NCBI GenBank assembly: GCA_016179105.1 | Contig: JACOSB010000114.1 | Span: forward strand, 1-64,000 | Source: Candidatus Acetothermia bacterium | GTDB taxonomy: Bacteria; Bipolaricaulota; Bipolaricaulia; RBG-16-55-9; DRXL01 | Direction of reading: 5' to 3' | Length of the DNA stretch: 64,000 nucleotides | Shown: piece after piece, positions 1-64,000 of the stretch | How the letters are laid out: each line of letters begins with the position of its first letter | Position numbering within the stretch: the first letter of the stretch is position 1 | Notes under the pieces: generated by a model | Databases searched by the model: none | Told to the model about the DNA's origin: nothing | The model's input: only the letters and a program-made list of their open reading frames with translations | Program-made: the position numbers and the translations under genes

Positions 1-1676
1 TCTTTGAAAATTGGGCCGGCTGTCCGGCCGCCATAGTATTCTTTCGTGCCGACTTCATCGAGGACGACCAAGATGACATACTGCGGATCATCAGCCGGGA
101 TAAAACCGGCGAACAAAGAAGTATATTTACCCTTCACATAGCCCATACCGGGAATCGCTTTCTGCGCTGTGCCCGATTTTGCTGCAACCTCATATCCCTT
201 GATCTGCGCGGCCGTGCCACTGCCACGGCGAACCACTTCTTTCATCATTTGAGTCAGTGTGATGGTATTGGACTGATGAGCCACTTGTCTCGATGCTGTG
301 TAGGGAATTCTTTCCAAGACCGCGCGCCGAGGGTCTTGAGTGGCCAGCAAGATCTTGGGTTTGAGTATCATTCCTCCATCGGCAATAGCGCAGACGGCTG
401 TAGCCAACTGTATCCCCGTGACAGAAAATGCTTGGCCAATAGCGACATCCCCTAACTCAGTCGGATTATTGGCGTCTGGGGACCTGAGAAACCCCGAGAC
501 TTCACCCGGCAAGTCAATCCCCGTCTTTTGAGAAAATCCAAGTTCTAGGAGATGTTCATACAATCGCTGCGCTCCGACAATTTCATAAGCGATTTGAATC
601 ATCGCTGTGTTGATAGACTCTTGAATAACGGTGGTCGGCGTGACTGACCCATAGCTCTTGTTTTCTGAGTTATGGAAAGCTCGCGGATAAGTTGTGAGGG
701 TTTGACTGCCGTGTCGACGTGTCACGGGCGGTCGATAGCTCGCATCTCCATTAAAGCTCCGATTCACGATCGTCGGGTCTGCTTCGAGCGCTGCCAACAT
801 CGTGAACATCTTCGCCGAAGAGCCCGGCTCAAACGGTGTGGTTACTGCGATGTTTTTGCGTTCCAGAGGCGTGGATGACTGAAAGTGGTTGAGGTCAAAT
901 CGTTTGTCTTGGGCCATCGCCTCGACTTCTCCTGTATGCACGTTCATCACCAGAGCAAAGCCACCCTTGGCTTCATAACGCCTCACGCCTGCACTGATAG
1001 CCTCCTCGGTGAGTTGATGGATGCGACTATCGATCGTCAAATAAATATCGTCACCAGGAGTGCCTTGTTTAAGTACCTCTCGCTTGATTTCTGTGCGATT
1101 GCGATCACCCATCGATCGAATGGCCACTAGGGATTCTTCCCCGCGAAGCAGCGCATCAAACTGAAGCTCAATTCCTTCAATACCATGATTGTCTAAGTCT
1201 GTAAAACCGATGATATTGGAAGCCAGATCGCGTTGAGGGTAGCTCCTCTTAAAATCTTCAATGAAGAGTAGTCCTTGTACTTGATTGGCGTGCGCTTCGG
1301 TTTTGAGCTTCTGCGCTGTGTCCAAATCTACTTGGCGCTGCAGCCAGGTAAAATAACCTTGATGATAGATTTTTCCATGAGATTCAGCGAAAGAGATTCC
1401 GAGATAATGGTAGAGTAGTTCTTGGAGCTTTTCGGGCCTGGTCATTTGGGAGTTATCCAGAGCAATTGAGATCGCGGGAACATCCTCAGCTAATAAGATG
1501 CCGTTACGATCATAAATTCTTCCACGTTTTGGGATTTTGATGGTTTCTTGTTGTTGAATCTTTTGAGCCTGGGCAACCCATAGCTCGTGTTGTACAATCT
1601 GAAGATGAAACAGCCGAATAGCGACAGCACTGAGCAAGAATAACAAAAGAGTAAACGCAATGGCGTAACGTCTCAT
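1..1676 (-). CDS. ftsI: Penicillin-binding protein, FtsI/PBP2-type transpeptidase (3' end beyond window)
   Basis: Septal peptidoglycan transpeptidase, anchored in the inner membrane with its catalytic domain outside. The reading frame starts at ATG 1676 and is still open at position 1, so about 558 N-terminal residues are visible. Residues 5-22 form the membrane anchor, and a PBP dimerisation domain follows. The transpeptidase domain has all three active-site motifs: SxxK as SSAK near residue 285, SxN as SIN near residue 354, and KSGTAQ near residue 501. The start overlaps the stop of the ftsL-like gene by 4 bases (ATGA), as in division/cell-wall clusters, which favours FtsI over elongation PBP2. 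Any C-terminal PASTA domain would lie outside the window. Confidence 0.93.
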   Translation of the reverse strand, partial: MRRYAIAFTLLLFLLSAVAIRLFHLQIVQHELWVAQAQKIQQQETIKIPKRGRIYDRNGILLAEDVPAISIALDNSQMTRPEKLQELLYHYLGISFAESHGKIYHQGYFTWLQRQVDLDTAQKLKTEAHANQVQGLLFIEDFKRSYPQRDLASNIIGFTDLDNHGIEGIELQFDALLRGEESLVAIRSMGDRNRTEIKREVLKQGTPGDDIYLTIDSRIHQLTEEAISAGVRRYEAKGGFALVMNVHTGEVEAMAQDKRFDLNHFQSSTPLERKNIAVTTPFEPGSSAKMFTMLAALEADPTIVNRSFNGDASYRPPVTRRHGSQTLTTYPRAFHNSENKSYGSVTPTTVIQESINTAMIQIAYEIVGAQRLYEHLLELGFSQKTGIDLPGEVSGFLRSPDANNPTELGDVAIGQAFSVTGIQLATAVCAIADGGMILKPKILLATQDPRRAVLERIPYTASRQVAHQSNTITLTQMMKEVVRRGSGTAAQIKGYEVAAKSGTAQKAIPGMGYVKGKYTSLFAGFIPADDPQYVILVVLDEVGTKEYYGGRTAGPIFK

Positions 1677-2044
1677 TTGGTCTTGGGTGGAAGATACAAT
1701 TCTTCTACGTCGGCCTCCACCATGCCCAGCTTTTCTGTAGCGAGTTGCCTTATGCGCGGAACGGAGAATAATCGACTGACTTCGAATTCCAACTTTTCAT
1801 TCTCGTCTTTGATACGATCTACTTTAGCACGGATAGCCGAGTTCTCCCCCGCTAATTGAATCATTTCCACAGATTGCCACCAATAGACAAAAATCAAACC
1901 CATTAGGGTCACTACTCCTAAGAGCACGGCCAAGCGAGTCAAAACGATACGTAGCCGGGCTCTAGTCCATAGGGGTTGCCTATGGAGGCTTCTGCGACGA
2001 TTTTGACCACGACGCAATACAAGCGTTCCCGAGGCTCGCATCAT
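1673..2044 (-). CDS. ftsL: FtsL/DivIC-like cell division protein
   Basis: 123-residue bitopic membrane protein. It has an Arg-rich cytoplasmic N-terminus (residues 1-33), one membrane helix (about 35-56) and a heptad-rich extracytoplasmic stretch (about 58-92, rich in E/K/I/L), then a C-terminal segment ending in KTK. Size, topology and place between rsmH and ftsI match FtsL, which with FtsB/DivIC recruits and activates the septal synthase. FtsL sequences diverge strongly, so the call rests on synteny and architecture more than identity. ATGA overlap with ftsI implies translational coupling. Two adjacent ATG codons make the exact start uncertain by one residue. Confidence 0.8.
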   Translation of the reverse strand: MMRASGTLVLRRGQNRRRSLHRQPLWTRARLRIVLTRLAVLLGVVTLMGLIFVYWWQSVEMIQLAGENSAIRAKVDRIKDENEKLEFEVSRLFSVPRIRQLATEKLGMVEADVEELYLPPKTK

Positions 2045-2137
2045 AGACTAGGCCGCTCCCAGTGTAATCGCAACGAAGTTCTATAGTTGAAGACACTTGT
2101 CCCTCTCACAATGGATATTTTACGCCTTCCATTGGCG

Positions 2138-3064
2138 TTATGCAAGTTTTGTGGCGGCCCGCAGTTTGGCACTGCGAGAGCGCGGATTTGCAGCGATTTC
2201 TGCTTCGCTCGGAAGGATCGGTCCCCAAGCCTCCAGCTCTTGGATTTTATGACAAGTGCAGACGGGAAAATCTGGCGGGCACACGCACGTGGAGGCTTTC
2301 TCTCGTAAGAATTGCTTTGTTATGCGATCTTCCAATGAATGGAAACTGATCACGACCAAATGGCCTCCGACCTTAAGATGCGCCCACGCTTGGTTCAACC
2401 CGCGGCCTAAATTTTCTAACTCATCATTGACTTCCAGCCGCAATGCTTGGAAAGCTCGTGTCGCGGGATGAATCGTTGAATGCCTCCGGGACGCGATTGG
2501 AATGATCTGCTCGACCAATCGCGCGAGTTGTGCGGTACTCTGGATGGGATGATTCATGCGCGTTCGCACGATCGCGTGGGCGATCTGTTTGGCCCAGCGT
2601 TCTTCTCCATAGTCATGAAAGATTGTTTCGAGCTGTTGCGCTGTGTACCGATTGACAATGTCCGATGCTTTGTGAGGCAATGAGCTATCCATACGCATAT
2701 CCAGCGGAGCATCAAAGCGAAAACTGAAACCACGCCCGGGTGTATCCAGCTGAAACGATGACACCCCTAAATCGAAAAGAACCCCATCGATGGAGGGAAT
2801 GGCCAGTTTCCCCAACGATTCAGACAAATTCTTAAAGTTGGTGTGAATAAGTTTGACGCGCTCACCGTACGTATTCAGTCTTATCTCCGCCCGGCTCAAA
2901 GCTTCCAGGTCACAATCAAAGCCGATCACTTGACCGTTCTGGAGACGTTCTGCAATCGCTGCCGTATGCCCGCCTCCACCCACGGTTGCATCGACATAGA
3001 TGCCTGCAGGGTGCACCTGCAAGAACTGTAATGTCTCTTGTAGCAAGACGGGTTGATGTTTCAT
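2138..3064 (-). CDS. rsmH: 16S rRNA (cytosine(1402)-N4)-methyltransferase RsmH (MraW)
   Basis: SAM-dependent enzyme that methylates N4 of C1402 in the ribosomal P-site region of 16S rRNA. The 308-residue length is typical. Family landmarks are present: the SAM motif YVDATVGGGGHTAAI near residue 24, the motif FDLGVSSFQLDTPGRGFSF near residue 97, ISFHSLEDR near residue 239, and the basic tail NPRSRSAKLRAATK. The start codon overlaps the stop of the upstream 55-residue gene by 4 bases (ATGA). Its position ahead of ftsL and ftsI is the classical mraW place in the division cluster. No mraZ is seen upstream, where csaB and the DUF5693-like gene lie instead. Confidence 0.97.
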   Translation of the reverse strand: MKHQPVLLQETLQFLQVHPAGIYVDATVGGGGHTAAIAERLQNGQVIGFDCDLEALSRAEIRLNTYGERVKLIHTNFKNLSESLGKLAIPSIDGVLFDLGVSSFQLDTPGRGFSFRFDAPLDMRMDSSLPHKASDIVNRYTAQQLETIFHDYGEERWAKQIAHAIVRTRMNHPIQSTAQLARLVEQIIPIASRRHSTIHPATRAFQALRLEVNDELENLGRGLNQAWAHLKVGGHLVVISFHSLEDRITKQFLREKASTCVCPPDFPVCTCHKIQELEAWGPILPSEAEIAANPRSRSAKLRAATKLA

Positions 3065-3228
3065 TTTTTGAATGCGCTACCAACGAAAGTCGCCCAATAC
3101 TCCCAAGCCTTATGCAAAAATTGTCCAAGCTGGTGTGGGTCAAAACTGCTGGGCCAGGAGAGCCCACTCAAGACCGGAAAGAGAAAAAATAGAAAAATAA
3201 TCAGAGCTAAGACGATCCAAAATTTCAT
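3061..3228 (-). CDS. Small membrane protein between csaB and rsmH
   Basis: 55-residue protein starting MKFWIVLALIIFLFFLFPVL, so a single N-terminal membrane helix (about residues 2-20). A soluble amphipathic tail follows, rich in W, F and H and ending FVGSAFKK. A longer reading from 3276 exists, but ATG 3228 is preferred: it overlaps the csaB stop (ATGA) and has GGAGA a few bases upstream, inside the csaB end. Its own stop overlaps the rsmH start in the same way, so three genes are coupled. Function unknown. The size and fold resemble small accessory membrane proteins of envelope clusters, but no family is recognised. Confidence 0.7.
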   Translation of the reverse strand: MKFWIVLALIIFLFFLFPVLSGLSWPSSFDPHQLGQFLHKAWEYWATFVGSAFKK

Positions 3229-4355
3229 GACATTTCTCCAAAATAGCGAACCATTTGTGACAACAATTGGTCCCATGCTCGATGTGCTTCTTGTGACAGT
3301 TTTTGCTGAACTATCGCCAGCTTAGCTCGAGTGCAGGTGGCGTGGGAGCAGAGTTGATTGATTTGATCGAACATATCTATTTTGTCCAATTCCTTGACCT
3401 CCCAAATCGGCAAGTGCAGGCTTGCACAGGATTGAAGACGATGTACAAAACGCTCAATCTTAGGGTCATAATTGATCGCAGCGAAAGGCACGTGCGCGTT
3501 CAGCGCAAAAACCAAACTGTGCAACCTCATTCCGATCACAAACTGGCTTTTTGCGATCACGCTCAACACTTTATCAGATGTCAGATTTGTTGTGTTCATG
3601 AGTTCCACATGTGTTTTCATCGCTTTTGCTAGGGCTTGCAAGATCCGCCAGTCGCGCTCCTTGAAAAACGGGAGCAAGACCGTGCTTAACCCGAGTTGTC
3701 TATAAATTTTATCAAAATTTTTGGCCAAATTGAAGATTTGCGCTTGAGTTAACCCGTCCTTAAGAACGGCGCAAAAATACTTTTCGTTTGGAGAGTGAGA
3801 ACTCGTTGAGCGAAACGCATCCATCGGATTTGTGAGTAAAGCTAGATCTTCACCGCAAATGAGACGCTTTTCATCGGCTCCGAGGGAGATTAACTCATTA
3901 TAACTCTCACGATCTCTTAGGAGAATCGCATCTATATTTCTCAGGGTAGATAACACCCTGGATCGAGAAGATTTTCTCATCAGAGGGCCAATGCCTTGGC
4001 TTATAAGAAAGACGGGTTTACGTCTATACTTAGCCCAGTTGATTAAGCCCAAATAATAATAGAGCGATCTTTGGCTTGTGCTGTCTTGCAGAAGGCTTCC
4101 TCCGCCGAGAACGAAGAGAGTAGACTGCTCTAATGCCCTCCCAATCTGTAAAACGTTCCAACGATTGATAACTTTTACTTGATGAGTGTACCCAGTCAAA
4201 CGGGGATTTTGCGAGAGCACCACGACTCGAACTTTGGGCAATGCTTCGCGTAATAGATGGATTAGGACTCCGAGCATGGCTTCGTCTCCGCTATTCCCGA
4301 AGCCATAGTAACCGCCTATTAAGATTTGATGGTCGATATTCTTTGCCAAACCCAA
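3225..4355 (-). CDS. csaB: Polysaccharide pyruvyl transferase CsaB
   Basis: 376-residue enzyme of the polysaccharide pyruvyl transferase family. The characterised CsaB ketalises pyruvate onto secondary cell-wall polymer, creating the anchor for SLH-domain surface proteins. Visible landmarks are the N-terminal ILIGGYYGFGNSGDEAML, FVLGGGSLLQD near residue 80, ISQGIGPL near residue 118, and the C-terminal half with IGMRLHSLVFALNAHVPFAA, a loop typical of the family. The 5' end overlaps the upstream DUF5693-like gene by 37 bases, and the 3' end is coupled to the 55-residue membrane protein. Pairing with a DUF5693-like gene is a recurrent arrangement. No SLH protein is seen in the window. Confidence 0.9.
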   Translation of the reverse strand: MGLAKNIDHQILIGGYYGFGNSGDEAMLGVLIHLLREALPKVRVVVLSQNPRLTGYTHQVKVINRWNVLQIGRALEQSTLFVLGGGSLLQDSTSQRSLYYYLGLINWAKYRRKPVFLISQGIGPLMRKSSRSRVLSTLRNIDAILLRDRESYNELISLGADEKRLICGEDLALLTNPMDAFRSTSSHSPNEKYFCAVLKDGLTQAQIFNLAKNFDKIYRQLGLSTVLLPFFKERDWRILQALAKAMKTHVELMNTTNLTSDKVLSVIAKSQFVIGMRLHSLVFALNAHVPFAAINYDPKIERFVHRLQSCASLHLPIWEVKELDKIDMFDQINQLCSHATCTRAKLAIVQQKLSQEAHRAWDQLLSQMVRYFGEMS

Positions 4356-6043
4356 CGACCCCCCAAAATCAGCAACCAGCTTAAACCTGCAACCATCAAC
4401 CCGGCGATCAAGCCGTTGATAGTTCGCAATACCGAGAGCAACAAAGGAGTGTGCAAATGCGCAAAGGTATTGACGATCGAGACTTGTCCTATCCAGGCCC
4501 CTATCAGCACAATAGGCGCATAAAACCCCAGACGCTCACGTCCCCAAAACGCCCAAGCGAAGAGCAAGGGATGACCTAGGAAGAATTCCTTAAAGCGCGG
4601 ACGTGCATACAGCCAATTTTCCAAAAGATCGCGCACATTTTGCTCAGATTCCGGCACGGGGAGCAGCGAGAAATTGCCACTACGCAGGATGATCACACCC
4701 AAGATAATCACGCCAGTAGCAAGAAGAGCTAAATCTTGAATCCGAAGTGGCTGCGACCAAAAATATCGAAAACCCGCCCAGCCATCTCGCTTAAAGCTTG
4801 CGAAGAAGACAAAGATAAGAGGAGCAACCAGCGAGATTTTGACGCCTTGAAACTCTTCGAGCTTCAGGAAAAACGAATCTTGGCTGAGCGAAGCAGCCAT
4901 CATTATTCCCAGGAACGCACTCGTCAAAGACGCCAACAGCACACATAAAAACGCGAACATCCAAGATTGCTTGTTCCCAACCCTGTTTAACCGATCGGTC
5001 AGCAAAAACGCTGCGAGTGGAGCACATAAAGCTATCCCTAGGGCGAGAATCTGAGCGAAGAGATGTGATTGGAATCTAAGACCGAACGAAAGAACGACGG
5101 TTCCGATACCCCATAAAAGGACAGATTGAAGGACGCTCAGAGGGAAGATCGATAAACCGATCAATGTGATTAGGCTGCAAAAACCAACACCCAATGCAAT
5201 TGGAATCCATAGAGCTAACTTGAAAGCACCGGGCGACGATGGCCACTCCCAAGCAAAGCCTGCTGTTCGAATTCGCCCGCGCAAATCTTCTAAGTAGTTT
5301 AGGTTGTCTACAATGGAACTGGGCCGGAGTCGTACATCGAGTATGCGGATGTTGCGTTCGATCACGGCACGCTCCCAGCGATCTAGAGCTTGTGACAAAT
5401 CCAGCTCAGCCAATTCATCATCCTTGATTCTATGCACACGCACGAAATTCTGCTCACCAAGCTCGAATAGGTGCGCAGCTCCCTGAGCTTCTGCAAACTC
5501 GACCACTCCCCATTGGATATGATTCTGGGTAAGCCATCCAGCAAACTTCGCTAAATCCTGCGGCCAACCCCAAACCCTCCCAGATGCGAAGTAAACTCCT
5601 CTGGGCGCCAGTAGATCTGCAGCAGCGAGTAAATCTGATAACTGCGTCCTTCGATCTGACCAAACCTCTCCGTCCACGATTAAAGCGAGATTGAATCCTT
5701 GGGTTTGCAAATTCTTCAGTTCTTGGAGAGAAATCGTCGCTGAAGGCGGCATCGCTGCTCCACCATTTATCCAAGGAGGAAGTCGATAGAGTGTTTCTCG
5801 CCATTCGGCTATCTCTCCATTCGTAACGCTCACAGTAGTAACTCCTCGATCTTTCAATTCGGCGAGAAATTTTGAGATAGATATTTTTTCGTGCTTGGCG
5901 AGTGCCGCAATTTGAGAATAGGGGATCATCAAGCCGACTTTCTTATAGGCGTTTTCCCAACTGATGCGTTGCCAAGCAATGAATCCGGAAAGAATCAAAG
6001 CAAGGCTGAGGCTCAGATATAAGAAAAATCGCCAACGTTTCAT
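4319..6043 (-). CDS. DUF5693-like multi-pass membrane protein, csaB partner
   Basis: About 574 residues from ATG 6043. One N-terminal helix (KRWRFFLYLSLSLALILSGF) is followed by a soluble extracytoplasmic domain of roughly 250 residues, then about nine hydrophobic segments to the C-terminus. The soluble part begins with a pattern seen in DUF5693 proteins: Y..I..LA, a start-of-barrel 'FL.ELK.RGV..VSV'. A reading from 6082 is open, but its ATG lies inside the -10/-35 promoter (6066-6095). With transcription starting near 6059, ATG 6046 or 6043 behind GAGGGA is the likely start. Function unproven; conserved linkage with csaB suggests a role in pyruvylation or polymer export. Confidence 0.75.
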   Translation of the reverse strand: MKRWRFFLYLSLSLALILSGFIAWQRISWENAYKKVGLMIPYSQIAALAKHEKISISKFLAELKDRGVTTVSVTNGEIAEWRETLYRLPPWINGGAAMPPSATISLQELKNLQTQGFNLALIVDGEVWSDRRTQLSDLLAAADLLAPRGVYFASGRVWGWPQDLAKFAGWLTQNHIQWGVVEFAEAQGAAHLFELGEQNFVRVHRIKDDELAELDLSQALDRWERAVIERNIRILDVRLRPSSIVDNLNYLEDLRGRIRTAGFAWEWPSSPGAFKLALWIPIALGVGFCSLITLIGLSIFPLSVLQSVLLWGIGTVVLSFGLRFQSHLFAQILALGIALCAPLAAFLLTDRLNRVGNKQSWMFAFLCVLLASLTSAFLGIMMAASLSQDSFFLKLEEFQGVKISLVAPLIFVFFASFKRDGWAGFRYFWSQPLRIQDLALLATGVIILGVIILRSGNFSLLPVPESEQNVRDLLENWLYARPRFKEFFLGHPLLFAWAFWGRERLGFYAPIVLIGAWIGQVSIVNTFAHLHTPLLLSVLRTINGLIAGLMVAGLSWLLILGGRWVWQRISTIKS

Positions 6044-6065
6044 CATTCCCTCACTACGTCTAATT

Positions 6066-6095
6066 ACTATAATATCCATCATCTGGGCTTCTCAA
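6066..6095 (-). promoter_or_regulatory. Sigma70-type promoter of the DUF5693-csaB-rsmH-ftsL-ftsI operon
   Basis: Minus strand reads TTGAGA (6090-6095), an 18-base spacer, then TATAGT (6066-6071). Each hexamer matches consensus at five of six positions. The predicted start near 6059 leaves a leader of about 15 bases before ATG 6043, and rules out the longer reading from 6082. Confidence 0.6.
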
Positions 6096-6271
6096 TCCAA
6101 TCTCAGGGAAGGTTGGGATGCATTGAAAGGACATGAATCACCTGCAAAGCGAACCAATCACCAAATAACAACCGTCCAAATTCCTTGGTCATCTTGAACC
6201 CAAGGCTTAGACTCCCGAAGAGCAAGAATGGACAGAAATAACCGTTCATAGAGCTCCGCAGGAGGGTTTGC

Positions 6272-6760
6272 ATGTCTAGAACGCTCACATCTGGAATCAT
6301 TTGGGTCGCCTTAATTCTGACTATATCACAGATAGGCTTCGGTGAAGAGGAGAATCGTTCCAAAGGCAAAGGGATCGGCATCGGAGTAGAAGCAACGTCA
6401 CCCTTCGTTTCCCCCAATGCTTTCCCCGCGTCCGGGTTCAGCGTCCGCCTGTGGATTGTAGACTTCGTGGGCTTGGAACTCGATGCCTTCTTGATCGAAA
6501 ACTCACCCAGTTTTAGCTCCCGCGCGTTTCTGAAATTGCTGAACACTGAGATCGTCGACATCTATCTGGGAAGCGGCTTATCTTTCTTCATTCATCCCGA
6601 AAATGGCAAGACGTTACTCTTCACTCCTCTGCAATTTCTCGCAGGCCTGGAGATTCGCTTGACTCAAAACATTGCTCTCAACGGAGAGCTTGGATTATTC
6701 GGGCACAGCGGTAAACCGCAAGGCGTAACCTCCGGCATTGGTATTCATTTCTATTTTTGA
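6272..6760 (+). CDS. Secreted outer-membrane beta-barrel-like protein
   Basis: 162 residues with a strong SD (GCAGGAGGG, 7 bases before ATG). An N-terminal signal peptide (residues 1-23, TSGIIWVALILTISQIGFG) precedes a charged EEENRSKGKG stretch. The rest alternates polar and hydrophobic residues with frequent Gly and aromatic residues, and the protein ends GIGIHFYF. A terminal Phe after alternating residues is the typical signal of outer-membrane barrels recognised by BamA, so this looks like a small 8-strand barrel. No family recognised. If right, it marks the organism as diderm. It stands alone between divergent operons, upstream of recA. Confidence 0.6.
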   Translation: MSRTLTSGIIWVALILTISQIGFGEEENRSKGKGIGIGVEATSPFVSPNAFPASGFSVRLWIVDFVGLELDAFLIENSPSFSSRAFLKLLNTEIVDIYLGSGLSFFIHPENGKTLLFTPLQFLAGLEIRLTQNIALNGELGLFGHSGKPQGVTSGIGIHFYF

Positions 6761-6819
6761 AAGCTTCCGTCGAGAGCTAAAGTGTGTTATAGCCATCGGC
6801 TCTTAAAATACAGTTTCAT

Positions 6820-6848
6820 TTGCTTTTTGGTCGAGCTTCACCTACGAT
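6820..6848 (+). promoter_or_regulatory. Possible recA promoter (weak)
   Basis: TTGCTT (6820-6825), 17-base spacer, TACGAT (6843-6848), 37 bases before the chosen recA start. Only the spacing and part of each hexamer fit. No LexA-type box of either common form (CTGT-N8-ACAG or GAAC-N4-GTTC) is visible, so SOS control is not supported. Confidence 0.3.
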
Positions 6849-6885
6849 AAAAAGATCACTCAATCTTCAGCAACGAGAGGCCACG

Positions 6886-7938
6886 ATGGGCAAGCGAGAA
6901 GTCTTCAACAGCGTGCTCGATCAAATCAAGCGCAAATACGGCGAAGGCTCCATCATGTGGTTGGGGGAAGACCGACGCCTCGACGTCGAAGCCATTCCCA
7001 CCGGGTCCCTCGCACTCGACATCGCCCTAGGTATTGGCGGTATCCCTCGCGGGCGCGTCGTCGAGATTTTTGGCTCTGAATCTTCGGGAAAGACCACAGT
7101 CGCTCTGCACATGATCGCACAATCACAAAAGCGCGGGGGCACGGCAGCCTTCGTGGACGCTGAACATGCGCTCGACCCCTCTTACGCGAGAGCCATCGGA
7201 GTCGATCTCGACCGCTTGCTCCTCAGTCAACCCAGTTCCGGAGAAGAAGCGCTGGAGATCACCGAATCGCTGGTGCGAAGCGGCGCCGTAGATATTATTG
7301 TGGTGGATTCGGTCGCCGCGCTCGTGCCCGAGGCCGAGATCACCGGTGCGATGGGCGACGCCCAAGTGGGCTTGCAGGCGCGCTTGATGTCGCAGGCCAT
7401 GCGCAAGCTCACGGCAGCCATCAGCCAGTCGAAAACGACGGTTATTTTCATCAATCAGATTCGCAGTACGATCTCAGCGACCTCGTGGGGTCCAACGACT
7501 ACGACGACCGGCGGACTCGCCCTTAAGTTCTATACCTCTGTCCGTCTGGAGATCAAACGACTCGGCTCGATCGAAGACGGTGGCCAAAAGATCGGCAATG
7601 AGACCCTCGTACGCGTCGTCAAGAACAAGCTCGCTCCACCCTTCAAAGAAGCCCGCTTTGACATTATCTACGGCAAGGGCATCGGGCGCGAACGGGAGCT
7701 TCTAAAGCTCGGGGAGCAATTGGGGCTAATCCGAAAGAGCGGCGCTTGGTTCGCCTATGGTGATAAACAATTGGGCCAAGGAGCCTCGAACAGCGCGACT
7801 GTTCTCGAACAAAACGCCGAATTAGCCAAACAACTTGAGACTGAAATTCGAGCCCGCGCCGGCCTCCAACGCCAAGAGCCTACTGTTTCAACCGAGTCTC
7901 CATCTCAAGACAAGTCAAAACCGCTGAGAAAGAACTAA
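6886..7938 (+). CDS. recA: Recombinase RecA
   Basis: ATP-dependent strand-exchange protein of homologous recombination. 350 residues from ATG 6886, chosen because GAGAGG sits 5 bases upstream; an in-frame reading 66 bases longer lacks RecA similarity. Walker A is GSESSGKT (residues 63-70), Walker B IIVVDS (137-142), and the L1 region [19 protein letters not shown] (156-174) is normal. The DNA-binding loop L2 is not. Between NQIR and GG.ALKFY, the usual MKIGVMFGNPETTT is replaced by [15 protein letters not shown], one residue longer and lacking the highly conserved Glu (E207 in E. coli). recX follows after 18 bases. Confidence 0.96.
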
Positions 7939-7956
7939 CCCCAAATTATCTCCTGT

Positions 7957-8424
7957 ATGTGCGAAATCACAGAAGGTGTTGCAAGAGCACGCGCACAGCT
8001 TCTAAGACTCATAAAGACTCGCCCGCGTAGCAAGTATGAAGCTAGAACGCGCCTGCGTCAAAAAGGGTTTTCCAACACTGTTATCGAGCAAGTCATAGAG
8101 ATGGCTGAAGCCAACGGTCTATTGGATGACGAAGCTTTCGCAAAACTCTGGATCGAAGAACGTGCCCTCCTTAAACCCAAGGGCCAGCAAGCGTTAGAAC
8201 AAGAATTACGCGAGAAAGGGATCGACCGGGAAATCATCTCAAAATTACTCAAAGAGTCTTCGTTGGATGAATATGCGGCCGCTCGGCAACTGATCGAAGA
8301 GCGACTTTCACGTTATCGCTTTGAGAACCCGCAAGATCGAGAGCGCAAGCTCAGCGCTTTCTTGAGACGTCGGGGTTTTTCGTTCCAACTCATCAACAAA
8401 ATCCTGAAAGAACTTCTCGCTTAA
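7957..8424 (+). CDS. recX: Regulatory protein RecX
   Basis: 155-residue RecX, which binds within the RecA filament groove and modulates its assembly and ATPase. It has the usual three-helix tandem repeats: a first repeat with YEARTRLRQKGFSNTVIEQ, a second with QALEQELREKGIDREIISK, and a third with RKLSAFLRRRGFSFQLINK. Starts at ATG 7957, 18 bases after recA, so almost certainly co-transcribed and dosage-linked with it. The gene converges on trpC with a 20-base gap in which no clear terminator is seen. Given the atypical RecA L2 loop, RecX may have co-adapted; nothing in its own sequence looks aberrant. Confidence 0.9.
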   Translation: MCEITEGVARARAQLLRLIKTRPRSKYEARTRLRQKGFSNTVIEQVIEMAEANGLLDDEAFAKLWIEERALLKPKGQQALEQELREKGIDREIISKLLKESSLDEYAAARQLIEERLSRYRFENPQDRERKLSAFLRRRGFSFQLINKILKELLA

Positions 8425-8444
8425 ATTATCATTAAGATCGGGCT

Positions 8445-9221
8445 TCAAGCGCTCAAGAGCTCTGCGAGCTTGACCTGTGGGTCTTTCGCCTTCAGCAGGC
8501 TTGTTCCTACTAAAAATGCATCGGCTCCAGCATCACGTAGCTTTTGCAAATCTTCTCGGGTGTCAACCCCACTCAAGCTCCAAATGAGACGATCCTTAGA
8601 TGATTTTCCTAGAATGTCGGCTGTGCGGTTGAGGTCTATTTTCAGTGACGTAAGGTCACGATTGTTAATCCCTATCATGGTAGCGTTAGTCTTTAACGCA
8701 CGCTCATACTCATCGAGCGAGGCCACTTCCAGCAACACTTCTAGCTCTCGCTTCTGTGCTTCGCTAATCATGGCATCTAGATTTAAAGAAGCATAGTCTC
8801 TCTCAAAGAGCGTTGCAATCAAGAGTACTCCACTCGCGCCGTAAGCGCGCGCCGCGTCTAACTGTTCTGTGCAAATAACAAAGTCTTTCGTGAGCGTGGG
8901 TAAGCCCAAGAGACTCGCGTGCCTCAGATTCTCTAGAGAACCGCCAAAATGCTGAGGTTCTGTAAGGATCGACAGCCCCGAGACGCCTGCTTGCACGTAG
9001 AGCGAGAGCATTTCATCGGTCGAATTTTTTTTTAGTAAAATTCCTTCTGAAGGCGAAGCGGGCTTTAGCTCTGCGATAATCGCATTTTTCCCCTCTGAGC
9101 AATGCGCGATCGCTTGGACAAAAGAGAACTTTGGGCCAATGCTTCCTTGGGGCCTACTTTGATAGTAGCCGTGTCGAATGGATTGTTGGACATCAGAAAC
9201 AATCCGATCTAGATAGTCCAT
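8445..9221 (-). CDS. trpC: Indole-3-glycerol phosphate synthase
   Basis: Closes the indole ring in tryptophan synthesis, converting CdRP to indole-3-glycerol phosphate. The 258-residue TIM barrel has the expected motifs: IIAELKPASPSEG with catalytic Lys near residue 53, LTKDFVI with the second Lys, LLEVAS, IGINNRDLTSL and the phosphate-binding SLSGVDTREDLQ with FLVGTSLL. The gene overlaps the end of trpD by 13 bases and is the last gene of the trp segment. trpF, trpB and trpA are not in the window and must lie elsewhere. Confidence 0.96.
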   Translation of the reverse strand: MDYLDRIVSDVQQSIRHGYYQSRPQGSIGPKFSFVQAIAHCSEGKNAIIAELKPASPSEGILLKKNSTDEMLSLYVQAGVSGLSILTEPQHFGGSLENLRHASLLGLPTLTKDFVICTEQLDAARAYGASGVLLIATLFERDYASLNLDAMISEAQKRELEVLLEVASLDEYERALKTNATMIGINNRDLTSLKIDLNRTADILGKSSKDRLIWSLSGVDTREDLQKLRDAGADAFLVGTSLLKAKDPQVKLAELLSA

Positions 9222-10255
9222 AGGAGTTCTTTCTTCAACGCTCCACCGCTATGTTCGATGAGGCGACGAAGTTTGTCAAGCGCCGCTCCCGAGTGCAGGC
9301 TTGCCTCGGCTTTTTCAATGCCCTCTTCGATCGAACCTGCCGCGCCGCTCACGTAGACAGCCGCGCCTGCATTGAATAGAACCATCTCATAACGCGCATC
9401 TTTGATCTTGCCCGCGAGCAGTTCATAGGTGACTCTCGCGCTCTCCGCAGGTGGCAGGCTCGCTATCTCTTCTGGTCGCGCGGTCCGAAAACCGAACATT
9501 TTTGGGTCTAGCTTCAACTGAGAGATTGTCCCATTCTGCACGAAATTCGCGCGTGTCTCGCCGGTAATTGAGATCTCGTCGACTCCATCGATGCCGTAAA
9601 CTACTAATGCTCGCTCCACTCCTAAGTGCTGAACGACTTGAGTGTAGACCTCCACTAAATTCTCATTGAAGACACCCAAGAGTTGTGCTCGGGCGCCGGC
9701 GGGATTCACCAACGGCCCCAAGATGTTGAAGACCGTTCGAATGCCCAGTTCTTTTCGCGCTTTCGCCACATGCTTCATCGCCGGATGGAACTTGGGCGCA
9801 AACATAAATCCAATGCCTACTTGCTCGACCGCTTCGGTCACTTGGGAGGCTTCTATGTTCAGATTGACACCCAAGGCTTCAAGCAGATCGGCGCTTCCGC
9901 AGGCGCTCGTCACGCCGCGATTGCCGTGCTTTGCCACCGGCACTCCCGCTCCAGCGACGACGAAAGCGCTCACGGTAGACACATTGAATGTCTTTAGACG
10001 TGCCCCGCCGGTCCCAACCACATCGGTTAACACACCGTTGACACGCGGCTCGATGCGCACACAAAACGCTCGCATCGTCTCCGCCAGCGCCGTGATCTCT
10101 TCGACCGTCTCACCCTTGAAGCGAAGCCCCATCAAGAACGCGCCGATCTGAGCATCCGAACAGCGCCCGCTCATCAGCTCTTCCATGACCGATCGGGCGA
10201 TTTCTCGACTCAAGTGTTTTCGTTCTGCCAGCAATTGCAACGCTTGGCTCATCAT
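9209..10255 (-). CDS. trpD: Anthranilate phosphoribosyltransferase
   Basis: Transfers phosphoribose from PRPP to anthranilate. 348 residues with the N-terminal helical bundle (LSREIARSVMEELMSG), the PRPP-binding glycine loop VVGTGGARLKTFNVST (residues about 79-94), then AKHGNRGVTSACGSADLLEALG and FNILGPLVNPA. The loop differs from the common GTGGDG..TFN in having A-R after GG, a tolerable variation. The start overlaps the trpG stop by 4 bases (ATGA) and the 3' end overlaps trpC by 13 bases, so trpG, trpD and trpC are translationally coupled. Confidence 0.96.
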   Translation of the reverse strand: MMSQALQLLAERKHLSREIARSVMEELMSGRCSDAQIGAFLMGLRFKGETVEEITALAETMRAFCVRIEPRVNGVLTDVVGTGGARLKTFNVSTVSAFVVAGAGVPVAKHGNRGVTSACGSADLLEALGVNLNIEASQVTEAVEQVGIGFMFAPKFHPAMKHVAKARKELGIRTVFNILGPLVNPAGARAQLLGVFNENLVEVYTQVVQHLGVERALVVYGIDGVDEISITGETRANFVQNGTISQLKLDPKMFGFRTARPEEIASLPPAESARVTYELLAGKIKDARYEMVLFNAGAAVYVSGAAGSIEEGIEKAEASLHSGAALDKLRRLIEHSGGALKKELLWTI

Positions 10256-10861
10256 CGCGCCGTCACCCCCGACTGCCGAAGCGATCGGGCTTTCAAGAAA
10301 TTGTGGAGCAGTTGCTTGCCGTGCGTCGTGAGGATCGATTCTGGATGAAATTGAACGCCCTCGATCGGATAGCGCCGATGACGTAGCCCCATGACTTCTC
10401 CGTCTTCCGACTGCGCAGCGATCTCTAACTCCGCGGGAAAGCTAGTGTGATCGACGACGAGCGAGTGATAGCGAGCTGCAGGAAACCCTTGCGGGAGTCC
10501 TTCAAAAATTCTCATACTGTCGTGATAAATGTGAGCGACTTTCCCATGAATCGGTTTTTTCGCGCGACGGATGTGGCCTCCAAAGACGTGCCCGATTCCC
10601 TGGTGTCCCAAGCAAACACCCAGTGTGGGAATTTGGGGTGAAAGCTTGTTCAAAATTTCTCCGCACACGCCAAAGTCGCGCGCCTTGTCTGGGCTCCCTG
10701 GGCCGGGCGATAAGACAATTCGATCGGGTTGCAATCGCTTTACTTCTTCAAGAGTAATTTCGTCGTTCCGAAAAACTTCTACGCTAGCGCCAAGGTCGCC
10801 AAAGATAATCAGCCAAGTTGAACGTGAATGAATCGTAGTTATCGACCAGCAAGACTTTCAT
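10252..10861 (-). pseudogene. trpG: Anthranilate synthase glutamine amidotransferase TrpG, interrupted by a one-base frameshift
   Basis: Class I glutamine amidotransferase that supplies ammonia to TrpE. Translation from ATG 10861 (SD AGGAGG, ATGA overlap with the trpE stop) gives the expected N-terminus MKVLLVDNYDSFTFNLADYL, then goes out of frame to a stop after five codons. One extra T on the coding strand, in the AAA at 10801-10803, restores LGDLGASVEVFRNDEI and joins the rest, open to 10252. The remainder is intact: LSPGPGSP, GVCLGHQ with the nucleophile Cys, and the C-terminal GVQFHPES with the catalytic His. Either a recent mutation or a sequencing or assembly error; intact neighbours favour the latter. 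The downstream reading alone (10252-10734) lacks the N-terminal strand. Confidence 0.88.
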
Positions 10862-12297
10862 AATAGACCTCCTAAGGCCTTTTTGAGAGCTCCAAGTTTG
10901 TGTTCGGTCTCGGCAAATTCGCGCTCAGGCACGGAATCATAAACAATCCCGGCTCCTGCCTGCAAATAGAGCTTTTCAGTGTCAGCCACGATCGTGCGGA
11001 TAGTGATCGCCGTGTCCATGTTGCCATTAAGCGAAAAATATCCGACAGCACCCGCGTACGGCCCGCGAGCACTCGGTTCAAGTCGAGAGATCAATTCCAT
11101 CGCCCGAACTTTGGGCGCTCCAGAGACCGTGCCCGCCGGGAAAATAGAAGCAAAGGCATCCAGTGCATCCAACTCTTTACGCAGTGTTCCTTCCACGCGT
11201 GAGACGATATGTTGGACATGGCTGAAGCGTTCGACGGACATATAGTCGGGCACATGCACCGAGCCGTACTGGCTCACTCGACCGACATCGTTGCGGGCCA
11301 GATCGACGAGCATATTGTGCTCGGCACGCTCTTTTTCATCCGCGAGAAGTTCTTGCGCGTAAGCTTGTCGTTCTGCCTCGGTTTGGCCGAGCGGACGTGT
11401 GCCCGCGATGGGGTACGTCGTCACCGTTCGGCCTTGGAGCGATGCGAGCATCTCTGGACTTGAGCCAGCGGCAAAGCGTTCCCCGAAATCGAGAAAATAC
11501 ATATAAGGGGACGGATTGATCTCTCGCAATGTGCGATAGACATCAAACAGTTCGCCGCGGTAGAGTGCGCTGAGCTGACGTGAGAGGACAATCTGATAAA
11601 TCTCGCCTGCGCAAATATATTCGCGCGCTGCCTCTACAGTTTTAACGAATTGCGCTTGCGCCTGATTGCTAGTCAATGCGTCACAAGAAAAAGACTCTCG
11701 ATCTGGCGCCCGTGAATCTGTCCCCAAACCTAACAATTCAGACCTGTCTTCGGCGTGAGAAAAATAGAACGCGCGTGAAGCGTGATGATCGAAAACCACG
11801 CCATCCAGATAAAGCCCAAGCTCAAAGTCGGGGAAGATTTTCTCTCCCGCGGCATGGGGCACACGTTCGAGATGACGCACGAAGTCATAGCCGACGTAGC
11901 CGACTAATCCGCCCAAGTACTTGAACTCAGTCAGATGGGGGCTGCCAATATCGCGTAGCAACGCGCGTAGGTCTTGGAGGGGCTTATGACTGGCGCCGAG
12001 CGCTTTGCCATCGACGAACAATGTTCCTTCGCGCAGCGCGAGCACAGCTGCGGGTTCAAATCCGATGAAAGTGAACTCGGCGAGCCGTTCGGCACCGGGC
12101 GCGCTTTCCAAGATGAAACTCCGGCGGACGTGGGGACGAAGGCGCTCGTACAATGCGAACGGGTCTACGGCCGACACTGATTTGAACAATGGTTCCGGTC
12201 TAAGGTTTTTTAGGACGGGGAGAATCTTTGAGAAGGAAAACGAGGGTACAGTAGGCTTTTGTTTAGGCGGCGTAGTGAGCGACCCAAAGTCGATCAC
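10858..12297 (-). CDS. trpE: Anthranilate synthase component I
   Basis: Converts chorismate to anthranilate with ammonia from TrpG. 479 residues from a GTG start at 12297. The tryptophan feedback site is recognisable (SFILESAPGAERLAEF, the LLES-type motif). Catalytic-domain landmarks are GGLVGYVGYD, GEIYQIVLSRQL, GSSPEML, TYPIAGTRPLG, DEKERAEHNMLVDLARNDVG and FPAGTVSGAPKVRAME. The stop overlaps the trpG ATG by 4 bases. Genomic context argues for TrpE over PabB. The start is the weak point: AAAGGG directly abuts the GTG with no spacing, and a short out-of-frame reading with its own SD (12263-12313) overlaps it. Confidence 0.95.
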   Translation of the reverse strand: MIDFGSLTTPPKQKPTVPSFSFSKILPVLKNLRPEPLFKSVSAVDPFALYERLRPHVRRSFILESAPGAERLAEFTFIGFEPAAVLALREGTLFVDGKALGASHKPLQDLRALLRDIGSPHLTEFKYLGGLVGYVGYDFVRHLERVPHAAGEKIFPDFELGLYLDGVVFDHHASRAFYFSHAEDRSELLGLGTDSRAPDRESFSCDALTSNQAQAQFVKTVEAAREYICAGEIYQIVLSRQLSALYRGELFDVYRTLREINPSPYMYFLDFGERFAAGSSPEMLASLQGRTVTTYPIAGTRPLGQTEAERQAYAQELLADEKERAEHNMLVDLARNDVGRVSQYGSVHVPDYMSVERFSHVQHIVSRVEGTLRKELDALDAFASIFPAGTVSGAPKVRAMELISRLEPSARGPYAGAVGYFSLNGNMDTAITIRTIVADTEKLYLQAGAGIVYDSVPEREFAETEHKLGALKKALGGLL

Positions 12298-12346
12298 CCT
12301 TTAGACTATTCATTGAACGTTACCTCGACTTTCGAAAAGTTGGTTG

Positions 12347-12375
12347 ATTATAAGCCAATAGTTCACAATTGTCAA
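12347..12375 (-). promoter_or_regulatory. Consensus sigma70 promoter for trpEGDC
   Basis: Minus strand reads TTGACA (12370-12375), a 17-base spacer, then TATAAT (12347-12352): both hexamers and the spacing match the consensus exactly. The predicted start near 12340 lies between tyrA and trpE, giving a leader of about 43 bases that includes an ACTTT/AAAGT inverted repeat. It allows trpEGDC to be transcribed separately from the upstream aromatic genes. Confidence 0.82.
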
Positions 12376-12378
12376 GCA

Positions 12379-13485
12379 TTAAGAGAGCAAATTGCACTCA
12401 TAGCCCCCTTCGCGCAAGGCACTCGCGGCTCTCTTAGCATCGGTTTCCGTCGCAAAATAAAGATGAAACGTGCCAGCCTCGTACTCCCGCACTTTCAGCA
12501 ATTCTATGTCTTTGATGCTGATCTTCTTTTGCGCGATTGCACCCGTGATCTCAGCCAAGGCCCCGGCGCGATCGGGAACCACAATCGCCAGTCGGTGCAA
12601 TGCTCTTAGAAAACCTTTCGAGCGGCGAGGTAACGCATCTCGAAATTTTTTCGCTTTGAGAAAATTCGTCCCGATCTCATCTGTATGCTTAGGAAGCGCG
12701 GAGCGCATCTGCGAAAGTAAACCCATGAAATCACCCAGTACAGAATCTATAGAAGTAGCATTGGTCGTAAAAATATCCTTCCAAATGCCAAAGGGAGACG
12801 AAGCGATGCGAGTGAGGTCGCGAAAGCCCCCAGCGGCTAGCTCTCGGTAAAGCGTCGAATCTTTCGCCTTCTGTGCAACCACCGTGGCAAGTGCGACCGA
12901 GATCAATTGAGGCAAATGACTCGTGGCCGCGACGAGCCGGTCGTGCAACTCTGGATCGAGAAAGAGCGTTTGGGCACCCAGTTTACCGAGGAATGAAGCG
13001 AGCCTTGCTGATTGAATTTGCTTTTTCTTCATTGGGGTGAGCACATAGAGGGCATTCTCGAACATCAACGGATGAGCGCCCTCGATACCTTGTTGCTCGG
13101 AGCCCGCCATCGGATGGCCCCCGACAAAATGTGCCGGCAAATATCTTTTGGCGATCCGGCAGATTTCCGCTTTGGTTGAGCCTGTGTCCGTAACAATGGC
13201 TTCGGGCCTAATAAGAATCGGTAATGCCGGCAAAATTTCTAGGATCGAGCGAATCGGCGTCGCCAGAATAATCAAATCTGTTTTGACCAAAGCATTGAGA
13301 CCCTGACTAGCGACGTCGATCGCCCCACGCGCCTTGGCGCATCTGAGAGCTTTTAGATCTTTGTCAATACCGATCACTCTGATTCTTGGCTGAAAGCGTT
13401 TGATGGCAAGTCCGAACGAACCTCCGATCAAGCCCACACCGACAATCCCAACACACTTAAAATGCTTAGACTGTGCTGGCTTCAT
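12379..13485 (-). CDS. tyrA: Prephenate dehydrogenase with C-terminal ACT domain
   Basis: NAD(P)-dependent oxidative decarboxylation of prephenate on the way to tyrosine. 368 residues: an N-terminal Rossmann fold with GVGLIGGSFG (residues about 16-25), the TDTGSTKAEI and GGHPMAGSEQQGIEGA motifs of the TyrA family with its catalytic His, a helical domain, and a C-terminal ACT domain (about 295-368, RLAIVVPDRAGALAEITGAI). The ACT domain probably senses an aromatic amino acid. The start overlaps the DAHP-synthase-like gene by 20 bases, so both are co-translated; the last bases lie next to the trpE promoter. Confidence 0.94.
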   Translation of the reverse strand: MKPAQSKHFKCVGIVGVGLIGGSFGLAIKRFQPRIRVIGIDKDLKALRCAKARGAIDVASQGLNALVKTDLIILATPIRSILEILPALPILIRPEAIVTDTGSTKAEICRIAKRYLPAHFVGGHPMAGSEQQGIEGAHPLMFENALYVLTPMKKKQIQSARLASFLGKLGAQTLFLDPELHDRLVAATSHLPQLISVALATVVAQKAKDSTLYRELAAGGFRDLTRIASSPFGIWKDIFTTNATSIDSVLGDFMGLLSQMRSALPKHTDEIGTNFLKAKKFRDALPRRSKGFLRALHRLAIVVPDRAGALAEITGAIAQKKISIKDIELLKVREYEAGTFHLYFATETDAKRAASALREGGYECNLLS

Positions 13486-14500
13486 GGAATGGTCTCCTTC
13501 GCAATCCTCTGCTCAAAACGCGAACGCGGTCGAGCAATTCTTTCAGGGCCTTCGTCCCAAGCGCCGGAAGGTTGCTTCTCAAAATTTCGCCAGAATCAGC
13601 AGCGACAGGAAGAACAAGACCATCGGCTCCGGCCGCGATGCCTGCGAGGGCCACAGCGGCCAGATGGTCGGGACGTCCCACAACATAGCTGGGATTGGCC
13701 AGAACCGGCAAGTGACTGAGCGCCTTGATCGCCGGGATCAGACCCACATCGAAAAGCAAGGGCGCGTAATCATCGAAGCTGCGGATTCCCCGCTCACACA
13801 GGATGACCGAATAATTCCCGGTGGACATCACATATTCTGCAGCGAGCAAGAAATCTTCCATTTTCGCAGCCACCGCACGCTCTAACAAGACCGGCTTTCC
13901 CATTCGCCCAACTGCGCGCAGCAGATCAGCGTTCTGCATATTATGTGCGCCAATCTGAAAAATATCAGCATGGCCTCCCATAAACTCTAGCTCAGTGTGA
14001 TCAGAGACTGCTGCGACGATGACGAAATTTTGTATACGGGCAATTTGGCTTATCTGTCGCAACGCTAGATCATTCGGCTGTTTTTGCGCACGCAGATTTT
14101 CCTCAACCCGAGAGCTTCCCCAGCGTAACATGTGAATTCCACAATCCATTAGAGCCTTCGCTGTTTTTTCTATCTGCTCTAGACTCTTGAAATGACTCAC
14201 GTCGGCCACCACAACGGGCGTTTGGTCGCCAATCCTCACAGGCCCGATCTCTATAACGGTTCCATTTGGCTTGAACTGACGCGCTGCTAACTTGTACGGT
14301 TTGTCCGTATGGAAAACTCGCTCGACGCCTTCCATCTGTGTCAAAGACTGAAGATTTAACTCGCGCTCTGGGCCAAGTGCGGCGAGAATCGTGTAATTGA
14401 CCCCCGTCGAACGGTGCACCTGAAAGGAGAGAGTTTCCAATTTTTCGATTATTTTATTTATCTGGCTTTGAGAAGCCGCTGGTTTCATTACGAGAATCAT
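13466..14500 (-). CDS. DAHP synthase homologue (type I-beta fold) lacking metal and substrate residues
   Basis: 344 residues with the full architecture of the short I-beta DAHP synthase: an N-terminal ferredoxin-like regulatory domain (residues 1-75, MILVMKPAASQSQINKI) and a TIM barrel (DIFQIGAHNMQN, ILCERGIRSF). It aligns almost without gaps to the Thermotoga enzyme as I recall it, but the residues known there as metal ligands (Cys102, His272, Glu298, Asp309) read V, Y, P and S. The KPRTSP substrate motif reads RVEENL and KRG reads ERA. Synthase activity is therefore unlikely as written. It may be an allosteric partner or a repurposed barrel. SD AGGAGG before ATG 14500. First gene of the operon, overlapping tyrA by 20 bases. 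Confidence 0.85.
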   Translation of the reverse strand: MILVMKPAASQSQINKIIEKLETLSFQVHRSTGVNYTILAALGPERELNLQSLTQMEGVERVFHTDKPYKLAARQFKPNGTVIEIGPVRIGDQTPVVVADVSHFKSLEQIEKTAKALMDCGIHMLRWGSSRVEENLRAQKQPNDLALRQISQIARIQNFVIVAAVSDHTELEFMGGHADIFQIGAHNMQNADLLRAVGRMGKPVLLERAVAAKMEDFLLAAEYVMSTGNYSVILCERGIRSFDDYAPLLFDVGLIPAIKALSHLPVLANPSYVVGRPDHLAAVALAGIAAGADGLVLPVAADSGEILRSNLPALGTKALKELLDRVRVLSRGLRRRPFHEASTV

Positions 14501-14527
14501 GAGTAACCTCCTGAGAAGCTTTCACAA

Positions 14528-14544
14528 GCTTGGACTTGCCAAGC
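14528..14544 (-). repeat. Hairpin just before the DAHP-synthase-like gene
   Basis: Perfect 6-bp arms (14528-14533 and 14539-14544) with a 5-base loop. In the transcript this lies directly upstream of the AGGAGG ribosome-binding site of the gene starting at 14500. No U-run follows, so it is not an intrinsic terminator; it could influence ribosome access. Confidence 0.4.
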
Positions 14545-14640
14545 AGTCAAGATTTTACCGTGTTTTCAGCTCTCCACTACAATCAGCAGAGAGTCGAAGC
14601 ATCAAGCGTAACTATATTTAGAAATAGCTTTACGTGAATC

Positions 14641-14686
14641 GCGCCTTAGGCGCAATAGGAAGTGCGATAGGCGGCGACGCGCCACC
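14641..14686 (-). promoter_or_regulatory. Attenuator-like mutually exclusive hairpins in the aromatic leader
   Basis: In the minus-strand transcript the sequence GGCGC at 14679-14683 and the GGCGC at 14641-14645 can each pair with the same GCGCC at 14649-14653. A separate 7-bp stem (14680-14686 with 14670-14676, loop of 3) competes with the first pairing and contains the two Trp codons (14682-14687). The leader peptide stop codon forms the loop of the last hairpin (14646-14648). No U-tract follows, so control could be by Rho or by translation and not by an intrinsic terminator. Confidence 0.5.
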
Positions 14687-14780
14687 AGGAAGTGTAAGAA
14701 GTGAGCTGCGGCAAGAAGCTTAGCGTGGGGCAGCTTCGGTTAGATCGGCATAGGCCTTGGCTTAAACGTCCGATTGACAT
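14646..14780 (-). CDS. Leader peptide of the aromatic amino acid operon (44 codons)
   Basis: Short reading frame starting at ATG 14780 with a good SD (GAGGTGA, 14786-14792, 5-base spacing), about 35 bases after a predicted transcription start. The peptide is unremarkable until its last 18 residues, TSYTSWWRVAAYRTSYCA, which carry two adjacent Trp and three Tyr codons. Stop at 14646. Its 3' part overlaps competing hairpins (14641-14686). This is the classical design of a ribosome-stalling leader for aromatic amino acid genes, and the next gene downstream (145 bases on) starts the DAHP-synthase-like/tyrA/trp operon. Not a recognised family; inferred from context. Confidence 0.65.
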   Translation of the reverse strand: MSIGRLSQGLCRSNRSCPTLSFLPQLTSYTSWWRVAAYRTSYCA

Positions 14781-14821
14781 GTCACTCACCTCACATGGTT
14801 TTTACTGTAAACGATTGTATG

Positions 14822-14850
14822 ATTGTATGGCAGATTCTTGCTTGCGTCAA
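14822..14850 (-). promoter_or_regulatory. Sigma70 promoter of the aromatic amino acid operon
   Basis: Minus strand reads TTGACG (14845-14850), a 17-base spacer, then TACAAT (14822-14827), each five of six to consensus. It begins 4 bases after the folE stop codon. The predicted start near 14815 places the leader-peptide SD and ATG at normal distances. The gap between this promoter and the gene at 14500 is filled by the leader peptide and hairpins; nothing else was seen there. Confidence 0.72.
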
Positions 14851-14853
14851 GAT

Positions 14854-15423
14854 TTACGAGCTCTTCACTAATTGCAAAAACTCAGCGCGCGTGCGCGCAT
14901 CGCGCCGGAAAATACCTTTCATTGCCGACGTGACGAGCCAAGCATCTTTCTGTTCGTGCCCGCGCATCGCCATGCACAGATGAAAGCCTTCGACGACCAC
15001 GCCGACTCCCTGGGGCTTGATGGCCTCCATCACAAAGTCGGCAATCTGCTCGCTCATCCGCTCTTGCAATTGAAGACGCTTGGAGAAAGCCCTCACGATG
15101 TCCGGGATTTTCCCCATCCCCAAGACTTTTCCCTCCGGGATGTAGCCTACGTGAACTTTACCAAAAAACGGGAGAAGGTCGTGCTCGCATAAACTGTAAA
15201 AGCGAATGTCGCGCACGACGATCATCTGGTCGTGCTCTACGGGAAAGATCGCGCGGCGCACCAGTTCTTTCATATCCGTACGATAGCCCTCGCTCAGCTC
15301 GCGCAGCACTTGAGCTACACGCTCCGGCGTCTGTAGGAGTTCTTTACGAGCAGGATCTTCACCGAGAGTTGTCAAGAGATCGCGAATGAGTTCTTCAGTC
15401 TTCTGAGCGTTGGGCATCATCAA
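14854..15423 (-). CDS. folE: GTP cyclohydrolase I
   Basis: Zn enzyme converting GTP to dihydroneopterin triphosphate, first step of folate and also of 7-deazaguanine (queuosine) synthesis. 189 residues, typical length. The zinc ligands are visible: Cys79 and His81 in FYSLCEHDLLPFFGKVHVGY, and Cys150 in GFHLCMAMRGHEQ. Other motifs are TPERVA and VLGMGKIPDIV. The ATG overlaps the rtcB stop (ATGA), so it is translationally coupled to the RNA ligase, an uncommon pairing. Three consecutive ATG codons leave the start uncertain by two residues. Confidence 0.97.
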   Translation of the reverse strand: MMMPNAQKTEELIRDLLTTLGEDPARKELLQTPERVAQVLRELSEGYRTDMKELVRRAIFPVEHDQMIVVRDIRFYSLCEHDLLPFFGKVHVGYIPEGKVLGMGKIPDIVRAFSKRLQLQERMSEQIADFVMEAIKPQGVGVVVEGFHLCMAMRGHEQKDAWLVTSAMKGIFRRDARTRAEFLQLVKSS

Positions 15424-16865
15424 CCCTTAATGTTGCAGATCGGGATCAAGCGGGCCACTTTCTGACCGATGCCAACTTCGTGGGAGACGCGCACGACTTC
15501 ATCCAAATCCTTGTAGGCTCCAGGCGCTTCTTCGGCGATCGTCGCTTTACTCTGACCGCGCACATAAATCCCGCGCTCTTTCAGTTCTTGCACTAACTTA
15601 TCGGCACGGTACTCCCGCGTGGCCCGCGAGCGACTCATCAGGCGCCCCGCTCCGTGGGCGGTGCTCCCAAATGTGAGATCCATCGCGATCTGTGATCCCA
15701 CCAAGATATAAGTCCCCGTGCCCATCGATCCCGGAATAATTACGGGCTGGCCGATGTTTTGAAATGCCTTGGGTAATTCTCGACGTCCGGCAGGGAACGA
15801 ACGCGTTGCGCCCTTGCGATGGACGTACACTTCTTTAAGTTTTCCTTCGATCGAGTGCACTTCTTTCTTTCCTATATTATGGGCCACATCGTAGAGCAAG
15901 TTCATCTGAAGCTCTTGCCAGCTTTTATGAAAAACTTTTTCAAAACACTCGCGCGCGCGCCACATGATGAGCTGACGGTTCGTCCAGGCAAAGTTGATCC
16001 CGCAGTTCATCGCTGCGTAATAATCTTCGGCGAGCCTGCTGCCGGCGGGCGCGCAAGCGAGCTGGCGATCGGGCAAGGAATTCAAAAGATCTCTATGCTC
16101 GCGCTCGATGTATTTGAGATAGTCTGTGCAAATCTGATGGCCATAGCCGCGGCTGCCACAATGAATTGTGAAGACAATTTGGTCCTTGAAGAGCCCAAAG
16201 TGCTGAGCGATTTTTTCGTCAAAAATGTCAGCCACGCGCTGCACTTCAACAAAGTGATTTCCGGAACCCAGTGATCCCAATTGTTCTTGCGCTCGCTCGT
16301 TGGCATCGTTGGAGACTTTGCTCGGGTCCGCGCCGGGACGGACGCCAGTATCCTCGCAGTGCTCCAAGTCAGATGCGACAGCCAAGCCTCGGTCGAGCGC
16401 CCAGGCGACGCCGCGACGCGCGACGTCATCGATCTCAGTTTTTGAAAGTTTTCCGACGATGCTGCCCTTCCCGATGCCGCTCGGGATCTGACTGAACAGC
16501 AGATCGACGAGTTGCTCTTCTTTGCTCTTCAGGTCTGAAATCGTCAAATTCGACTTACAGATGCGAACTCCGCAATTGATGTCATAGCCGATACCGCCGG
16601 GGGAGATGGCGCCGTGCTGCGTGTCGAGAGCCGCGACGCCGCCCACGGGAAAACCGTAGCCCTGATGTGCATCGGGCAACGTGATACTATACTTATAGAT
16701 GCCCGGCATGTGGGCCATATGACAGGCCTGCTTGAGCGTATCATCCTCCTGCATTTTTTGGAGCAATGCTTCACTCGCGAAGATACGTGCGGGCACTTTC
16801 ATGCCACCCTGAGGCGGGATTTCCCAAACATAGTCGCTGAGTTGTTTTAATTCTATCTGTCCCAT
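15420..16865 (-). CDS. rtcB: RNA-splicing ligase RtcB
   Basis: GTP- and Mn-dependent ligase joining 2',3'-cyclic phosphate or 3'-phosphate RNA to 5'-OH ends, used in tRNA splicing or repair. 481 residues, normal for the family. Landmarks: LPDAHQGYGFPVGGVAA, GGIGYDINCGVR with the Mn ligands Asp95 and Cys98, GSGNHFVE, HCGSRGYGHQ, and the guanylylated His in GSTAHGAGRLMSR near residue 404. SD GAGAGGAAG before ATG 16865. Coupled to folE by ATGA overlap. No archease (the RtcB activator) or RtcA is nearby. Confidence 0.97.
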   Translation of the reverse strand: MGQIELKQLSDYVWEIPPQGGMKVPARIFASEALLQKMQEDDTLKQACHMAHMPGIYKYSITLPDAHQGYGFPVGGVAALDTQHGAISPGGIGYDINCGVRICKSNLTISDLKSKEEQLVDLLFSQIPSGIGKGSIVGKLSKTEIDDVARRGVAWALDRGLAVASDLEHCEDTGVRPGADPSKVSNDANERAQEQLGSLGSGNHFVEVQRVADIFDEKIAQHFGLFKDQIVFTIHCGSRGYGHQICTDYLKYIEREHRDLLNSLPDRQLACAPAGSRLAEDYYAAMNCGINFAWTNRQLIMWRARECFEKVFHKSWQELQMNLLYDVAHNIGKKEVHSIEGKLKEVYVHRKGATRSFPAGRRELPKAFQNIGQPVIIPGSMGTGTYILVGSQIAMDLTFGSTAHGAGRLMSRSRATREYRADKLVQELKERGIYVRGQSKATIAEEAPGAYKDLDEVVRVSHEVGIGQKVARLIPICNIKG

Positions 16866-16939
16866 AAAGTACTTCCTCTCTAAAATTGTCTTCGCAGACA
16901 GGAAGTCTGACGGGTGAAACTCTTCTGGCTTCCGCTCTT

Positions 16940-16968
16940 ATTATATCTGTGTGGGAGAAAGACTCCAA
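16940..16968 (-). promoter_or_regulatory. Promoter of rtcB-folE
   Basis: Minus strand reads TTGGAG (16963-16968), 17-base spacer, then a perfect TATAAT (16940-16945). The predicted start near 16933 gives a leader of about 68 bases before rtcB. Confidence 0.55.
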
Positions 16969-16984
16969 GCGCTGAAACTATCTC

Positions 16985-17013
16985 TTCACTACTCCTCCTT
17001 AACGTGCTATAAT
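16985..17013 (+). promoter_or_regulatory. Promoter of the secreted-protein gene at 17041
   Basis: TTCACT (16985-16990), 17-base spacer, then a perfect TATAAT (17008-17013). It is divergent from and back-to-back with the rtcB promoter. The gene at 17041 starts about 21 bases after the predicted transcript start. Confidence 0.6.
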
Positions 17014-17040
17014 TGAGTAGAAGAAAGTGAACTGGGAATT

Positions 17041-17784
17041 ATGAAAAGGTTGCTTTTGACCGGATTGATTCTAATGTTACTCAGCCCCTTGATGATGGTC
17101 CGGGCCCAGACGGGCGCTTATATCCAGGGGAAGGGTTCGCAGGGCTGGGAGATCAACATCCAAGGCTCCCGAGGCACGTTCCAAGCGAACGGGGAAACCT
17201 GGGATGTCGAGTACATTTTGAACTCGCTCGGTCAGAATAATTTCGCAAACACTCTCTGGTTTCTCGGGCGGAAGTCGCAGAATTACCTGTTGCTTTTCGT
17301 CTCCGTGAATACCGAGGGCACCGTTTTTGAAATAGATTTCTTCGATTACCAAAAAAACTCTCTTCCCTACGACAAATTCCAGGGCAACTACAACATCACC
17401 GGGTTGAGAGCTGCTCCTACCAAAAAACCTAACTACGTTCCTGAGGGAAAAGTGCCAGACTACCAAGGCGTAGACTTCCGAGTTTCCTCTCCATACTCCC
17501 AAGTCTCGCCCGCCGAAGGGAAGGTCTCTTTTATCGGCTTCAACTTGATTGTCTATCCCACCTATCATCTGATGATAAACTCGAACTGGAGTGAGTTTTG
17601 GGGAATTGGGCTGGATCCCAAGACCAGCCATACCTATCATCTGATCTACTACACCAACAATCGTCAAGCCTGGCTGGTTGACCTCTGGACCGGCCAAGTG
17701 AACGATTTCCCACTCGGTCAAGCAGCGATCACGGGCGGCAAGGTCTATGCCCCTCACCCGGTCACTCTCTCAGCCCCCAAGTAA
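17041..17784 (+). CDS. Secreted protein of unknown function
   Basis: 247 residues. Signal peptide about residues 1-22 (KRLLLTGLILMLLSPLMMVRA, cleavage likely before QTG). The mature part is rich in Gly, Asn, Tyr and Trp with alternating beta pattern, and without Cys after the signal. Two similar stretches, YPTYHLMINSNWSEFWGIGL and HTYHLIYYTNNRQAWLVDL, hint at an internal repeat of a beta-strand pair. No family recognised. It is transcribed alone from its own promoter, convergent with the DUF4384-like gene. Confidence 0.7.
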   Translation: MKRLLLTGLILMLLSPLMMVRAQTGAYIQGKGSQGWEINIQGSRGTFQANGETWDVEYILNSLGQNNFANTLWFLGRKSQNYLLLFVSVNTEGTVFEIDFFDYQKNSLPYDKFQGNYNITGLRAAPTKKPNYVPEGKVPDYQGVDFRVSSPYSQVSPAEGKVSFIGFNLIVYPTYHLMINSNWSEFWGIGLDPKTSHTYHLIYYTNNRQAWLVDLWTGQVNDFPLGQAAITGGKVYAPHPVTLSAPK

Positions 17785-17861
17785 TCTGAACTGCTACCAG
17801 TTCACTACGACAGCCAAAAAAAACGGCAGAATCGCGGAGACCACGGAGTATTCACGGAAGA

Positions 17862-17898
17862 CACGGAAAGAGGAAGACTGTTCTCCGCACTTTCCGTG
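17862..17898. repeat. Inverted repeat between convergent genes
   Basis: 9-bp perfect arms CACGGAAAG (17862-17870) and CTTTCCGTG (17890-17898) with a 19-base loop, in a patch of repeated CCACGGAG/CACGGAAG words. It lies between convergent genes ending at 17784 and 17963, so it could act as a weak bidirectional terminator. No U-run follows on either strand. Confidence 0.4.
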
Positions 17899-17962
17899 GT
17901 GTTTCCATGGTTCATGCTCTGGAGAAGCAAGAGAGTTGGTGTGCAAAGATCGCGACCTAAGG

Positions 17963-20011
17963 TCATTTGATCGTAAAGGTCGCGAAGTGCAGCTCACTCT
18001 TGCCATCGGGGCCTATGGTTGTGAACTCGATCGTAAATTGCTCGCCATTATTGCCTTTTGGCTCAACCTGTTTGCCGGAATTATCTTTCTGATCCCAGAC
18101 GTACTGCTGTTCGCGCTCAACAAAGATCGGAGTAGGTGTCTGTGGTGGTACGTAGACGACGACTTGACTGCTATTCTTAATCAGCCAAGGAGCACTGTTG
18201 GGAAATTGAATCGCTCGGTTGCACCCATTGTGGAATGTGATCCCCACAGGAGCTCCCTTACTGTAGGCCTGCTGTGTATTTACGCTGGCGCAGGTACTCG
18301 AGCTGCCACTCGTCAGCGTATTCTGGTCGAGGATGAAACGTACATTCACGAAGTCAGAGTCTATGGCGGAGGAGACATTCAGCTCAACACCCAGCTCGAC
18401 TCGGAGCAGGTTTCTGGTGATTCCTAGCTGGTTCATCAGGTTGTCCAGTGAGATCGACTTCGAGCAAATAAACGGGGTATCTGTGTCTGGTCGCTGGCCG
18501 GTCTCCAGAACCTTACAAACCACCCGTGTGGTATACCTCTTAGTACGCGTGTCGACGATACGCAGGACGGCTGCTGCCTGGGCGTTTACCTTGTTCGGTC
18601 CCATATCCTCTTGCCGGGGGAGCTGAGTAAAGTCATACTTTAAACTCACTTGAACTTGATTGCCTGTATCAGGCGCTTTGACAGGGGGGTCCGGCAGGCT
18701 GGGCAGGGTAGCCACACCCTGTTTTTTTGCCCGAAGCGCAACCACATTCCCCTGGGTTATTACTTTCCCATCACCGTCTTCGATGGGCGGGGTGCGCACG
18801 GGCGGCCGTTGAAGACAATCGGACTCTCCCGCCGGGATCACCTCAACTTGCTGATCAAGGGCTGGAACTTGCTTATCAGGGTTCTGTCCATCTTTAAAGA
18901 AGACGGTCAGTTTCACCGGATATGTTCCGACGTTGTAATATGTATGCGTCTTAAGGGGGTCTGGAGGGATTACCTCCACGGGAGGAGCGGTCGGATCGCC
19001 GAAATCCCAGACATATTTCGTGATCTCCGATCTGGGTACGGAGCCTGAGGCATCGAACTGTACCGGGGTCCCTGCGCAGCCCGGATTGTCGACCTTGAAG
19101 TGAGCGAACGGGGGCGGCAGCGGTTCTAACAGGAAGTTCACTTTGTCGGAGCTACTTAGGCTGAAGTCGCAGGGTTGCTTGAGGCCCGGTGAAGATTGTA
19201 GCTTGCAGTCTAGTTGAGTCTTAAACCGATCGGCGCGGGCCTTCAACCGATAGCGAATTCCTGTGTTGAGTATTAGCGTCTTAGGAGGTGTCGCTATACT
19301 AAGGTAGGTCCAATCGTTTACCTTGGTATTGTTACTTAAGTCTTCCAAGTAGAATTGGGCGCCGGGGATCTCGTTTCCCGCAGAGTCGATCACGCTAACA
19401 ATGAGATTCACTTCATTTCCCGAAGTGGGTTTTAAAGGGACAACGCTATAACGCGTCCAATCGGCCGTCCACTGGCTGCGGGTCAAGCCTTGGTCGCGGA
19501 TGAGCGTCTCAATGCCGAGCCGGACAATTTCCGGCTCGGTGCCCAGAAGACGGAATTGCTCAAGGCCGAGACTCAAGTCGAGTGGCCTTTGCGTAGCGAT
19601 TGCCTGGACGAAGTGCAGACCATCATTCTCGATGGGAAATCCCTTCATGAAATCTTCGGGAAAGGCATACTCTCCGGAGGGCAGGAAGTTTTTCTGCACA
19701 GCGCGGTTGGGAAAGAGCAGCCGCACTTCTCCTGTTTTGACCGCGACATCGTACAGATACATGAAGGCGGACTGCTGCGGGAGCGTACGGAGCGTAAAGT
19801 GAACGAACTCTGCGGCTGTCGCATTCCGGATGTACGCTCCTTGGCGCATCGAGACAGCGATGGCAAGCTCAGGAGATTCTGCGGGGTTTTTGACGATGAC
19901 CCCCGGCGGTGATCCTTCATTCCCGACTTGGCCTTGGCTGGGCAGCAAGCTCAGGGCTCCTGCCACGACCGCCAGCCCCAGAACGAACAGAAACTTGACG
20001 CTATTCTTCAT
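17963..20011 (-). CDS. Secreted DUF4384-like and PKD-domain protein
   Basis: 682 residues from ATG 20011, chosen for its GAGGAGG SD; a reading from 20038 adds nine poorly placed residues. Signal peptide about residues 1-28. Residues about 40-140 resemble DUF4384, a beta-sandwich in stress- or envelope-linked proteins: the YLYDVAVKTGEVRLLFPN pattern, SGEYAFPE, then FVQAIATQRPLDL. Near residues 310-390 is a PKD domain (VQFDASGSVPRSEITKYVWD, HTYYNVGTYPVKLTVF). The C-terminal part is beta-rich with Cys pairs, and ends HFATFTIK. Probably extracellular or surface-bound. It follows the protease/beta-helix gene on the same strand after 140 bases and may be co-transcribed. Confidence 0.7.
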   Translation of the reverse strand: MKNSVKFLFVLGLAVVAGALSLLPSQGQVGNEGSPPGVIVKNPAESPELAIAVSMRQGAYIRNATAAEFVHFTLRTLPQQSAFMYLYDVAVKTGEVRLLFPNRAVQKNFLPSGEYAFPEDFMKGFPIENDGLHFVQAIATQRPLDLSLGLEQFRLLGTEPEIVRLGIETLIRDQGLTRSQWTADWTRYSVVPLKPTSGNEVNLIVSVIDSAGNEIPGAQFYLEDLSNNTKVNDWTYLSIATPPKTLILNTGIRYRLKARADRFKTQLDCKLQSSPGLKQPCDFSLSSSDKVNFLLEPLPPPFAHFKVDNPGCAGTPVQFDASGSVPRSEITKYVWDFGDPTAPPVEVIPPDPLKTHTYYNVGTYPVKLTVFFKDGQNPDKQVPALDQQVEVIPAGESDCLQRPPVRTPPIEDGDGKVITQGNVVALRAKKQGVATLPSLPDPPVKAPDTGNQVQVSLKYDFTQLPRQEDMGPNKVNAQAAAVLRIVDTRTKRYTTRVVCKVLETGQRPDTDTPFICSKSISLDNLMNQLGITRNLLRVELGVELNVSSAIDSDFVNVRFILDQNTLTSGSSSTCASVNTQQAYSKGAPVGITFHNGCNRAIQFPNSAPWLIKNSSQVVVYVPPQTPTPIFVEREQQYVWDQKDNSGKQVEPKGNNGEQFTIEFTTIGPDGKSELHFATFTIK

Positions 20012-20150
20012 GGCAACCTCCTCATTAGATTTGTGCATTCGAATCCTTCAGTGCTGCAATGGTTTCAGTCTCTGACACCAAGAAAGCTTCATGGTGAATC
20101 TGAGCATCCCGTTTCATCTTATCTCGTTTTTCATCTCGCATCATTTCATC

Positions 20151-22784
20151 CTACGGCACACAGACCTGCCCGTCGGGCAGATTCTTGAATGGGTGATTTC
20201 CCGGGTTGCCCATGCCGTTCCGATGGCCCAATTTGTTATTGCTCTCAATCAAGTTACCGTCTTGGAAAACCACTCGACCCTCGAACTTATCTTCATCGTA
20301 GCCGCATCGCTTCAGCATAGCCGCCACACCCCAGTCGGCGTTGTTCTTAATCATCGTGTTGCTTATCGTCATCTGCGATTTTTTGCTTAGCTCGATCCCA
20401 TCACAGAACGAACCCGCTCTTGCACACAAGGAGGCTTTTCCGTTATCCTCGACAGTGCTGCCTTCTACTCTCACGGATGCCGAATCCCCCGCCATGAGGC
20501 CACGAAACCCGTTGCCGATGACCTGCGTATGAGTGAGGGTCGCCGCAGCCGAATCCCTCACGAAGAAGCCATCGACTCCATTGTTCGAGACTTGCGAGTT
20601 CTGGATTTCGATCATACCTGCGTCTCTCACGAAAATACCTTGGCCTTTGCTGTCAGTAACGCGAGAGTTATTGAGGCTTGCTTTGGCTGTCCCCCCGACG
20701 AAGAGGCCGAGTATGTTGCCCGAGAGGGTGGAGTCCGTAAGACTCGCCTGAGCGGAGCCGCCCACTGAGAGACCAAAAGAATTCTCGGAGATAACCGTCC
20801 TCTCTTTGATTTCTACTAGCGTGGTCTGCCCTGTAGCCTCGGTGACGAAGATACCGGCCCCGGCATTCCCCGAAATCCTTCCGCTGGCGATCGTAGCTTT
20901 ACTACCGTCCTCCACGACGATACCATGCCCGAAATCACCGTTAGGATCGCGTTTTGTGCCCTTGGCCTGCGTCCCTTCTTTGAGCGCGCCAAGCTTGCTC
21001 AGCATCGAGCCCCCCGTCACAAAGACTCCGGCGCCGATGTTGCTCTCAAATCCATCATCAGTCAAAGTGGCTTTCGACTTGCTCCGTAGCACGAGTCCCT
21101 TATCTTTGTTGCCCACAAACGTGTTGAACTTAAAGCTGGCAGAAGCATCCGTCAGGCTGGCCCCTGCGCCTTCGTTCTCGACGATGCGATTATTCTGTAC
21201 CGCCAACTCCGAAGACCTAACGTCCAATCCTTCCCGCTGGTTGCGCTCTAAGACGTTATCTTCCAGGATTACCCCCGTACTATCCAAGACACGAATTCCT
21301 TTACGCCCGCCGCGAATCGTGAGCGCTTGCACGGTGACCTGTTTCGTCCCGTCGATGGTGATCACATCGTTGCTCCCGTCTCCCAACAGAGTCGTGCGTG
21401 CAGCTCCGACGCCGAGCAGCGTGAGTGATTTGGTAATTCGGACGTTTTCCTGGCAAATCCCTTCGTCCACTAGGATTATTTCTCCCTCACGCACATTGCT
21501 GATCGCACTTTGCAAAGACGTAAACTCCCCCGCTTCGGGGCGTCCTTGAATCCGCACCTTACAGAGTGCTGCTCGCGCTAGGCTGACAGGTTTTGTCGAA
21601 GAAACAGTGAAGCCTCCCTCATCGGTGACAGTGAGAGTCACGAGGGGATCACGATCGCGAGCAATTTGCTGATCGCTAAAAGTAAAGGTCACTTTTTGTC
21701 CGGAGAGAGTCGCTTCGTTGTTGCCATCGCCGTTGACGTCAAAAGCCCACTCAAATTTGATAATCTGGCCATCGGGATCAAAAGACCCCTGGTCGGCGCA
21801 TTGAGATAAGAAAGCACAGGCATCGAACGTGATAACCTCTCCGGGTTTGGGTTTCATCGGCTGCCAACTAAATCGGGCCACCGGGGCTCGATTGATCTGG
21901 GCTTCCCGCAGCAGGGCAGAGGCGGAGTTGATGGACCGTGCCACGGTCTGCCCCCCTTGAATCCCACATAGGATGCCGACGACCAAACCAGTCTTGCGGT
22001 CGATCACCGGCCCACCGCTCATGCCCACCTCTGAAGAGGGGTCAGCAAAGAGAAGTCCTGTCAGCTCGTTGATATTGGAGAGGGTCGCGGGGCGGACATC
22101 CAGAGTTGGACTCAACCGCGATCGCAGTGCTGGGAAGCCGCGCAGCGTGATCGACTGGTCTCTTTGCAAGGTGCGCGCATCCCAGGGCACCAAGAGTCGC
22201 CTCGAAGTGAGTTTCCGTTCGAGTTCTGCAGCGACTTCCTCGGGTTTTAGGGGAGTAACCTTCAGCTCGTCGATCTTGTTCGTCAAGTCATCGAGATCAT
22301 TGAAGTCGTTCTCGATTCGGGCGCTGATCTGCAAGAGCGCCAAATCGAGTTTGGGGAGGTCTCTTACGATGTTTGCGAGATAACGGGGCACAGCGGGGTT
22401 ATTCTCCCCATTCTCGGTGACGAGAAGAATGACGCGGTCGGCTGAGCTGCTGGTGGGGATGTCTTGACAAGCCTCTGCTGCCGAGGCATTGTGAATGAGA
22501 TGAGAATTAGTCAAGGCTCGGCCATCGAGGTGCAGGATGAAGCCGGAGCCGGTTCGTTGGAGCTGGTTTCCCTGAAAAGCTGCAACCTGGACGACGGGCG
22601 AGATGGACTTTGTTGGCTGTTCATGCACGGGTAAACCAATAGCCCCATTAAAAAATTCTAGTGCTGAGACTGAGGAGTGCTCAGTGATGAACCAGGGAAT
22701 CACCATTGCGTGAGGGGTAGCTCGAGCCACTTGCAGGAAGAAGAGCATCACGATCGCCAGCAGCCACATTAGCGTTGCGCGCAT
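20151..22784 (-). CDS. Secreted trypsin-like protease with PKD-type and right-handed beta-helix domains
   Basis: 877 residues. Signal peptide 1-22. Residues about 65-270 form a trypsin/HtrA-like protease with intact triad: His95 in ALTNSHLIHN, Asp147 in KLDLALLQIS, Ser256 in VGMSGGPVIDRKTGLVVGIL. Residues about 300-400 are PKD-like (PVARFSW, FDPDGQIIKFEWAFDVNGDG, VTLTVTDEGG). Residues about 410-860 are a right-handed beta-helix of NosD/pectate-lyase type, starting with FTSLQSAISNVREGEIILVD and ILLGD-like turns, with repeats of N.I..N...G. Such helices often bind or cut polysaccharide. A longer paralogue is encoded at 25495-28614. Substrate unknown. Confidence 0.82.
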   Translation of the reverse strand: MRATLMWLLAIVMLFFLQVARATPHAMVIPWFITEHSSVSALEFFNGAIGLPVHEQPTKSISPVVQVAAFQGNQLQRTGSGFILHLDGRALTNSHLIHNASAAEACQDIPTSSSADRVILLVTENGENNPAVPRYLANIVRDLPKLDLALLQISARIENDFNDLDDLTNKIDELKVTPLKPEEVAAELERKLTSRRLLVPWDARTLQRDQSITLRGFPALRSRLSPTLDVRPATLSNINELTGLLFADPSSEVGMSGGPVIDRKTGLVVGILCGIQGGQTVARSINSASALLREAQINRAPVARFSWQPMKPKPGEVITFDACAFLSQCADQGSFDPDGQIIKFEWAFDVNGDGNNEATLSGQKVTFTFSDQQIARDRDPLVTLTVTDEGGFTVSSTKPVSLARAALCKVRIQGRPEAGEFTSLQSAISNVREGEIILVDEGICQENVRITKSLTLLGVGAARTTLLGDGSNDVITIDGTKQVTVQALTIRGGRKGIRVLDSTGVILEDNVLERNQREGLDVRSSELAVQNNRIVENEGAGASLTDASASFKFNTFVGNKDKGLVLRSKSKATLTDDGFESNIGAGVFVTGGSMLSKLGALKEGTQAKGTKRDPNGDFGHGIVVEDGSKATIASGRISGNAGAGIFVTEATGQTTLVEIKERTVISENSFGLSVGGSAQASLTDSTLSGNILGLFVGGTAKASLNNSRVTDSKGQGIFVRDAGMIEIQNSQVSNNGVDGFFVRDSAAATLTHTQVIGNGFRGLMAGDSASVRVEGSTVEDNGKASLCARAGSFCDGIELSKKSQMTISNTMIKNNADWGVAAMLKRCGYDEDKFEGRVVFQDGNLIESNNKLGHRNGMGNPGNHPFKNLPDGQVCVP

Positions 22785-22864
22785 TTCATTTCTCCTTTTC
22801 GTCGTAGAGGCTTAGACCCCTTGTATAGTGAGCAGCTCTTCCCATCAGACACCCTCTATCTTGT

Positions 22865-25192
22865 TTACCCTCCGCGACACTTGCCGTTGAGACAGTAGAC
22901 GACATCTAGGTTGTCTAAAGGGTGAGACCCATGATTCTTGATGGTATCAGTACGATAGGCAAAGAGGCTGTTTCCCTCCACGATGTGGATCAATGGCTGA
23001 TCCGCACCGAACATGATCTGAGCATCATCAAAGAGTTTTCTCTGTTCTTCTACATCCAGCGTCGCTGACGCCTGGCGATACAGCGCGTCGATCTGCTTCT
23101 CAGATTCTGTCGCGTTCTTGGGACAGTCGACGTTCCAGAAGTGTAAGTTGCCATCACACAGGTAGACATTTACGCCTACTTCCGGAGCGCTCGACGATGT
23201 CAACCCTATTAAGATCGCCTCATAATCGCCGGCATTCAGCTTATCGACCTCCGCTTGGAAGTCCATAGGCTCGGGCTTGATTTTCACGCCAATCTTCCTG
23301 GCATCACCAGCAATTTGCTTAATCATTTCCTCACGGATCGTGTTGCCGACGTTGGTATTGAGAGTGAACTCAAGTTTTCCGGCCGGGTTGCCACGTCCCT
23401 GGAAGTTCGCCGGGACGATACGAATCCCGTCTGGCCCTTTCACTAGACCGACTTTGTCCAAAAGCTCGTCAGCTTTCCTAGGGGCAAACGGAAATTTTGC
23501 CGTCTGTTCCCATCTGTTGAGCACGTTCAGGTCTTGCCCAAGGCGCTCGATGAAGAACTGAGAGTTGACTGGGATGTGGCTGTACTGCTCGACGCCTAAG
23601 CCCAAGAGAATGTTCTTCTTAATCGTGGCGCGGTCCGTGATCATGCTCATCGCTTGGCGGAATTCTCTGGAGTTGAAAAGGGCGCGCAGCGTCGGGTTCT
23701 TCGTCGTCCAGCTGACGACCCAAAACGTCGTACCGAAGACAGCCATACCTGAGTCAATATCATCATTGACCGGGAAGTTCTTAGAGGCTTTATCCGATTG
23801 TAAAACCGCGATGTCTTCGGAACGTGGTCTGACGAAGTCTGTCTGTCCATTGCGGAACTGCGCGAGCGCTATCTCTTGGCCCTGAGTTGGAGCGAACAGA
23901 ATGCGTATGCCGTCGAGATATGGCAATTGATTACCCTTCTCGTCGGTCTCCCAGAAGAAGGGGTTGCGCTTGTATTCAGCCACCGCGTTCGGGTCCAGCT
24001 TGGTCAAGATATAGTTGCTCGTTCCGATGCCGACCAGCTTATCGAGAGGTGTCGTCAAGCCCAACGCGGTGTTAAAGTCCTTGGGAGATCTCTCCACATT
24101 GGGAACTAGTTCCAGAACTTTCTTCTTGTTGAAGATGACAATACTGCCCATGATACCTACAAAGTGGCTGCGTGCCCTGGCACAGGTGAAAGTGATCTTG
24201 TTCGATGCCTCGACCCTGATCGTCGGGAGCTTGCTGTCGCCGCAGGCGATGACGTCCCGCGTCGAAGTGGCAATATCCTTGGGGAAAATCAAATTTTCAT
24301 AGGTGAAGCGAACGTCTTCCGCCGTGACGGGATCGCCGTTGGAGAATTTGACCCCCTTGCGGATCGTGAATGTAACGGCCTGACCGCCGCTCGGGATGGG
24401 GTTGGCTTGAGCACGCACTTCCCCGGCGGGGTTCTGCTCCGTGTGAATGTTGACGTACAGATCTCCGTTCAAGAGCGCATCGAAGAAGTCTTTGGTCAGT
24501 GGCTCTTTGTCGCTACCTTTCCAGACGCCCTCGACCGTGACGGACGGGACGCTCACGTTGGGCTGCTGGGGGTTGAGAGCGCCACCCGTCGGGCAGTCGC
24601 CGGCACAGATCGTGCGGATGACGGGGCCGGCCTCGCCTGTCTTCGCTCGATGGAAATGGATAGCGCGGGCTGGTCCGGTGAGGTTTGAGTAACTGATTCT
24701 GTAGGCCACTTCAAGCCTGGCTTGGTCGAGCCTGAGTGAAGCAATGCCCACACCTCCACGGTAGTTGACTGGAAGCGGCCTTGGTGAAGGAACTTCTTGA
24801 CCGCGGGTGATTGTACCACTTGCGGAGGCACACGGACAAGTATTCTTAACTTCAAAGGCCTCTGCCAGTGCTGGAATTGTTCCAGTGGTTAGAGAGTCAA
24901 ATAACACACCCGTGGTCTGAACCGAAGTATTGTCCGTGCTAGTGATCACATTGAGAGTTCGGACGCGAGAGATGAACGTAAACGTCATGACGCCGCCGCA
25001 GGTAGCGTTTTTTGCCTCGTCCGGGTTTGGCATATCCTCGTTCTTAAAGATGTACGGGTTTAGGCCGCCCTGGGCACCAATCTTGAGGCAGTCTCCTGCG
25101 AGCGCGTTTACAGCCCCAAGATTGCCGAAGATCCCTGCAACAACGATCAATGTGAGAATCCACACTTGGCGAAGAAAGATTGGGTTCTGCAT
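22865..25192 (-). CDS. Solute-binding protein family 5 (peptide-type) with an inserted CHRD domain
   Basis: 775 residues. Signal peptide about 1-31. The SBP_bac_5 fold begins near residue 36 and reaches PALAEAFEVKN (107-117). It then breaks at a CHRD-type domain (about 123-265: GVGIASLRLD, YRISYSNLTGPARAIHFHRA, DLYVNIHTEQNPAGEVRAQ), and resumes at VTFTIRKGVKFSNGDPVTAE (273 on), the strand that normally follows directly. The rest is standard for the family (YLDGIRILFA, FREAMSM-like FRQAMSMITDRATIKK). Family members bind oligopeptides, nickel or opines for ABC import. No permease or ATPase is adjacent, so it may serve as a surface or sensing receptor. Confidence 0.82.
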   Translation of the reverse strand: MQNPIFLRQVWILTLIVVAGIFGNLGAVNALAGDCLKIGAQGGLNPYIFKNEDMPNPDEAKNATCGGVMTFTFISRVRTLNVITSTDNTSVQTTGVLFDSLTTGTIPALAEAFEVKNTCPCASASGTITRGQEVPSPRPLPVNYRGGVGIASLRLDQARLEVAYRISYSNLTGPARAIHFHRAKTGEAGPVIRTICAGDCPTGGALNPQQPNVSVPSVTVEGVWKGSDKEPLTKDFFDALLNGDLYVNIHTEQNPAGEVRAQANPIPSGGQAVTFTIRKGVKFSNGDPVTAEDVRFTYENLIFPKDIATSTRDVIACGDSKLPTIRVEASNKITFTCARARSHFVGIMGSIVIFNKKKVLELVPNVERSPKDFNTALGLTTPLDKLVGIGTSNYILTKLDPNAVAEYKRNPFFWETDEKGNQLPYLDGIRILFAPTQGQEIALAQFRNGQTDFVRPRSEDIAVLQSDKASKNFPVNDDIDSGMAVFGTTFWVVSWTTKNPTLRALFNSREFRQAMSMITDRATIKKNILLGLGVEQYSHIPVNSQFFIERLGQDLNVLNRWEQTAKFPFAPRKADELLDKVGLVKGPDGIRIVPANFQGRGNPAGKLEFTLNTNVGNTIREEMIKQIAGDARKIGVKIKPEPMDFQAEVDKLNAGDYEAILIGLTSSSAPEVGVNVYLCDGNLHFWNVDCPKNATESEKQIDALYRQASATLDVEEQRKLFDDAQIMFGADQPLIHIVEGNSLFAYRTDTIKNHGSHPLDNLDVVYCLNGKCRGG

Positions 25193-25213
25193 ACAGATCA
25201 GTAATTTCTCCTC

Positions 25214-25474
25214 TCATTGCTCACGAAGCACGAACCCATAGCGCAAGCTCGAAGGAGTCGCATCGTGCTCAGGAAGCATGGACGAACGCTTGTTTGTCAG
25301 GATTATTTTCGGCGATGATGCACTAGAAAAAATTGCGAAAGGGTTGGTTACAATGGGCATTGAAAACACAGGTTTATCAAAACTTACCGGCACTATTATG
25401 CTACTTGCTGCTCCGCTCGCAGAAAGACTGACGATGATCAACAACCCTATCGTTTGCATGAATTTGACACGCAT
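25214..25474 (-). CDS. Small secreted protein, 86 residues
   Basis: Starts at ATG 25474 behind a very good SD (AAGGAGGG, 4-base spacing). Signal-like N-terminus (residues 1-23, FMQTIGLLIIVSLSASGAAS) followed by a short Pro/Ser/Ile-rich mature part ending RYGFVLREQ. No Cys and no family recognised. Sits between the beta-helix protease and the CHRD-containing binding protein on the same strand, with about 20 bases on each side, so it belongs to that transcription unit. The strong SD and consistent spacing argue that it is translated. Confidence 0.55.
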   Translation of the reverse strand: MRVKFMQTIGLLIIVSLSASGAASSIIVPVSFDKPVFSMPIVTNPFAIFSSASSPKIILTNKRSSMLPEHDATPSSLRYGFVLREQ

Positions 25475-25494
25475 TTGGCCCTCCTTGCAGTTGG

Positions 25495-28400
25495 TTACTT
25501 ACATTTCCCTTGAAGGTTAGGAGACACTCCTGTTTTTAGATCGGCGCCGTTGTTGCTAAGAGTATTGCCTTCGCACTTTAACACCTCCGAAAAATCGTCG
25601 GCATAGATACCGTAACCTTGGTTGCCTGTGATCGTATTATTTGTAATGGCTTCCGCTATCCCTCCTCTAGATGTAGTTGTTACTCCCTTATAGAGATAAA
25701 TCCCGTGCTGGCCGTTCTCACGAATGGTATTATTGTCTACGGCCTTTACTTTTGAGTCATCGCGAATGATCAACCCGTGTTGACCGTTTTTCTCCAATGT
25801 ATTGCCTTTGATGGTTCCAACTAAAAGGGTTCGGAAGATCGTAATGCCCGCACGAGGATTTTGGGAAGCGGTATTTCCTTCCAGATCCACTGCCGAATCA
25901 TTCGAGACCTCAATTCCAGTTCCCGGAGGTGGATCTGCCTTTGTTCTAAGCACCTCATTCCCTTTGAGAATTGCGCTTGATTTCTCGTGAATATCTATCC
26001 CAACGATACGGTTGTCCCATATAGTGTTCTTTTCGACCTTCAGAACTTTAGAACCAAAAGCAATAATCCCTGTACCTTCATTCTCAAGAATTCTATTCTT
26101 CTCTAGGGTAATGTCATTGGAATCTTCAACGGAGATGCCACGCCCTTCTTTCCCTTGAGCCCGGGTGTTTTGAATGGTGTTACTCGATATCAACAGCTCG
26201 GACGATTTAAGCACAAAAATTCCTTCAAAGGCGTTCGAGTTAACGGTGTTGTCCTTGATTTGTGAAGCTCTAGTGTTAAAGATCAGAAGCCCGTCTTCCG
26301 CGTTCTCTGCAATAGTGTTGCTCTGGATGATATTTCCGTCTCCCGCGCGTTCGATGTCGATGCCACGCCCGAACGCACCCGCTTTGTCTGTACTCGTTTT
26401 TTGAATCTGATTGCCCTGAATTGTGGCTCGTGCTTCATTCATAACCAGTATCCCCGACAATGAATTTTCGGAGATGAGATTGTTGACGACAATCGCGTCA
26501 GCTTGCTGCTGAACGCGAATGCCGTCGCTGCCGTTCTTAAGGATCTGGTTTCTCTCGCTCGCTTTATCCCCTCCGATCTGGGCTGCCGCGTTCGTGACTA
26601 TAAGTCCGACTCCCGCATTTCCCTCCACCCGGCCACCGATGATCGTCGCCGCTGCTTTACCCCTGGGACCGTCTTCAATGTCAATAGCGTGCCCGAAATC
26701 GCCACTGGGATCGAGTTTAGTCCCTGTGACCGTCAATCCGTTTTCGAGTGTTCTCAGCTCCGAGCCTCCTACAACTAGAATCCCGATTCCGCTGTTATCC
26801 CTAAGAATTTCACCCGATAGAGTTGCCTTGGATTGCTTCTCGATTATCAAGCCTTTATCTCCGTTACCGCTGACCGTGTTTCCCAAGAGCTCCACCGCCT
26901 CCGTGCCTACCAACGAGATTCCTTCTCTCCCATTGTTAGATATCTGATTATCGACGAGCTTGGCCGTGGATTGTGTGCTGATCTCGACTCCCTGCTGGAG
27001 ATTACCCTGAATCTTATTGCTATTGAGGTTCACCCCCGTGCTCTTGAAAATACGAATGCCCTGGGCGCCGTTTTTCACCGTGACTCCTGTAATCGTCACA
27101 TTCTTTGTATCGTGCACATAGATCGCTGGGTCTTCGCCGTTGCCCACCAGAATCGTTTGATCAGCTCCAACCCCACCAACCCCTTTGAGCGTGAGACTCT
27201 TCTTGATATCAAGACTTTCTTGTTCCTGACAAGTGCCGGCTGATACATTGACAGTAGTTCCGGCAAGAGCGTCCCGGATAGCTTGTTGAATTGAACCGTC
27301 GATTGTAGCTGTGCTGCCGTCTGATTTCGTGTATTTGACCTTCACCTGACATTCTCGCTTCATAACTATTTTTTGGCTAATGGAATTCGATAGCTCGTCA
27401 TCTTTTTTGACCGTTAGCGTTACCAAGGGATCAAACGACGAGGCAGGGAATGTGAACGTAACCTGCTTCAAGTTTGAACCTGATCGCTCTTCTTGCACAG
27501 GTTCATCCGGGTCTATCTGGTTGTTGCCGTTTTTATCGAACCTCCACTGCCAGCGGTACTCCTTGATCGGCTGCCCATCGGGATCCACCGAGGCTGTGCC
27601 ATTAAAGGATACTGCTTGCCCAAAACCGGGATTCGGATTCTTTGGGAACTCAAAGGTCGCTACGGGGGCACGATTAATCCCCTGGAGCAAGCCGACTGCG
27701 GCGGCCACGTTGATGGTCCGAGCTACCGTCTGGTTTCCTTGGATCGCACAAAGAATACCTACCACGAGGCCGTTGTCACGATCGATCACTGGCCCCCCAC
27801 TCATGCCCGGTGCAGAATCCAAGGTCGCATAGATAAGCCCTGTCGTCTCATTGATCGTTGTTACCTGGGCGTGTCTGCTATCGAGCAGGACGGAGTCGTC
27901 GAGTCTTGAAGGAAACCCTCGCAGGTTTAGCCATTGGTCACTGTGTAACACCCCTGCATCCCAAGGCACCAGCTGCTCTTCCTTGGAGAGTTTTTGACTC
28001 AGTTCTGCGGCGACTTGTGCAGGTGATCGTGCTACCCTCGTCAGCTCGCCAATCTTATTCTTCAAATCTGTAAGATCCTGGAGAGTGTTCTCAATACGTT
28101 CACTGATCTGCAGGAGCGCTAGATCCACGTCATTCCTATCGCTCACGACGGTAGCCACATAGCGCGGCACCGCGACGTTTTTTATGCCCTTCTCCGTCAC
28201 CAAGATAAATATGCGATCCGCTGTGTTGTCTTTAGAAATGTCCTTACAGGTGCCCCCAGCAGCAGAAACACGATGGAGTATGTGAGAGTTGGTCAGAATT
28301 AAGCCGTGCAGGTCCAAGATAAAGCCCGAACCCGCTTGCAAAAATTGGTTTCCTTGAAAGGCCGCGATCTGCACGACGGGAGAGATTTGTTGCGTCTGTT

Positions 28401-28614
28401 GGGCTTGTGCCAATGATTTGACCAATCTTTCTGAACCACGCGTGCGTGAAAATCCAAATGAACTCAAATCACTACCCAGCGGCAGCGAGCCCCCGCTCGT
28501 TCCCAATTCTTCTCCTGCAGCAAAATTATGTTCTGGCGTGCTACCCAGCGATGGCAGCGCGACCAATAGCAAAACTGAAAACAGAAACGTACTTTTGAAC
28601 CTTTTCACAAGCAT
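25495..28614 (-). CDS. Secreted trypsin-like protease with PKD-type and long right-handed beta-helix
   Basis: 1039 residues, SD AAAGGGAGG before ATG. Signal peptide 1-25. Protease domain about 75-290 with triad His111 (LTNSHILHRV), Asp164 (DVDLALLQI) and Ser272 (APGMSGGPVIDRDNG). PKD-like domain about 315-410 (SFNGTASVDPDGQPIKEYRW). Long beta-helix about 430-1030 with many N.I..N...GI turns (LISNNGREGISLVG-type), ending in a Cys-containing cap. Closely parallels the 877-residue protein at 20151-22784, domain by domain, but with a longer helix. First gene of a minus-strand unit with the small secreted protein and the CHRD-containing binding protein. Confidence 0.82.
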   Translation of the reverse strand: MLVKRFKSTFLFSVLLLVALPSLGSTPEHNFAAGEELGTSGGSLPLGSDLSSFGFSRTRGSERLVKSLAQAQQTQQISPVVQIAAFQGNQFLQAGSGFILDLHGLILTNSHILHRVSAAGGTCKDISKDNTADRIFILVTEKGIKNVAVPRYVATVVSDRNDVDLALLQISERIENTLQDLTDLKNKIGELTRVARSPAQVAAELSQKLSKEEQLVPWDAGVLHSDQWLNLRGFPSRLDDSVLLDSRHAQVTTINETTGLIYATLDSAPGMSGGPVIDRDNGLVVGILCAIQGNQTVARTINVAAAVGLLQGINRAPVATFEFPKNPNPGFGQAVSFNGTASVDPDGQPIKEYRWQWRFDKNGNNQIDPDEPVQEERSGSNLKQVTFTFPASSFDPLVTLTVKKDDELSNSISQKIVMKRECQVKVKYTKSDGSTATIDGSIQQAIRDALAGTTVNVSAGTCQEQESLDIKKSLTLKGVGGVGADQTILVGNGEDPAIYVHDTKNVTITGVTVKNGAQGIRIFKSTGVNLNSNKIQGNLQQGVEISTQSTAKLVDNQISNNGREGISLVGTEAVELLGNTVSGNGDKGLIIEKQSKATLSGEILRDNSGIGILVVGGSELRTLENGLTVTGTKLDPSGDFGHAIDIEDGPRGKAAATIIGGRVEGNAGVGLIVTNAAAQIGGDKASERNQILKNGSDGIRVQQQADAIVVNNLISENSLSGILVMNEARATIQGNQIQKTSTDKAGAFGRGIDIERAGDGNIIQSNTIAENAEDGLLIFNTRASQIKDNTVNSNAFEGIFVLKSSELLISSNTIQNTRAQGKEGRGISVEDSNDITLEKNRILENEGTGIIAFGSKVLKVEKNTIWDNRIVGIDIHEKSSAILKGNEVLRTKADPPPGTGIEVSNDSAVDLEGNTASQNPRAGITIFRTLLVGTIKGNTLEKNGQHGLIIRDDSKVKAVDNNTIRENGQHGIYLYKGVTTTSRGGIAEAITNNTITGNQGYGIYADDFSEVLKCEGNTLSNNGADLKTGVSPNLQGKCK

Positions 28615-28720
28615 GATGACCTCCCTTTCAGGACAGTATGTTTAGAGGCACATTTCCTGAAAAACTCGCTCTCATCTCTTAGCTCCTGCGGTATCTAAAT
28701 TTAGAACCTCCCCGTTTGGG

Positions 28721-28751
28721 ATTATATACGATTCCCCTTAGTATCTGACAA
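28721..28751 (-). promoter_or_regulatory. Promoter candidate for the 1039-residue protease operon
   Basis: Minus strand: TTGTCA (28746-28751), 19-base spacer, TATAAT (28721-28726). The -10 is perfect but the spacer is long. About 100 bases before ATG 28614. Confidence 0.42.
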
Positions 28752-28951
28752 ATCGACGCCATAGAACTAGCGTAGGCTACTCACCCACTAGGATCACCTC
28801 CTTCAGTCTGGTGGATCCATGCATTGCAATTCTAACTTCTCGACATACTCTGGAGATTTTTGCCTGAAAATGATCACGGGGTGATGAATTATCCCCCATT
28901 GACTCCCTTACGAGTCTTTTTGATCGCGCTCCGCCAGGAGGCTCGTGAAGA

Positions 28952-28984
28952 ATGCTGTGGTGGGTTTCTTCAAAACCACAGCAT
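28952..28984. repeat. Perfect 10-bp inverted repeat
   Basis: ATGCTGTGGT (28952-28961) and ACCACAGCAT (28975-28984) with a 13-base loop. It stands alone in the intergenic region, with no clean U-run, so terminator function is uncertain. Confidence 0.45.
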
Positions 28985-29258
28985 CCGTCATTTTCTTCTC
29001 AAGCTGAAGCTTTCAGTGATAGTAGATTAAGCAAGTGCCCGTAACAAATCCTGTGGCATGGCAAATTCCGGTACACTCTCAGGGATCGAGAGAGTATATC
29101 AATTAATCAAGCATCCAGAAGGAGAGAGCCGTGCACAGACCGATTCGTACCATCAAAATACTCGGTTAACGGGGCTCTGGGCTACCCCTATCTCAGGCTC
29201 ATCTGCATAAGAAACAAGGGTGGGTTCATGCTCATCTTGCATGAGACAAGACTGGTAC

Positions 29259-29288
29259 TTGACTTCCCAACTGTTAAGATGCTATAGT
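29259..29288 (+). promoter_or_regulatory. Promoter of the CARDB-type secreted protein operon
   Basis: TTGACT (29259-29264), 18-base spacer, TATAGT (29283-29288), each five of six to consensus. Predicted start about 22 bases before the ATG at 29318. Confidence 0.6.
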
Positions 29289-29317
29289 AGAAGCAAAACA
29301 GGCCTGGATGGTGACTC

Positions 29318-31870
29318 GTGATGATGCAAAAAAGTCGCTGGGTACGTTGGGCCTTAGTGGGTCTTGGCCTACTGGGTGCGCTCACGGTCATCAACAGCGA
29401 CTTGCTGTGGGTTTTTGCCCAAACTGCGGGCAAATTTCAGTTGCTGCCGATGCAGGTGATCGGTCCGAGCAACCTTAATAACCTCGTTCTCAATCTTACC
29501 GTGCGCTATACATACACGCCCGGACCCGCGAATGCCGTGGCCACCGAAGTCCCTTTTCAGCTGGGATTCAGCCTGATGAAAATCGGACAACTGAGCGAAC
29601 GACGCGACGGTGTCGAAGTCGGAGAGTGCTTCATCGCCGCGTGCCCCATCAAAGTCCCGGCCTCCGACAATCCCACGACCCCGGCCGCGGAAAAGTCGGT
29701 GGACAAGGTCGTCCAGTTAATACTGAAAATTAATCAGAATGAGGTCTTAGAACCCAATGCAACATATCAGTTGAGTGTCTTCAAACAGCCCTACAATATC
29801 GCCAGCGACGGATGCGCGAATCTCCTGTGTGTGAGCCAAAATTTTTACAAATACGATGTGCCAGAGCTTCATCCCATCTTGTTGAACACCACCCCACCCT
29901 CACCCGCGCAAGAAGGGGCGAAGATCTTTGTCCAGACGATAATCGAAAACACCGGAGCGGGTCTGCTTATGCCCATGCCCAATGTTTCTACTGGTACTAA
30001 ATTAGAAGTCAGCTTTAAGTACTGTCGCCAATTAGGCGCTCTCCCCTGCGACCCGGATATCGAATTCAAGAAGGTGACGCTCGACTCCACCAAGCCTGAA
30101 GATAAACGAGTACTGGACGCGCTGACACCCAAGTTCCTGGGGGCTGCGTCAACCGTGACTATCCCCAACCCAGCCCTCCCCCTCGATGACAAGAATGAGA
30201 GCCAAGTTGTGCTCGATGCAGATCAGCTCAAACTCACCGGTCAGATACGCCTCAAAGTTTCGCTGAAGCTGACCCTGCCGCCCAACGCACAAGGCCTCCC
30301 CATACGAGAGGCCGATGACAGCAATAATGAGCTCATAACTCCTTATCGCATTCTCGCCCGTACGGCCATCACGCAGTTCGCCCTAACGGCCAATGGTCAC
30401 CTGGGTAACGCTATTGGCGCGATCATCTTCTTTGATAGAAACACCCGACAGCTCTGTACATATCCCAGGGCGTTATTCCAGCTTACTGATCCGCGTCGTC
30501 CGCAGGAAGTCGCCGCGCTTCTGAATTGCTTCAGCTACGACCTCGATGAAGTCACGGACCTCATCGTCAGGAGCTCGGGCAGCGATCCCAAACTATGTGA
30601 CGTCTTGATCGCGCGCCCCGATGGAAGACTCTTAAGAGCTCGTTGTGCCTTGAACAAGAATGAAGATTTGGTTTACTTAATCAACCCGAAAGCCAAGGAG
30701 AACCTCCAAGCCGTTCAGCTCGGCACTGAGCCGTTCGACTTCACGAAAGACAAGTTTGATCCCAGCCGTGATCGCATCGTGGTCGATGAGGGAAAACGAA
30801 TAAATCAACTACTGTTGATAGATCAATTGAATAAATTGCTGATTGCGACCGCGAGAGGCAAGGTTTACATCTCCGATGTGGTCAAGTCGGAAAATTTCGA
30901 TCGTGATGCGCGACCTGATCTGCTCATCGACGCGGGGTCTGATACAAACTTTGATAAATTTCTTTTCGTGGGAGCCAATGTGGTCGCGGTCGGCAACTCC
31001 AGAAGTGCTGATAAAGGGCAACTCTACTTGTTGAGAGCCGACGCCAACGGCAAGTTCACGGCTCAGCAATTCAAGGTTGGAAACCTAGCCGGACCTAACT
31101 TTGAAACGACTGGTCGTATCGTGGCCATCGACTATGATAGCGAGTTTCGGAGACTCATTGTGGCGACGAGCCAAGCTGTTATTTTCTACACGCTGGCCGA
31201 TTCGAATATCCCCGTCATTCCCGCGGGAACTCCGATCGCGAATTGCCAAGTTTCGACGAATGCTGACATTCGTGATATTCTTTTCTTCAAGCGTTTTATC
31301 AACCGGGCGTCCGGGTCCTCGCTCGTTATGGCAGTCATGATTGGACTCGCCAGTAAAGCGCGGTCCGAGGGGGAAGTGCAGTTTCTGAACGCGCTACCCT
31401 CTAAAGTCTCGCAGTGCACAAAAGCCGATACGCCCAACGGTGCGGCTCTACTGACAGCAGGGGCCGTCACAAAACTAGCTAAAATTGTCGACATTCCCTC
31501 CACGTTGGCGTTTCGCAGCGTCGCTCCCGATCAACCGACCTATTTGATCGCCACGGCACTCGATGGTCGTGTTTACCCCTTCCGGCTCGGTGCACGCGAT
31601 TCGGACCCAGAAAAATTACTGGCCCAACCGGGCCCGAACGATGAGGGTCTTCTGACACCTTTCTTCCCGGTCCAACCGCTTCAGGAAAGCCCGTTCATCG
31701 AATTAACGCCTTCCACAGATAAGTCTCCCGCAGTACTGATTTTCTACGTCTCGGACGCGGTCTACTGCCGGCGTTATGCGCCGCTGGAAGACTCGATACA
31801 AAGGCAGCTAACTCTCTGCAGCGAATCAGCATCGCAGAACACCTTCCTCGATGCACGCTCTCCACGGTGA
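29318..31870 (+). CDS. Large secreted protein with CARDB-like N-terminal region
   Basis: 850 residues. Signal sequence about 1-35 (VRWALVGLGLLGALTVINSD). Residues about 180-350 form a CARDB-like adhesion module, with the sequence PELHPILLNTTPPSPAQEG and the closing pattern EADDSNNELITPYRI. This opening and the D..NN.L close recur in the next two genes. Residues about 360-830 are beta-rich with propeller-like spacing (GHLGNAIGAIIFFDR, KVYISDVV, GRVYPFRLGA), probably a ligand- or carbohydrate-contact domain. Five to six Cys pairs suggest disulfides. Likely extracellular or surface-attached; function unknown. First of three similar genes on this strand. Confidence 0.68.
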   Translation: MMMQKSRWVRWALVGLGLLGALTVINSDLLWVFAQTAGKFQLLPMQVIGPSNLNNLVLNLTVRYTYTPGPANAVATEVPFQLGFSLMKIGQLSERRDGVEVGECFIAACPIKVPASDNPTTPAAEKSVDKVVQLILKINQNEVLEPNATYQLSVFKQPYNIASDGCANLLCVSQNFYKYDVPELHPILLNTTPPSPAQEGAKIFVQTIIENTGAGLLMPMPNVSTGTKLEVSFKYCRQLGALPCDPDIEFKKVTLDSTKPEDKRVLDALTPKFLGAASTVTIPNPALPLDDKNESQVVLDADQLKLTGQIRLKVSLKLTLPPNAQGLPIREADDSNNELITPYRILARTAITQFALTANGHLGNAIGAIIFFDRNTRQLCTYPRALFQLTDPRRPQEVAALLNCFSYDLDEVTDLIVRSSGSDPKLCDVLIARPDGRLLRARCALNKNEDLVYLINPKAKENLQAVQLGTEPFDFTKDKFDPSRDRIVVDEGKRINQLLLIDQLNKLLIATARGKVYISDVVKSENFDRDARPDLLIDAGSDTNFDKFLFVGANVVAVGNSRSADKGQLYLLRADANGKFTAQQFKVGNLAGPNFETTGRIVAIDYDSEFRRLIVATSQAVIFYTLADSNIPVIPAGTPIANCQVSTNADIRDILFFKRFINRASGSSLVMAVMIGLASKARSEGEVQFLNALPSKVSQCTKADTPNGAALLTAGAVTKLAKIVDIPSTLAFRSVAPDQPTYLIATALDGRVYPFRLGARDSDPEKLLAQPGPNDEGLLTPFFPVQPLQESPFIELTPSTDKSPAVLIFYVSDAVYCRRYAPLEDSIQRQLTLCSESASQNTFLDARSPR

Positions 31871-31877
31871 TTTGATC

Positions 31878-33842
31878 ATGAAACGACCCACCTCACGGCT
31901 GATTGTCGGACTGGTCATTGCATTGGGGCTGCTTGCTCTATCGATTATGGGTGGCTCGCAATCGATGAACGCCCAGGAGAAAATATTTACGTTAAGTATG
32001 ATCGTGCGAGGCACGGATGTAAAACGTGAGGGGGCCATTAACACCATACAACTGGCACAAGGTGGTGTCCTCACGATGATCCTGACCATCCAGAATATAA
32101 CTAGCGATAAATCAAATTTTGCAGTATTTTTACAGATCGCTAAGGGTGTACCCACGACAGCAACGAGTTTTGATGACCTCTTAGCTCCTGATATTGATTT
32201 AGCTCCTGGAGTCCAGCGTGACGTGACTTGTGCTTTCGGAGACACGGCTTCCGGCACGCAATCACCTCAGGAACCCAAAGCCACGGACGACTGCAGCAAG
32301 AGTAAGAATCTGCTCTTGGGGGGTAAACAAAGCCAGATTGTCATCGTCCAGCTCGACACGAGTACGCGAACAGCGATCAAACGCGGTGCTGACGATAACG
32401 ATTCAACATTTACTGTACGTGCCGACATCGTAGACCCGGGTAATAGGAATAACTCATTGACTGCTAACGGCTCCCAGAAGCAGGCTATAATAGTGACTCC
32501 GAGTGCTGCCAAATTGAAACTCCAGGGACCGATCGAGCTTTCTCCACCCGCACCCTCACAAGGTTCTTCGTTGCCAACACTCTCTGTCTTACTGGCTAAT
32601 ACCGGGAAGGGTGCCTTTCTCGATAAAACAGCGGTATTCTTCAGTCTCTTTCAGACGGCAAAGCCGACCCAGCCAGCCGCCGATTTTACTTTATTGATCG
32701 TTGAAGCCAAAGCCTGCGAAGTTGACCTGAACGGCCTCCAGAGCCAGAAAACGCAAACCACGTGCCAAAACTTCCCCGATAGACAAGTCGTCTTTGGTTC
32801 TATACGTGAAGGGTTGATCCAGCAATTGAGCATTACTTTCTCTACCGAGATCCTGGAACCCGGCAGTTACAAGATTTTTGGATGTCTCAAAAAATTTGAA
32901 ACAGCCAAGAGATTTTGTGATCCTACGGACATCGACAACAAAGAAGATAAAGACAAGCGCGACTCCACTCAACTCGATGATTTTACTCTCAACTTTCAAA
33001 TCAGCCCACCCGATGGCATCATTTTGCTCTCAATCGCCCCAGAATCCGAGAGGCAAATCGAGCAGGGCAAGAATTTCAAGCTCACCCTGACCGTCACGAA
33101 TCTGACGGGCGTCTTTCTGAGGAGCGTAGGCTTCTCCTTCGCGCTGACACCGCCCGCGAACAGCAATGAGATCCAGTGCGATGAGTTATCTTCCAACAGC
33201 TCCCCCAAGAAAGGCACTCAATGCGTGCTACAGAACCTCGGGACGACGAATATTCGTAAATTCCGGGTCGAGCTGCCCACAAGTCAATATAAGGTGGGGC
33301 AGAGCGTGAGTATCAACATTACGGGCAGTCTCTTGGGAGCGACGGTCGTCCCCTTGAATGTCTTGGTCTCACCGGATGGCTTCCCTCGATTCTTCCCAGT
33401 AATCGCGCCCGTCGAACAAAAACCGGGAACCCCGCCAAGCCCGAGCCCGGAGCTGCACCCGCTGAGTCTCGAGTTCACCCCTACGTCTCCCGTGACTCAA
33501 GGCCAAACGGTGCTGATTCGCTCACGCATCGAGAACTCCGGCTCACAATTCACCGGGTCCTTCACCGTCGATTTCCAGATCTTCAAGGTGGATAGCACGA
33601 GCGGCACGATAAAGTTCGTCGCAGCGCTGGGCGAGACACGCCACTTCCCCGGCATTGATCCGTCAGTCACCATCGAAGCGAGCACGCTGCTCGACACTTG
33701 CGCCCGTGACGCGAGCGGCAAGTGCACGCTCGAGTTAGGTACCTATATCGTCAAAGTGGTGGTCAGCACCGTGCCCAACGAACTCGACAGGACGAACAAC
33801 GAACTCTCGACCCTGCTCACCATCCAAGCACCCAAGAAATGA
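31878..33842 (+). CDS. Secreted CARDB-domain protein
   Basis: 654 residues from ATG 31878; a reading from 31851 overlaps the previous gene and lacks a sensible signal peptide start. Signal sequence about 1-33 (LIVGLVIALGLLALSIMGGS). Several immunoglobulin-like modules follow. The last, about residues 530-654, is a clear CARDB repeat: PELHPLSLEFTPTSPVTQGQ, SRIENSGSQFTG, GTYIVKVVVS, NELDRTNNELSTLLTI. Others begin PIELSPPAPSQGSSLPTLSV and GIILLSIAPESERQIEQGKN. CARDB modules act as adhesion or spacer domains on bacterial surfaces. It starts 7 bases after the previous gene and is co-transcribed. Confidence 0.75.
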   Translation: MKRPTSRLIVGLVIALGLLALSIMGGSQSMNAQEKIFTLSMIVRGTDVKREGAINTIQLAQGGVLTMILTIQNITSDKSNFAVFLQIAKGVPTTATSFDDLLAPDIDLAPGVQRDVTCAFGDTASGTQSPQEPKATDDCSKSKNLLLGGKQSQIVIVQLDTSTRTAIKRGADDNDSTFTVRADIVDPGNRNNSLTANGSQKQAIIVTPSAAKLKLQGPIELSPPAPSQGSSLPTLSVLLANTGKGAFLDKTAVFFSLFQTAKPTQPAADFTLLIVEAKACEVDLNGLQSQKTQTTCQNFPDRQVVFGSIREGLIQQLSITFSTEILEPGSYKIFGCLKKFETAKRFCDPTDIDNKEDKDKRDSTQLDDFTLNFQISPPDGIILLSIAPESERQIEQGKNFKLTLTVTNLTGVFLRSVGFSFALTPPANSNEIQCDELSSNSSPKKGTQCVLQNLGTTNIRKFRVELPTSQYKVGQSVSINITGSLLGATVVPLNVLVSPDGFPRFFPVIAPVEQKPGTPPSPSPELHPLSLEFTPTSPVTQGQTVLIRSRIENSGSQFTGSFTVDFQIFKVDSTSGTIKFVAALGETRHFPGIDPSVTIEASTLLDTCARDASGKCTLELGTYIVKVVVSTVPNELDRTNNELSTLLTIQAPKK

Positions 33843-33926
33843 GTGCCTACTCAAGCCATGGGCGAAGAGCTTTTGTGACAACCTTTATGTACAATGACCG
33901 ACGTTTCCAAAAATGAAGGAGGGGCC

Positions 33927-36900
33927 ATGCACCACGTGAGCCAATCGCTGGTCTTTAAGATTTTCGTTCTCATAGGATTGCTAGGGCTAATCGGCCCTGG
34001 GATTACTTTTGTGGGGCTCTTGGGACAGACCATCGTTCCCAGCAGGCCCGAGCTACACCCGGTTTCTTTGGCATTGATCCCTCCTTCCCCGGTCCCGTTC
34101 GGGCAGCGCGTCCAGGTGAAAACAATGATTGAAAACCGCGGCCCACGCGGCGTTAGCGGTGCCGGTCCTTTCTCAGTCGGCTTCTATTATCGGCTGGTGG
34201 GAGATCCGCAATGGACACTTTTCACGCAAGAACGCTTTGATCTTGGGCTCAAAGCTAACGAGATGGCCGAACGCACGGTGGAGTTCCAGACGTCTTTGCT
34301 CAAGGATCGCCTGGCCGAAAAATCCGAGGTATTGATCGAGGTCCGCGTACTCGTCGATTTTAAGAGCGAGGTCGAAGAGCAAGATGAACGCAACAATCAA
34401 TTGATCGCTGGGCTCAGCGTACGCACGTCTATATTCGGACTCCCTGACTTGAGCCCGGTCAATATTCGCTTTGAGTGTGCCTCGCTGCCGCCGGGCGGTC
34501 AGCCCGCCCCGACCCCATCGATCTCTCCGTGCCCGGTCGTCGGCTTAGTGCGCAACATCGATTTTATTCTCATCACGACGAACATCGCCAACTTGGGCGA
34601 TACAGTCTATGAAGGCAGCTTCACCACGCACATCACGGCCTGCCGCGTCGTGGACCCACGGACTGGCGCCTGTGCACCCATCCAGCAACGAAACCCGAAT
34701 GAGACGTTCGAAGAGGACGCCAAGGGCTCTGAGACCGTCGAGACCATTGAAAGACAAATCCCCGGTGAAAGATACATCCCCGCATGCAGTCAGTCGGCTA
34801 AATGCGTGGCGCGCCAAGTGAGCTTCCCAGTAGCGCTGAAAGATGGTAAGACGCGACCGGCGGGCACGTATCGCATCGAAGTTCAGGTGTCTCCCAAGGG
34901 CGTCAAAGAAATGGATATGGCCAATAATACGCTGGTTGCGTTCTACACGCTCGCTGGACCGGAGTTGCGCCCCACCAGTCTGGAATTCCGTCCCTCCGTG
35001 CTCAGGGAGCATGGGTCTATTGATGTCTTCGTGACAGTGATCAACGAGGGCTCGAGCAACGTCGAGACCCCATTCGACGTACAGTTCACAGCAAACGGAA
35101 AAACCTTTGCTGATGTAGTCCAGACCCGTCTCAACGTCGGAGAGCCGATGATATTGAATGCGAAGCTCGAGGCAGATAAGGCTGCTTTGAAGCGTGACCA
35201 GATTATCACAATCCAAGTCATGGTCGATCCCAACAACACAGTGAGTGAGCTCGACGAAACGAATAACATAATTGAGTCTAAGCTCACCGTGCTCGAAGCA
35301 AAGCCGCAGTTGGCCGAGTTGCACCCGAAAGCATTGCTCTTGAACCCTCTCTCTCCGGTGGAAAAAGAGCGGTTGGGCAGCACATTCCCTCAGTTTGGTC
35401 AACGCCAGATCGTCCGTCTGACGGCCCAAATTCTGAACACGGGCTCCGTCAGAGCTGAAAATGTCCACGTCTGCTTCGCTTACCGAGCGACTACGAAAGC
35501 CGTTTGGCAGCGCCTTGAGTCGCCCAATTGTGCTATCAACAATCCCGATCCGCCGCTCAATTTGGATGCGAATATGCCCGCCGACAGCAAGGGCGTCGAT
35601 TCGTATGCTGATTTGAATGTCGATGCCCTCAATCCGGGTTCTTATGAAATTCGAGCCGTGGTCGACCCACCCTCCGACGATGTTCTCGATCAAGAGTGCA
35701 AACCTGCAGACATCCGATTCCGCGGGCAAATCGCGGAATTGGATGAGTGCAACAACCAGATTGTAACACACATGCTCTTGCTCGCTCCGATCAAGCCGGA
35801 CCTGCGCGTTAGCTCGAAGGTCACTCCTCTTGAGGGAGTGAATTTTGGAAGTCCGTTCACTCTGAAGGCGATCGTCACGAACGAGGGTGATGACCTGGTC
35901 AATATACCGTTCAAAGTGCAATTCACTGCGCAACGCTTGGAGGATGCGTTCAACTTTTCGGGCCTGCAACCACCCCCACTGCCGCAAGTGCTCGACACGA
36001 AAACGATTTTCGCGAGCAAAGATCAACCGTTCCTACCCGGCCAGTCCCGCGAAGTGACCATCACCGTCGCGACCGGAGAAACCCCACCGCTGACCCCCGG
36101 CGTTCCTTTTATCGGCAGACCGGGTGGCTATAACTTCGTGATCGTCGTCGACCCCGACAACGTGGTCGATGAGCAAGATGAAACCAATAATACTACTGCG
36201 ACTGCTGGTCCTGCGCCGGTTGGACCGGTCGTCAATCCCAACCAAGTCGGCGGATATGCCATCAATGGACCGGATTTAGCGGTTAATCAGAACGGCATCT
36301 GCGTGCGGCCGGCAGCGACTCCCGCTCCTGCTCCTACAGTGCAACCAGGTTTCTGCAACGGCTTGAAGCTCCAGTATGCTGCAGGCGAGTCGTTCAGCGT
36401 GACGGTCGATGTCCAGAACATTGGCGTCCAGATTGCTCGCTCATACAATGTGCAGATCCGTCTCTGCCGCGGGCAGACACAATGTGACGGCGCAGCCAGG
36501 TTCGTAACCAAGACTGTGGCAATGCCCCCGCTGGAGAATGGCCGCATGGCAACGACACCGGCCCAAGAATTCAGCACCAAAGGTCTCTCACCCGGCAATT
36601 ACCAGATCGTGGTCGACGTCGACCCGCCGACTCCCGATAAACCCTTCGGCAATGTGCTAGAGCAGTTAGAGAAGCTAAATAACACGAGCGCGCTGGCGCT
36701 CCAGATTACTGCGGGAAGCGACTCCGGCGATGTACCCCCAATACCCCCCCCACCGCCGAGTCCGTGCGTGGCACCGGAAACGCCTAACGTCGATCTGAGA
36801 GTGAGTTCGTTGCAGTTCAACCCTGATGTGGAGAGCATCGCGCGTGCAGGGAAAGTGCAAGTGCTCGCCACAGTTCAGAACTGTGGCGGCCAATCGGTGC

Positions 36901-37154
36901 CCAATGCCTTCCAAGTGCAGTTTGGCTACCGTCGTGTTGACAGCTCGCAGATCGTGTACTTTTCCGTCCAGACGGTCCAACCGCTGGGACCTGTTCAGGC
37001 AACCACAATACAAGCCGACTTCGACGCTTTCACACTGGATGTAGCTCCTGGTGACTACGACATTATTGTTACCGTCGATACATTGAACGAAGTGCGTGAG
37101 GACGATAAGAACAACAACCAAGCCGCGAGGCGTATCACGGTGCGCAACCGATAA
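33927..37154 (+). CDS. Secreted protein built of about seven CARDB repeats
   Basis: 1075 residues from ATG 33927, chosen for the SD AAGGAGG; the reading from 33894 adds 11 residues with no SD. N-terminal signal sequence (VFKIFVLIGLLGLIGPGITF). Seven tandem CARDB-type modules can be picked out by their opening P-D/E-L motifs (PELHPVSLALIPPSP, PDLSPVNIRF, PELRPTSLEFRPS, AELHPKALLLNPLSP, PDLRVSSKVTP, PDLAVNQNG, VDLRVSSLQFNPD) and closing V.E.DE.NN patterns. A Pro-rich linker (IPPPPPSPCVAPET) precedes the last. No membrane anchor at the C-terminus, so it is probably released or bound through another component. Confidence 0.8.
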   Translation: MHHVSQSLVFKIFVLIGLLGLIGPGITFVGLLGQTIVPSRPELHPVSLALIPPSPVPFGQRVQVKTMIENRGPRGVSGAGPFSVGFYYRLVGDPQWTLFTQERFDLGLKANEMAERTVEFQTSLLKDRLAEKSEVLIEVRVLVDFKSEVEEQDERNNQLIAGLSVRTSIFGLPDLSPVNIRFECASLPPGGQPAPTPSISPCPVVGLVRNIDFILITTNIANLGDTVYEGSFTTHITACRVVDPRTGACAPIQQRNPNETFEEDAKGSETVETIERQIPGERYIPACSQSAKCVARQVSFPVALKDGKTRPAGTYRIEVQVSPKGVKEMDMANNTLVAFYTLAGPELRPTSLEFRPSVLREHGSIDVFVTVINEGSSNVETPFDVQFTANGKTFADVVQTRLNVGEPMILNAKLEADKAALKRDQIITIQVMVDPNNTVSELDETNNIIESKLTVLEAKPQLAELHPKALLLNPLSPVEKERLGSTFPQFGQRQIVRLTAQILNTGSVRAENVHVCFAYRATTKAVWQRLESPNCAINNPDPPLNLDANMPADSKGVDSYADLNVDALNPGSYEIRAVVDPPSDDVLDQECKPADIRFRGQIAELDECNNQIVTHMLLLAPIKPDLRVSSKVTPLEGVNFGSPFTLKAIVTNEGDDLVNIPFKVQFTAQRLEDAFNFSGLQPPPLPQVLDTKTIFASKDQPFLPGQSREVTITVATGETPPLTPGVPFIGRPGGYNFVIVVDPDNVVDEQDETNNTTATAGPAPVGPVVNPNQVGGYAINGPDLAVNQNGICVRPAATPAPAPTVQPGFCNGLKLQYAAGESFSVTVDVQNIGVQIARSYNVQIRLCRGQTQCDGAARFVTKTVAMPPLENGRMATTPAQEFSTKGLSPGNYQIVVDVDPPTPDKPFGNVLEQLEKLNNTSALALQITAGSDSGDVPPIPPPPPSPCVAPETPNVDLRVSSLQFNPDVESIARAGKVQVLATVQNCGGQSVPNAFQVQFGYRRVDSSQIVYFSVQTVQPLGPVQATTIQADFDAFTLDVAPGDYDIIVTVDTLNEVREDDKNNNQAARRITVRNR

Positions 37155-37362
37155 TCCGAAAGAAGAACAACAGAACGGATTATAACTCAGTCGATAAATT
37201 CAGTAAAGCCATGAGGCGGCGTCTAAAAGAGGCGCTGCCTAGTACAGGGGCCTGGCCTGAGTAAAGAAACGCGCCCCGGTCTGCCGTGGCAACCCCGCCC
37301 GGAGCCGAGATGCTATCATCAACTCAGTCAGTCCCCTGTCTTATTTTTCGTTCGTTCTGTTC

Positions 37363-37391
37363 TTGCATCAAGCAGAGCACTGATTTATGAT
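37363..37391 (+). promoter_or_regulatory. Possible promoter for 37421-39181
   Basis: TTGCAT (37363-37368), 17-base spacer, TATGAT (37386-37391), 30 bases before ATG 37421. The -10 is good and the -35 weak. Confidence 0.35.
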
Positions 37392-37420
37392 GAAGGTCTG
37401 ATAGGAAGAGGTGGTTTTTC

Positions 37421-37993
37421 ATGCGCCGTCGCAGTTTGTTGCTCACTGTACTCGCTGTTCTTTTGCTGAGTCTATGGACCTGGGCTCAATCCACGGGATT
37501 TTTCCAAAATTATCCCGGCGGATATAGCAAATCTGTCTTTCGCATCACTCAAGAAGGCTTGACTAACCCGATCGTGCTCTCGATGGAAGTGCGCTCGATC
37601 GACGGAGATAAATTGAGCGTCAAGACGACCAACGAACTCCTGGGTACCCGGAAAGATTTAGAGACCAAAGTCTTTGACGGCATCGCACGTACACAACTCG
37701 AAGTGAACAGCGACGCGATCAACGCACTGCGCAACCAGACGCTTCTCCCTAACACAACTTATCTCCTTCCCAGCGGTGCTAAGTTCGTGAGCGAGAATAA
37801 AGACACGATCTCCGGCGTTGAAGTGATCCGAGGCGTGCTCACCGACCCGAAGAAACAAAATCGCCGCACCGTCCTTGCACTCAGTTCCGATAAATCCATT
37901 CCGTTTCCCCCGTTGCTACAGGTCGACGAACAGCGCGTGCTGCTCTACGTGACCACGTATAAACTCGAGCTGACCGAATTCACCAAGCAATAG
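37421..37993 (+). CDS. Secreted protein of unknown function
   Basis: 190 residues with SD GGAAGAGG. Signal peptide about 1-23 (RRRSLLLTVLAVLLLSLWTWA, cleavage before QST). The mature part is a mixed beta pattern without Cys; it contains NQTLLPNTTYLLPSGAKFVS and ends TYKLELTEFTKQ. No family recognised. The next gene, an FtsX/MacB-type permease, starts 9 bases after its stop. The pair may form an export or lipoprotein-handling unit in which this protein is the periplasmic partner. That is inference from adjacency only. Confidence 0.65.
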   Translation: MRRRSLLLTVLAVLLLSLWTWAQSTGFFQNYPGGYSKSVFRITQEGLTNPIVLSMEVRSIDGDKLSVKTTNELLGTRKDLETKVFDGIARTQLEVNSDAINALRNQTLLPNTTYLLPSGAKFVSENKDTISGVEVIRGVLTDPKKQNRRTVLALSSDKSIPFPPLLQVDEQRVLLYVTTYKLELTEFTKQ

Positions 37994-38002
37994 CAAAGAT
38001 TG

Positions 38003-39181
38003 ATGTTCTTTGAGTTAAGCCGTCTCGCACTCCGCAATATCTTCCGGCGCAAGTTGCGCAGTGCGCTGACGCTCGTCGGCATTCTCATCGGCATGACAGC
38101 GATCGTCGCCCTGATCTCACTGGGTCAGGGCCTAGAAAGGGCGATCGACCAACAATTCGCGAAGATCGGCTACGATCTGATCTTCGTCATTCCAGGCGTT
38201 GCAGGCGGAGGCCAGGCTGTCCGTTCCCGTGCTATCGATACAAGACCCATTGAACCCCTAGCGGATGTCGCTCGCGTGGGTGCGATGCTTCGGCTGGACC
38301 AGGCTCAACCCGTCGCTACCAACGGAGTTCAGGGATTTTTAACTCTCGTTGGCATCTCTCAAGGATTGATCCCCATCGCTCCGAGTCTGCTCGGCGGGTT
38401 CGAGCTCCAGCAGGGCGCTTTGTTCAGCTCTAGCCAACCAGAGGTTGTTTTGGGTAGTGCGACCGCGACTAATTTCAAAGTCCAAGTCGGTGATAAAGTC
38501 ACCATCAAAGAAAAAACCTTCACAGTCGCCGGAGTTCTCAAACCAACCGGTGAACTACAGAACGACAGCGCAATCTACTTAGATTTGGAAAAACTTTATG
38601 AACTCACGCAAGAGCCCCAGTTGGTCTCCTTGGTCGTGGTCAAGGCGAAACCAGGAGTAGACGTTCAGCACTTGGCACAGCAAGTAGAAAAAGCCCTCGC
38701 AGACAACGGCACTCGCGATATTACCGTGCAGACCTCCCAGCAACTCAGCGAGATCGTCGGCAACATTTTGAGAATTATTCAAGTGACGTTAGCGGGCATC
38801 GCCGCGATTGCGCTCATCGTCGGAGCGATTGGGCTCGCGAACACGATGTTCATGGCTGTCTTGGAGCGCACGCGTGAGATCGGAGTATTAAAATCTCTGG
38901 GAGCCAAGCGCCGCCATATTTTATCGCTTTTTTTGATCGAAGCGAGCCTATTGGGTTTGCTTGGGGGAATCTTGGGAATTCTCTGTGGACTCTCACTCAG
39001 TCAGACAGCTACACTGATCGCTGCGCAAGCATTCTCAACTGTTCACTTCAGAGCTTCAGCAACTCCAGAACTTATACTCAGCGCTCTTGCGCTGTCAATG
39101 CTGCTCGGGGCTCTTGCAGGCCTCTTGCCAGCCCTTCGCGCCTCGCGTTTGAACCCTGTCGAAGCGTTGCGCTACGAATAG
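38003..39181 (+). CDS. MacB/FtsX-family ABC transporter permease
   Basis: 392 residues from ATG 38003 (a TTG lies just before). Classic layout of type VII ABC permeases: membrane helix near residues 20-42 (SALTLVGILIGMTAIVALIS), a large periplasmic MacB_PCD domain (about 43-260), then three helices in a C-terminal FtsX domain (VTLAGIAAIALIVGAIGLAN, LLGLLGGILGILCGLSLS, LSALALSMLLGALAGLLPA) and the coupling motif RTREIGVLKSLGAKRRHI. No ATPase (MacB-NBD/LolD type) is adjacent, so the nucleotide-binding partner must be elsewhere. Such systems use ATP for mechanotransmission across the periplasm, in toxin or lipoprotein export or cell-wall hydrolase control. Confidence 0.88.
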   Translation: MFFELSRLALRNIFRRKLRSALTLVGILIGMTAIVALISLGQGLERAIDQQFAKIGYDLIFVIPGVAGGGQAVRSRAIDTRPIEPLADVARVGAMLRLDQAQPVATNGVQGFLTLVGISQGLIPIAPSLLGGFELQQGALFSSSQPEVVLGSATATNFKVQVGDKVTIKEKTFTVAGVLKPTGELQNDSAIYLDLEKLYELTQEPQLVSLVVVKAKPGVDVQHLAQQVEKALADNGTRDITVQTSQQLSEIVGNILRIIQVTLAGIAAIALIVGAIGLANTMFMAVLERTREIGVLKSLGAKRRHILSLFLIEASLLGLLGGILGILCGLSLSQTATLIAAQAFSTVHFRASATPELILSALALSMLLGALAGLLPALRASRLNPVEALRYE

Positions 39182-39183
39182 TT

Positions 39184-39810
39184 CTATATCCCGAGTAAGA
39201 ACGGGATCAAGAAGATCAGCAGAATCTGGAAGAAGATGATCTGCAAGAAGAGCAGAATGTTCGGGATTCCATTTCCGCTCGGTTGATCTGACTTGCCCGA
39301 GATGGAAAAGGTGGTCGACTGGCTCCCGTAAAAGATCTTAAAGTTTTTGGCGATGTCCAGACTGGCGTTCAGGGACAAAACTCCTGCACTGACGGTCTGG
39401 GGCTGGAGCGGCCCCGGCGCAAAGTCGTTCGTAATCGGCGTAACCGTAGTGATCGAAAATTTCTGCCCATTCTGCTGGAATGAGATCTGGAACGGATCGA
39501 AGGTTGAAACTTGGCTGGGGGCCACGAGCGTCAGCAAGGCTTTTTGGCCGACGAAGGCAGCAACGGCTTGCTTGAGCTCGGGTTTGAGCGAGCTTTGCAT
39601 CATTTTTTCGTTAATCAACGCGAAAGCCAGAATAAACTGCCCGGTATCCCCGTTAATGAAGAGGACCGCGAGCTGGTTGGGGTCGAGGCCTGTTTTTTGG
39701 CTGATCTGCTGTTTGGCCAACTCTTCCAGAGATGACTGAGCGAATGCCGGAGCGCCCGCCGTGAGAACCACGGCCAGCAAGATGAGTGTAGCTAGAAGTT
39801 TCTTGTACAT
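39184..39810 (-). CDS. Secreted protein with C-terminal membrane anchor
   Basis: 208 residues from ATG 39810, with GGAGG 5 bases before it (four extra residues are possible upstream). Signal peptide about 1-24 (KKLLATLILLAVVLTAGAPAFA). Mature region about 25-170 is alpha/beta with no Cys. The C-terminus is a membrane helix (NILLFLQIIFFQILLIFLIPF) ending LLGI, so the protein is probably held at the outer face of the inner membrane. Family not recognised. It lies downstream of a 26-residue membrane peptide on the same strand and may share its promoter (40016-40044). Converges with the permease gene with a 2-base gap. Confidence 0.65.
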   Translation of the reverse strand: MYKKLLATLILLAVVLTAGAPAFAQSSLEELAKQQISQKTGLDPNQLAVLFINGDTGQFILAFALINEKMMQSSLKPELKQAVAAFVGQKALLTLVAPSQVSTFDPFQISFQQNGQKFSITTVTPITNDFAPGPLQPQTVSAGVLSLNASLDIAKNFKIFYGSQSTTFSISGKSDQPSGNGIPNILLFLQIIFFQILLIFLIPFLLGI

Positions 39811-39902
39811 GGAAGCCTCCAAGAGACGAGGGCCTCAAAAGGACTTACTCAGAGAGTTCGTGCACGATTGAGGCCCGATAGAATATCAAGACTCCTCGAT
39901 TT

Positions 39903-39983
39903 TTAGGCGCCCGCCAAGAACGCGATCAGCGCCACCAGGAAAACCAACCAAAAGGCAAAGAACACCACCACTAGACCCCACAT
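39903..39983 (-). CDS. 26-residue membrane peptide
   Basis: Tiny gene from ATG 39983 with SD AGGTGAA (5-base spacing). The sequence starts MWGLVVVFFAFWLVFLVALI and is a single uninterrupted membrane helix ending AGA. It lies about 30 bases after a promoter with a perfect -10, and no other reading explains that promoter. The next gene on this strand (39810) starts about 90 bases further on. Function unknown; such small single-helix proteins often modulate a membrane partner. Supported by SD, promoter and hydrophobic pattern, not by homology. Confidence 0.55.
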   Translation of the reverse strand: MWGLVVVFFAFWLVFLVALIAFLAGA

Positions 39984-40015
39984 AGAGTTCACCTGCCTTT
40001 CTAACCAGCAGGACT

Positions 40016-40044
40016 ATTATAAGGTGGTTTGGCTCAAAAGACAA
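40016..40044 (-). promoter_or_regulatory. Promoter of the 26-residue peptide and 39184-39810
   Basis: Minus strand: TTGTCT (40039-40044), 17-base spacer, TATAAT (40016-40021). The -10 is perfect and the -35 is four of six. Confidence 0.65.
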
Positions 40045-40077
40045 GGGGCAAAAACTCATATTGAAGCGCTGTTTTAA

Positions 40078-41136
40078 CGCCGAACTTTCCTGAAAATCGC
40101 CGGGGTCTTCACAGCAGGCCTGTGGGCCGGCGTAAATCTAGCCCGCGCCGCCAGGCCACTCGTAATCGATTTGCCCTCGATGCAAGACAGCGTGCCGCTG
40201 CTCTTCGGTGCTGACAAGGGAATCTTCTCCAAGGACGACCTGAGTATCATCGCGTTTGACCGAATCGAAGAGAGCGATGCGGCTCTCTTGGCCAAGCAAG
40301 TCGACGGCCGCGTGACCGACATCACAACAGCTCTGTTGCTGGTGGCGGCCGACTTCCCGATCGTCGTCGTCAGTACGGCTTTTGAGTTAGTACCCAATCC
40401 CAGCGGGACTCCCCAGGCCCGCAACATGATCATCCTGTCCAAAGACAATTCGGTCCAAAAGCTCGAGGATATTCCCAAATATCGCGAGAGAACCGGAAAG
40501 CCGCCGCTCCGCGTCTTGGAACGCTCGGACATCATGTATCACACGGATCAGTTGCTGCGCGCGAGCGGCTACAAGGGTAATTTGGATGATCTCTATGAGA
40601 CTATTGGCGGCGGATTCGGAGCGCTTCAGCAACAAGCTGAGCAATTGGGCATCGGCCTTGAGGCGCTAAAAGCTGTGAATTTACCGGGCGTCCATGCTGA
40701 CCTCGCTCGATTTACTCGCACGGCCAACAAAGTGCCCGTCTATACGCTGACCGAGTTCGAGAGCGAGAAAAAACTGATGCCCACGGTGATGATCTTCCGT
40801 AAAGAAATCGTCGATCGACGGCTGGATGACCTGAAGAGATTTTATGCCAAGTTCGCCGACTCCGTCGATGCGGCGAACAAGAGCAGCCGCACCGATCTGA
40901 TCAACACACTCCTAAAGGTCGCGCTCAAACAGTATTTCGAGACTCTGAAACCGAGCGAGCTGGGACTCCCCGCCGGCTGGGAGAATGCGGTACGTATCCC
41001 CGTCTTCCCCAAGCCGCGCGCGCTCAAAGCCGAAGAGCTGAATACCATCCATGATTGGGCCACGGGAAGACGCTACCTCCAGACGAGAGTCAGTTACGAC
41101 CAAGCCGTTTACCCCGGCATTTTCGGAAAAGCCTAA
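40078..41136 (+). CDS. NMT1/SsuA-like ABC transporter substrate-binding protein with defective start
   Basis: Periplasmic binding protein for a small organic substrate (thiamine-precursor, sulfonate or nitrate type). The frame is open from 40078 and reads RRTFLKIAGVFTAG, a clear twin-arginine signal, but a TAA precedes the first Arg and no start codon lies between. A single missing A at 40076-40077 would join a TTG at 40061, giving MKRCFKRRTFLKIAG. The first ATG (40171) is well inside the mature protein, so starting there would lose the signal. The mature part (LPSMQDSVPLLFGADKGIFS, VVSTAFELVPNPSG, FRKEIVDRRLDDLKRFYAKF) fits the family. The next gene starts 15 bases later. Confidence 0.75.
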   Translation, partial: RRTFLKIAGVFTAGLWAGVNLARAARPLVIDLPSMQDSVPLLFGADKGIFSKDDLSIIAFDRIEESDAALLAKQVDGRVTDITTALLLVAADFPIVVVSTAFELVPNPSGTPQARNMIILSKDNSVQKLEDIPKYRERTGKPPLRVLERSDIMYHTDQLLRASGYKGNLDDLYETIGGGFGALQQQAEQLGIGLEALKAVNLPGVHADLARFTRTANKVPVYTLTEFESEKKLMPTVMIFRKEIVDRRLDDLKRFYAKFADSVDAANKSSRTDLINTLLKVALKQYFETLKPSELGLPAGWENAVRIPVFPKPRALKAEELNTIHDWATGRRYLQTRVSYDQAVYPGIFGKA

Positions 41137-41151
41137 GCTCACTTCCCCCTC

Positions 41152-42366
41152 ATGATCGAGATCGAGGGATTGCGCATTGAGTATGGAGAAGAAAGCGAAG
41201 CGAAGTCCCTGGCGATCGCTGATCTAAGTCTAAACATCGCCGACGGAGAAAGCGTGGTGATTCTGGGCCCTTCGGGTTCAGGCAAGACGAGCTTCTTGCT
41301 CACACTCGCCGGATTGCTTCAGCCTGTCGCGGGAAGTTTGAAGATCGACAAAACTCCGATTACCGGGCCACGCAACGACATCTCCTTGATTTTGCAAGAC
41401 CTGGGATTGCTGCCTTGGAAGACTGTCTGGAAGAACGCCTCGCTCGGATTTGAGCTGGGAAATATTTCTAAAGAGAATCGACGGCCAAACAGTACTGCCT
41501 CCGACCCAGCGCTTCATCAAGAGTGGGAGAAACGCAAGCGCTCGGTCTCTATCGCTTATCTCTGGCTCACCTTCACTGGTCTCTTTGCAGCGGGGCATCG
41601 ATTCTATCTCGATCGCCCCTTCTCCGGCGCGATGCGAACGATCGGCTTTTGGGTATGGGCTCTTGCGTTCGGAGCGTATGTGATCGATCTCGATACGTAC
41701 TTGAGTGACGAGCTGAATAAACCCTTCCGCGAAATTTTTTCTCTGATGACCAACGCTGATGGATGGGCCCAATTGATCTGGGGTGGAGAGCAATTTCACT
41801 TCAGTCGTTTACTGCTCTTCACGGTCAGCCTTGTTTTGGGCAGCTATCTGCTCTTGCGCTGGCTGAGAGATTTCTTTGAGCTATCCGAACAAGTACGCCA
41901 AGTGAATACCCTCATTCAGCAGCAAGTACATCGCGTCAAGCCCATTCTGGATGAGCTGGGGCTTCAGGGTTTCTACAATCGTTTTCCATCTCAGCTCTCC
42001 GGCGGCGAACGTCAGCGCGTCGCGATTGCCCGCGCCTTGGCCGGCGAGCCGCGCGTCTTATTGATGGATGAACCGCTTTCAGCGCTCGACGCGTTCAACC
42101 GTGAGCGCATCCAAGATCAGCTGGTGGCCCTGTGGCAAAAGCACAAATTAACGCAAGTCATCGTCACGCACGATGTCGAAGAAGCTGTCTATATGGGCCA
42201 ACGGATAGTAGTGCTAACGGATCGACCCGCGCGCATTCGCGAGATTGTCGAAAACCCGAAGATGGGCACGTCGGGCTGGCGCGCGAGCGACGCATTCTAC
42301 GCCCAAGCCCGACATCTGAGGGAGTTGTTGACCGATGCAAGACCTGTGGAAGCGCATTCCTCTTAA
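41152..42366 (+). CDS. ABC transporter ATPase (SsuB/TauB-like) with an inserted TM2-like membrane segment
   Basis: 404 residues; family members have about 250. Residues 1-110 are a normal ATPase start with Walker A GPSGSGKT (39-46) and Q-loop LQDLGLLPWKT (81-91). Residues about 112-260 are foreign. KRKR is followed by a hydrophobic pair with the loop AAGHRFYLDRPFSGAM (146-161), closely resembling the TM2 domain GxHRFYLGR hallmark. A third helix follows at about 219-238 and then a charged helix. The ATPase resumes with ILDELGLQGFYNRFPSQLSG, signature LSGGERQ (282-288), Walker B VLLMDEP (302-308) and H-loop His340. All catalytic motifs survive in one unbroken frame. Overlaps the permease gene by 32 bases. 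Confidence 0.85.
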   Translation: MIEIEGLRIEYGEESEAKSLAIADLSLNIADGESVVILGPSGSGKTSFLLTLAGLLQPVAGSLKIDKTPITGPRNDISLILQDLGLLPWKTVWKNASLGFELGNISKENRRPNSTASDPALHQEWEKRKRSVSIAYLWLTFTGLFAAGHRFYLDRPFSGAMRTIGFWVWALAFGAYVIDLDTYLSDELNKPFREIFSLMTNADGWAQLIWGGEQFHFSRLLLFTVSLVLGSYLLLRWLRDFFELSEQVRQVNTLIQQQVHRVKPILDELGLQGFYNRFPSQLSGGERQRVAIARALAGEPRVLLMDEPLSALDAFNRERIQDQLVALWQKHKLTQVIVTHDVEEAVYMGQRIVVLTDRPARIREIVENPKMGTSGWRASDAFYAQARHLRELLTDARPVEAHSS

Positions 42367-43150
42367 GCGACGGCAACTGATCGCAAAATTTGCTCTCTAT
42401 GCCGGAAGCATCATCGGACTCTTCGTGATCTGGCAGATCGCCAGCATGATCATTTATGCGATCTATTGGAATAGCGATCAACGCTACTTCACGTACTTTC
42501 TTCCGACGCCGATCAATGCAATAACCAATCTGATCGCTCATCTTCAGCAAATAAGCCTTGGTTTTGGAGCTAGTGCGCTCCGGATGCTCGTAAGCATTTT
42601 GCTGGCCATCCTCATTGGTACGCCCATTGGACTCGTGATCGGTCATGAAAAGATTGCCGATCGTCTTTTCTCGCCGCTCCTTTATATCAGTAACCCCATC
42701 CCCAAGGTCGTCTTCCTGCCCTTATTGTTCATCTTCTTCGGAATCGGTAACAGTCCCAAAATCATCCTCATCACACTCCTACTAGTATTCCCCGTAATCC
42801 TCGCAGCACGGGATGCTGCCAAAAGTATTCACAAAACATATCTGCTCAGCGTGCGAAGCCTCAACGCGACGCGAGGACAGATTTATCGTCATGTCGTACT
42901 GCCTGCGTGTCTCCCGGCCATACTCACGACCGTGCGCCTGAGCATTGGCTTTGCCACGGTGGGACTCGCGATTACAGAGACATGGAATGCCAAAGTTGGT
43001 CTCTGGCTCTATATTCTTAATGCCTCGATACAACATAATGGGTCGGGCGTCTTTGCGGGCATAGTGGCGTTTGCGATTCTTGGATTAATCTTCTACAGCA
43101 TCGTCGATCTCATTGAGCGGTTGGTTTGTCGATGGAGTTACGCGACCTAA
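42335..43150 (+). CDS. ABC transporter permease, SsuC/TauC family
   Basis: 271 residues with six to seven membrane helices. The first is LYAGSIIGLFVIWQIASMII; the BPD_transp_1 domain follows, with helices around ALRMLVSILLAILIGTPIGL, PKVVFLPLLFIFFGIGNSPK, ILITLLLVFPVILAARDAA, and a C-terminal pair. The EAA-type coupling loop reads LNATRGQIYRHVVLPACLPA. It forms the membrane part of the importer with the binding protein at 40078 and the unusual ATPase, overlapping the latter by 32 bases. Family substrates are sulfonates, taurine, nitrate or pyrimidine precursors. Which one cannot be told here; no sulfonatase, nitrate reductase or thiamine gene is nearby. Confidence 0.9.
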   Translation: MQDLWKRIPLKRRQLIAKFALYAGSIIGLFVIWQIASMIIYAIYWNSDQRYFTYFLPTPINAITNLIAHLQQISLGFGASALRMLVSILLAILIGTPIGLVIGHEKIADRLFSPLLYISNPIPKVVFLPLLFIFFGIGNSPKIILITLLLVFPVILAARDAAKSIHKTYLLSVRSLNATRGQIYRHVVLPACLPAILTTVRLSIGFATVGLAITETWNAKVGLWLYILNASIQHNGSGVFAGIVAFAILGLIFYSIVDLIERLVCRWSYAT

Positions 43151-43163
43151 TTGGGGAATGCTT

Positions 43164-44015
43164 ATGAAAATAGATAAAATTCTTCTATTCGCAAACTGGG
43201 ATCACCCCGTTGTGACCCCGCACGTTGATGTGCTCAGAAAGTGGGCGACGGCTCATCAGACCAACCTCTTGTACTCTAACACTCTTGATGAATCTATGAA
43301 GGTTTCAGCAGACTTGGCAGTGAGCATCGGCGGTGATGGGACATTTTTGAAAGCCGCACGCTACGCCGCTCCCCTACAAATTCCCTTGCTCGGCTTCAAT
43401 ACCGGCGCGCTCGGATTTTTACCGCAAACGACGGCTGAAGAGTTAACTGTTGTGCTGCAGCGAGTGCTTGAGGGTCAATTCACCATTGAGGAACGTTCTC
43501 GTTTGGGTGGAGAGTTTGTGAACGCTGAAAACTCGGCGCGACAAGAGTTTTCAGCGCTGAATGAAGTCGTTGTCTCCCACGTGCGCCCAGATCGTTTCAC
43601 AGACATCGAACTCTGGTGCGGCTCTGAATTGATCGCTAGCTATCCGGGCGATGGGGTGATCCTCGCGACTCCGACGGGCTCGACGGCGTATTCGCTCTCG
43701 GCGGGCGGACCGATCGCAGAGCCGGAGCTACCCATTCTTCTTGTCACTCCGCTCGCTTCGCATCAATTAGCGATTCGGCCACTGATCTTAGATGGACATC
43801 GTCCTCTGCGTCTCGTCGCGCGATTTCCTGCGCAGGTGATGGTCGATGGCGAGCGCTTTGGCTCGCTGCAACCGGGCGCAGAAGTCCACATCCGCTCTTC
43901 GCCCTTCAAGACGCGTCTCGTGATTCTTAAGAGCGCTCCCAGCTTCTTCGCGCGACTCGCGCAAAAGCTCAACTGGAGCCAGATTCCTTATCGAAAGAAC
44001 CCACCCGTGCGTTAA
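43164..44015 (+). CDS. nadK: NAD kinase
   Basis: Phosphorylates NAD to NADP. 283 residues from ATG 43164; GGGGA lies 6 bases before it, and the longer reading from 43113 overlaps the permease. Family motifs: SIGGDGTFLKAAR (GGDG with catalytic Asp), NTGALGFLP, LNEVVVSHVRPDRF, and SYPGDGVILATPTGSTAYSLSAGGPI-type substrate loop (the segment around ATPTGSTAYSL). The protein ends in a basic stretch PYRKNPPVR. It follows the ABC importer by 13 bases and may be co-transcribed, though no functional link is obvious. Confidence 0.95.
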   Translation: MKIDKILLFANWDHPVVTPHVDVLRKWATAHQTNLLYSNTLDESMKVSADLAVSIGGDGTFLKAARYAAPLQIPLLGFNTGALGFLPQTTAEELTVVLQRVLEGQFTIEERSRLGGEFVNAENSARQEFSALNEVVVSHVRPDRFTDIELWCGSELIASYPGDGVILATPTGSTAYSLSAGGPIAEPELPILLVTPLASHQLAIRPLILDGHRPLRLVARFPAQVMVDGERFGSLQPGAEVHIRSSPFKTRLVILKSAPSFFARLAQKLNWSQIPYRKNPPVR

Positions 44016-44025
44016 GGAGTTTTCT

Positions 44026-45114
44026 CTATGGCGAGCCGCATGAGCCCGGCGTGGTGGCGGGGGCACGAGGGGTGGTGAGGCCGCCGAACTTGAGCTGAAA
44101 CCCGAAACTCTGCTGGATCTGACCGGTGGCCGTGATGAGCGAAGTTCCGGTGAAGGCCAAGTCACAGATGGAAGCTCCTATTCGGAATTCTTGCGACGTC
44201 GGGGTGAATGTCGCTTGTCCTGTCAGTCGAATATTCCCTACGGCAGATTCGATCGTGAAGATCTGACTCGTCAGCCCTTGGCCGCGTTCAAAGATCGTCT
44301 CTCCGGAGAACGAGGTCGAACCGCCTAGACCAACTTTGATCTGCACTTTTTCGACCAATACTTGCCAGTCTTTGGGGTCCAACCTCGTCTCGCTTCCGAT
44401 GATGCTGTTGAGAAATTCAGTGTTGAGACGGATCGTGACGTTGCTCAAGAAGGGCCGGAGCTGTGCATCCACGCCAAAGGTACTCTGTCCTTGGAATCTC
44501 AGATATGGCAAGAGTTCTCCGCCGTTCACGATCAAATTGAGGGCATCGCTCTTGCCCAAAGGAAGAGATTGTTTGTCGCTGAGTAGTTTGAGGATGGACT
44601 TGATGAATTCGATCTTGACGCCGATCTCAGCGATCGTCCCCCATTCGGAGACCCATCCCAAATCTCCGGACAGATTCGCCGGAGCTACGGCCTGCGTGCT
44701 AATCTGTAAACCGGAGATCAACACGGGCTGATCGGCAGTAGAACCGCCCGCCGAACGCGAGAAATTGAGTGCGCTGATTTCGATCCATGAAGGGCCGATC
44801 AGAGCAGCGATGGTAGGGCCAGAATAGAGCGACAATTCTTGTGCTGTTTCTAGCTGTAGCTGAAAATAGAGGACCAGTAGCTGGAAATATATGACCGGGC
44901 GTGGATCGCCGTCGCCATGAGGGATTTCGCCAAGCCCATAGATACGATAATTCAATTGAAATCCATCGCAATGACCGACTGAGAAGGCTTGCACGGTGCA
45001 ATCGTGGGCAGATGCCACCGCCGGGGCGATGTATGACCAAAGCCCCAGTAAGAGCAGAACGAGATAGTGGCGGAGGTAGCGCCGTCCAGAAACTTCTTGC
45101 GCACCACTCTTCAT
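44026..45114 (-). CDS. Secreted protein of unknown function (long paralogue)
   Basis: 362 residues with a signal sequence about 16-36 (YLVLLLLGLWSYIAPAVASA). Mature part begins HDCTVQAFSVGHCDGFQLNY, with two Cys, then beta-rich sequence with hydrophobic alternation and a helix-rich centre (WVSEWGTIAEIGVKIEFIKS). It ends with a Pro/Thr/Ala linker and GSCGSP. The centre resembles the smaller neighbour at 45130-45606 (WVSRLASMGEIVQRMEFLKA). No family recognised. It is tail-to-tail with nadK, 10 bases apart. Confidence 0.65.
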   Translation of the reverse strand: MKSGAQEVSGRRYLRHYLVLLLLGLWSYIAPAVASAHDCTVQAFSVGHCDGFQLNYRIYGLGEIPHGDGDPRPVIYFQLLVLYFQLQLETAQELSLYSGPTIAALIGPSWIEISALNFSRSAGGSTADQPVLISGLQISTQAVAPANLSGDLGWVSEWGTIAEIGVKIEFIKSILKLLSDKQSLPLGKSDALNLIVNGGELLPYLRFQGQSTFGVDAQLRPFLSNVTIRLNTEFLNSIIGSETRLDPKDWQVLVEKVQIKVGLGGSTSFSGETIFERGQGLTSQIFTIESAVGNIRLTGQATFTPTSQEFRIGASICDLAFTGTSLITATGQIQQSFGFQLKFGGLTTPRAPATTPGSCGSP

Positions 45115-45129
45115 AATTCGCGCTTCTCC

Positions 45130-45606
45130 TTATTTCTGCGGGGCATTTAGGTACAACGTGTCTAGTTTCCCATCGAATCGCTGGTCTATCAACTTTTTCA
45201 ATCGTGCTTTGAGAAACTCCATTCGTTGGACTATTTCACCCATGGACGCTAACCGTGACACCCAATCGAGATCGAGTTCATTCAAACTCCAATTTGTCGC
45301 AAGTGAACAGACTGTTATGTCCGCACTCACACGCATGTCCGATTCCCGCGAGCGATCCCAATGTTTATAATTCCAGTATGTAAAAAAACCAAGGCCACGT
45401 GTCTCCGAGGAGCTAATATTATTAGCATTATGCTCACAGTTCATCTGCATTATCTGACAATCTCGGTCTGCGAATGATTCCAACTGGGCATCATATGCAA
45501 GAGCAGCAGACCCGGCAATACTTCCCACCGATATTCCGAATACTGAGATTATAAAACATTTTTGGAAGGTTTGGATAGAAGAATCCGCGGGGCTGGGATT
45601 ATTCAT
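45130..45606 (-). CDS. Secreted protein of unknown function (short paralogue)
   Basis: 158 residues, SD GAAGGAGGG with 7-base spacing. The N-terminus is short and polar, then a hydrophobic stretch (CFIISVFGISVGSIAGSAAL) that may be a signal or anchor, and YDAQLESFADRDCQIMQMNC with two Cys. The C-terminal helix WVSRLASMGEIVQRMEFLKA matches a segment of the 362-residue protein encoded next, so the pair came from duplication and truncation or extension. Separated by 15 bases from it on the same strand; both probably share the promoter near 45703. Confidence 0.6.
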   Translation of the reverse strand: MNNPSPADSSIQTFQKCFIISVFGISVGSIAGSAALAYDAQLESFADRDCQIMQMNCEHNANNISSSETRGLGFFTYWNYKHWDRSRESDMRVSADITVCSLATNWSLNELDLDWVSRLASMGEIVQRMEFLKARLKKLIDQRFDGKLDTLYLNAPQK

Positions 45607-45702
45607 TGGCGAGCCCTCCTTCTCGAAGGATTTCCCGGGCTCTCATCCCCCTAGTACGACAACGCCACATCGTCCAAGACGCGAAGGTCTCCCGTCCGTC
45701 TC

Positions 45703-45708
45703 ATTATA
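45703..45708 (-). promoter_or_regulatory. Candidate -10 element upstream of 45606
   Basis: Minus strand TATAAT at 45703-45708. No good -35 at the expected distance. The predicted start leaves a leader of about 90 bases before ATG 45606. Confidence 0.35.
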
Positions 45709-45794
45709 CAAATCCTCTTGCTAAGCTCATCATACGAGAACAAGCGTAGTGCTTCAATACGCCCGGCCCGAGCTCAAGATACAGAAGGGTGGGA

Positions 45795-45966
45795 GGGGCT
45801 TGGCTCACGGATTCGATCCGATGTACGACTGCGAGGGAAAAATCCTCTCGTTGGGGAGGAGGTCAGGCAAACCCCTGGAGAGGCAAAACCCCCACAGTTT
45901 GTGGGACGCGGCCTGAGCATTTTCCCGCTCAGGCTTCGGTGGCACCCTGCCACGCGGCCAAGCCCC
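45795..45966. ncRNA. Candidate structured RNA, about 172 bases
   Basis: Perfect closing helix GGGGCTTGGC (45795-45804) with GCCAAGCCCC (45957-45966). Inside are four perfect stems in order: CGGAT/ATCCG (45808-45820), CCCACA/TGTGGG (45891-45905), GCCTGAGC/GCTCAGGC (45911-45934), and GTGGCA/TGCCAC (45939-45953). A weaker stem lies around 45831-45850. Several adjoining hairpins joined by one long helix is a multi-branch RNA layout, unlikely by chance. The direction is not decided: the element lies between divergent genes. No match to tmRNA, RNase P, SRP, 6S or common riboswitches was recognised. The flanks up to 46075 hold nothing else visible. Confidence 0.45.
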
Positions 45967-46075
45967 ATGGAGTGGGAAGTTTCTCGCTAATCTGTCACCC
46001 TTTCCCGTGCTCCTGATGTTAAGGCTGAGAGTGTGCAAAAGACATGGAAGAAAGGTGAAAATTAGGTGGAAGCTA

Positions 46076-46104
46076 TTGACCCATGCCGGGCGAGTCGCTA
46101 GACT
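46076..46104 (+). promoter_or_regulatory. Promoter of the two-component system
   Basis: TTGACC (46076-46081), 17-base spacer, TAGACT (46099-46104). The predicted start falls within a few bases of the kinase ATG at 46114, so the transcript would be almost leaderless; no SD is present. Confidence 0.5.
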
Positions 46105-46113
46105 GTCATTGCC

Positions 46114-47745
46114 ATGCGATTTTGGCCGCTCAGTATTCGTTGGAAGTTTATCATCACGATCATCGCCTTCACGCTGGTCTTGGCGGTCCCGTTCGGGTTT
46201 CTTACACTCAAACTCATCACAGACAACACTGCTGATACCTTCCAAGCGGGCTGGGAAACAGCTGTAAAAATTTGGGGACTTGTCTTGCTTACACCTGGCG
46301 GGGTGAGTCGAATGAGCGGCCCAGATGGACAAACCGAATGCCAAAACCTAATCGAAAACTTGACCAAAGAGTTTGCCCCCCCTGGCAAGCTAGCACAGGG
46401 AGAAACGGCACTCTTGTATGTCCAAGTGGTCCTCTTTGGCAAGGAATCATGCAGCCATACTGCTTTCGCTGCCGATGGCAAAAGTCCCTTGCTACCACTT
46501 CCTCCTGTAGATGAACCGCTTCCCGCTGATGTACAGCAGAACGAAGAAGGCAAACTAGAGGTTCAGAACACTCAAGCCTCTGAAGTCGGCAAATACCTCG
46601 ATATCCGATATGCGCAACCATACAAAGTGGGCATTGTGCAACCCACGATAGCATACGCCTATTTGCGAGTTGGTGTGAGTCTTACCTCCGCACAAGAACG
46701 TTTACAACGCGATGCAACAGTAATCACGCTGATCGTTCTTGGCTACGTCTTGGTCGGTATTTTGATTGCTTTCGCTTTCTCCAAGATGATTCTCGGTCCT
46801 GTTGAAGTCTTGGCCAAAGCCGTCTCGCGCTTTAAGCAAGATCGCTCGGCGCGAGCCAAAGTCAAGAGTGGCGATGAGCTCGAATGGCTCGCCCAAGAGT
46901 TCAATACGATGGCCGACGCGATCGAAGAGCGCCGCCGCGAACTCGAACGAATTAACGCTGCGCTTGTAAAAGCCAATCGGGTAAAGTCCGAGTTTCTGGC
47001 TGTGATGGGCCATGAGCTAAAAACTCCGTTGCACGCCATTCGCGGTTATTCCCAGCTCTTGCTCGAAGGCGTCGATGGCCCGCTCACCCAAGCGCAACAG
47101 GACGATTTGGCCAATATTCTGCAGTCAGGAGATCATTTGCTTGAACTGATCGATAATATCTTGCGCTTCTCCAAACTCGAAGCCGGGGAAGAAAAACTTT
47201 ATCTAGAATCCGTGCGCGCTTCGGACCTAGTCGAGGACGCGATCAAAAATATCAGCTCGCTCGCACGCAACAAGGGTCTCCAACTGCGCGTATACTCGGA
47301 GCCTATCCCCCTCATGTGCGATCGTACCAAAGTGCGCCAGATTTTAATCAATTTACTCAGCAATGCCGTCAAGCATACGCGCCAAGGCAAGATCGAGATC
47401 GCGGCCGAGCAAAAAGACAATACCGTGCGCTTTGCCGTGACCGATACAGGCATCGGCATCGCGCCGGAGTATCACGAGAAAATTTTTGAGCCCTTTACCC
47501 AAATCGACAGTTCTACCACGAGAGAATCCCACGGGGTTGGACTTGGGCTCGCGATTGTGAAAAAATATGTGGAAATGCATGGCGGACGCGTCGGAGTGGA
47601 AAGCCAACCCGGCCAGGGAAGCACGTTCTTCTTTAGCATTCCCTTGACTCCGCAGCTCTCCACGAACGGCCTGCCCGCCAAGGAGGAAACGAATGCGAAT
47701 CCTGATCGCAGAGGACGATCCGAACTCACTCAACCTGCTCCGTAA
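46114..47745 (+). CDS. Membrane sensor histidine kinase
   Basis: 543 residues. Helix 1 about 9-33 (WKFIITIIAFTLVLAVPFGF) and helix 2 about 203-228 flank an extracytoplasmic sensor domain of about 170 residues with no clear family. A HAMP domain (about 229-283) and a dimerisation domain follow, with the H-box VMGHELKTPLHAIRGYSQLL; the phosphorylated His is near residue 300. ATP-binding motifs: N-box INLLSNAVKH, G1 TDTGIGIA, F-box IFEPF, G2 GVGLGLAIVKKY. The last 25 residues are Pro/Asn-rich and overlap the regulator gene by 53 bases. Probably senses an envelope signal; the exporter operon downstream is a possible target. Confidence 0.93.
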   Translation: MRFWPLSIRWKFIITIIAFTLVLAVPFGFLTLKLITDNTADTFQAGWETAVKIWGLVLLTPGGVSRMSGPDGQTECQNLIENLTKEFAPPGKLAQGETALLYVQVVLFGKESCSHTAFAADGKSPLLPLPPVDEPLPADVQQNEEGKLEVQNTQASEVGKYLDIRYAQPYKVGIVQPTIAYAYLRVGVSLTSAQERLQRDATVITLIVLGYVLVGILIAFAFSKMILGPVEVLAKAVSRFKQDRSARAKVKSGDELEWLAQEFNTMADAIEERRRELERINAALVKANRVKSEFLAVMGHELKTPLHAIRGYSQLLLEGVDGPLTQAQQDDLANILQSGDHLLELIDNILRFSKLEAGEEKLYLESVRASDLVEDAIKNISSLARNKGLQLRVYSEPIPLMCDRTKVRQILINLLSNAVKHTRQGKIEIAAEQKDNTVRFAVTDTGIGIAPEYHEKIFEPFTQIDSSTTRESHGVGLGLAIVKKYVEMHGGRVGVESQPGQGSTFFFSIPLTPQLSTNGLPAKEETNANPDRRGRSELTQPAP

Positions 47746-48367
47746 ATTTCTTGAATCCAAGGGGCACCAAGTCGTCACGGCGCACAACGGCCAGGACGCC
47801 CTGGATAAATTCGGCGAAGCCAAGCCGGACCTTCTCTTGCTCGACGTCATGATGCCCAAGCTGGACGGCTGGACCGTCTTGCAGAAGATCCGTGAGACCG
47901 CCAACACGCCGGTCATCATGGTCACCGCCAAAGATTCTACCGACGACAAAGTCCGCGGCTTATCTACCGGAGCCGACGATTATATCACCAAGCCCTTCGA
48001 TCTGAGAGAAGTCGAAGTGCGTGTGTCTGCCGTGATGCGCCGGATCAGCAAGTCCCCATTCATGACATTTGGCCAGTTAGAGATCGATGACGAGCGCAAA
48101 GAAGTGCGCTTGCAGGGGAAGCGCATCGAGCTTTCCCCTAAAGAATATGATCTACTCAAGCTCTTGACTTCTAAACCTGGACGAGTTTTCTCACATCGCG
48201 AGATCATCGACTCCATTTGGTCCGACAGCCAGTTCGCATCATCCGAGGACGTCAAAAAATATATCTATCTGCTCAGAAATAAAATCGAAGACGACCCTGA
48301 CGATCCTCAATTTATTCTCACGGTGCGTGGCTTCGGCTACAAGTTGGGTGCGGAGACTGAAAGTTAA
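47693..48367 (+). CDS. OmpR/PhoB-family response regulator
   Basis: 224 residues, SD AAGGAGG. Receiver domain about 1-118 with acidic pair (ILIAEDDPN), phosphoacceptor Asp51 in LLLLDVMMPK, VTAKD, and GADDYITKPF with conserved Lys. The C-terminal winged helix (about 130-222) holds ELSPKEYDLLKLLTSKPGRV and the recognition region SSEDVKKYIYLLRNKIED, ending in the wing TVRGFGYKLG. The gene overlaps the kinase, so they act as a pair. The ABC exporter starts 51 bases later from its own promoter. Confidence 0.95.
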   Translation: MRILIAEDDPNSLNLLRKFLESKGHQVVTAHNGQDALDKFGEAKPDLLLLDVMMPKLDGWTVLQKIRETANTPVIMVTAKDSTDDKVRGLSTGADDYITKPFDLREVEVRVSAVMRRISKSPFMTFGQLEIDDERKEVRLQGKRIELSPKEYDLLKLLTSKPGRVFSHREIIDSIWSDSQFASSEDVKKYIYLLRNKIEDDPDDPQFILTVRGFGYKLGAETES

Positions 48368-48376
48368 AAAATCCCC

Positions 48377-48405
48377 TTGACGCGCCGGTAGAGACCCACT
48401 ACAAT
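48377..48405 (+). promoter_or_regulatory. Promoter of the heterodimeric ABC exporter
   Basis: TTGACG (48377-48382), 17-base spacer, TACAAT (48400-48405), each five of six to consensus. The ATG at 48419 lies 13 bases after the -10 with no SD, so translation may be leaderless. Confidence 0.65.
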
Positions 48406-48418
48406 CGAATCTCACCGT

Positions 48419-50164
48419 ATGCGAGAGATTCTTCATTATCTGTGGGGCTACCGAAATCGTGTTCTGTTGGGATTAGCTGCGCTTTTTGTCGTGGACGGCG
48501 CCCAACTCATCACCCCTTTGCTCGTACGTCAAGCGATCGACCAGTTGGCCGCCCACGGGACCGCACCACTCTGGGTCTATGCCCTGTTCATCGCGGGAAT
48601 CGCTTTGGTCATCGCGTTCTTTCGTTTCTTCTGGCGATATTTCTTGTGGGGCTCCTCGCGCCGCATTCGTCGTGATATCCGTAACCAGCTCTACCAGCAT
48701 ATAGTCACGCTCTCCGCCAATTTTTTTAACAACACGCGCACGGGTGACATCATCGCGCACGCCACGAACGACGTCGAAGCCGTCGGCATGACCTGCGGCT
48801 TTGGCTTATTGGGTCTAGCCGACGCGATCTTCATGGTTACTTTTTCGCTCGCGGCGATGATTTCGATTAGCTGGCAACTCTCCCTCTACGCCTTCATTCC
48901 TCTGCCGTTCGTGACTGTCTTCGTGATATTGACGGGGCGAATCATTCATAGCCGTTACAAGACGGTGCAAGAGTCTTTTGCCACCGTGACCGAAAAAGTG
49001 CGAGAGGCGCTGTCGGGTATTCGCGTCATAAAGACGTTCGTCCAAGAGTCTGGTTCGTCGAACGATTTCGCGAAATCCAACCAAGATTATGTCGACAAAA
49101 ATATGAAGCTCGTTCGCGTCTCGGGTGTCTTCGATCCGATGATCGCTTTTCTTGCCGGACTTTCCGGTGCGATCGTCCTATGGTTGGGTGGTAGTCGTGT
49201 CATCGGTGGCGATATCAGCTTGGGCAGCTTCGTCGCGTTCCAGACCTACCTGGCGATGCTGACCTGGCCGATGATGGCCTTGGGTATGGTCGTCAACATC
49301 GTCCAGCGCGGCACGGCATCGATGGATCGTTTGCAGAAACTCATAGATACTCCGGCTGACATTGCGGATGCCCCAGACGCTCAGTCTTTTCCTAAGCGCG
49401 TCCATCTCGACGTGCATCATCTGACATTTGCCTATCCGTCCGATGCAGAGCTTTCAGCAAACGGCCATTCTGCGGTCTTGCAGGACCTCAGTTTTCATCT
49501 TGAGGAAGGGCAAACCCTCGGCATCATCGGGCTTACCGGCGCCGGCAAGAGCACGCTGATTCATCTGCTTTTGCGCATCTTCGATCCTCCGGAAAAATCA
49601 ATCTCGATCGGGGGCGTCGACCTACGCAAAATTCGGCTTAAAGAGCTGCGTAAACACATCAGTCTGGTGCCTCAAGACCCGTTCTTGTTCTCGGCAAAGC
49701 TCAGTGAGAACATTGCCTTTGGTAAACCGGACGCAAGCCCTGAAGAGATTCGCAAAGCCGCCGAGCTGGCTGGCGTGTACGAAGAAATCCAAGAGTTTCC
49801 CCAAGGGATGGACACTATCATCGGGGAACGCGGCGTCTCCCTCTCCGGCGGGCAGAAGCAACGCGTTGCGATCGCACGTGCGCTTCTCACCGACCCCAAG
49901 CTACTGATTCTTGACGATGCGCTCTCGGCGGTCGACGCCGAAAAAGAAGAGCAAATCTTGCAAAATTTAAAGAGCGTGCTCCAGTCGCGCACAGCCATTG
50001 TCATTTCACATCGTATCTCAGCTGTGAAAGACGCGGATCTTATTATTGTGATCGAGCACGGCCGTATCATAGAGCGCGGTCGCCACGAAGAGTTATTGCA
50101 GCTCAACGGCCTCTATGCTCGCCTGTACGAGCTGCAGCAGGCTGAAAAGGCATTGCACGCATGA
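48419..50164 (+). CDS. ABC exporter half-transporter, BmrC/YheI-like (degenerate ATP site)
   Basis: 581 residues: six-helix ABC_membrane domain (about 1-310) then ATPase domain (about 335-575). Walker A GLTGAGKST near residue 370, signature LSGGQKQ near residue 475, Walker B LLILDDALSAVD near residues 495-507. The catalytic Glu after Walker B is Asp (LDDA), the hallmark of the degenerate subunit in heterodimeric exporters such as BmrCD. The partner follows with ATGA overlap. Likely substrates are drugs or lipids, extruded to the outer leaflet. No SD upstream; initiation is probably leaderless. Confidence 0.92.
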   Translation: MREILHYLWGYRNRVLLGLAALFVVDGAQLITPLLVRQAIDQLAAHGTAPLWVYALFIAGIALVIAFFRFFWRYFLWGSSRRIRRDIRNQLYQHIVTLSANFFNNTRTGDIIAHATNDVEAVGMTCGFGLLGLADAIFMVTFSLAAMISISWQLSLYAFIPLPFVTVFVILTGRIIHSRYKTVQESFATVTEKVREALSGIRVIKTFVQESGSSNDFAKSNQDYVDKNMKLVRVSGVFDPMIAFLAGLSGAIVLWLGGSRVIGGDISLGSFVAFQTYLAMLTWPMMALGMVVNIVQRGTASMDRLQKLIDTPADIADAPDAQSFPKRVHLDVHHLTFAYPSDAELSANGHSAVLQDLSFHLEEGQTLGIIGLTGAGKSTLIHLLLRIFDPPEKSISIGGVDLRKIRLKELRKHISLVPQDPFLFSAKLSENIAFGKPDASPEEIRKAAELAGVYEEIQEFPQGMDTIIGERGVSLSGGQKQRVAIARALLTDPKLLILDDALSAVDAEKEEQILQNLKSVLQSRTAIVISHRISAVKDADLIIVIEHGRIIERGRHEELLQLNGLYARLYELQQAEKALHA

Positions 50165-52302
50165 GCTATCATTGGGAAGAAGAAAAACTTGGCGCCGCGT
50201 ACGACTCCAAATTAATGGGCCGCTTGCTCAGCTACATCAAGCCTTACCGTAAGCTTTTCTGGGTCTCTCTGGTCCTGATTGTGCTGATCACCGGGCTGGA
50301 ACTGGCAACGCCCTATCTCACCAAGCGCGCGATCGATTATTTTATCTTACTGCCCGATGCGATCGTCCAACTTCGGGTGGAAGTTGGACGATCGCATCCA
50401 CCCAATGATGCTCTTTCTGCGCGTGTACTGGACCGCTACCATCCTCTCGCTCTGGGAAAAGACCAGTATCTGATCGATCTCTTTTCGCTAGACACAGTCA
50501 CGCGCACCGATCTGGAGAAACAAGGGCGGGTTAGTAAAGAGCATTTTCTCCGAGTTGATACTTCGACCAATGCCAAGCTGACTGAGCTTGTCACACGCAA
50601 TCCCAATGCATTTCAAAAAGTGGATAATATTCAGATCATAGGTGAGACGAAGCTGCGCCAACTGCCGCCCACGGACCTGATCATACTGCGCGCTCCACAA
50701 CTTTACGGGCTCGCGGGGCTCGCGTTGCTCTTTGTAGCGATCTTGCTGGGGCGTTTGGTGCTCGGTTTCTTCCAGATCTGGATCCTGCAGTACACGGGTC
50801 AAAAAATTATGTATGACATGCGCCAAGAGATCTTCACGCATCTCATGAGACTGCCGGCGCGATTCTTTGACAAAAACCCCGTCGGTCGCTTGGTCACGCG
50901 TGCCACGAACGATGTCGCTGCCATCAATGAGATGTATACTTCCGTGCTCGTCTATCTGCTCAAAGATTTTTTTATCATTCTGGGCGTCTTCGTGATTATG
51001 CTCCAGCTCAATTGGCAGCTGGGCCTAGTGATCTTGCTTCTAGCACCTTTCATCGTCTGGGTCACCTGGGAGTTCCGTAAGCGGGCGCGCGAGGCTTATC
51101 GAGATTTCCGTCGTAAATTGGCCAAGCTAAACGGATATTTACAAGAATGCCTCTCCGGGATGCGCATCATCCAGATATTCGCTCAAGAGCAGCGCAACAG
51201 TCAAATGTTTTCCGACATCAACGAAGAAGAGTATCAAGCGAATATGCGCCAGCTCATCACATTCTCAGTCTTCCAACCGATCATCCATATGATCAGCGTG
51301 GTGGCAGTCGCATTGATTATCTGGTATGGGGGATTGGCTGTGATCAGCGGCGCTTTCACGCTGGGCTCGCTCGTCGCTTTCTTAAGTTATGTGGAAATGC
51401 TCTTCGCCCCGATCCGCGACCTCGCTGAAAAGTACAATATCCTACAGGGTGCAATGGCTTCTTCCGAGAGGATCTTTTTGCTCTTGGATGAAAAGCCAGA
51501 AGAGCAAGGTGCCGGAAAAATTTTGAAGACATTCCAGGGTTCGATCGAGTTTTGCGATGTCTGGTTCGCCTACGAGCAAGAAGAATGGGTCCTGCGCGAC
51601 GTCTCTTTTAGCGTCAAGCCCGGCGAACGCATCGCGATCATCGGTCCTACAGGGTCGGGCAAGACGACCATTATCAGTCTGATCTTGCGCATGTACGACA
51701 TCCAGAAGGGGAAAATTCTCATCGATGGAATCGATGTGCGCGAGTTGAATCTGCACTTCTTGCGCTCGCAGATGGCCGTGGTACTCCAGGATGTATTTCT
51801 TTTTTCGGGCGATATATTGGGCAATATACGCTTGCACGATGCAAAAATCTCGCGCGAACGCGCGATCGAAGCGGCGCAATATGTCGAAGCCGAGGGCTTT
51901 ATTCGCAAACTGCCCCGAGAGTATGAGAGCGAAGTCAAAGAACGAGGCGCCACGCTCTCCGCCGGGCAGCGCCAGTTGCTGGCATTTGCGCGAGCGGTGG
52001 CCTTTAACCCCAAAATCTTAGTCCTGGATGAAGCGACCGCCAACATCGATTCCCAGACCGAAGGCTTAATTCAAAGGTCGCTCGGCAAACTCTTGCAGGG
52101 CCGCACATCGGTCGTTATCGCGCACCGTCTCTCGACGATCCGGGATGCAGACAAAATTTTGGTTTTGCATCATGGGCAGTTGATCGAGCAAGGCACTCAC
52201 TCGGAGCTCATGGGGACAAAAGGGTTATATCACGCGCTGTACACGCTTCAGTTTGCGGAAGAGCAGGCTCAGGCTTCGTCAGCTTTCGCCAATGGAAACT
52301 AA
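50161..52302 (+). CDS. ABC exporter half-transporter, BmrD/YheH-like
   Basis: 713 residues, about 130 more than a plain half-transporter. The extra sequence lies between the first two membrane helices (about residues 63-185), an extracytoplasmic domain also present in BmrD/YheH proteins. Core ATPase motifs: Walker A GPTGSGKTT near residue 494, signature LSAGQRQ near residue 598, Walker B ILVLDEATANID near residue 619 with the catalytic Glu, and the H-loop IAHRLSTI. This is the ATP-hydrolysing partner of the 581-residue subunit. A 19-bp perfect palindrome (50356-50398) encodes residues 66-80 in frame, at the start of the extra domain. Overlaps the previous gene by 4 bases. Confidence 0.92.
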   Translation: MSYHWEEEKLGAAYDSKLMGRLLSYIKPYRKLFWVSLVLIVLITGLELATPYLTKRAIDYFILLPDAIVQLRVEVGRSHPPNDALSARVLDRYHPLALGKDQYLIDLFSLDTVTRTDLEKQGRVSKEHFLRVDTSTNAKLTELVTRNPNAFQKVDNIQIIGETKLRQLPPTDLIILRAPQLYGLAGLALLFVAILLGRLVLGFFQIWILQYTGQKIMYDMRQEIFTHLMRLPARFFDKNPVGRLVTRATNDVAAINEMYTSVLVYLLKDFFIILGVFVIMLQLNWQLGLVILLLAPFIVWVTWEFRKRAREAYRDFRRKLAKLNGYLQECLSGMRIIQIFAQEQRNSQMFSDINEEEYQANMRQLITFSVFQPIIHMISVVAVALIIWYGGLAVISGAFTLGSLVAFLSYVEMLFAPIRDLAEKYNILQGAMASSERIFLLLDEKPEEQGAGKILKTFQGSIEFCDVWFAYEQEEWVLRDVSFSVKPGERIAIIGPTGSGKTTIISLILRMYDIQKGKILIDGIDVRELNLHFLRSQMAVVLQDVFLFSGDILGNIRLHDAKISRERAIEAAQYVEAEGFIRKLPREYESEVKERGATLSAGQRQLLAFARAVAFNPKILVLDEATANIDSQTEGLIQRSLGKLLQGRTSVVIAHRLSTIRDADKILVLHHGQLIEQGTHSELMGTKGLYHALYTLQFAEEQAQASSAFANGN
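50356..50398 (+). repeat. 19-bp perfect palindrome within an ABC exporter gene
   Basis: Arms GATGCGATCGTCCAACTTC (50356-50374) and its exact reverse complement (50380-50398), loop GGGTG. Translated in frame as DAIVQLRVEVGRSHP in the extracytoplasmic loop. A perfect stem this long inside a coding sequence is not expected by chance. It may be a palindromic insertion element tolerated in a surface loop, or a replication or assembly fold-back artefact. Confidence 0.85.
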
Positions 52303-53572
52303 GACAACGAAACGCCGCGCTCCCCTGACACAACGCGGCAAGCAAACCTACGAAAAGCTCCTACGCTCAGCCGAACGAGCCTTTAGCCGCCATGGGTATC
52401 ACCGTACGTCCATCGCCCATATTTGCCGATTGAGCCGCGTCGCCAACGGCACTTTCTATCAATATTTTTCGAGCAAAGAAGAAATTTTTGTCGCCCTGGT
52501 GAAGCATCTTACTCAAAACTTGCACCAAGCATTGCGCGACCAGCGACAAAATTCCCAGAGGGCAATAGGACAAATCATGCTGACACTCCGGGCTTATTTA
52601 GAATTCTTGCAGAACCATCGGAGACTCTATCAAATCTTCCGTGAGGCAGAGTTCATTCGCTTAGAACTCTCGCGAGATTTTTATAGGCTTTTGGCCAAAC
52701 GCTTCTGCGCTATCGTCCAACAAGGAATTAAGCGGGGAGAATTGCGATCTTGTCACGCGGAGACCATCGCTTATTGTTTGATCGGGTTACAAGAGTTTCT
52801 CGCCTGGCGCTATGTCCTCTGGTCCGATTCCCTCAGTCAGAGTGCTCTGGAATCAGCAGAGAAATTGATTCTCCATGGAATCGACTCAGGCCGACCGACC
52901 AAATCTCTCAATTCTTCTCTGGGCACGCGAGTCAATAAAAATGAGACGCGCGCGCGCGAACCACGTGTAAGTGCGTTGCTTGTGGAAGGAGCAGAAACAC
53001 GATCTCGTTTGCTTCAAGCCGCCGAGATGGAATTCGGCACGCAAGGTTATCACAGCGCCAACGTGGCCGACATCGCGCGCCGCGCCGGCGTCGCTCTTGG
53101 AACCGTCTATGTGTATTTTCACAGCAAAGAGGAATTGTTCATCGAACTGATTCGCGCTATCAATCACGGGTTGCGGCGTGCCTCCGCCCAAGCCACCACG
53201 GGATTACACGATCGACGGGCGATCGAGCACGCCGGTTTCCGGGCGTTTTTCCGATTCATCAGTCAACATCGCCAAGCCTATGGGATTGTGCGCGAGGCCG
53301 AATTCGTCAACGGGCGTTTCGGTCGATGGTATTATCTAAGCCTGGGCGAGCCCTACGCGAAGGGTTTGGCTCAAGGGATGAATCAAGGGGAGCTGGCGCG
53401 AATGCCCGCCCAGCCTCTGGCGTACCAACTGATGGGCATCGGTCACTTTCTCGGGTTGCGCTGGTTGATCTGGCCTAGCTTTTCAACTCAGTCCCAAGCA
53501 TCTCCCACTCATTTGCCGAACGATGTCTTTGAAGAAGCCATAGGTTTCATCTTGACCGGCTTAGGAAAATAA
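52292..53572 (+). CDS. Tandem TetR-TetR fusion regulator
   Basis: 426 residues from ATG 52292 (overlapping the exporter stop; a reading from 52253 is also open). Two complete TetR proteins are joined. The first HTH, GYHRTSIAHICRLSRVANGT near residues 35-54, is followed by YFSSKEEIF. The second, GYHSANVADIARRAGVALGT near residues 252-271, is followed by YFHSKEELF. The ligand-binding halves are also similar (YQIFREAEFIRLELS versus YGIVREAEFVNGRFG), so this is an internal duplication, with a short linker at about 205-225. TetR proteins normally act as dimers; this one can form the two-fold unit within one chain. The operator candidate at 53621-53644 lies 50 bases downstream. Confidence 0.9.
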   Translation: METKTTKRRAPLTQRGKQTYEKLLRSAERAFSRHGYHRTSIAHICRLSRVANGTFYQYFSSKEEIFVALVKHLTQNLHQALRDQRQNSQRAIGQIMLTLRAYLEFLQNHRRLYQIFREAEFIRLELSRDFYRLLAKRFCAIVQQGIKRGELRSCHAETIAYCLIGLQEFLAWRYVLWSDSLSQSALESAEKLILHGIDSGRPTKSLNSSLGTRVNKNETRAREPRVSALLVEGAETRSRLLQAAEMEFGTQGYHSANVADIARRAGVALGTVYVYFHSKEELFIELIRAINHGLRRASAQATTGLHDRRAIEHAGFRAFFRFISQHRQAYGIVREAEFVNGRFGRWYYLSLGEPYAKGLAQGMNQGELARMPAQPLAYQLMGIGHFLGLRWLIWPSFSTQSQASPTHLPNDVFEEAIGFILTGLGK

Positions 53573-53609
53573 CGTGAAAAGCCTCTCATCCCAACGTTAA
53601 GAATTCAAT

Positions 53610-53644
53610 TTGACAAGCCGCTCTCATATTCACTAATATGAGAG
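53610..53644 (+). promoter_or_regulatory. Promoter with overlapping palindromic TetR-type operator
   Basis: TTGACA (53610-53615), 18-base spacer, TAATAT (53634-53639). Over the spacer and -10 lies a perfect inverted repeat CTCTCATAT-N6-ATATGAGAG (53621-53644). Binding there by the tandem TetR regulator encoded just upstream would block the promoter of the following operon. The first gene starts at 53710; upstream of it is a four-codon reading with a good SD at 53685. Confidence 0.7.
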
Positions 53645-53709
53645 TTGATTCAGTAGTCATGTTTTATCAAAAATTCTAGAGAGGATGGCTGTTCGCTAAG
53701 CTCGCAACG

Positions 53710-54510
53710 ATGCCGATCGCTCAAGTCAATCGGGTTCGACTCCACTACGAAGTCACGGGCGAAGGCCAGTCGTGCTTGCTCATCAGTGGTGTGGGATTTG
53801 GCGGTTGGGTCTGGCGTTATCAAATTGCTGCGTTCTCGACGCATTTCCGGGTCATCACGTTCGATAACCGGGGCGTAGGGCAGAGCGATAAACCTGACGA
53901 AACCTACACGATAGATACTTTTGTGACCGACACAAAAGGATTGCTGGATGCGCTTCAGATACAAAAAGCTCATGTGCTCGGCGTTTCGCTCGGCGGTATG
54001 GTCGCTCAACAACTAGCCCTGAGCCATCCTCAGAGGGTGGACCGTTTGATACTTTGCTCGACTGTCTTTGGAGGACCCAACGTCGTCTTGCCCTCGATGG
54101 AAGTGTTGCAATTCATGGCTCAACCGTCCGGCACTCCCGAAGAGCGCTTTACGAAGGGCCTTCAGTTTTCTTTCGCTCAGGGATTTGTCGAGAGGCATCC
54201 AGAAGAAGTCGTGTTCATTCGTCAGAAAATGTCCGAGCATCGCCAGCCGGATTACGCCTATCGACGCCAAGTGATGGTTCCCCTCAGCTTCAATGCCGAG
54301 CCATTTTTGTCGAAGATCGAACGGCCGACTTTGGTGCTGGCAGGAGATCAAGACCAAGCAGTGCCGGTCGAAAATGCTCGCCGCTTGGTACAGAAACTAC
54401 CGAACGCTCAGCTGAAAATTCTTGATGGCGCTGGCCATCTGTGCTTTATCGAGCAACACGAATTATTCAACCAAACCGTTCTGGAGTTTTTGCAAGGAAA
54501 CAAGCCATGA
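53710..54510 (+). CDS. Alpha/beta hydrolase
   Basis: 266 residues, alpha/beta-hydrolase fold of the 3-oxoadipate enol-lactonase/esterase group. Catalytic triad: nucleophile Ser in GVSLGGMVAQ near residue 98, Asp in GDQDQAVP near residue 218, His in GAGHLCFIE near residue 246. Oxyanion region GVGFGGWVW and strand FDNRGVGQSDKP are typical. First gene of the putative TetR-controlled operon. It may hydrolyse an ester, thioester or lactone linked to the substrate activated by the next gene. A second hydrolase of the same type (57924-58729) follows three genes on. Confidence 0.9.
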   Translation: MPIAQVNRVRLHYEVTGEGQSCLLISGVGFGGWVWRYQIAAFSTHFRVITFDNRGVGQSDKPDETYTIDTFVTDTKGLLDALQIQKAHVLGVSLGGMVAQQLALSHPQRVDRLILCSTVFGGPNVVLPSMEVLQFMAQPSGTPEERFTKGLQFSFAQGFVERHPEEVVFIRQKMSEHRQPDYAYRRQVMVPLSFNAEPFLSKIERPTLVLAGDQDQAVPVENARRLVQKLPNAQLKILDGAGHLCFIEQHELFNQTVLEFLQGNKP

Positions 54511-54611
54511 ACGATTCCTTGATGTGTCTAGCGCAAGTCAGTCATAAAGCTGATTTCGATCATAACTCTTTCACGAGGTACGATGTAGGCTGATAGCGAG
54601 AGGTTGTGACG

Positions 54612-56189
54612 ATGGGTTTGCCGAAACATTATGACGAGGTTGAAATGAGCTGGGTTGGTGATTGGGTCGGACAACGGGCTCGTATCACACCGCAGCGCGA
54701 AGCGGTCTATGATCCCAGCCGTGAATGTCGTTACACGTATGCAAAACTCAACGAACGAGCCAATCGCGTCGGGGCTTATCTCATAGATTCATTGAGCCTG
54801 AACAAGGGAGATATAGTTTGTGTCATCTCGCGCAATCGCGTGGAGTTCATTGATTTATACTTTGCTGCCGGCAAAACGGGAATCATCCTCTCACCCCTAA
54901 GTTACCGTCTGGCAAAACCCGAGCTAGACGATTTGCTCACGCGTATTCAGCCACAAGCTTTATTCTATGAAGATCATTTTGAAAAACTGGTCGATTCGCT
55001 CACACTCCCTAGCTCCGTCCGTACAAAAATGGCCTTCGGTTCTGGAAATTCAGCCTATGAATCGAAAGTCTTGACTACGCCTTCAAGAGACGTAAATCGC
55101 TCCCTCGCGATGAACGATCTCTTCTTGTACGTTCACACGGGCGGGACGACGGCTACACCCAAAATTTGCCTGGTCACGCATCGCCAGATGATTTGGAACT
55201 CGTTCGATCTGATCGCAACGGGTTCTGGTGGCACGGGCATCGGTGGGAAAGAGTTGGTGACGTTTCCCTTCTTTCACATCGGCGGCTGGAATACGGTCAC
55301 GCCTCTCTTCCATATCGGAGGCGAAGTCGTGCTCATGCGCGAGTTCACTCCCGACTTGGCTTTAGAGCTGATCGACCGTGAACAGATCACCCACTTCGGC
55401 GGTGTTGAAGCGATGTTTCGTTTTATGATTGCCAGCCCCAAATTCAAGCAAACAACTTTTAAGAGCGTGAAATACATTAATTCGGCGGGCGCGCCGTGTT
55501 CGGCCGAAGTGATGCAAGCCTTCTGGGATAAAGGGATTCCCGTCACTCAATCCTACGGGCTCACCGAAGCCGGACCCTCGAACTTTATCTTGCTGCCCGA
55601 TGGCTACTCGATGGATGAGATCAAGCAATACTCTCACAGCATCGGCTTCCCGATGTTTCACTGCGATGCAAAGATCATCGATCCCCAAACCCGGAAAATT
55701 CTGGGCCTAGGGCAGACGGGAGAGCTTTGTTTTCGCAGCCCGCACAGCTTTGAAGGTTATCTCAACGATTCCGACCGAACGGCGAAAATAGTCGATGATG
55801 AAGGCTGGGTGCACTCCGGAGACCTCGCCGAAATGGACAAAGATGGTTATGTGAGAATCGTCGGTCGCGCGGACAATATGTTCATCAGCGGTGGCGAAAA
55901 CGTCTCTCCCGAAGAGATCGAACAAGCCTTGATCAGGCATCCGGCGGTCGCCCAAGTCGGTGCTGTGGGCATACCCGATGGACAATGGGGACAAGTTGCG
56001 CTGGCTGTAGTTGTCCTTAAATCTGAGGCTCAGGTTGATGAAGAGGCGTTAAAAAAATTCTGTCGGTCGCAAATCGCGAGCTTCAAAGTGCCCAAGCACA
56101 TTCGTTTTGCCGAGGCGTTGCCGCTCACTGGAGCTGGCAAGGTCGATCGCAAATCCTTGAAGAATTTCTACAAAGGAGTGTCAACGTGA
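54612..56189 (+). CDS. AMP-forming acyl-CoA synthetase / ligase
   Basis: 525 residues from ATG 54612, with GAGAGG 8 bases before it. ANL superfamily enzyme activating a carboxylic acid through an acyl-adenylate and usually CoA. Motifs: P-loop HTGGTTATPKICLVTHR (slightly atypical for TSGTTGxPKG), A5 SYGLTEAGPS, A7 GWVHSGDLAEMDKDGYV, A8 GRADNMFISGGENVSPEEIE, and catalytic Lys in PLTGAGKVDRKSL. Broad specificity; the sequence does not define the acid. Its stop overlaps the following SDR start (GTGA). Confidence 0.93.
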   Translation: MGLPKHYDEVEMSWVGDWVGQRARITPQREAVYDPSRECRYTYAKLNERANRVGAYLIDSLSLNKGDIVCVISRNRVEFIDLYFAAGKTGIILSPLSYRLAKPELDDLLTRIQPQALFYEDHFEKLVDSLTLPSSVRTKMAFGSGNSAYESKVLTTPSRDVNRSLAMNDLFLYVHTGGTTATPKICLVTHRQMIWNSFDLIATGSGGTGIGGKELVTFPFFHIGGWNTVTPLFHIGGEVVLMREFTPDLALELIDREQITHFGGVEAMFRFMIASPKFKQTTFKSVKYINSAGAPCSAEVMQAFWDKGIPVTQSYGLTEAGPSNFILLPDGYSMDEIKQYSHSIGFPMFHCDAKIIDPQTRKILGLGQTGELCFRSPHSFEGYLNDSDRTAKIVDDEGWVHSGDLAEMDKDGYVRIVGRADNMFISGGENVSPEEIEQALIRHPAVAQVGAVGIPDGQWGQVALAVVVLKSEAQVDEEALKKFCRSQIASFKVPKHIRFAEALPLTGAGKVDRKSLKNFYKGVST

Positions 56190-56926
56190 GATTGAACGGG
56201 AAAGTCGCGATCGTCACGGGCGGAGGCCAGGGTATTGGTAAAGCGACAGCGCTACGATTCGCAAAGGAAGGCGCGAAGGTCGCTGTGATCGATTTCAACG
56301 AACAGACAGGACAAGCGACGGTCAACGAAATTACAGCCCAGAAGGGCGTTGCGATATTCATCAAGACCGATGTCTCCAAACGCGACCAGGCTGAGCAGAT
56401 GGCGAAGACTGTCAAAGAGCGCTTTGGCCGGATTGATATTTTGCTCAACAACGCTGGAATTCTGCGCGACGCCCAGTTGCTCAAGATGACCGAAGAACAG
56501 TTCGACTCAGTACTCTCTGTCAATCTGAAAGGGACTTTTAACTGCACCCAAGCCGTTGCGCCCCAGATGATTGAACAAGGCTCAGGGCGGATCATCAACG
56601 TCTCGTCGGTCGTTGGATTGTACGGCAACTTTGGCCAGACGAACTATGTCGCAACCAAGGCTGGCGTCATCGGCATGACCAAAGTATGGGCACGCGAGCT
56701 CGGGCGCAAGGGAATCTGTGTGAATGCCGTCGCGCCGGGTTTTATCGGAACGGAGATGGTCGCGTCGATGCCACAAAAGATTATTGACGCGATGATTCAA
56801 AAAGTACCTTTGGGACGCATGGGCCAGCCTGATGAAGTCGCTTCCGTCTATGTCTTCTTGGCCTCAGAGGATGCGAGCTATGTCAACGGGACGGTCATCA
56901 GCGTAGACGGTGGCGTGGTAGTATGA
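56186..56926 (+). CDS. Short-chain dehydrogenase/reductase, FabG-like
   Basis: 246 residues from a GTG start overlapping the ligase stop. Classical SDR with NAD(P) motif TGGGQGIGKATA (residues 11-22), NNAGI, catalytic Ser in NVSSV, and Tyr/Lys in TNYVATKAG. The C-terminus is typical of beta-ketoacyl reductases (PGFIGTEMVASMP, GRMGQPDEVASV, YVNGTVISVDGGVVV). It probably reduces or oxidises a 3-hydroxy/3-oxo intermediate of the pathway in this operon. ATGA overlap with the KASIII-like gene. Confidence 0.95.
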   Translation: MRLNGKVAIVTGGGQGIGKATALRFAKEGAKVAVIDFNEQTGQATVNEITAQKGVAIFIKTDVSKRDQAEQMAKTVKERFGRIDILLNNAGILRDAQLLKMTEEQFDSVLSVNLKGTFNCTQAVAPQMIEQGSGRIINVSSVVGLYGNFGQTNYVATKAGVIGMTKVWARELGRKGICVNAVAPGFIGTEMVASMPQKIIDAMIQKVPLGRMGQPDEVASVYVFLASEDASYVNGTVISVDGGVVV

Positions 56927-57918
56927 AGAAGGCGCGTTACGCGAAGATCGTTGCCACCGGGCATTATGTGCCCGAAAAAACTGTAACGAACGCGGAGATG
57001 GACCAGCGTTATGGTCAACCACTGAGCGCGTGGATCGAGCCCAATATCGGGATCAAGGAACGACACTTCGCTGCCATCAATGAAACAACCTCTGATTTAG
57101 CCGTGCAAGCCGCACGGCGCGCGCTCGCTAAAGCGAACATCAGACCGGAAGACTTAGCTCTTTTGATCGTAGCCACCGATACGCCCGATTATATTTCCCC
57201 CGCGACGGCGAGCGTTGTTCAATATAAGTTGGGAGCTAAGCGCGCCGGTGTATTTGACATCAACAACGCCTGTGCGGCTTTTGTCAGTGGACTTATCATC
57301 GGAAGCAAATTCATCACGACCGAGCCGCACTACAACAATGTCTTGGTCGTCGGCGCGTACGGGATGAGCAAATTTATTAATTGGGATGACTACAAGACAG
57401 CGACGATCTTTGCCGATGGAGCCGGAGCTGCTGTCCTCCAGGCAGCCGATTCGCCCGGTTTTCTTGGTTCGAAGATGCAAGCCGACGGTAGCTATCACGA
57501 CTACATGGGCATCTACGTTGGCGGAGCGTACAAGCCGCCGACCGCCGATCTAATTGAGAAAAAAGAACAGTATCTCGTCATTGCGAAGCGTTTTCCACCC
57601 GATCTCAACGCAACGCAGTGGCCTCCGTTGATCCGTTCGGTCGTCGACGAAGTCGGCCACAAAGTCTCCGAGATCGATCGCGTCTATTTTACTCAAATCA
57701 ATCTCAATACGATCAAAGAAGTGATGAAAACACTGGGGCTTCCCTTAGAAAAAACTCATTGGATCATGGACAAGTGGGGCTACACGGGTTCTGCATGTGT
57801 GGCGATGGCTCTCGATGACCACATCGAACAAGAGCGCGGACCGAAGCCTGGAGATCTAGTCGTGTTTTGCGCATCAGGCGGCGGGTACGCGATGGCCGCG
57901 GCTGCTTTCATTTGGTGA
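56923..57918 (+). CDS. 3-oxoacyl-ACP synthase III-like enzyme lacking catalytic His and Asn
   Basis: 331 residues with the two-domain thiolase fold of the FabH family. The nucleophile Cys117 is kept in FDINNACAAFVSGL. At the positions of the other two FabH catalytic residues (His244 and Asn274 in E. coli) this protein has Thr257 (VYFTQINLNTI) and Tyr287 (KWGYTGSACVAMAL). The 30-residue spacing between the two sites is unchanged, so the alignment is firm. Family members of this kind can be acyltransferases or esters synthases and not decarboxylating condensing enzymes. It overlaps the SDR by 4 bases. Function in the operon unresolved. Confidence 0.85.
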   Translation: MKKARYAKIVATGHYVPEKTVTNAEMDQRYGQPLSAWIEPNIGIKERHFAAINETTSDLAVQAARRALAKANIRPEDLALLIVATDTPDYISPATASVVQYKLGAKRAGVFDINNACAAFVSGLIIGSKFITTEPHYNNVLVVGAYGMSKFINWDDYKTATIFADGAGAAVLQAADSPGFLGSKMQADGSYHDYMGIYVGGAYKPPTADLIEKKEQYLVIAKRFPPDLNATQWPPLIRSVVDEVGHKVSEIDRVYFTQINLNTIKEVMKTLGLPLEKTHWIMDKWGYTGSACVAMALDDHIEQERGPKPGDLVVFCASGGGYAMAAAAFIW

Positions 57919-57923
57919 ACACT

Positions 57924-58729
57924 ATGCCGAGAATCAGAGCGAACGGCGTTGAATTATATTACGAGCTGCACGGTCAGAACGAAGAGACGGTTGTCTTTGC
58001 CAATGGTGTGCTCGGCAACACGGCTGGCTGGCTGCCCCAGATGCACTTGTTCTCGAAGAAGTATAGAGTTTTGCTCTACGATTGCCGCAACCAAGGCCGC
58101 TCGGACAAGCCCGTCGGCGACTGTACACTCGATCTTCATGCCGAAGACTTGAGCGCCTCATGGCAGAACTGAAAATTGAGAGGGCGCACATCGTGGGGAT
58201 CTCTTACGGCGGAGAGATCGGCATGACGATGGGAATTAGCTATCCGGAGCGTGTGCAGAGCCTAGTCATCTCGAACTCAGTGAGTGAGATCGATCCATTG
58301 CTGGAAGCCAAGATCGAAGCGTGGCTCATCGCAGCTCGTCTGAAAGACGCTAAACTTTTCTTTCAGGTGAGTGCGCCCGATATTTTTTCGGAGGAGTTTA
58401 TTAGCAAAAATCCATCATTCATGAGAATGATCGAAGAGCAGTATGCGAAGCTCGACTATGACGCTGTGGTAAGGCTCATCGGGCGCTTTCGAGAATTCAA
58501 TATTACAGCTGAGCTTGCTCAGATCAGAGTTCCAGCATTGGTCATCGCGAGCGAAAAAGATACCCTCAAACCCGTGAAATACTCCGAGCTAATTCACCAA
58601 AAGATCACAGACTCAGAGTTATTCGTCGTGAAAGATGCAGGCCACGCGTTGACCTACGAAAAGCCACAGGAGTTCAACACACTCGTGCTGGGATTTTTAG
58701 CGAAACAAGAGTTGATACAAACAGGGTGA
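57924..58729 (+). pseudogene. Alpha/beta hydrolase interrupted by a one-base frameshift
   Basis: The first frame starts at ATG 57924 (MPRIRANGVELYYELHG) and runs to CTLDLHAEDLS, then goes to a stop at 58172. The second frame carries the rest (RLMAELKIERAHIVGISYGG). A single missing base near 58154 (GAGCGCC in place of GAGCCGCC) joins them into one hydrolase of about 268 residues. It has a complete triad: Ser in GISYGG, Asp in SEKDTLKP, His in DAGHALTYE. Homologous to the hydrolase at 53710. Neighbouring genes are intact, so an indel in the assembled sequence is as likely as a true pseudogene. livH starts 4 bases after its stop. Confidence 0.85.
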
Positions 58730-58733
58730 AGCG

Positions 58734-59630
58734 ATGGAAAATCTTTGGCTTTATCTACAGTTCGCAATTAACGGTATCGCTAACGGTTGTCTCTATGCGC
58801 TCATGGCGCTCGGCATGGTCTTGATTTTCAAGACAACCGACGTCGTCAACTTCGCTCAAGCCGATATGACGATGCTCAGCACGTTTGTTGCATACACAGC
58901 TCTGACAAGCTGGAAATGGCCTTTCGCAGGCGCGCTTGTGGCCGCGATCATCGCCGCTTTTATCGTAGGCTTGATCGTCGAGCGCTTCGCCCTCCGCCCG
59001 GCTCAAAACGCACCCGTGATCAGTTTGCTCATTACCACACTGGGTGTCGCTCTCATCATCAACGCAGTCGCTGGCGGGATCTGGGGCTATCAGACGTTGC
59101 CTTTTGAATATCCCTTGAAGGGTAGGTTATTCTCCATCGGCAATCTTTCCTTCACGAAGCACAATGCCCTCACCGTGGTCGTCGCTCTTGTCTTGAGTTT
59201 GGGGTTCTTTGCGTTCTTAAAATTTACGAAGATTGGCATTGCCATGCGTGCCACCGCGCAAAACAAGCTCGCTGCACGGCTGATGGGCATCAATGTCGAC
59301 AGAATCTCTATGTTATGCTGGGGCATCGGAGCGGCGATCGGGGCTGTCGCCGGTGTCATCATCACCCCCACGATCACGGGCATCAATTTGAACGTGATGG
59401 TCTCTGTCATGCTCAAAGGATTCGCGGCGGCGGTGCTCGGAGGTTTCACGAGCTTGCCCGGAGCGCTCGTCGGCGGACTCTTAATCGGAGTCATCGAGAA
59501 TCTGTTCATCGCGATTCCCGTCGATTGGGTGGGCCAGTTCCGTGAGACGTTTGTGTTCGCTTTGATTATCTTGATACTCACCGTGCGTCCGCATGGGCTG
59601 CTCGGCGAAACCGCGCATCGGGGGACGTAG
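58734..59630 (+). CDS. livH: Branched-chain amino acid-type ABC transporter permease LivH
   Basis: 298 residues with about eight membrane helices. Typical LivH start YLQFAINGIANGCLYALMAL and GMVLIFKTTDVVNFAQADM, and the cytoplasmic coupling loop FTKIGIAMRATAQNKLAARL. In many operons such systems import aromatic or other carboxylic acids, urea or amides and not only Leu/Ile/Val. Here all five components (H, M, G, F, K) follow in order, 4 bases behind the broken hydrolase, so the importer probably delivers the compound handled by the upstream enzymes. Confidence 0.95.
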   Translation: MENLWLYLQFAINGIANGCLYALMALGMVLIFKTTDVVNFAQADMTMLSTFVAYTALTSWKWPFAGALVAAIIAAFIVGLIVERFALRPAQNAPVISLLITTLGVALIINAVAGGIWGYQTLPFEYPLKGRLFSIGNLSFTKHNALTVVVALVLSLGFFAFLKFTKIGIAMRATAQNKLAARLMGINVDRISMLCWGIGAAIGAVAGVIITPTITGINLNVMVSVMLKGFAAAVLGGFTSLPGALVGGLLIGVIENLFIAIPVDWVGQFRETFVFALIILILTVRPHGLLGETAHRGT

Positions 59631-59631
59631 A

Positions 59632-60615
59632 ATGAATCTCGCTCGTGAGCGCACGCGCTGGTTGATCGGTATCAGCATCCTGGGTGTGCTCCCGTTCGTG
59701 CTCCCCGGCTATTGGACGTACCAACTGAGTTTGGCCGGAGCCAGTGTGCTCGCGGCTTTGGGCTTGAATCTTCTGACGGGATACGCAGGCCAAATTTCTC
59801 TGGGGCACGCGGGCTTCCTGGCCATTGGCTCTTACGTCGCAGGACTCTTGACGTCTTCATTCGGGGGAAGCTGGTTCTGGATTGCTTTGCCATTAGCTGG
59901 AGTAATCACTGGCCTGACGGGGTTGGTCTTGTTCATCCCTGCTTTGCGGCTGGGTACGATCTATCTTGCGATCGCGACACTCGGTTTTGGAGCGGCAGTC
60001 ACCCAGGTTTTGTTGAAACTGTCGGAAGTGACGCACACCTATGAGGGAATTAAAGTCCCCGGTCCGGCCATTGGAGAAATAAGCCTAAATCGCGATCTCA
60101 CGATGTACTTCATCACTGCTGGGGTGGTCTTGGCCTTGCTATGGATCGCCCGCAACGTCGTCCATGCTAAGCTGGGGCGGGCCTTCATCGCGATTCGCGA
60201 CAAAGAGATCGCCGCTGAAGCGATGGGCATCAGCTTGCCCCAGACCAAGGCCTACGCCTTCTTGATAAGCGCCTTCTACACGGGTATTGCCGGGGCATTG
60301 CACGCGCACATCGTCGGCATCGCCCAAGCAGAAGTCTTCAATCTGGGGACTTCGATTCAGCTATTTTCGATGATTGTGCTGGGCGGGCTTGCCTCCCTTC
60401 CGGGTTCAATCTTGGGCGCTCTCTTTCTGAGCTTATTGCCCGAACTCTTGAAGCTCCTGGTGGCATCGCAACAGTACTACAACGTCATTTACGGCGTGCT
60501 CTATGGTGGATTGTTGGTCTTGGTGATTATCTTTATGCCCTACGGGATTTGGGGTTATCTGGTCCGCACTTCGTTCAAGTTTCCCAAAGCGCGGAAGTTT
60601 CTCACAGGAGCCTGA
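59632..60615 (+). CDS. livM: Branched-chain amino acid-type ABC transporter permease LivM
   Basis: 327 residues from ATG 59632, directly after the livH stop with GGGGA upstream (a longer reading from 59593 is open but overlaps livH). About ten hydrophobic segments. Family landmarks: LSLAGASVLAALGLNLLTGY, AGQISLGHAGFLAIGSYVAG, and the coupling region LGRAFIAIRDKEIAAEAMGI, then LGGLASLPGSILGA. Second permease of the importer, pairing with LivH. Confidence 0.95.
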   Translation: MNLARERTRWLIGISILGVLPFVLPGYWTYQLSLAGASVLAALGLNLLTGYAGQISLGHAGFLAIGSYVAGLLTSSFGGSWFWIALPLAGVITGLTGLVLFIPALRLGTIYLAIATLGFGAAVTQVLLKLSEVTHTYEGIKVPGPAIGEISLNRDLTMYFITAGVVLALLWIARNVVHAKLGRAFIAIRDKEIAAEAMGISLPQTKAYAFLISAFYTGIAGALHAHIVGIAQAEVFNLGTSIQLFSMIVLGGLASLPGSILGALFLSLLPELLKLLVASQQYYNVIYGVLYGGLLVLVIIFMPYGIWGYLVRTSFKFPKARKFLTGA

Positions 60616-60617
60616 CC

Positions 60618-61391
60618 ATGCTCAAAGTGAATCAACTCTCGAAACATTTTGGGGGTCTGAAAGCCGTGAATGATGTTTCGTTTGAAGTGCGCGCCGGTGA
60701 GATCGTCGGCTTGATCGGCCCGAACGGCGCAGGCAAAACGACTGTCTTCAATCTCATCAGCCGGTTTCTGGCGCCCACGAGTGGGCAAATCGAATTCGAC
60801 GGACACCATTTATTCAAATATAGAGCTTCTCAAGTAGTTCATCTGGGACTCGTGCGTACGTTCCAAAATATCGGGCTCTTTCCCTATATGAGTGTGCTGG
60901 ATAATCTCTTGCTGGGTCAGCACCGCGACTTTCATGCTGGAATTTTTTCGATCGCGCTCAACTTACCGAAAGCCCGCCGCGAAGAAGCCTTGCGCACCGA
61001 TGAAGCTCTCAAACTCTTGGGTTCCCTTGGCCTAGCAACACTGCAATCAAGCCTTGTCAGTAGCCTTCCCTATGGGACACAAAAGCTTATCGAGATTGCA
61101 CGGGCGCTCATGGCCAAACCCAAGATGTTGCTCTTGGATGAGCCCGTCGCCGGCATGACTTCTTTTGAGAAAGAGCGAATTAGAAAGCTCATCCAAAAGA
61201 TCAGCGCAGACGGTCAACTATCGATCTTACTCATCGATCACGACATGAGTTTCGTGATGGAGCTCTGCGATCGAGTCATCGTGCTGAGCTTCGGTCAGAT
61301 CATCGCTGAAGGCGCTCCAGAAGAAATCCAGAAAAACCCCGCCGTGATCGAAGCGTACTTGGGAGAGGAGGCGGCCGTTGTTGAGACTTGA
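60618..61391 (+). CDS. livG: Branched-chain amino acid-type ABC transporter ATPase LivG
   Basis: 257 residues from ATG 60618, with CAGGAG 7 bases before (the reading from 60549 lies within livM). Walker A GPNGAGKTT, Q-loop, LivG-type signature LPYGTQK, Walker B MLLLDEPVAGM and H-loop LIDHDM. The LivG subfamily differs from LivF in this signature and in the longer helical domain. It overlaps livF by 14 bases. Powers the importer together with LivF. Confidence 0.96.
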   Translation: MLKVNQLSKHFGGLKAVNDVSFEVRAGEIVGLIGPNGAGKTTVFNLISRFLAPTSGQIEFDGHHLFKYRASQVVHLGLVRTFQNIGLFPYMSVLDNLLLGQHRDFHAGIFSIALNLPKARREEALRTDEALKLLGSLGLATLQSSLVSSLPYGTQKLIEIARALMAKPKMLLLDEPVAGMTSFEKERIRKLIQKISADGQLSILLIDHDMSFVMELCDRVIVLSFGQIIAEGAPEEIQKNPAVIEAYLGEEAAVVET

Positions 61392-62190
61392 AGACGTAGA
61401 CATCTCCTATGGACCGATTCCGGCTCTCAAAGAGATTTCACTCGCTATCCCTCAGGGGCAGGTTGTCGCGCTGCTCGGCCCCAACGGCGCAGGCAAGACG
61501 ACATTACTGCGAACCATCTCAGGAATTCTCCGTCCCCAGAAGGGAACTATCTCCTTTGAGGGACGACGCATCGAGCGCGCACGCACCGATAAAATTGTGT
61601 CGGCTGGGATTGTCCAGGTTCCAGAAGGTCGCCAGCTCTTCGCAGACTTGAGTGTCCTGGAGAATCTCAGGATGGGAGGATTTCTCCGAAAGGATTGCGA
61701 TCTACAAAAAGACTTCGATCAAGTTTTCAGCTATTTTCCGGTGCTGCGCGACCGGCTCTCGCAAGCTGCCGGCACACTCTCCGGCGGAGAGATGCAGATG
61801 TTGGCGATTGGACGAGCATTGGTGGCGCGGCCGCGCTTGCTCCTGCTCGATGAACCTTCCCTGGGGCTTGCTCCGGTCATCGTGCAAAAGCTCTTCACGG
61901 TCATCAAGGACCTCAACCAACGACAAGGACTCACGGTTCTCTTGGCGGAGCAAAACGCGCACCTGAGCCTTGGCATCAGCCATTATGCTTATGTATTAGA
62001 GACGGGCAAGCTTGCGCTTTCGGGGACTCCCGGTGAACTGCGACGCAACGAAGCGGTCCAACAACTCTATTTGGGAACGAAGACGGTTGTTTCGCACAAC
62101 AAAGATAGACAGATAGCGGCAAGCATCCGACCCCTTGCCAACGTGGAGGAGGTGAGGGGAGAAGATCGGTCGGACGAAGATACTCACTAA
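61378..62190 (+). CDS. livF: Branched-chain amino acid-type ABC transporter ATPase LivF
   Basis: 270 residues from a TTG start at 61378 behind GAGGAGG (7-base spacing), overlapping livG by 14 bases. Walker A GPNGAGKTT, signature LSGGEMQ, Walker B LLLLDEPSLGL, H-loop LAEQNAH. The usual length is about 235. The extra C-terminal 33 residues (TVVSHNKDRQIAASIRPLAN and a charged tail ending DEDTH) have no known role. The next gene, the binding protein, starts 18 bases on with its own strong SD. Confidence 0.95.
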   Translation: MLRLEDVDISYGPIPALKEISLAIPQGQVVALLGPNGAGKTTLLRTISGILRPQKGTISFEGRRIERARTDKIVSAGIVQVPEGRQLFADLSVLENLRMGGFLRKDCDLQKDFDQVFSYFPVLRDRLSQAAGTLSGGEMQMLAIGRALVARPRLLLLDEPSLGLAPVIVQKLFTVIKDLNQRQGLTVLLAEQNAHLSLGISHYAYVLETGKLALSGTPGELRRNEAVQQLYLGTKTVVSHNKDRQIAASIRPLANVEEVRGEDRSDEDTH

Positions 62191-62208
62191 AAATTAAGGA
62201 GGTCCCAA

Positions 62209-63477
62209 ATGACTTTTGCGAATCGCGCGATTCGTTGGCTTTTGGCTTTGTTGTTAGTCGCTGGTCTGGGCGGATCGACGGTAGTGATCGGCCAGACCGG
62301 CGGAGATCGAACGGGCGTGACGGATACGGAAATCAAGATCGGTGGTTTTATCGCTCAATCGGGTCCTGTGGCGAGCATTGGGATTCCCGTCGCTCACGGT
62401 GCCACTGCCTACTATAACACTATCAACGACCTCGGCGGCATCAATGGGAGAAAAATCAAGTTCATCGCTTGTGACGATGCCTTCAACCCGGCTCAGACTC
62501 AAGCCTGCGTGAAGAAGCTCATCGAACAAGATCAAGTCTTCGCGATCGTGCATCCGCTAGGCACGGTGCCGCTCTTCACGGTCTTCGACCAGCTCTCCAA
62601 GTCGAACATCCCGGTCGTCTCACCGCACGCGAATGCAGCCTTCCTATCGAATCCAACGACCAAGAATATCTTTGCCCTGCAACCGACCAATGCAGCCTTT
62701 GCCGTCGCCTTGGTGAATCATGCGGTGAACAAGTTAAAGAAGACGCGCATCGCGATCATCTATCAGAATGACGTCTTCGGTAACGAGCTGCGCACCGCGG
62801 CGCTGGCCCGCATGAAGGAACTGGGCATAGAACCCGTCGCCGAAGTCCCTCACGCGCCCACGGACACGAACTTCAACCCCTTCGTTGTCAAGCTACAGGC
62901 CGCCAAGCCTGAAGTTGTGATGATGTTCACCCTGCTCGTCGCTTCGGCCTCCATTCTCAAAGAAGCTGATGCCTTGGGTTTCAAGCCTCAATGGATGGCA
63001 ACCAACGTACAAACCGACTTGACGCTCTTTAAGCTCGCGGGTCTAACCGCCGTCGAAGGCATGATCGCGACGGGCTTCGCCGTCGATCCCTGCATTCGTG
63101 ACAACGTCGCAGCTGCGAACTTCCGCGCCCGACTCGCCAAGTACTTCCCCGGAGAAATCCCGAGCGGCTTCAGCGAGATCGCCTACATTGGTGCTCAACT
63201 CTTCTCGGAAGCTGCGCTGCTGGCGGGCAAAGACCTAACCCGGGAGGGATTCATTGCGGCCATGGATCGTATCAAGGGCTTTAGCGCCGACGGTTTGGTT
63301 CCGCCGGTCACCTACACACCCTCCGACCACCGCGGCATCAAGGACATTTTCTTGATTCAAGCAGTACGCGGGAGCGATCCCCGCGTACAGACCGTGGCTC
63401 GCACCAGCGATCCCATTTGCCAAGTTTCGGCTGATGCGGGTGCCTTCGTCTTGCTCGAAATTGTGAATAACCCTTAA
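62209..63477 (+). CDS. Branched-chain amino acid-type ABC transporter substrate-binding protein (LivK-like)
   Basis: 422 residues, SD TAAGGAGG (7-base spacing). Signal peptide about residues 1-27 (WLLALLLVAGLGGSTVVIGQ). Type I periplasmic-binding fold, family Peripla_BP_6: the start VTDTEIKIGGFIAQSGPVAS, GINGRKIKFIACDDAFNP-type second strand, and YQNDVFGNELRTAALARMKE. The carboxylate/ammonium-binding residues of LIV proteins are not obvious by eye, so the ligand may be an organic acid. Last gene of the operon, closed by a strong terminator at 63505. Confidence 0.93.
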   Translation: MTFANRAIRWLLALLLVAGLGGSTVVIGQTGGDRTGVTDTEIKIGGFIAQSGPVASIGIPVAHGATAYYNTINDLGGINGRKIKFIACDDAFNPAQTQACVKKLIEQDQVFAIVHPLGTVPLFTVFDQLSKSNIPVVSPHANAAFLSNPTTKNIFALQPTNAAFAVALVNHAVNKLKKTRIAIIYQNDVFGNELRTAALARMKELGIEPVAEVPHAPTDTNFNPFVVKLQAAKPEVVMMFTLLVASASILKEADALGFKPQWMATNVQTDLTLFKLAGLTAVEGMIATGFAVDPCIRDNVAAANFRARLAKYFPGEIPSGFSEIAYIGAQLFSEAALLAGKDLTREGFIAAMDRIKGFSADGLVPPVTYTPSDHRGIKDIFLIQAVRGSDPRVQTVARTSDPICQVSADAGAFVLLEIVNNP

Positions 63478-63504
63478 GCTTCGTAAGCTGGAAGGGTGAT
63501 TGTG

Positions 63505-63543
63505 AGAAGGTTCGGTTCACCCTGACCGGGCCTTCTTTTTTTT
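63505..63543 (+). terminator. Rho-independent terminator after the LIV operon
   Basis: 12-bp stem AGAAGGTTCGGT / ACCGGGCCTTCT with two G-U pairs and an 8-base loop, followed by eight T residues (the last three at 63541-63543). Placed 27 bases after the stop of the binding-protein gene. Confidence 0.9.
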
Positions 63544-63603
63544 AAAATCCACTCAGAATCGCCTCGCAATTCTGGTCTCTGATGTGTCCGAGTGGTCTCG
63601 TTT

Positions 63604-63633
63604 TTGCACTTTGAGGCGTTTTTCGTCTATGAT
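63604..63633 (+). promoter_or_regulatory. Possible promoter for the HIT gene
   Basis: TTGCAC (63604-63609), 18-base spacer, TATGAT (63628-63633). The leader of about 170 bases to 63808 includes an 18-bp palindrome (63705-63722) and a 40-codon reading. Confidence 0.4.
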
Positions 63634-63678
63634 AAGCGAGCGAGTACTGGCCCTTGAGTCATGGCTCGTGGAGGCGAG

Positions 63679-63801
63679 ATGGCGAATTGCGCTCATAAAG
63701 TAAAACGAAAATCGATTTTCGTGAATTCTTTGATGAGCGTTTCAATGTGTCCAGCTCGCTTCAGGTACAAATACAGACTAAACGGGGAAAGGGCAGGGTG
63801 A
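63679..63801 (+). CDS. Possible 40-residue small protein upstream of the HIT gene
   Basis: ATG 63679 with GGAGG 4 bases upstream, stop TGA at 63801, 6 bases before the HIT gene start. The peptide is basic (KVKRKSIFVNS, ARFRYKYRLNGERA) with two Cys. No family recognised. An 18-bp palindrome (63705-63722) lies inside it, so this stretch may instead be regulatory, and the open frame could be chance. Confidence 0.3.
   Translation: MANCAHKVKRKSIFVNSLMSVSMCPARFRYKYRLNGERAG
63705..63722. repeat. 18-bp perfect palindrome
   Basis: ACGAAAATCGATTTTCGT reads the same on both strands. It sits in the leader of the HIT gene, about 75 bases after the candidate -10 and 85 bases before the start codon. Dimeric-regulator site or hairpin; unassigned. 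Confidence 0.6.
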
Positions 63802-63807
63802 GGGGCA

Positions 63808-64000
63808 GTGGCTGGGGTTTGTTCGCTGTGCCATCCAAAAACAGAAGAAATCGTCCGTGAAGCTCACTATTGGCGCATCATCGCCAATCAGGACCAAAAT
63901 CTATTGGGGAAATGCTTCATTGCGCTAAATCGACACGAAGAAGATTTGTTCCATCTACGTCAGCCGGAGCTAGATGAGCTCTGGAGTTTGGCCGCTAAAG
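63808..64000 (+). CDS. HIT-family protein (5' part, runs off the window)
   Basis: GTG start at 63808 with GGTGAGGGG just upstream. Open to the end of the window, 64 residues visible: CSLCHPKTEEI, a CxxC pair, IIANQDQNLLGKCFIALNRH and LRQPELDELW. This order (two Cys, an acidic helix, a strand, G..F..N.RH, then E.L.EL) matches the N-terminal half of HIT-domain nucleotide hydrolases. The catalytic HxHxH motif would lie beyond the window. Call rests on pattern over a short stretch. Confidence 0.65.
   Translation, partial: MAGVCSLCHPKTEEIVREAHYWRIIANQDQNLLGKCFIALNRHEEDLFHLRQPELDELWSLAAK

Follow-up and report, generated by a model that had tools for sequence, protein, structure and literature searches.

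In a window of 64,000 nucleotides from a Candidatus Acetothermia bacterium (the whole stretch analysed; contig JACOSB010000114.1), we found a protein homologous to type I-beta DAHP synthase (DAHPS). Its residues make it nearly certain that it is catalytically dead as a DAHP synthase, and we give it an even chance of being a tyrosine-sensing regulatory pseudo-subunit that targets the active DAHPS (or TyrA). Aromatic amino-acid synthesis begins with DAHP synthase, which controls entry into the pathway and serves as a model of how added domains confer allostery. The homologue is hereafter called the dead copy, and G000 is the genome that contains the window (3.71 Mb, 166 contigs, 93% complete). 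The features are listed in Table 1.

Table 1. Positions of the features; plain coordinates refer to the window, others carry the name of their contig or locus.
Feature	Coordinates	Strand	Basis
Dead copy: type I-beta DAHP synthase homologue, nearly certainly catalytically dead, 344 aa	13466..14500	-	ORF, domain match, alignment, residue check
Ferredoxin-like/ACT sensor domain (PF18152), N-terminal, intact; H29 and S31 kept	14309..14500	-	score and alignment
S102 codon (Cys metal ligand in active enzymes)	14195..14197	-	residue alignment
Residues 131-141, former KPRTSPYSFQG substrate loop, now RVEENLRAQKQ; pLDDT <50	14078..14110	-	alignment and model
E207 codon (Lys PEP ligand in active enzymes)	13880..13882	-	residue alignment
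Y272 codon (His metal ligand)	13685..13687	-	residue alignment
P298 codon (Glu metal ligand)	13607..13609	-	residue alignment
S309 codon (Asp metal/E4P ligand)	13574..13576	-	residue alignment
Promoter-like TTGACG-17-TACAAT upstream of the dead copy	14822..14850	-	consensus match only
Candidate leader peptide MSIGRLSQGLCRSNRSCPTLSFLPQLTSYTSWWRVAAYRTSYCA, Tyr/Trp cluster at end	14646..14780	-	ORF and shuffles
8-bp hairpin, leader stop codon UAA as loop	14638..14656	-	similarly placed hairpins in G011 and G015 leaders
tyrA, prephenate dehydrogenase with ACT domain, own SD GAAGGAGACC	12379..13485	-	domain/family matches
Perfect TTGACA-17-TATAAT, sigma-70-like 12/12, between tyrA and trpE	12347..12375	-	consensus match
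trpE	10858..12297	-	domain/family matches
trpG	10252..10830	-	domain match
trpD	9209..10255	-	domain match
trpC	8445..9221	-	domain match
Related leader ORFs	L033 12170-12310; L034 about 2105-2145		Tyr/Trp-rich ends and stop-codon hairpin
Complete DAHPS of the same genome	G000:C164:41950-42960		
Prephenate dehydratase	L032 9654-10181; G000:C164:39653-40180		
Second dead copy, G017:C291	L030 2739-3725		

The open reading frame of the dead copy is intact, and a domain search detected an N-terminal FXD domain (PF18152) followed by a DAHP_synth_1 barrel (PF00793), i.e., the domain composition of a type I-beta DAHPS, with the (beta/alpha)8 fold of the barrel predicted by AlphaFold2. With phmmer, residues 1-332 were aligned with the Thermotoga maritima enzyme (1RZM) with zero gaps, so that the Thermotoga numbering could be transferred directly. 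Both domain matches and this alignment bear out the homology with type I-beta DAHPS claimed in the first-pass annotation. The curated NCBIfam cut-offs for DAHPS were missed (TIGR01361, 196.6 of 267.75; PRK08673, 263 of 335 bits), the score was below all the KDO8P synthase cut-offs, and the barrel scored 108 bits with PF00793 vs 269 bits in the active enzyme. By sequence, the dead copy is a type I-beta DAHPS homologue that lies outside that enzyme family, because the defining ligands were checked and found to be absent. An annotation based on domains only would label the gene an aroF enzyme.

The list of metal and substrate ligands was taken from PMC6362186, and its positions were shifted into Thermotoga numbering. 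None of the four metal ligands was kept, C102, H272, E298 and D309 being replaced by S, Y, P and S. Within the PEP/E4P set (R126, K131, R133, T134, R186, K207 and R237) only R126 and R237 were retained, and the replacements were K131 to R, R133 to E, T134 to E, R186 to H and K207 to E. In addition, P132 was changed to V, S135 to N and G209 to A; Q182, G184 and A185 remained unchanged. The first-pass annotation had read the metal ligands as V, Y, P and S and had considered all the substrate motifs lost. Its Y, P and S are correct, but Cys102 reads Ser and the Val sits at Pro101; the conversions of KPRTSP into RVEENL and of KRG into ERA are both present in the alignment, and the loss of substrate residues stands for the five replaced PEP/E4P residues but was slightly too strong as worded, since R126, Q182, G184, A185 and R237 are kept. 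The other frames around each motif, which were inspected for a frameshift or for displaced ligands, carried no canonical motif. With no displaced motif in those frames, neither misalignment nor frameshift explains the ligand loss, which was thus upheld against the possibility, raised with the original claim, that the ligands were shifted but present. Among near-invariant columns, 39 of 91 were lost in the dead copy, and these clustered at the active site. The C/H/E/D ligands were retained, where covered, in about 30 other homologues from the phylum and the closest public loci, and the sole exception was G017:C291 (see below).

The AlphaFold2 model of the dead copy (pLDDT 84.6, pTM 0.86) matched 1RZM with a Z-score of 40.4 and 2.1 Å over 332 residues. 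The only weak spots were the substrate loop and the metal-loop block 301-310 (mean pLDDT 54). When the active paralogue was folded from the same sequences as a control, blocks 131-140 and 301-310 averaged 74 and 87. The FXD domain scored 68.8 bits with PF18152 (65.9 bits in the domain search), in the range of the active full-length copies (68-88 bits), and together with the predicted fold this is in agreement with the earlier statement that the N-terminal regulatory domain and the barrel scaffold are intact. As in a regulatory pseudoenzyme, catalytic residues have been lost within a fold that the model predicts to be intact, and an active paralogue is present in the genome. The search for a second, complete DAHPS, which had been suggested as a check, located it in the aro operon on contig C164, with all the catalytic residues present and 40% identity to the dead copy; both proteins have the same domain order, and they differ in catalytic residues and at position 31 (V31 in the active enzyme vs S31 in the dead copy). 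The cluster around it contains trpF, trpB, trpA, aroK, aroB, chorismate mutase, prephenate dehydratase, aroA, aroE and aroC, with the gene names obtained by reading the sequence, and chorismate mutase and prephenate dehydratase assigned by separate searches. This prephenate dehydratase stops directly after its TRF motif; no ACT domain could be read in the frames downstream, and the protein of a relative (G016:C63) is longer (271 aa). A type I DAHPS was not found in G001-G006, G008 and G009, genomes of 0.9-1.9 Mb from the host's family, and the 3.7-Mb host has two copies; these smaller-genome relatives have likely lost aromatic synthesis.

Among 100 genomes of the phylum, 27 DAHPS matches were obtained, with one more dead homologue, G017:C291. 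Like the dead copy, it comes from the same order, lies directly before tyrA and has lost the four metal ligands (which read P/P/G/A), K131 and K207; unlike the dead copy, it has no FXD domain. In a tree computed without the active-site columns, it grouped (95%) with the active tyrA-linked copy of G015, which suggests that its catalysis was lost separately from that of the dead copy. The AU test, run with 5000 resamplings, which is under the program's advice for AU, rejected none of three groupings for the dead copy (G017 dead copy, tyrA-linked copies, active copies of its own family). A close orthologue of the dead copy was found neither in viral contigs nor in plasmids, where all matches were <60% identical, nor in 84,980 genomes, in which 11 loci were detected, all of at most 39% identity (10 with all residues intact where covered, and one distant).

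In a neutral simulation, the gene of the active paralogue was mutated until nine catalytic residues had changed (400 runs). This produced a mean of 12.4 in-frame stops, and 0 of 400 runs were stop-free; the dead copy has no stops. By this measure the dead gene is probably not neutral debris, and its reading frame appears to be under constraint. The terminal branch of the dead copy relative to the rest of the tree was 0.10 for the FXD domain and 0.18 for the barrel scaffold, and was saturated for the active site. Near-invariant barrel residues were kept at 25 of 30 positions in region 179-245, which presumably lies at a subunit interface, vs 21 of 53 elsewhere (Fisher 2e-4). The dead copy has a conservative V252 at the site equivalent to I181 of Pyrococcus (Pfu), the residue altered in 4c1l, deposited as an "interface mutant".

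tyrA starts within the dead copy, with an overlap of 20 nt, and the SD of the dead copy is AGGAGG. Of the Trp/Tyr operon proposed originally, the tyrA/trp context proved right, and the single operon had to be refined: since a 12/12 promoter-like site separates tyrA from trpE, the dead copy is probably transcribed together with tyrA as a separate unit. The candidate leader ORF upstream of the dead copy has 44 codons and ends with YTSWWRVAAYRTSYCA, and a comparable Tyr/Trp cluster appeared in 0.2% of the Markov shuffles of the leader region. Similar leader ORFs, with ends YSYPTYRLTYWLY and LYTTSCWPYRLW, precede the active DAHPS-tyrA pairs of G011 and G015, which represent two other families of the order, and each carries a hairpin at the stop codon. 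Furthermore, a TGTGAGGTGA site upstream of the leader ATG is common to G000 and G011 in the alignment. As a background value, 5 of 90 upstream regions, a set that includes the loci in question, had at least four Tyr/Trp in 15 codons. Such a leader was not found before the aro-operon copy or before the G017 dead copy; Rfam gave no match in the window, and neither a T-box nor a trp leader was detected in the upstream region. From the leader sequence we infer that the unit may be controlled by attenuation. The leader ORFs, found ahead of DAHPS-tyrA units in three families within the order, may represent a so far undescribed Tyr/Trp leader-peptide control. Since the leader recurs before the active pairs of G011 and G015, the dead copy is, as judged from gene order, the positional successor of an active DAHPS heading a putatively Tyr/Trp-controlled unit.

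The H29 and S31 residues of the sensor domain are also found in Thermotoga and in most homologues of the phylum outside the order; the order's remaining active copies with FXD carry V or I at position 31. In the Thermotoga DAHPS both residues contact tyrosine, and a change of S31 reportedly alters the choice of inhibitor (Cross and Parker 2013). In that enzyme, tyrosine is bound between two paired FXD-type domains (PMC5493349), and the sensor domain swings by ~110 degrees (PMC4822156). The retention of H29 and S31, together with tyrosine binding by paired domains, led to the proposal that the dead copy supplies tyrosine sensing. A duplicated type I-beta DAHPS heading the DAHPS-tyrA unit of the order would have lost catalysis in the host lineage and would have been kept as a regulatory subunit, with the aro-operon copy doing the chemistry. 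Its FXD/ACT domain would still bind tyrosine and its barrel would still assemble, most likely in mixed tetramers with the active DAHPS and possibly with TyrA; tyrosine binding would then make the sensor domain swing across the active subunits, presumably throttling them. The role of allosteric sensor or partner fits the data. The first-pass annotation had offered either a pseudo-enzyme or a new activity, and the complete paralogue, the intact domain and predicted fold, and the apparently constrained frame argue strongly for the former and not for the latter. Counting against the regulatory-subunit reading, the FXD branch of the dead copy (1.04) is about fivefold longer than the one leading to the active paralogue (0.20), the other DAHPS-tyrA pairs of the order have an active barrel without FXD, and the lack of FXD in the G017 dead copy implies that sensing is not the shared retained function there. 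A more doubtful extension of the proposal is that the sensor is detachable, i.e., that feedback specificity resides in a dead, separately expressed subunit which is itself under Tyr/Trp leader control; the cell would then tune the inhibitor of the first enzyme in its amount as well as in its ligand state.

Several other readings were weighed. It is unlikely, although it comes next in our estimation, that the dead copy partners TyrA (or TyrA and chorismate mutase) in a structural or regulatory role, as a scaffold channelling or gating the tyrosine branch. In both genomes that have a dead copy it directly precedes tyrA, and with the sensor domain absent in G017 the barrel beside tyrA is the common denominator; moreover, non-covalent complexes of DAHPS and chorismate mutase are known in Mycobacterium (PMC5526877). 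However, TyrA carries its own ACT domain, and the co-location with tyrA is ancestral, given the active copies at that place in G011 and G015, and hence may be mere inheritance. The gene might also be in the process of being lost, having recently escaped selection and persisting solely for the ribosome-binding site of tyrA, for coupling and for the leader: the branch is long in all parts, many of the most conserved sites have been replaced, and the SD of tyrA lies inside the end of the dead gene. Nevertheless, a full stop-free frame persists despite an active site saturated with change, region 179-245 and FXD have been selectively retained and the Thermotoga alignment is gap-free, so that we regard this outcome as improbable.

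Similarly little credit is given to a new activity, catalytic or binding, that the same barrel would host without metal. The barrel is predicted to be intact with R126, Q182 and R237 in place, and at 6 of the 24 positions lost in both dead copies the new residue is identical, K207E and G100D among them, where 1.8 would be expected (P 0.007 under a rough null); but the substrate and metal loops are of low predicted order, and the comparison involves two divergent sequences whose shared replacements may reflect common descent. That the protein is still a DAHPS or a KDO8P-synthase-like enzyme, using substitute ligands or metal-free chemistry, is very improbable. Known metal-free KDO8P synthases have a substitution at the Cys only, with the Lys/Arg/His/Asp set in place, whereas K131, R186, K207, H272, E298 and D309 are all changed here and all the NCBIfam cut-offs for DAHPS and KDO8P synthase are missed. 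The persistence of R126 and R237 would speak for an enzyme, as would the existence of metal-free KDO8P synthases, as given by the titles of 2nxh and 2nxi.

In a literature search covering few subscription journals, no paper on a DAHP synthase pseudoenzyme was found. If the regulatory-subunit reading is true, a natural dead copy with its sensor would show that feedback control can reside in a subunit of its own, and would provide a ready test of how the sensor and catalytic parts of DAHPS cooperate. Compared with known systems, the dead copy resembles the Thermotoga maritima DAHPS (1RZM, 3PG9) in its FXD domain and (beta/alpha)8 barrel, in H29/S31 and in its predicted fold, but it replaces all four metal ligands and K131, R133, T134, R186 and K207, which the Thermotoga enzyme keeps. 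It also differs from what would be expected of a metal-free KDO8P synthase, namely replacement of the Cys alone, retention of Lys/His/Glu/Asp and scores above the cut-offs of the KDO8P synthase models. Precedents for dead paralogues with a regulatory effect on active partners are the trypanosomatid AdoMetDC prozyme and the dead deoxyhypusine synthase paralogue (PMC5201418, PMC3663545). These prozymes are eukaryotic, act in other pathways and have a proven interaction, whereas the dead copy is known from its sequence and a model; in both cases, a dead paralogue has been retained beside the active enzyme, and by this analogy the dead copy would most likely work like the known dead-paralogue regulators.

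Follow-up and report, generated by a model that had tools for sequence, protein, structure and literature searches.

A CHRD domain inserted within a family-5 solute-binding protein of a Bipolaricaulota genome

The chimeric gene and its neighbourhood

The whole stretch of DNA analysed here (64,000 nucleotides) is called the window. Its plus strand is full of stops between 22865 and 25192, and the single open frame runs on the minus strand from 25192 to 22865, as do all features of the gene given below. This frame encodes a protein of 775 aa in which a signal peptide is followed by an SBP_bac_5 (family-5 solute-binding protein, SBP) domain interrupted by a CHRD domain. The probable signal peptide (residues 1-32, 25097-25192) was identified by eye and has an SPase I-type site, NALA followed by GD, and no lipobox. 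Alignment with uninserted paralogs delimited the N-terminal part of the SBP (residues 33-117, 24842-25096), of which AEAFEV is the last strand, and the inserted segment (residues 118-268, about 151 residues, 24389-24841). The CHRD domain proper was located with Pfam PF07452 at residues 129-262 (24407-24808; E 1.2e-19, 71.8 bits, cut-off 24.1). The C-terminal part of the SBP (residues 269-775, 22868-24388) was assigned from Pfam and from a predicted model that matches family-5 SBP structures; SBP_bac_5 covers residues 269-670 (E 7.6e-51, 173.8 bits, cut-off 32.4). This match begins at profile position 15, and the earlier profile positions correspond to residues ~107-117, ahead of the CHRD domain. 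The insertion site is the beta-turn between strands AEAFEV and VTFTIRKGVKF, which are adjacent in normal family-5 SBPs. A sequence-only reading of the window had proposed a CHRD domain inside a family-5 SBP, with boundaries at 107-117, ~123-265 and 273; the layout was borne out, with both Pfam matches above cut-off, and the boundaries proved right within a few residues. GC content is 60% in the inserted segment vs 51-53% in the flanking SBP parts. The C-terminal YCLNGKCRGG (22868-22897) is kept across the SBP subfamily by alignment, as [YF]CxxG[KR]CRGG in every genome seen (the window gene and its homologs in L009, L010 and L031-L036), and none was seen in the more distant SBP relatives here; it may form a disulfide or act as a recognition signal.

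Both flanking genes are also on the minus strand. By Pfam, the downstream neighbour (20151-22784, gap of 80 bp) encodes Trypsin_2 and a NosD-type beta-helix behind a signal peptide, and the upstream neighbour (25495-28614, gap of 302 bp) Trypsin_2 and a beta-helix; the two are paralogous (41% identical over 810 aa). A PKD protein is also among the same-strand neighbours. The same-strand genes are separated by 302, 80 and 112 bp, distances that would permit their co-transcription, and promoter and terminator scans at the locus were not above chance. The secreted-protein block without an adjacent ABC permease that had been described from sequence is confirmed: the neighbours are of secreted type, and the nearest BPD_transp_1 gene on the contig, which adjoins an ABC_tran gene, lies ~17 kb off on the other strand.

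Structure prediction, suggested earlier as a check, agreed with the SBP half of the proposal. Residues ~270-750 of the whole protein were modelled well by AlphaFold, with a predicted two-lobed fold as in solved family-5 SBPs; residues 1-269 had pLDDT below 50, and the CHRD domain modelled alone, with no alignment, reached 39. Only C-part rows were used in the folding alignment, because MAFFT placed the hairpin wrongly without bridging paralogs. Foldseek on the SBP C-part returned SPH1118 first, then AppA, NikA and oligosaccharide (chitooligosaccharide) SBPs. Judging by OppA, the hairpin at the insertion site is presumably part of the lobe not lining the ligand cleft.

Copies, empty sites and history of the insertion

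Contig C50 of the source genome (3.7 Mb, 93% complete) encodes a second chimera in a single open frame; it is 80% identical to the first over its whole length, and its insert has the same boundaries. Two uninserted paralogs (632 and 629 aa) stand in tandem on contig C33, with C-part identities of 68% and 60%. At the empty site of the first, AEAFEV-AKVGNNGQ-KVTFTIRKGVKF, the halves are contiguous. The proposal hinged on the SBP halves joining once the segment is left out, and they join directly in both C33 paralogs and, through a short hairpin turn, in 20/20 other SBPs inspected from named contigs. An assembly or frameshift artefact was considered and rejected: another contig has an independent copy, which is open throughout and shares the boundaries of the insert, and uninserted paralogs are present. 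Contig C33 also encodes a 1064-aa SBP (L009:12793-15987) with an N-terminal BACON-type domain and an apparent helical insertion in the SBP region, and several long SBPs in the genome resemble it.

An alignment-based search of genome contigs yielded 29 loci. At the threshold used, a CHRD match was found in 16 of 100 genomes of the phylum; only the source genome has it inside an SBP, which answers, for these 100 genomes, the earlier suggestion to look for the same insertion elsewhere, and the CHRDs of the other genomes sit in short frames (177-416 aa). No chimeric layout was present among the matches listed for 386 genomes from the phylum of a cyanobacterial locus, or among those listed for 95 genomes from the phylum of a Rokuibacteriota locus. 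The plasmid search gave no record covering 80% of the query, and viral contigs gave no CHRD relatives; one viral match (L110) was rejected as a chance match. Same-family SBPs (L031-L036) have an N-terminal extension of ~190 residues, with no Pfam match and no CHRD insertion. The domain insertion is real and lineage-restricted, with a second inserted copy and empty-site paralogs in the same genome.

The tree unites the chimeric pair in a clade (support 100/99) and, separately, the same-family relatives (100/100), the branching among these two clades and the two uninserted paralogs not being firmly resolved. The gene itself is common to the two chimeric loci, and no flanking synteny was found between them. 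The C50 chimera has as its neighbour a gene for a BTAD/NB-ARC/TPR regulator (L010:11225-14617), with hrcA, dnaK and dnaJ nearby. The simplest account of the copies is a gene duplication and one domain insertion, followed by duplication of the chimeric gene. The two chimeras are 80% identical in the CHRD domain and 81% in the SBP C-part (amino acid), with dN/dS ~0.14 in both parts (NG86), a rough value with dS at ~0.9; as far as this value can be read, the two parts appear to be under similar purifying selection.

The inserted domain, its relatives and its histidines

The closest stand-alone CHRDs are 45-49% identical to the inserted one. Among the nearest relatives is a protein of the same genome on contig C3 (L013:2076-3248) in which Pfam finds a cupredoxin followed by two CHRDs. 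Others come from two same-family genomes, where a cupredoxin-like segment can be recognised from sequence ahead of one CHRD. Searched as a profile, the nearest CHRDs hit the solved structure of human chordin (E 3.8e-6); the CHRDs of human chordin adopt a SOD-like barrel and bind heparan sulfate (PMC13382577). Glycan binding of animal CHRDs need not carry over to a bacterial CHRD, for which no ligand is established in the literature searched; the search likewise gave no relevant paper that links CHRD to copper or treats Bipolaricaulota SBPs.

The HFH motif (His179 and His181, 24650-24658) aligned, at a weak score, with the copper-ligand H-x-H of Cu/Zn SOD, and the N-I-H motif (Asn248-His250, 24443-24451) with the third SOD copper-ligand region in a low-confidence part of the path. 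Across 22 Bipolaricaulota CHRDs the first histidine is present in 19, the second in all 22 and the third in 21 (HxH, NxH). An hhalign comparison with 20 bacterial Cu/Zn SODs placed HxH on the SOD HxH (E 0.026, probability 1.9%), and His250 met a SOD ligand only on a forced full-length path. The Greek-key barrel of Cu/Zn SOD (PF00080) is published for the CHRDs of chordin; the sequence score between SOD and CHRD is not significant. The SOD bridging histidine and zinc ligands were not found in the CHRD domain; only three candidate copper ligands align. The alignment points weakly to copper, as a lead and not a demonstration.

Transport partners and function

No permease adjoins the C50 chimera either. 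A look for one elsewhere, also suggested earlier, found two beside the uninserted paralogs on C33, in the order SBP-SBP-permease-permease, of BPD_transp_1_N and OppC_N types (DppB/DppC-type). The Dpp/Opp-type (OppD/OppF) ATPases of the source genome are on other contigs, and same-family relatives encode OppD/OppF-type ATPases ~3 kb from their SBP gene. It is therefore plausible, judging by gene positions, that the parts of one transporter are spread over the genome. Against a role with the C33 permease in particular, kinship is the sole tie between that permease and the orphan SBP.

Our preferred reading, to which we give about an even chance, is that a secreted Dpp/Opp-type SBP with an inserted CHRD domain, since duplicated, feeds a permease encoded in trans, the CHRD domain adding a module for binding or tethering. 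The SBP, a diverged paralog of those in the permease operon, took up an entire CHRD domain at the beta-turn, and duplication of the chimeric gene would have followed. The SBP would still fold round the CHRD domain and bind its solute, probably an oligopeptide or oligosaccharide, handing it to a DppBC-type permease such as that of C33. Less certainly, the CHRD barrel may be an added site that either binds copper or anchors the SBP close to a partner protein or surface glycan, and may raise local capture with no part in the solute cleft.

The histidines open a different role for the domain, that of a SOD-like mononuclear copper site (His179, His181, His250) serving copper capture or redox chemistry beside solute binding. 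Their retention in nearly all of the 22 Bipolaricaulota CHRDs, the HxH alignment, the cupredoxin fusions and the presence of NikA among family-5 SBPs all favour such a site, but the profile match is weak, its third histidine falls in the low-confidence path, the bridging and zinc ligands of SOD were not found, and human CHRDs lack these ligands and bind glycans; we consider it unlikely. Were the CHRD domain a second ligand module, for copper or acidic glycan, and were its state linked mechanically to the opening and closure of the SBP, one lineage would have a natural two-input binding protein, which is the most doubtful of the possibilities weighed here. That the domain is instead a neutral passenger, tolerated in a permissive turn with no function of its own, would fit its position at a beta-turn, its restriction to a single one of the 100 genomes of the phylum and the additions that other SBPs here tolerate (the BACON domain and helical insert on C33). 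The near-equal constraint on the CHRD domain (151 codons) and the SBP part, though a rough estimate, argues against a decaying passenger, as does the preservation of the CHRD core motifs in either chimera; this explanation is improbable.

The earlier reading had gone on to a surface receptor or sensor. In such a role the chimeric SBP would report its ligand to a membrane sensor, with the CHRD domain docking or reporting and no transporter being fed. The chimera, secreted block and missing adjacent permease behind that proposal stand; the step to a receptor is weak, paralogs and relatives being transport-linked. The nearest fold, SPH1118, binds pectin and acts in chemotaxis as well as in assimilation and uptake (PMC9314435), and the C50 chimera adjoins the BTAD/NB-ARC/TPR regulator. 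That regulator, however, looks cytoplasmic and has no counterpart beside the window copy, no chemoreceptor or extracytoplasmic sensor stands beside the chimeras among the genes checked, and the closest histidine kinase that was found lies ~21 kb off, on the opposite strand. Separately encoded transporter parts explain the orphan position equally well or better, and a receptor that feeds no transporter seems rather unlikely; sensing combined with uptake is conceivable by analogy with SPH1118.

Having two inserted and two uninserted paralogs in one genome makes the effect of the insertion on the binding protein directly testable. The chimeras are a clean example from nature of a domain inserted within another, with natural controls in the same genome. 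Because of the cupredoxin fusions and the retained histidines, it also gives a pointer to a possible ligand class of bacterial CHRD domains.

With the SBP_bac_5 family (AppA, OppA, DppA, NikA, SPH1118) the chimera has in common the sequence family, the predicted fold of residues ~270-750, conserved motifs and a secretion signal; it differs in having a 151-residue segment between AEAFEV and VTFTIRKG and no permease alongside. The C33 paralogs have the same C-terminus and a similar N-terminus, but lack the CHRD domain and share their operon with two permeases of Dpp/Opp type. The CHRDs of the C3 protein and of human chordin have the core motifs HFH, YVNIHT and N..GE[IV]R.Q in common with the window CHRD; those are separate or tandem, whereas the window CHRD is inserted within another fold, and the two inserted CHRDs are set apart by a CPC segment on the N-terminal side and an additional loop of ~12 residues.

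Follow-up and report, generated by a model that had tools for sequence, protein, structure and literature searches.

What becomes of the ATPase of an ABC importer when three hydrophobic stretches are placed in the middle of its fold? ABC importer ATPases are treated as soluble proteins, which dock on their permease mainly via coupling helices. The question is raised by a gene at positions 41152-42366 of the window, i.e. the whole stretch of 64,000 nucleotides that was analysed (contig JACOSB010000114.1 of the Candidatus Acetothermia bacterium assembly GCA_016179105.1). A preliminary description of this DNA had proposed that the gene encodes an ABC ATPase with a TM2-like membrane module between the Q-loop and the signature motif.

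The ATPase and its gene cluster

The gene is a single uninterrupted frame of 404 amino acids, according to the ORF listing and translation. It holds a complete set of Walker A, Q-loop, LSGGQ, Walker B and switch histidine, in the expected order and distributed over two parts of the ATPase:

41152..41463, + strand: ATPase part 1, residues 1-104 (ABC_tran and alignment with ordinary ATPases)
41266-41289, + strand: Walker A, residues 39-46, in ATPase part 1
41395-41397, + strand: Q-loop, Q82, in ATPase part 1
41926..42366, + strand: ATPase part 2, residues 259-404 (ABC_tran and alignment)
41995-42015, + strand: LSGGERQ, residues 282-288, in ATPase part 2
42055-42072, + strand: Walker B, residues 302-307, with D306 and E307, in ATPase part 2
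42169-42171, + strand: H340, in ATPase part 2

The Pfam model ABC_tran (PF00005) matched the protein with a total of 105 bits against a cut-off of 25, split over two stretches. In an alignment with 12 ordinary ATPases, G39-P-S-G42, G44, K45, Q82 and LSGG 282-285 were invariant, and so were D306, E307 and H340. Translation, ABC_tran and alignment all bear out the unbroken 404-residue frame with its full set of ATPase motifs, as first described, with Walker B now placed at residues 302-307. The nearest named ATPase models were those of the taurine and SaoA ATPases, each far under its cut-off. Judged by its sequence, the frame is a complete ABC ATPase of the NitT/TauT type (TauB/NrtD/CmpD-like), carrying an insert of ~154 residues.

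The neighbouring genes point to the same type of importer:

40171..41136, + strand: substrate-binding protein, NMT1/THI5-like via homologues (alignment with NMT1-matching homologues; the start is probably further upstream)
42335..43150, + strand: permease, TauC/SaoP-like, full length (BPD_transp_1, 87.6 bits; alignment with relatives)
43113..44015, + strand: NAD kinase (Pfam and gene order), a gene conserved at this place in most of the phylum's families that were examined

With an NMT1-like binding protein and a TauC-like permease, the cluster has the composition of a NitT/TauT importer, whose operons combine the same two components. Cluster and sequence thus agree with the NMT1/Ssu-type importer suggested earlier, more precisely an NMT1/Tau-Ssu type, while every named equivalog model for the importer scored under its cut-off. 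A fusion of ATPase and permease, which had also been suggested, is not supported: the permease is a separate, complete gene beside the ATPase, and its length is the same as in relatives with an uninserted ATPase.

Families f2, f4, f5, f6, f7 and f9 share the order binding protein, ATPase, permease and NAD kinase, and in family f3 the NAD kinase is not adjacent. The succession of permease and NAD kinase was seen in most of the Bipolaricaulota families examined (42335-44015 in the window; L141, L143, L144, L146, L148, L149 and L150).

In the window, the binding protein has a Tat-type signal (RRTFLKIAGVF..., 40040-40171) that directly follows a stop codon, with no in-frame start before it. Start and signal are intact in homologous binding proteins. 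The interruption may be real, or it may come from an error in sequencing or assembly.

The insertion and its likeness to TM2 domains

The following features were delimited in the insertion:

41464..41925, + strand: insertion, residues 105-258 (alignments, spacing, and a profile search of 100 genomes of the phylum)
41536..41664, + strand: TM2-like segment, consisting of helix 1 and the GHRFYLDRPFS loop (PF05154 sub-threshold in all 10 family members)
41593-41625, + strand: GHRFYLDRPFS loop, residues 148-158, in the TM2-like segment

Alignment to uninserted relatives places the insert at residues ~105-258 (~154 residues), between the Q-loop and the signature motif. An insertion had been described at 112-260; its presence stands, and those borders were slightly narrower than the aligned ones. 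The three hydrophobic stretches reported for it were found at residues ~131-148, 157-178 and 217-238.

The likeness to the TM2 domain (PF05154) lies in the first part of the insert. In the window protein, TM2 matched residues 129-170 (E 2.3e-4 at 21.8 bits, with 21.8-23 bits over the searches made, versus a curated cut-off of 27.9), the sole match in the whole draft genome. All ten inserts from the Bipolaricaulota family that carries them matched TM2, with a best E of 5.1e-5, and none of the inserted ATPases reached the curated cut-off in the genome search (top score 26.1 bits versus 27.9). The match covers profile positions 2-40, that is helix 1 and the loop, which reads G-H/Q-R-F-Y-L-D/E and has lost the final G. 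Across the ten inserts, the loop R150-F-Y-L-x-R-P-F-S158 as well as G174, Y176, R236, D240 and N252 are invariant; length varies in the linker preceding helix 1 and in the helix 2-3 loop. The TM2 match in ten of ten inserts and the common loop residues (R150-F-Y-L and R155-P-F-S) therefore indicate a likeness beyond chance. Because the matches are sub-threshold, we call the insert TM2-like and not a proven TM2 member; the loop proposed earlier is there, at 148-158.

Like TM2 proteins, the insert has a basic flank, a hydrophobic helix and a G-x-H/Q-R-F-Y-L loop, but an extra helix and loop break up or take the place of the second half that TM2 proteins usually have. The second TM2 helix, ending in W-x-x-D, is not contiguous with the loop in the insert. 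Compared by profile with TM2 proteins from its own phylum, the insert aligned over the first half alone (probability 56%). Appending the end of helix 3 to the first half carried the TM2 match to the profile end in two out of three members and raised the score by 0.7-1.9 bits. The insert may be a TM2 domain that an extra helix has divided. Furthermore, TM2 proteins are small membrane proteins, whereas the insert is embedded in an ATPase. The second helix of a free-standing TM2 protein from this phylum (L056:1261-1722, - strand) ends in WWLVDAFRVPGLVKEHN, similar to the helix 3 end RLVYDLFTMPRQIREAN. A search of viral contigs for TM2 relatives returned eight loci.

Distribution and origin of the insertion

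Among 100 genomes of the phylum that were searched, the insert profile was found in all ten of one Bipolaricaulota family, spanning three genera, and in none of the other 90. All ten inserts are in frame and at the same site, between 'KNASL' and 'VKPxLDxLGL' in each of the extracted proteins. Searching with the protein across 60 genomes, that of the window and those of its relatives, yielded matches over nearly the full length, insertion included (51-57% identity), in eight of the nine other family genomes; in the ninth, the match was split in two inside a single open frame. When 84,980 species genomes were scanned by pattern, a method sensitive to fairly close relatives only, nine loci came back, all from Candidatus Bipolaricaulota or Acetothermia MAGs of varied isolates and assemblies, and none outside Bipolaricaulota. 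The 72,556 plasmid records gave 0 matches.

The spacing between LLPWKTV and LS[GE]G is bimodal, with 169-201 residues in the inserted family versus 36-44 in other families. Other families of the phylum have the ATPase without the insert inside the same cluster of binding protein, ATPase, permease and NAD kinase, and because this gene order is kept, the uninserted ATPases are orthologues in place. In a tree of the ATPases stripped of the insert, the ten inserted ones fall together on one side of a branch with support 100/99. Distribution, synteny and tree, all read from sequence, show that the insertion goes back to a single event in the ancestor of this Bipolaricaulota family.

For within-genus pairs, dN/dS was 0.12-0.23 in the insert, 0.015-0.10 in its TM2-like core and 0.055-0.14 in the ATPase itself, values by which the insert is under purifying selection. 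These values and the open frames rule out a decaying gene. The window genome is a fragmented draft of 166 contigs and the adjoining binding-protein signal is disrupted, as might be expected of an assembly chimera or a gene in decay, but the same in-frame insertion, under purifying selection, occurs in ten separate species genomes. A chimeric join, named at the outset as something that would refute the reading, is excluded because these ten genomes and MAGs from different isolates and assemblies carry the insertion, and the probability left to either artefact is negligible. Homologues with the same insertion exist in every genome of the family that was searched.

Topology, predicted structure and possible function

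AlphaFold2 models were obtained for the window protein and its homologue from L034 (22-sequence alignments, mean pLDDT 84.7 and 84.9). The ATPase fold was kept in both, with pLDDT >90 across most of the ATPase, and the insert of the window protein formed three long helices:

41506..41613, + strand: predicted helix 1, residues 119-154, hydrophobic at 131-148 (AlphaFold model, hydrophobicity)
41617..41712, + strand: predicted helix 2, residues 156-187, marginal hydrophobicity (AlphaFold model, hydrophobicity, charge)
41800..41955, + strand: predicted helix 3, residues 217-268, first half hydrophobic (two AlphaFold models)

The corresponding helices of the homologue were 117-139, 154-184 and 199-250. 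Helix 3 runs unbroken over 52 residues in both models, from a hydrophobic start into the helical-subdomain helix ahead of the signature motif. In both, pLDDT fell below 50 at the hinge that joins helices 1 and 2 and holds the RFYLDRPF loop. Foldseek placed the ATPase model closest to NrtD of the NrtBCD nitrate importer (E 4.9e-20, TM-score by target 0.83) and CmpD of the CmpBCD bicarbonate importer; for the insert, solved structures gave chance-level matches alone (E 0.08 or worse). The catalytic motifs are thus intact by sequence, and the ATPase fold is intact as modelled.

The topology is less straightforward. Both ATPase halves must share the cytoplasm and therefore the number of crossings has to be even; the earlier objection to three full spans is sound. 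All three stretches come out as marginal in many members when scored with our own simplified formula for biological hydrophobicity; polar or charged residues lie within helices 1-3, with R or D in helix 2. The net charge is +1 to +4 in the flank preceding helix 1, +1 in the hinge and -5 to +1 in the helix 2-3 loop, a bias that is weak in some members. Under the positive-inside rule, this mildly favours a helix 2-3 loop outside, with helix 3 running back to the inside and one of helices 1 and 2 not crossing. Judged from sequence and model, one of these first two helices is expected to be re-entrant or peripheral.

We consider the best explanation, with a probability of about 0.6, to be a NitT/TauT-type motor into which a TM2-like module was inserted once and which this module anchors beside a separate permease. 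The ATPase would probably be held in the membrane, close to its channel. The importer would take up a small solute handed over by the NMT1-like protein, and the insert would hold each ATPase in the membrane beside the permease. Since there is one gene each for ATPase and permease, the ATPase is probably a homodimer, which would give two insert anchors per importer. In the models, helix 3 would tie the helical subdomain mechanically to the membrane and might couple membrane and ATPase mechanically at a second place, in addition to the coupling helix of the permease. Anchoring could stabilise the complex or gate hydrolysis. A bolder version, in which the ATPase is an integral membrane protein and a transmembrane helix acts as a rigid lever into the pre-signature helix, as a second coupling route, is a tentative proposal based on the models, with the odds somewhat against it. 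If true, not only the permease but also the membrane module could drive or gate ATP hydrolysis.

Against anchoring stand the marginal hydrophobicity, the odd count of hydrophobic helices, the sub-threshold TM2 match with a profile alignment limited to the first half, the low pLDDT of the hinge and the weak charge bias of some members. The first two, together with the polar and charged residues in helices 1-3, would also suit helices that stay out of the bilayer and form a cytoplasmic or surface bundle that lends stability to the complex of ATPase and permease, at high temperature for instance. Since every member has apolar stretches of 18-22 residues and resembles a membrane domain family, we regard such a bundle as improbable. 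The insertion site lies on the helical subdomain, which we take to face the permease in ABC importers, and hydrophobic helices at this place might pack into the permease and share the translocation path. Yet the permease is complete and unchanged in length, nothing in it needs replacing, and the insert therefore adds to the permease rather than taking over a part of it; a shared path is very unlikely.

More is to be said for a sensor of a membrane or ligand signal, which would set the ATPase active or inactive through helix 3, even if we still hold it to be unlikely. The loop motif is the most constrained part, which would fit a site of binding or signalling, helix 3 runs directly to the signature-motif helix, and the relatives NrtC and CmpC have an extra C-terminal domain with a regulatory role. 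However, neither ligand nor signal is known, and we know of no established sensory function for bacterial TM2 domains. NrtC and CmpC resemble the window ATPase in being importer ATPases of its family and in having an accessory domain, but theirs is soluble and follows the ATPase, whereas that of the window is hydrophobic and interrupts it.

Other known systems share single aspects with the anchored ATPase favoured here. TauB, SsuB, NrtD and CmpD are like its two halves in sequence and modelled fold, but they are uninterrupted, without the hydrophobic insert in the helical subdomain. MacB and P-glycoprotein unite ATPase and membrane domain in one chain, with the membrane domain being the transporter and located at the end of the ATPase domain. 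They likewise tie an ATPase to membrane helices, whereas in the window the module interrupts the ATPase and the permease is separate. Soluble ABC ATPases that serve DNA carry accessory elements inside, namely the UvrA insertions and the coiled coils of SMC/Rad50. The Arm subdomain of the ribosome-serving ABCF proteins is another element inside a soluble ABC ATPase (PMC6723617). All of these accessory elements sit within an ABC ATPase as in the window, but none is a membrane module of a transporter. In the open-licence literature, we found no relevant report of a hydrophobic membrane module within an importer ATPase or of TM2 with ABC transporters; a precedent for an internally membrane-anchored importer ATPase was thus not found there, while insertions in soluble proteins are already known.

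In this family of uncultured bacteria, the normally soluble motor of a nutrient importer has acquired a small domain inside its fold, and this domain probably lies in the membrane. A conserved insertion of single origin in the coupling subdomain is a natural experiment on how the ATPase is held and motion transferred, and the uninserted orthologues in the same gene cluster are ready-made controls.

Two further observations concern other genes. Similar short hydrophobic tails (LIPFLLGI, LFPFLLGI, VPFLLLLLLGL) are found in genes near the binding protein gene in several families (39184-39822, - strand, in the window; L145:3748-4419; L144:9232-9951; L148:4869-5816, - strand; L151:7043-8329), perhaps a common membrane or sorting tail, as their sequences suggest. 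At 33894-37154, an apparently exported protein of 1086 residues contains repeating units that end like 'VDPDNVVDEQDETNN' and look CARDB-like by eye.
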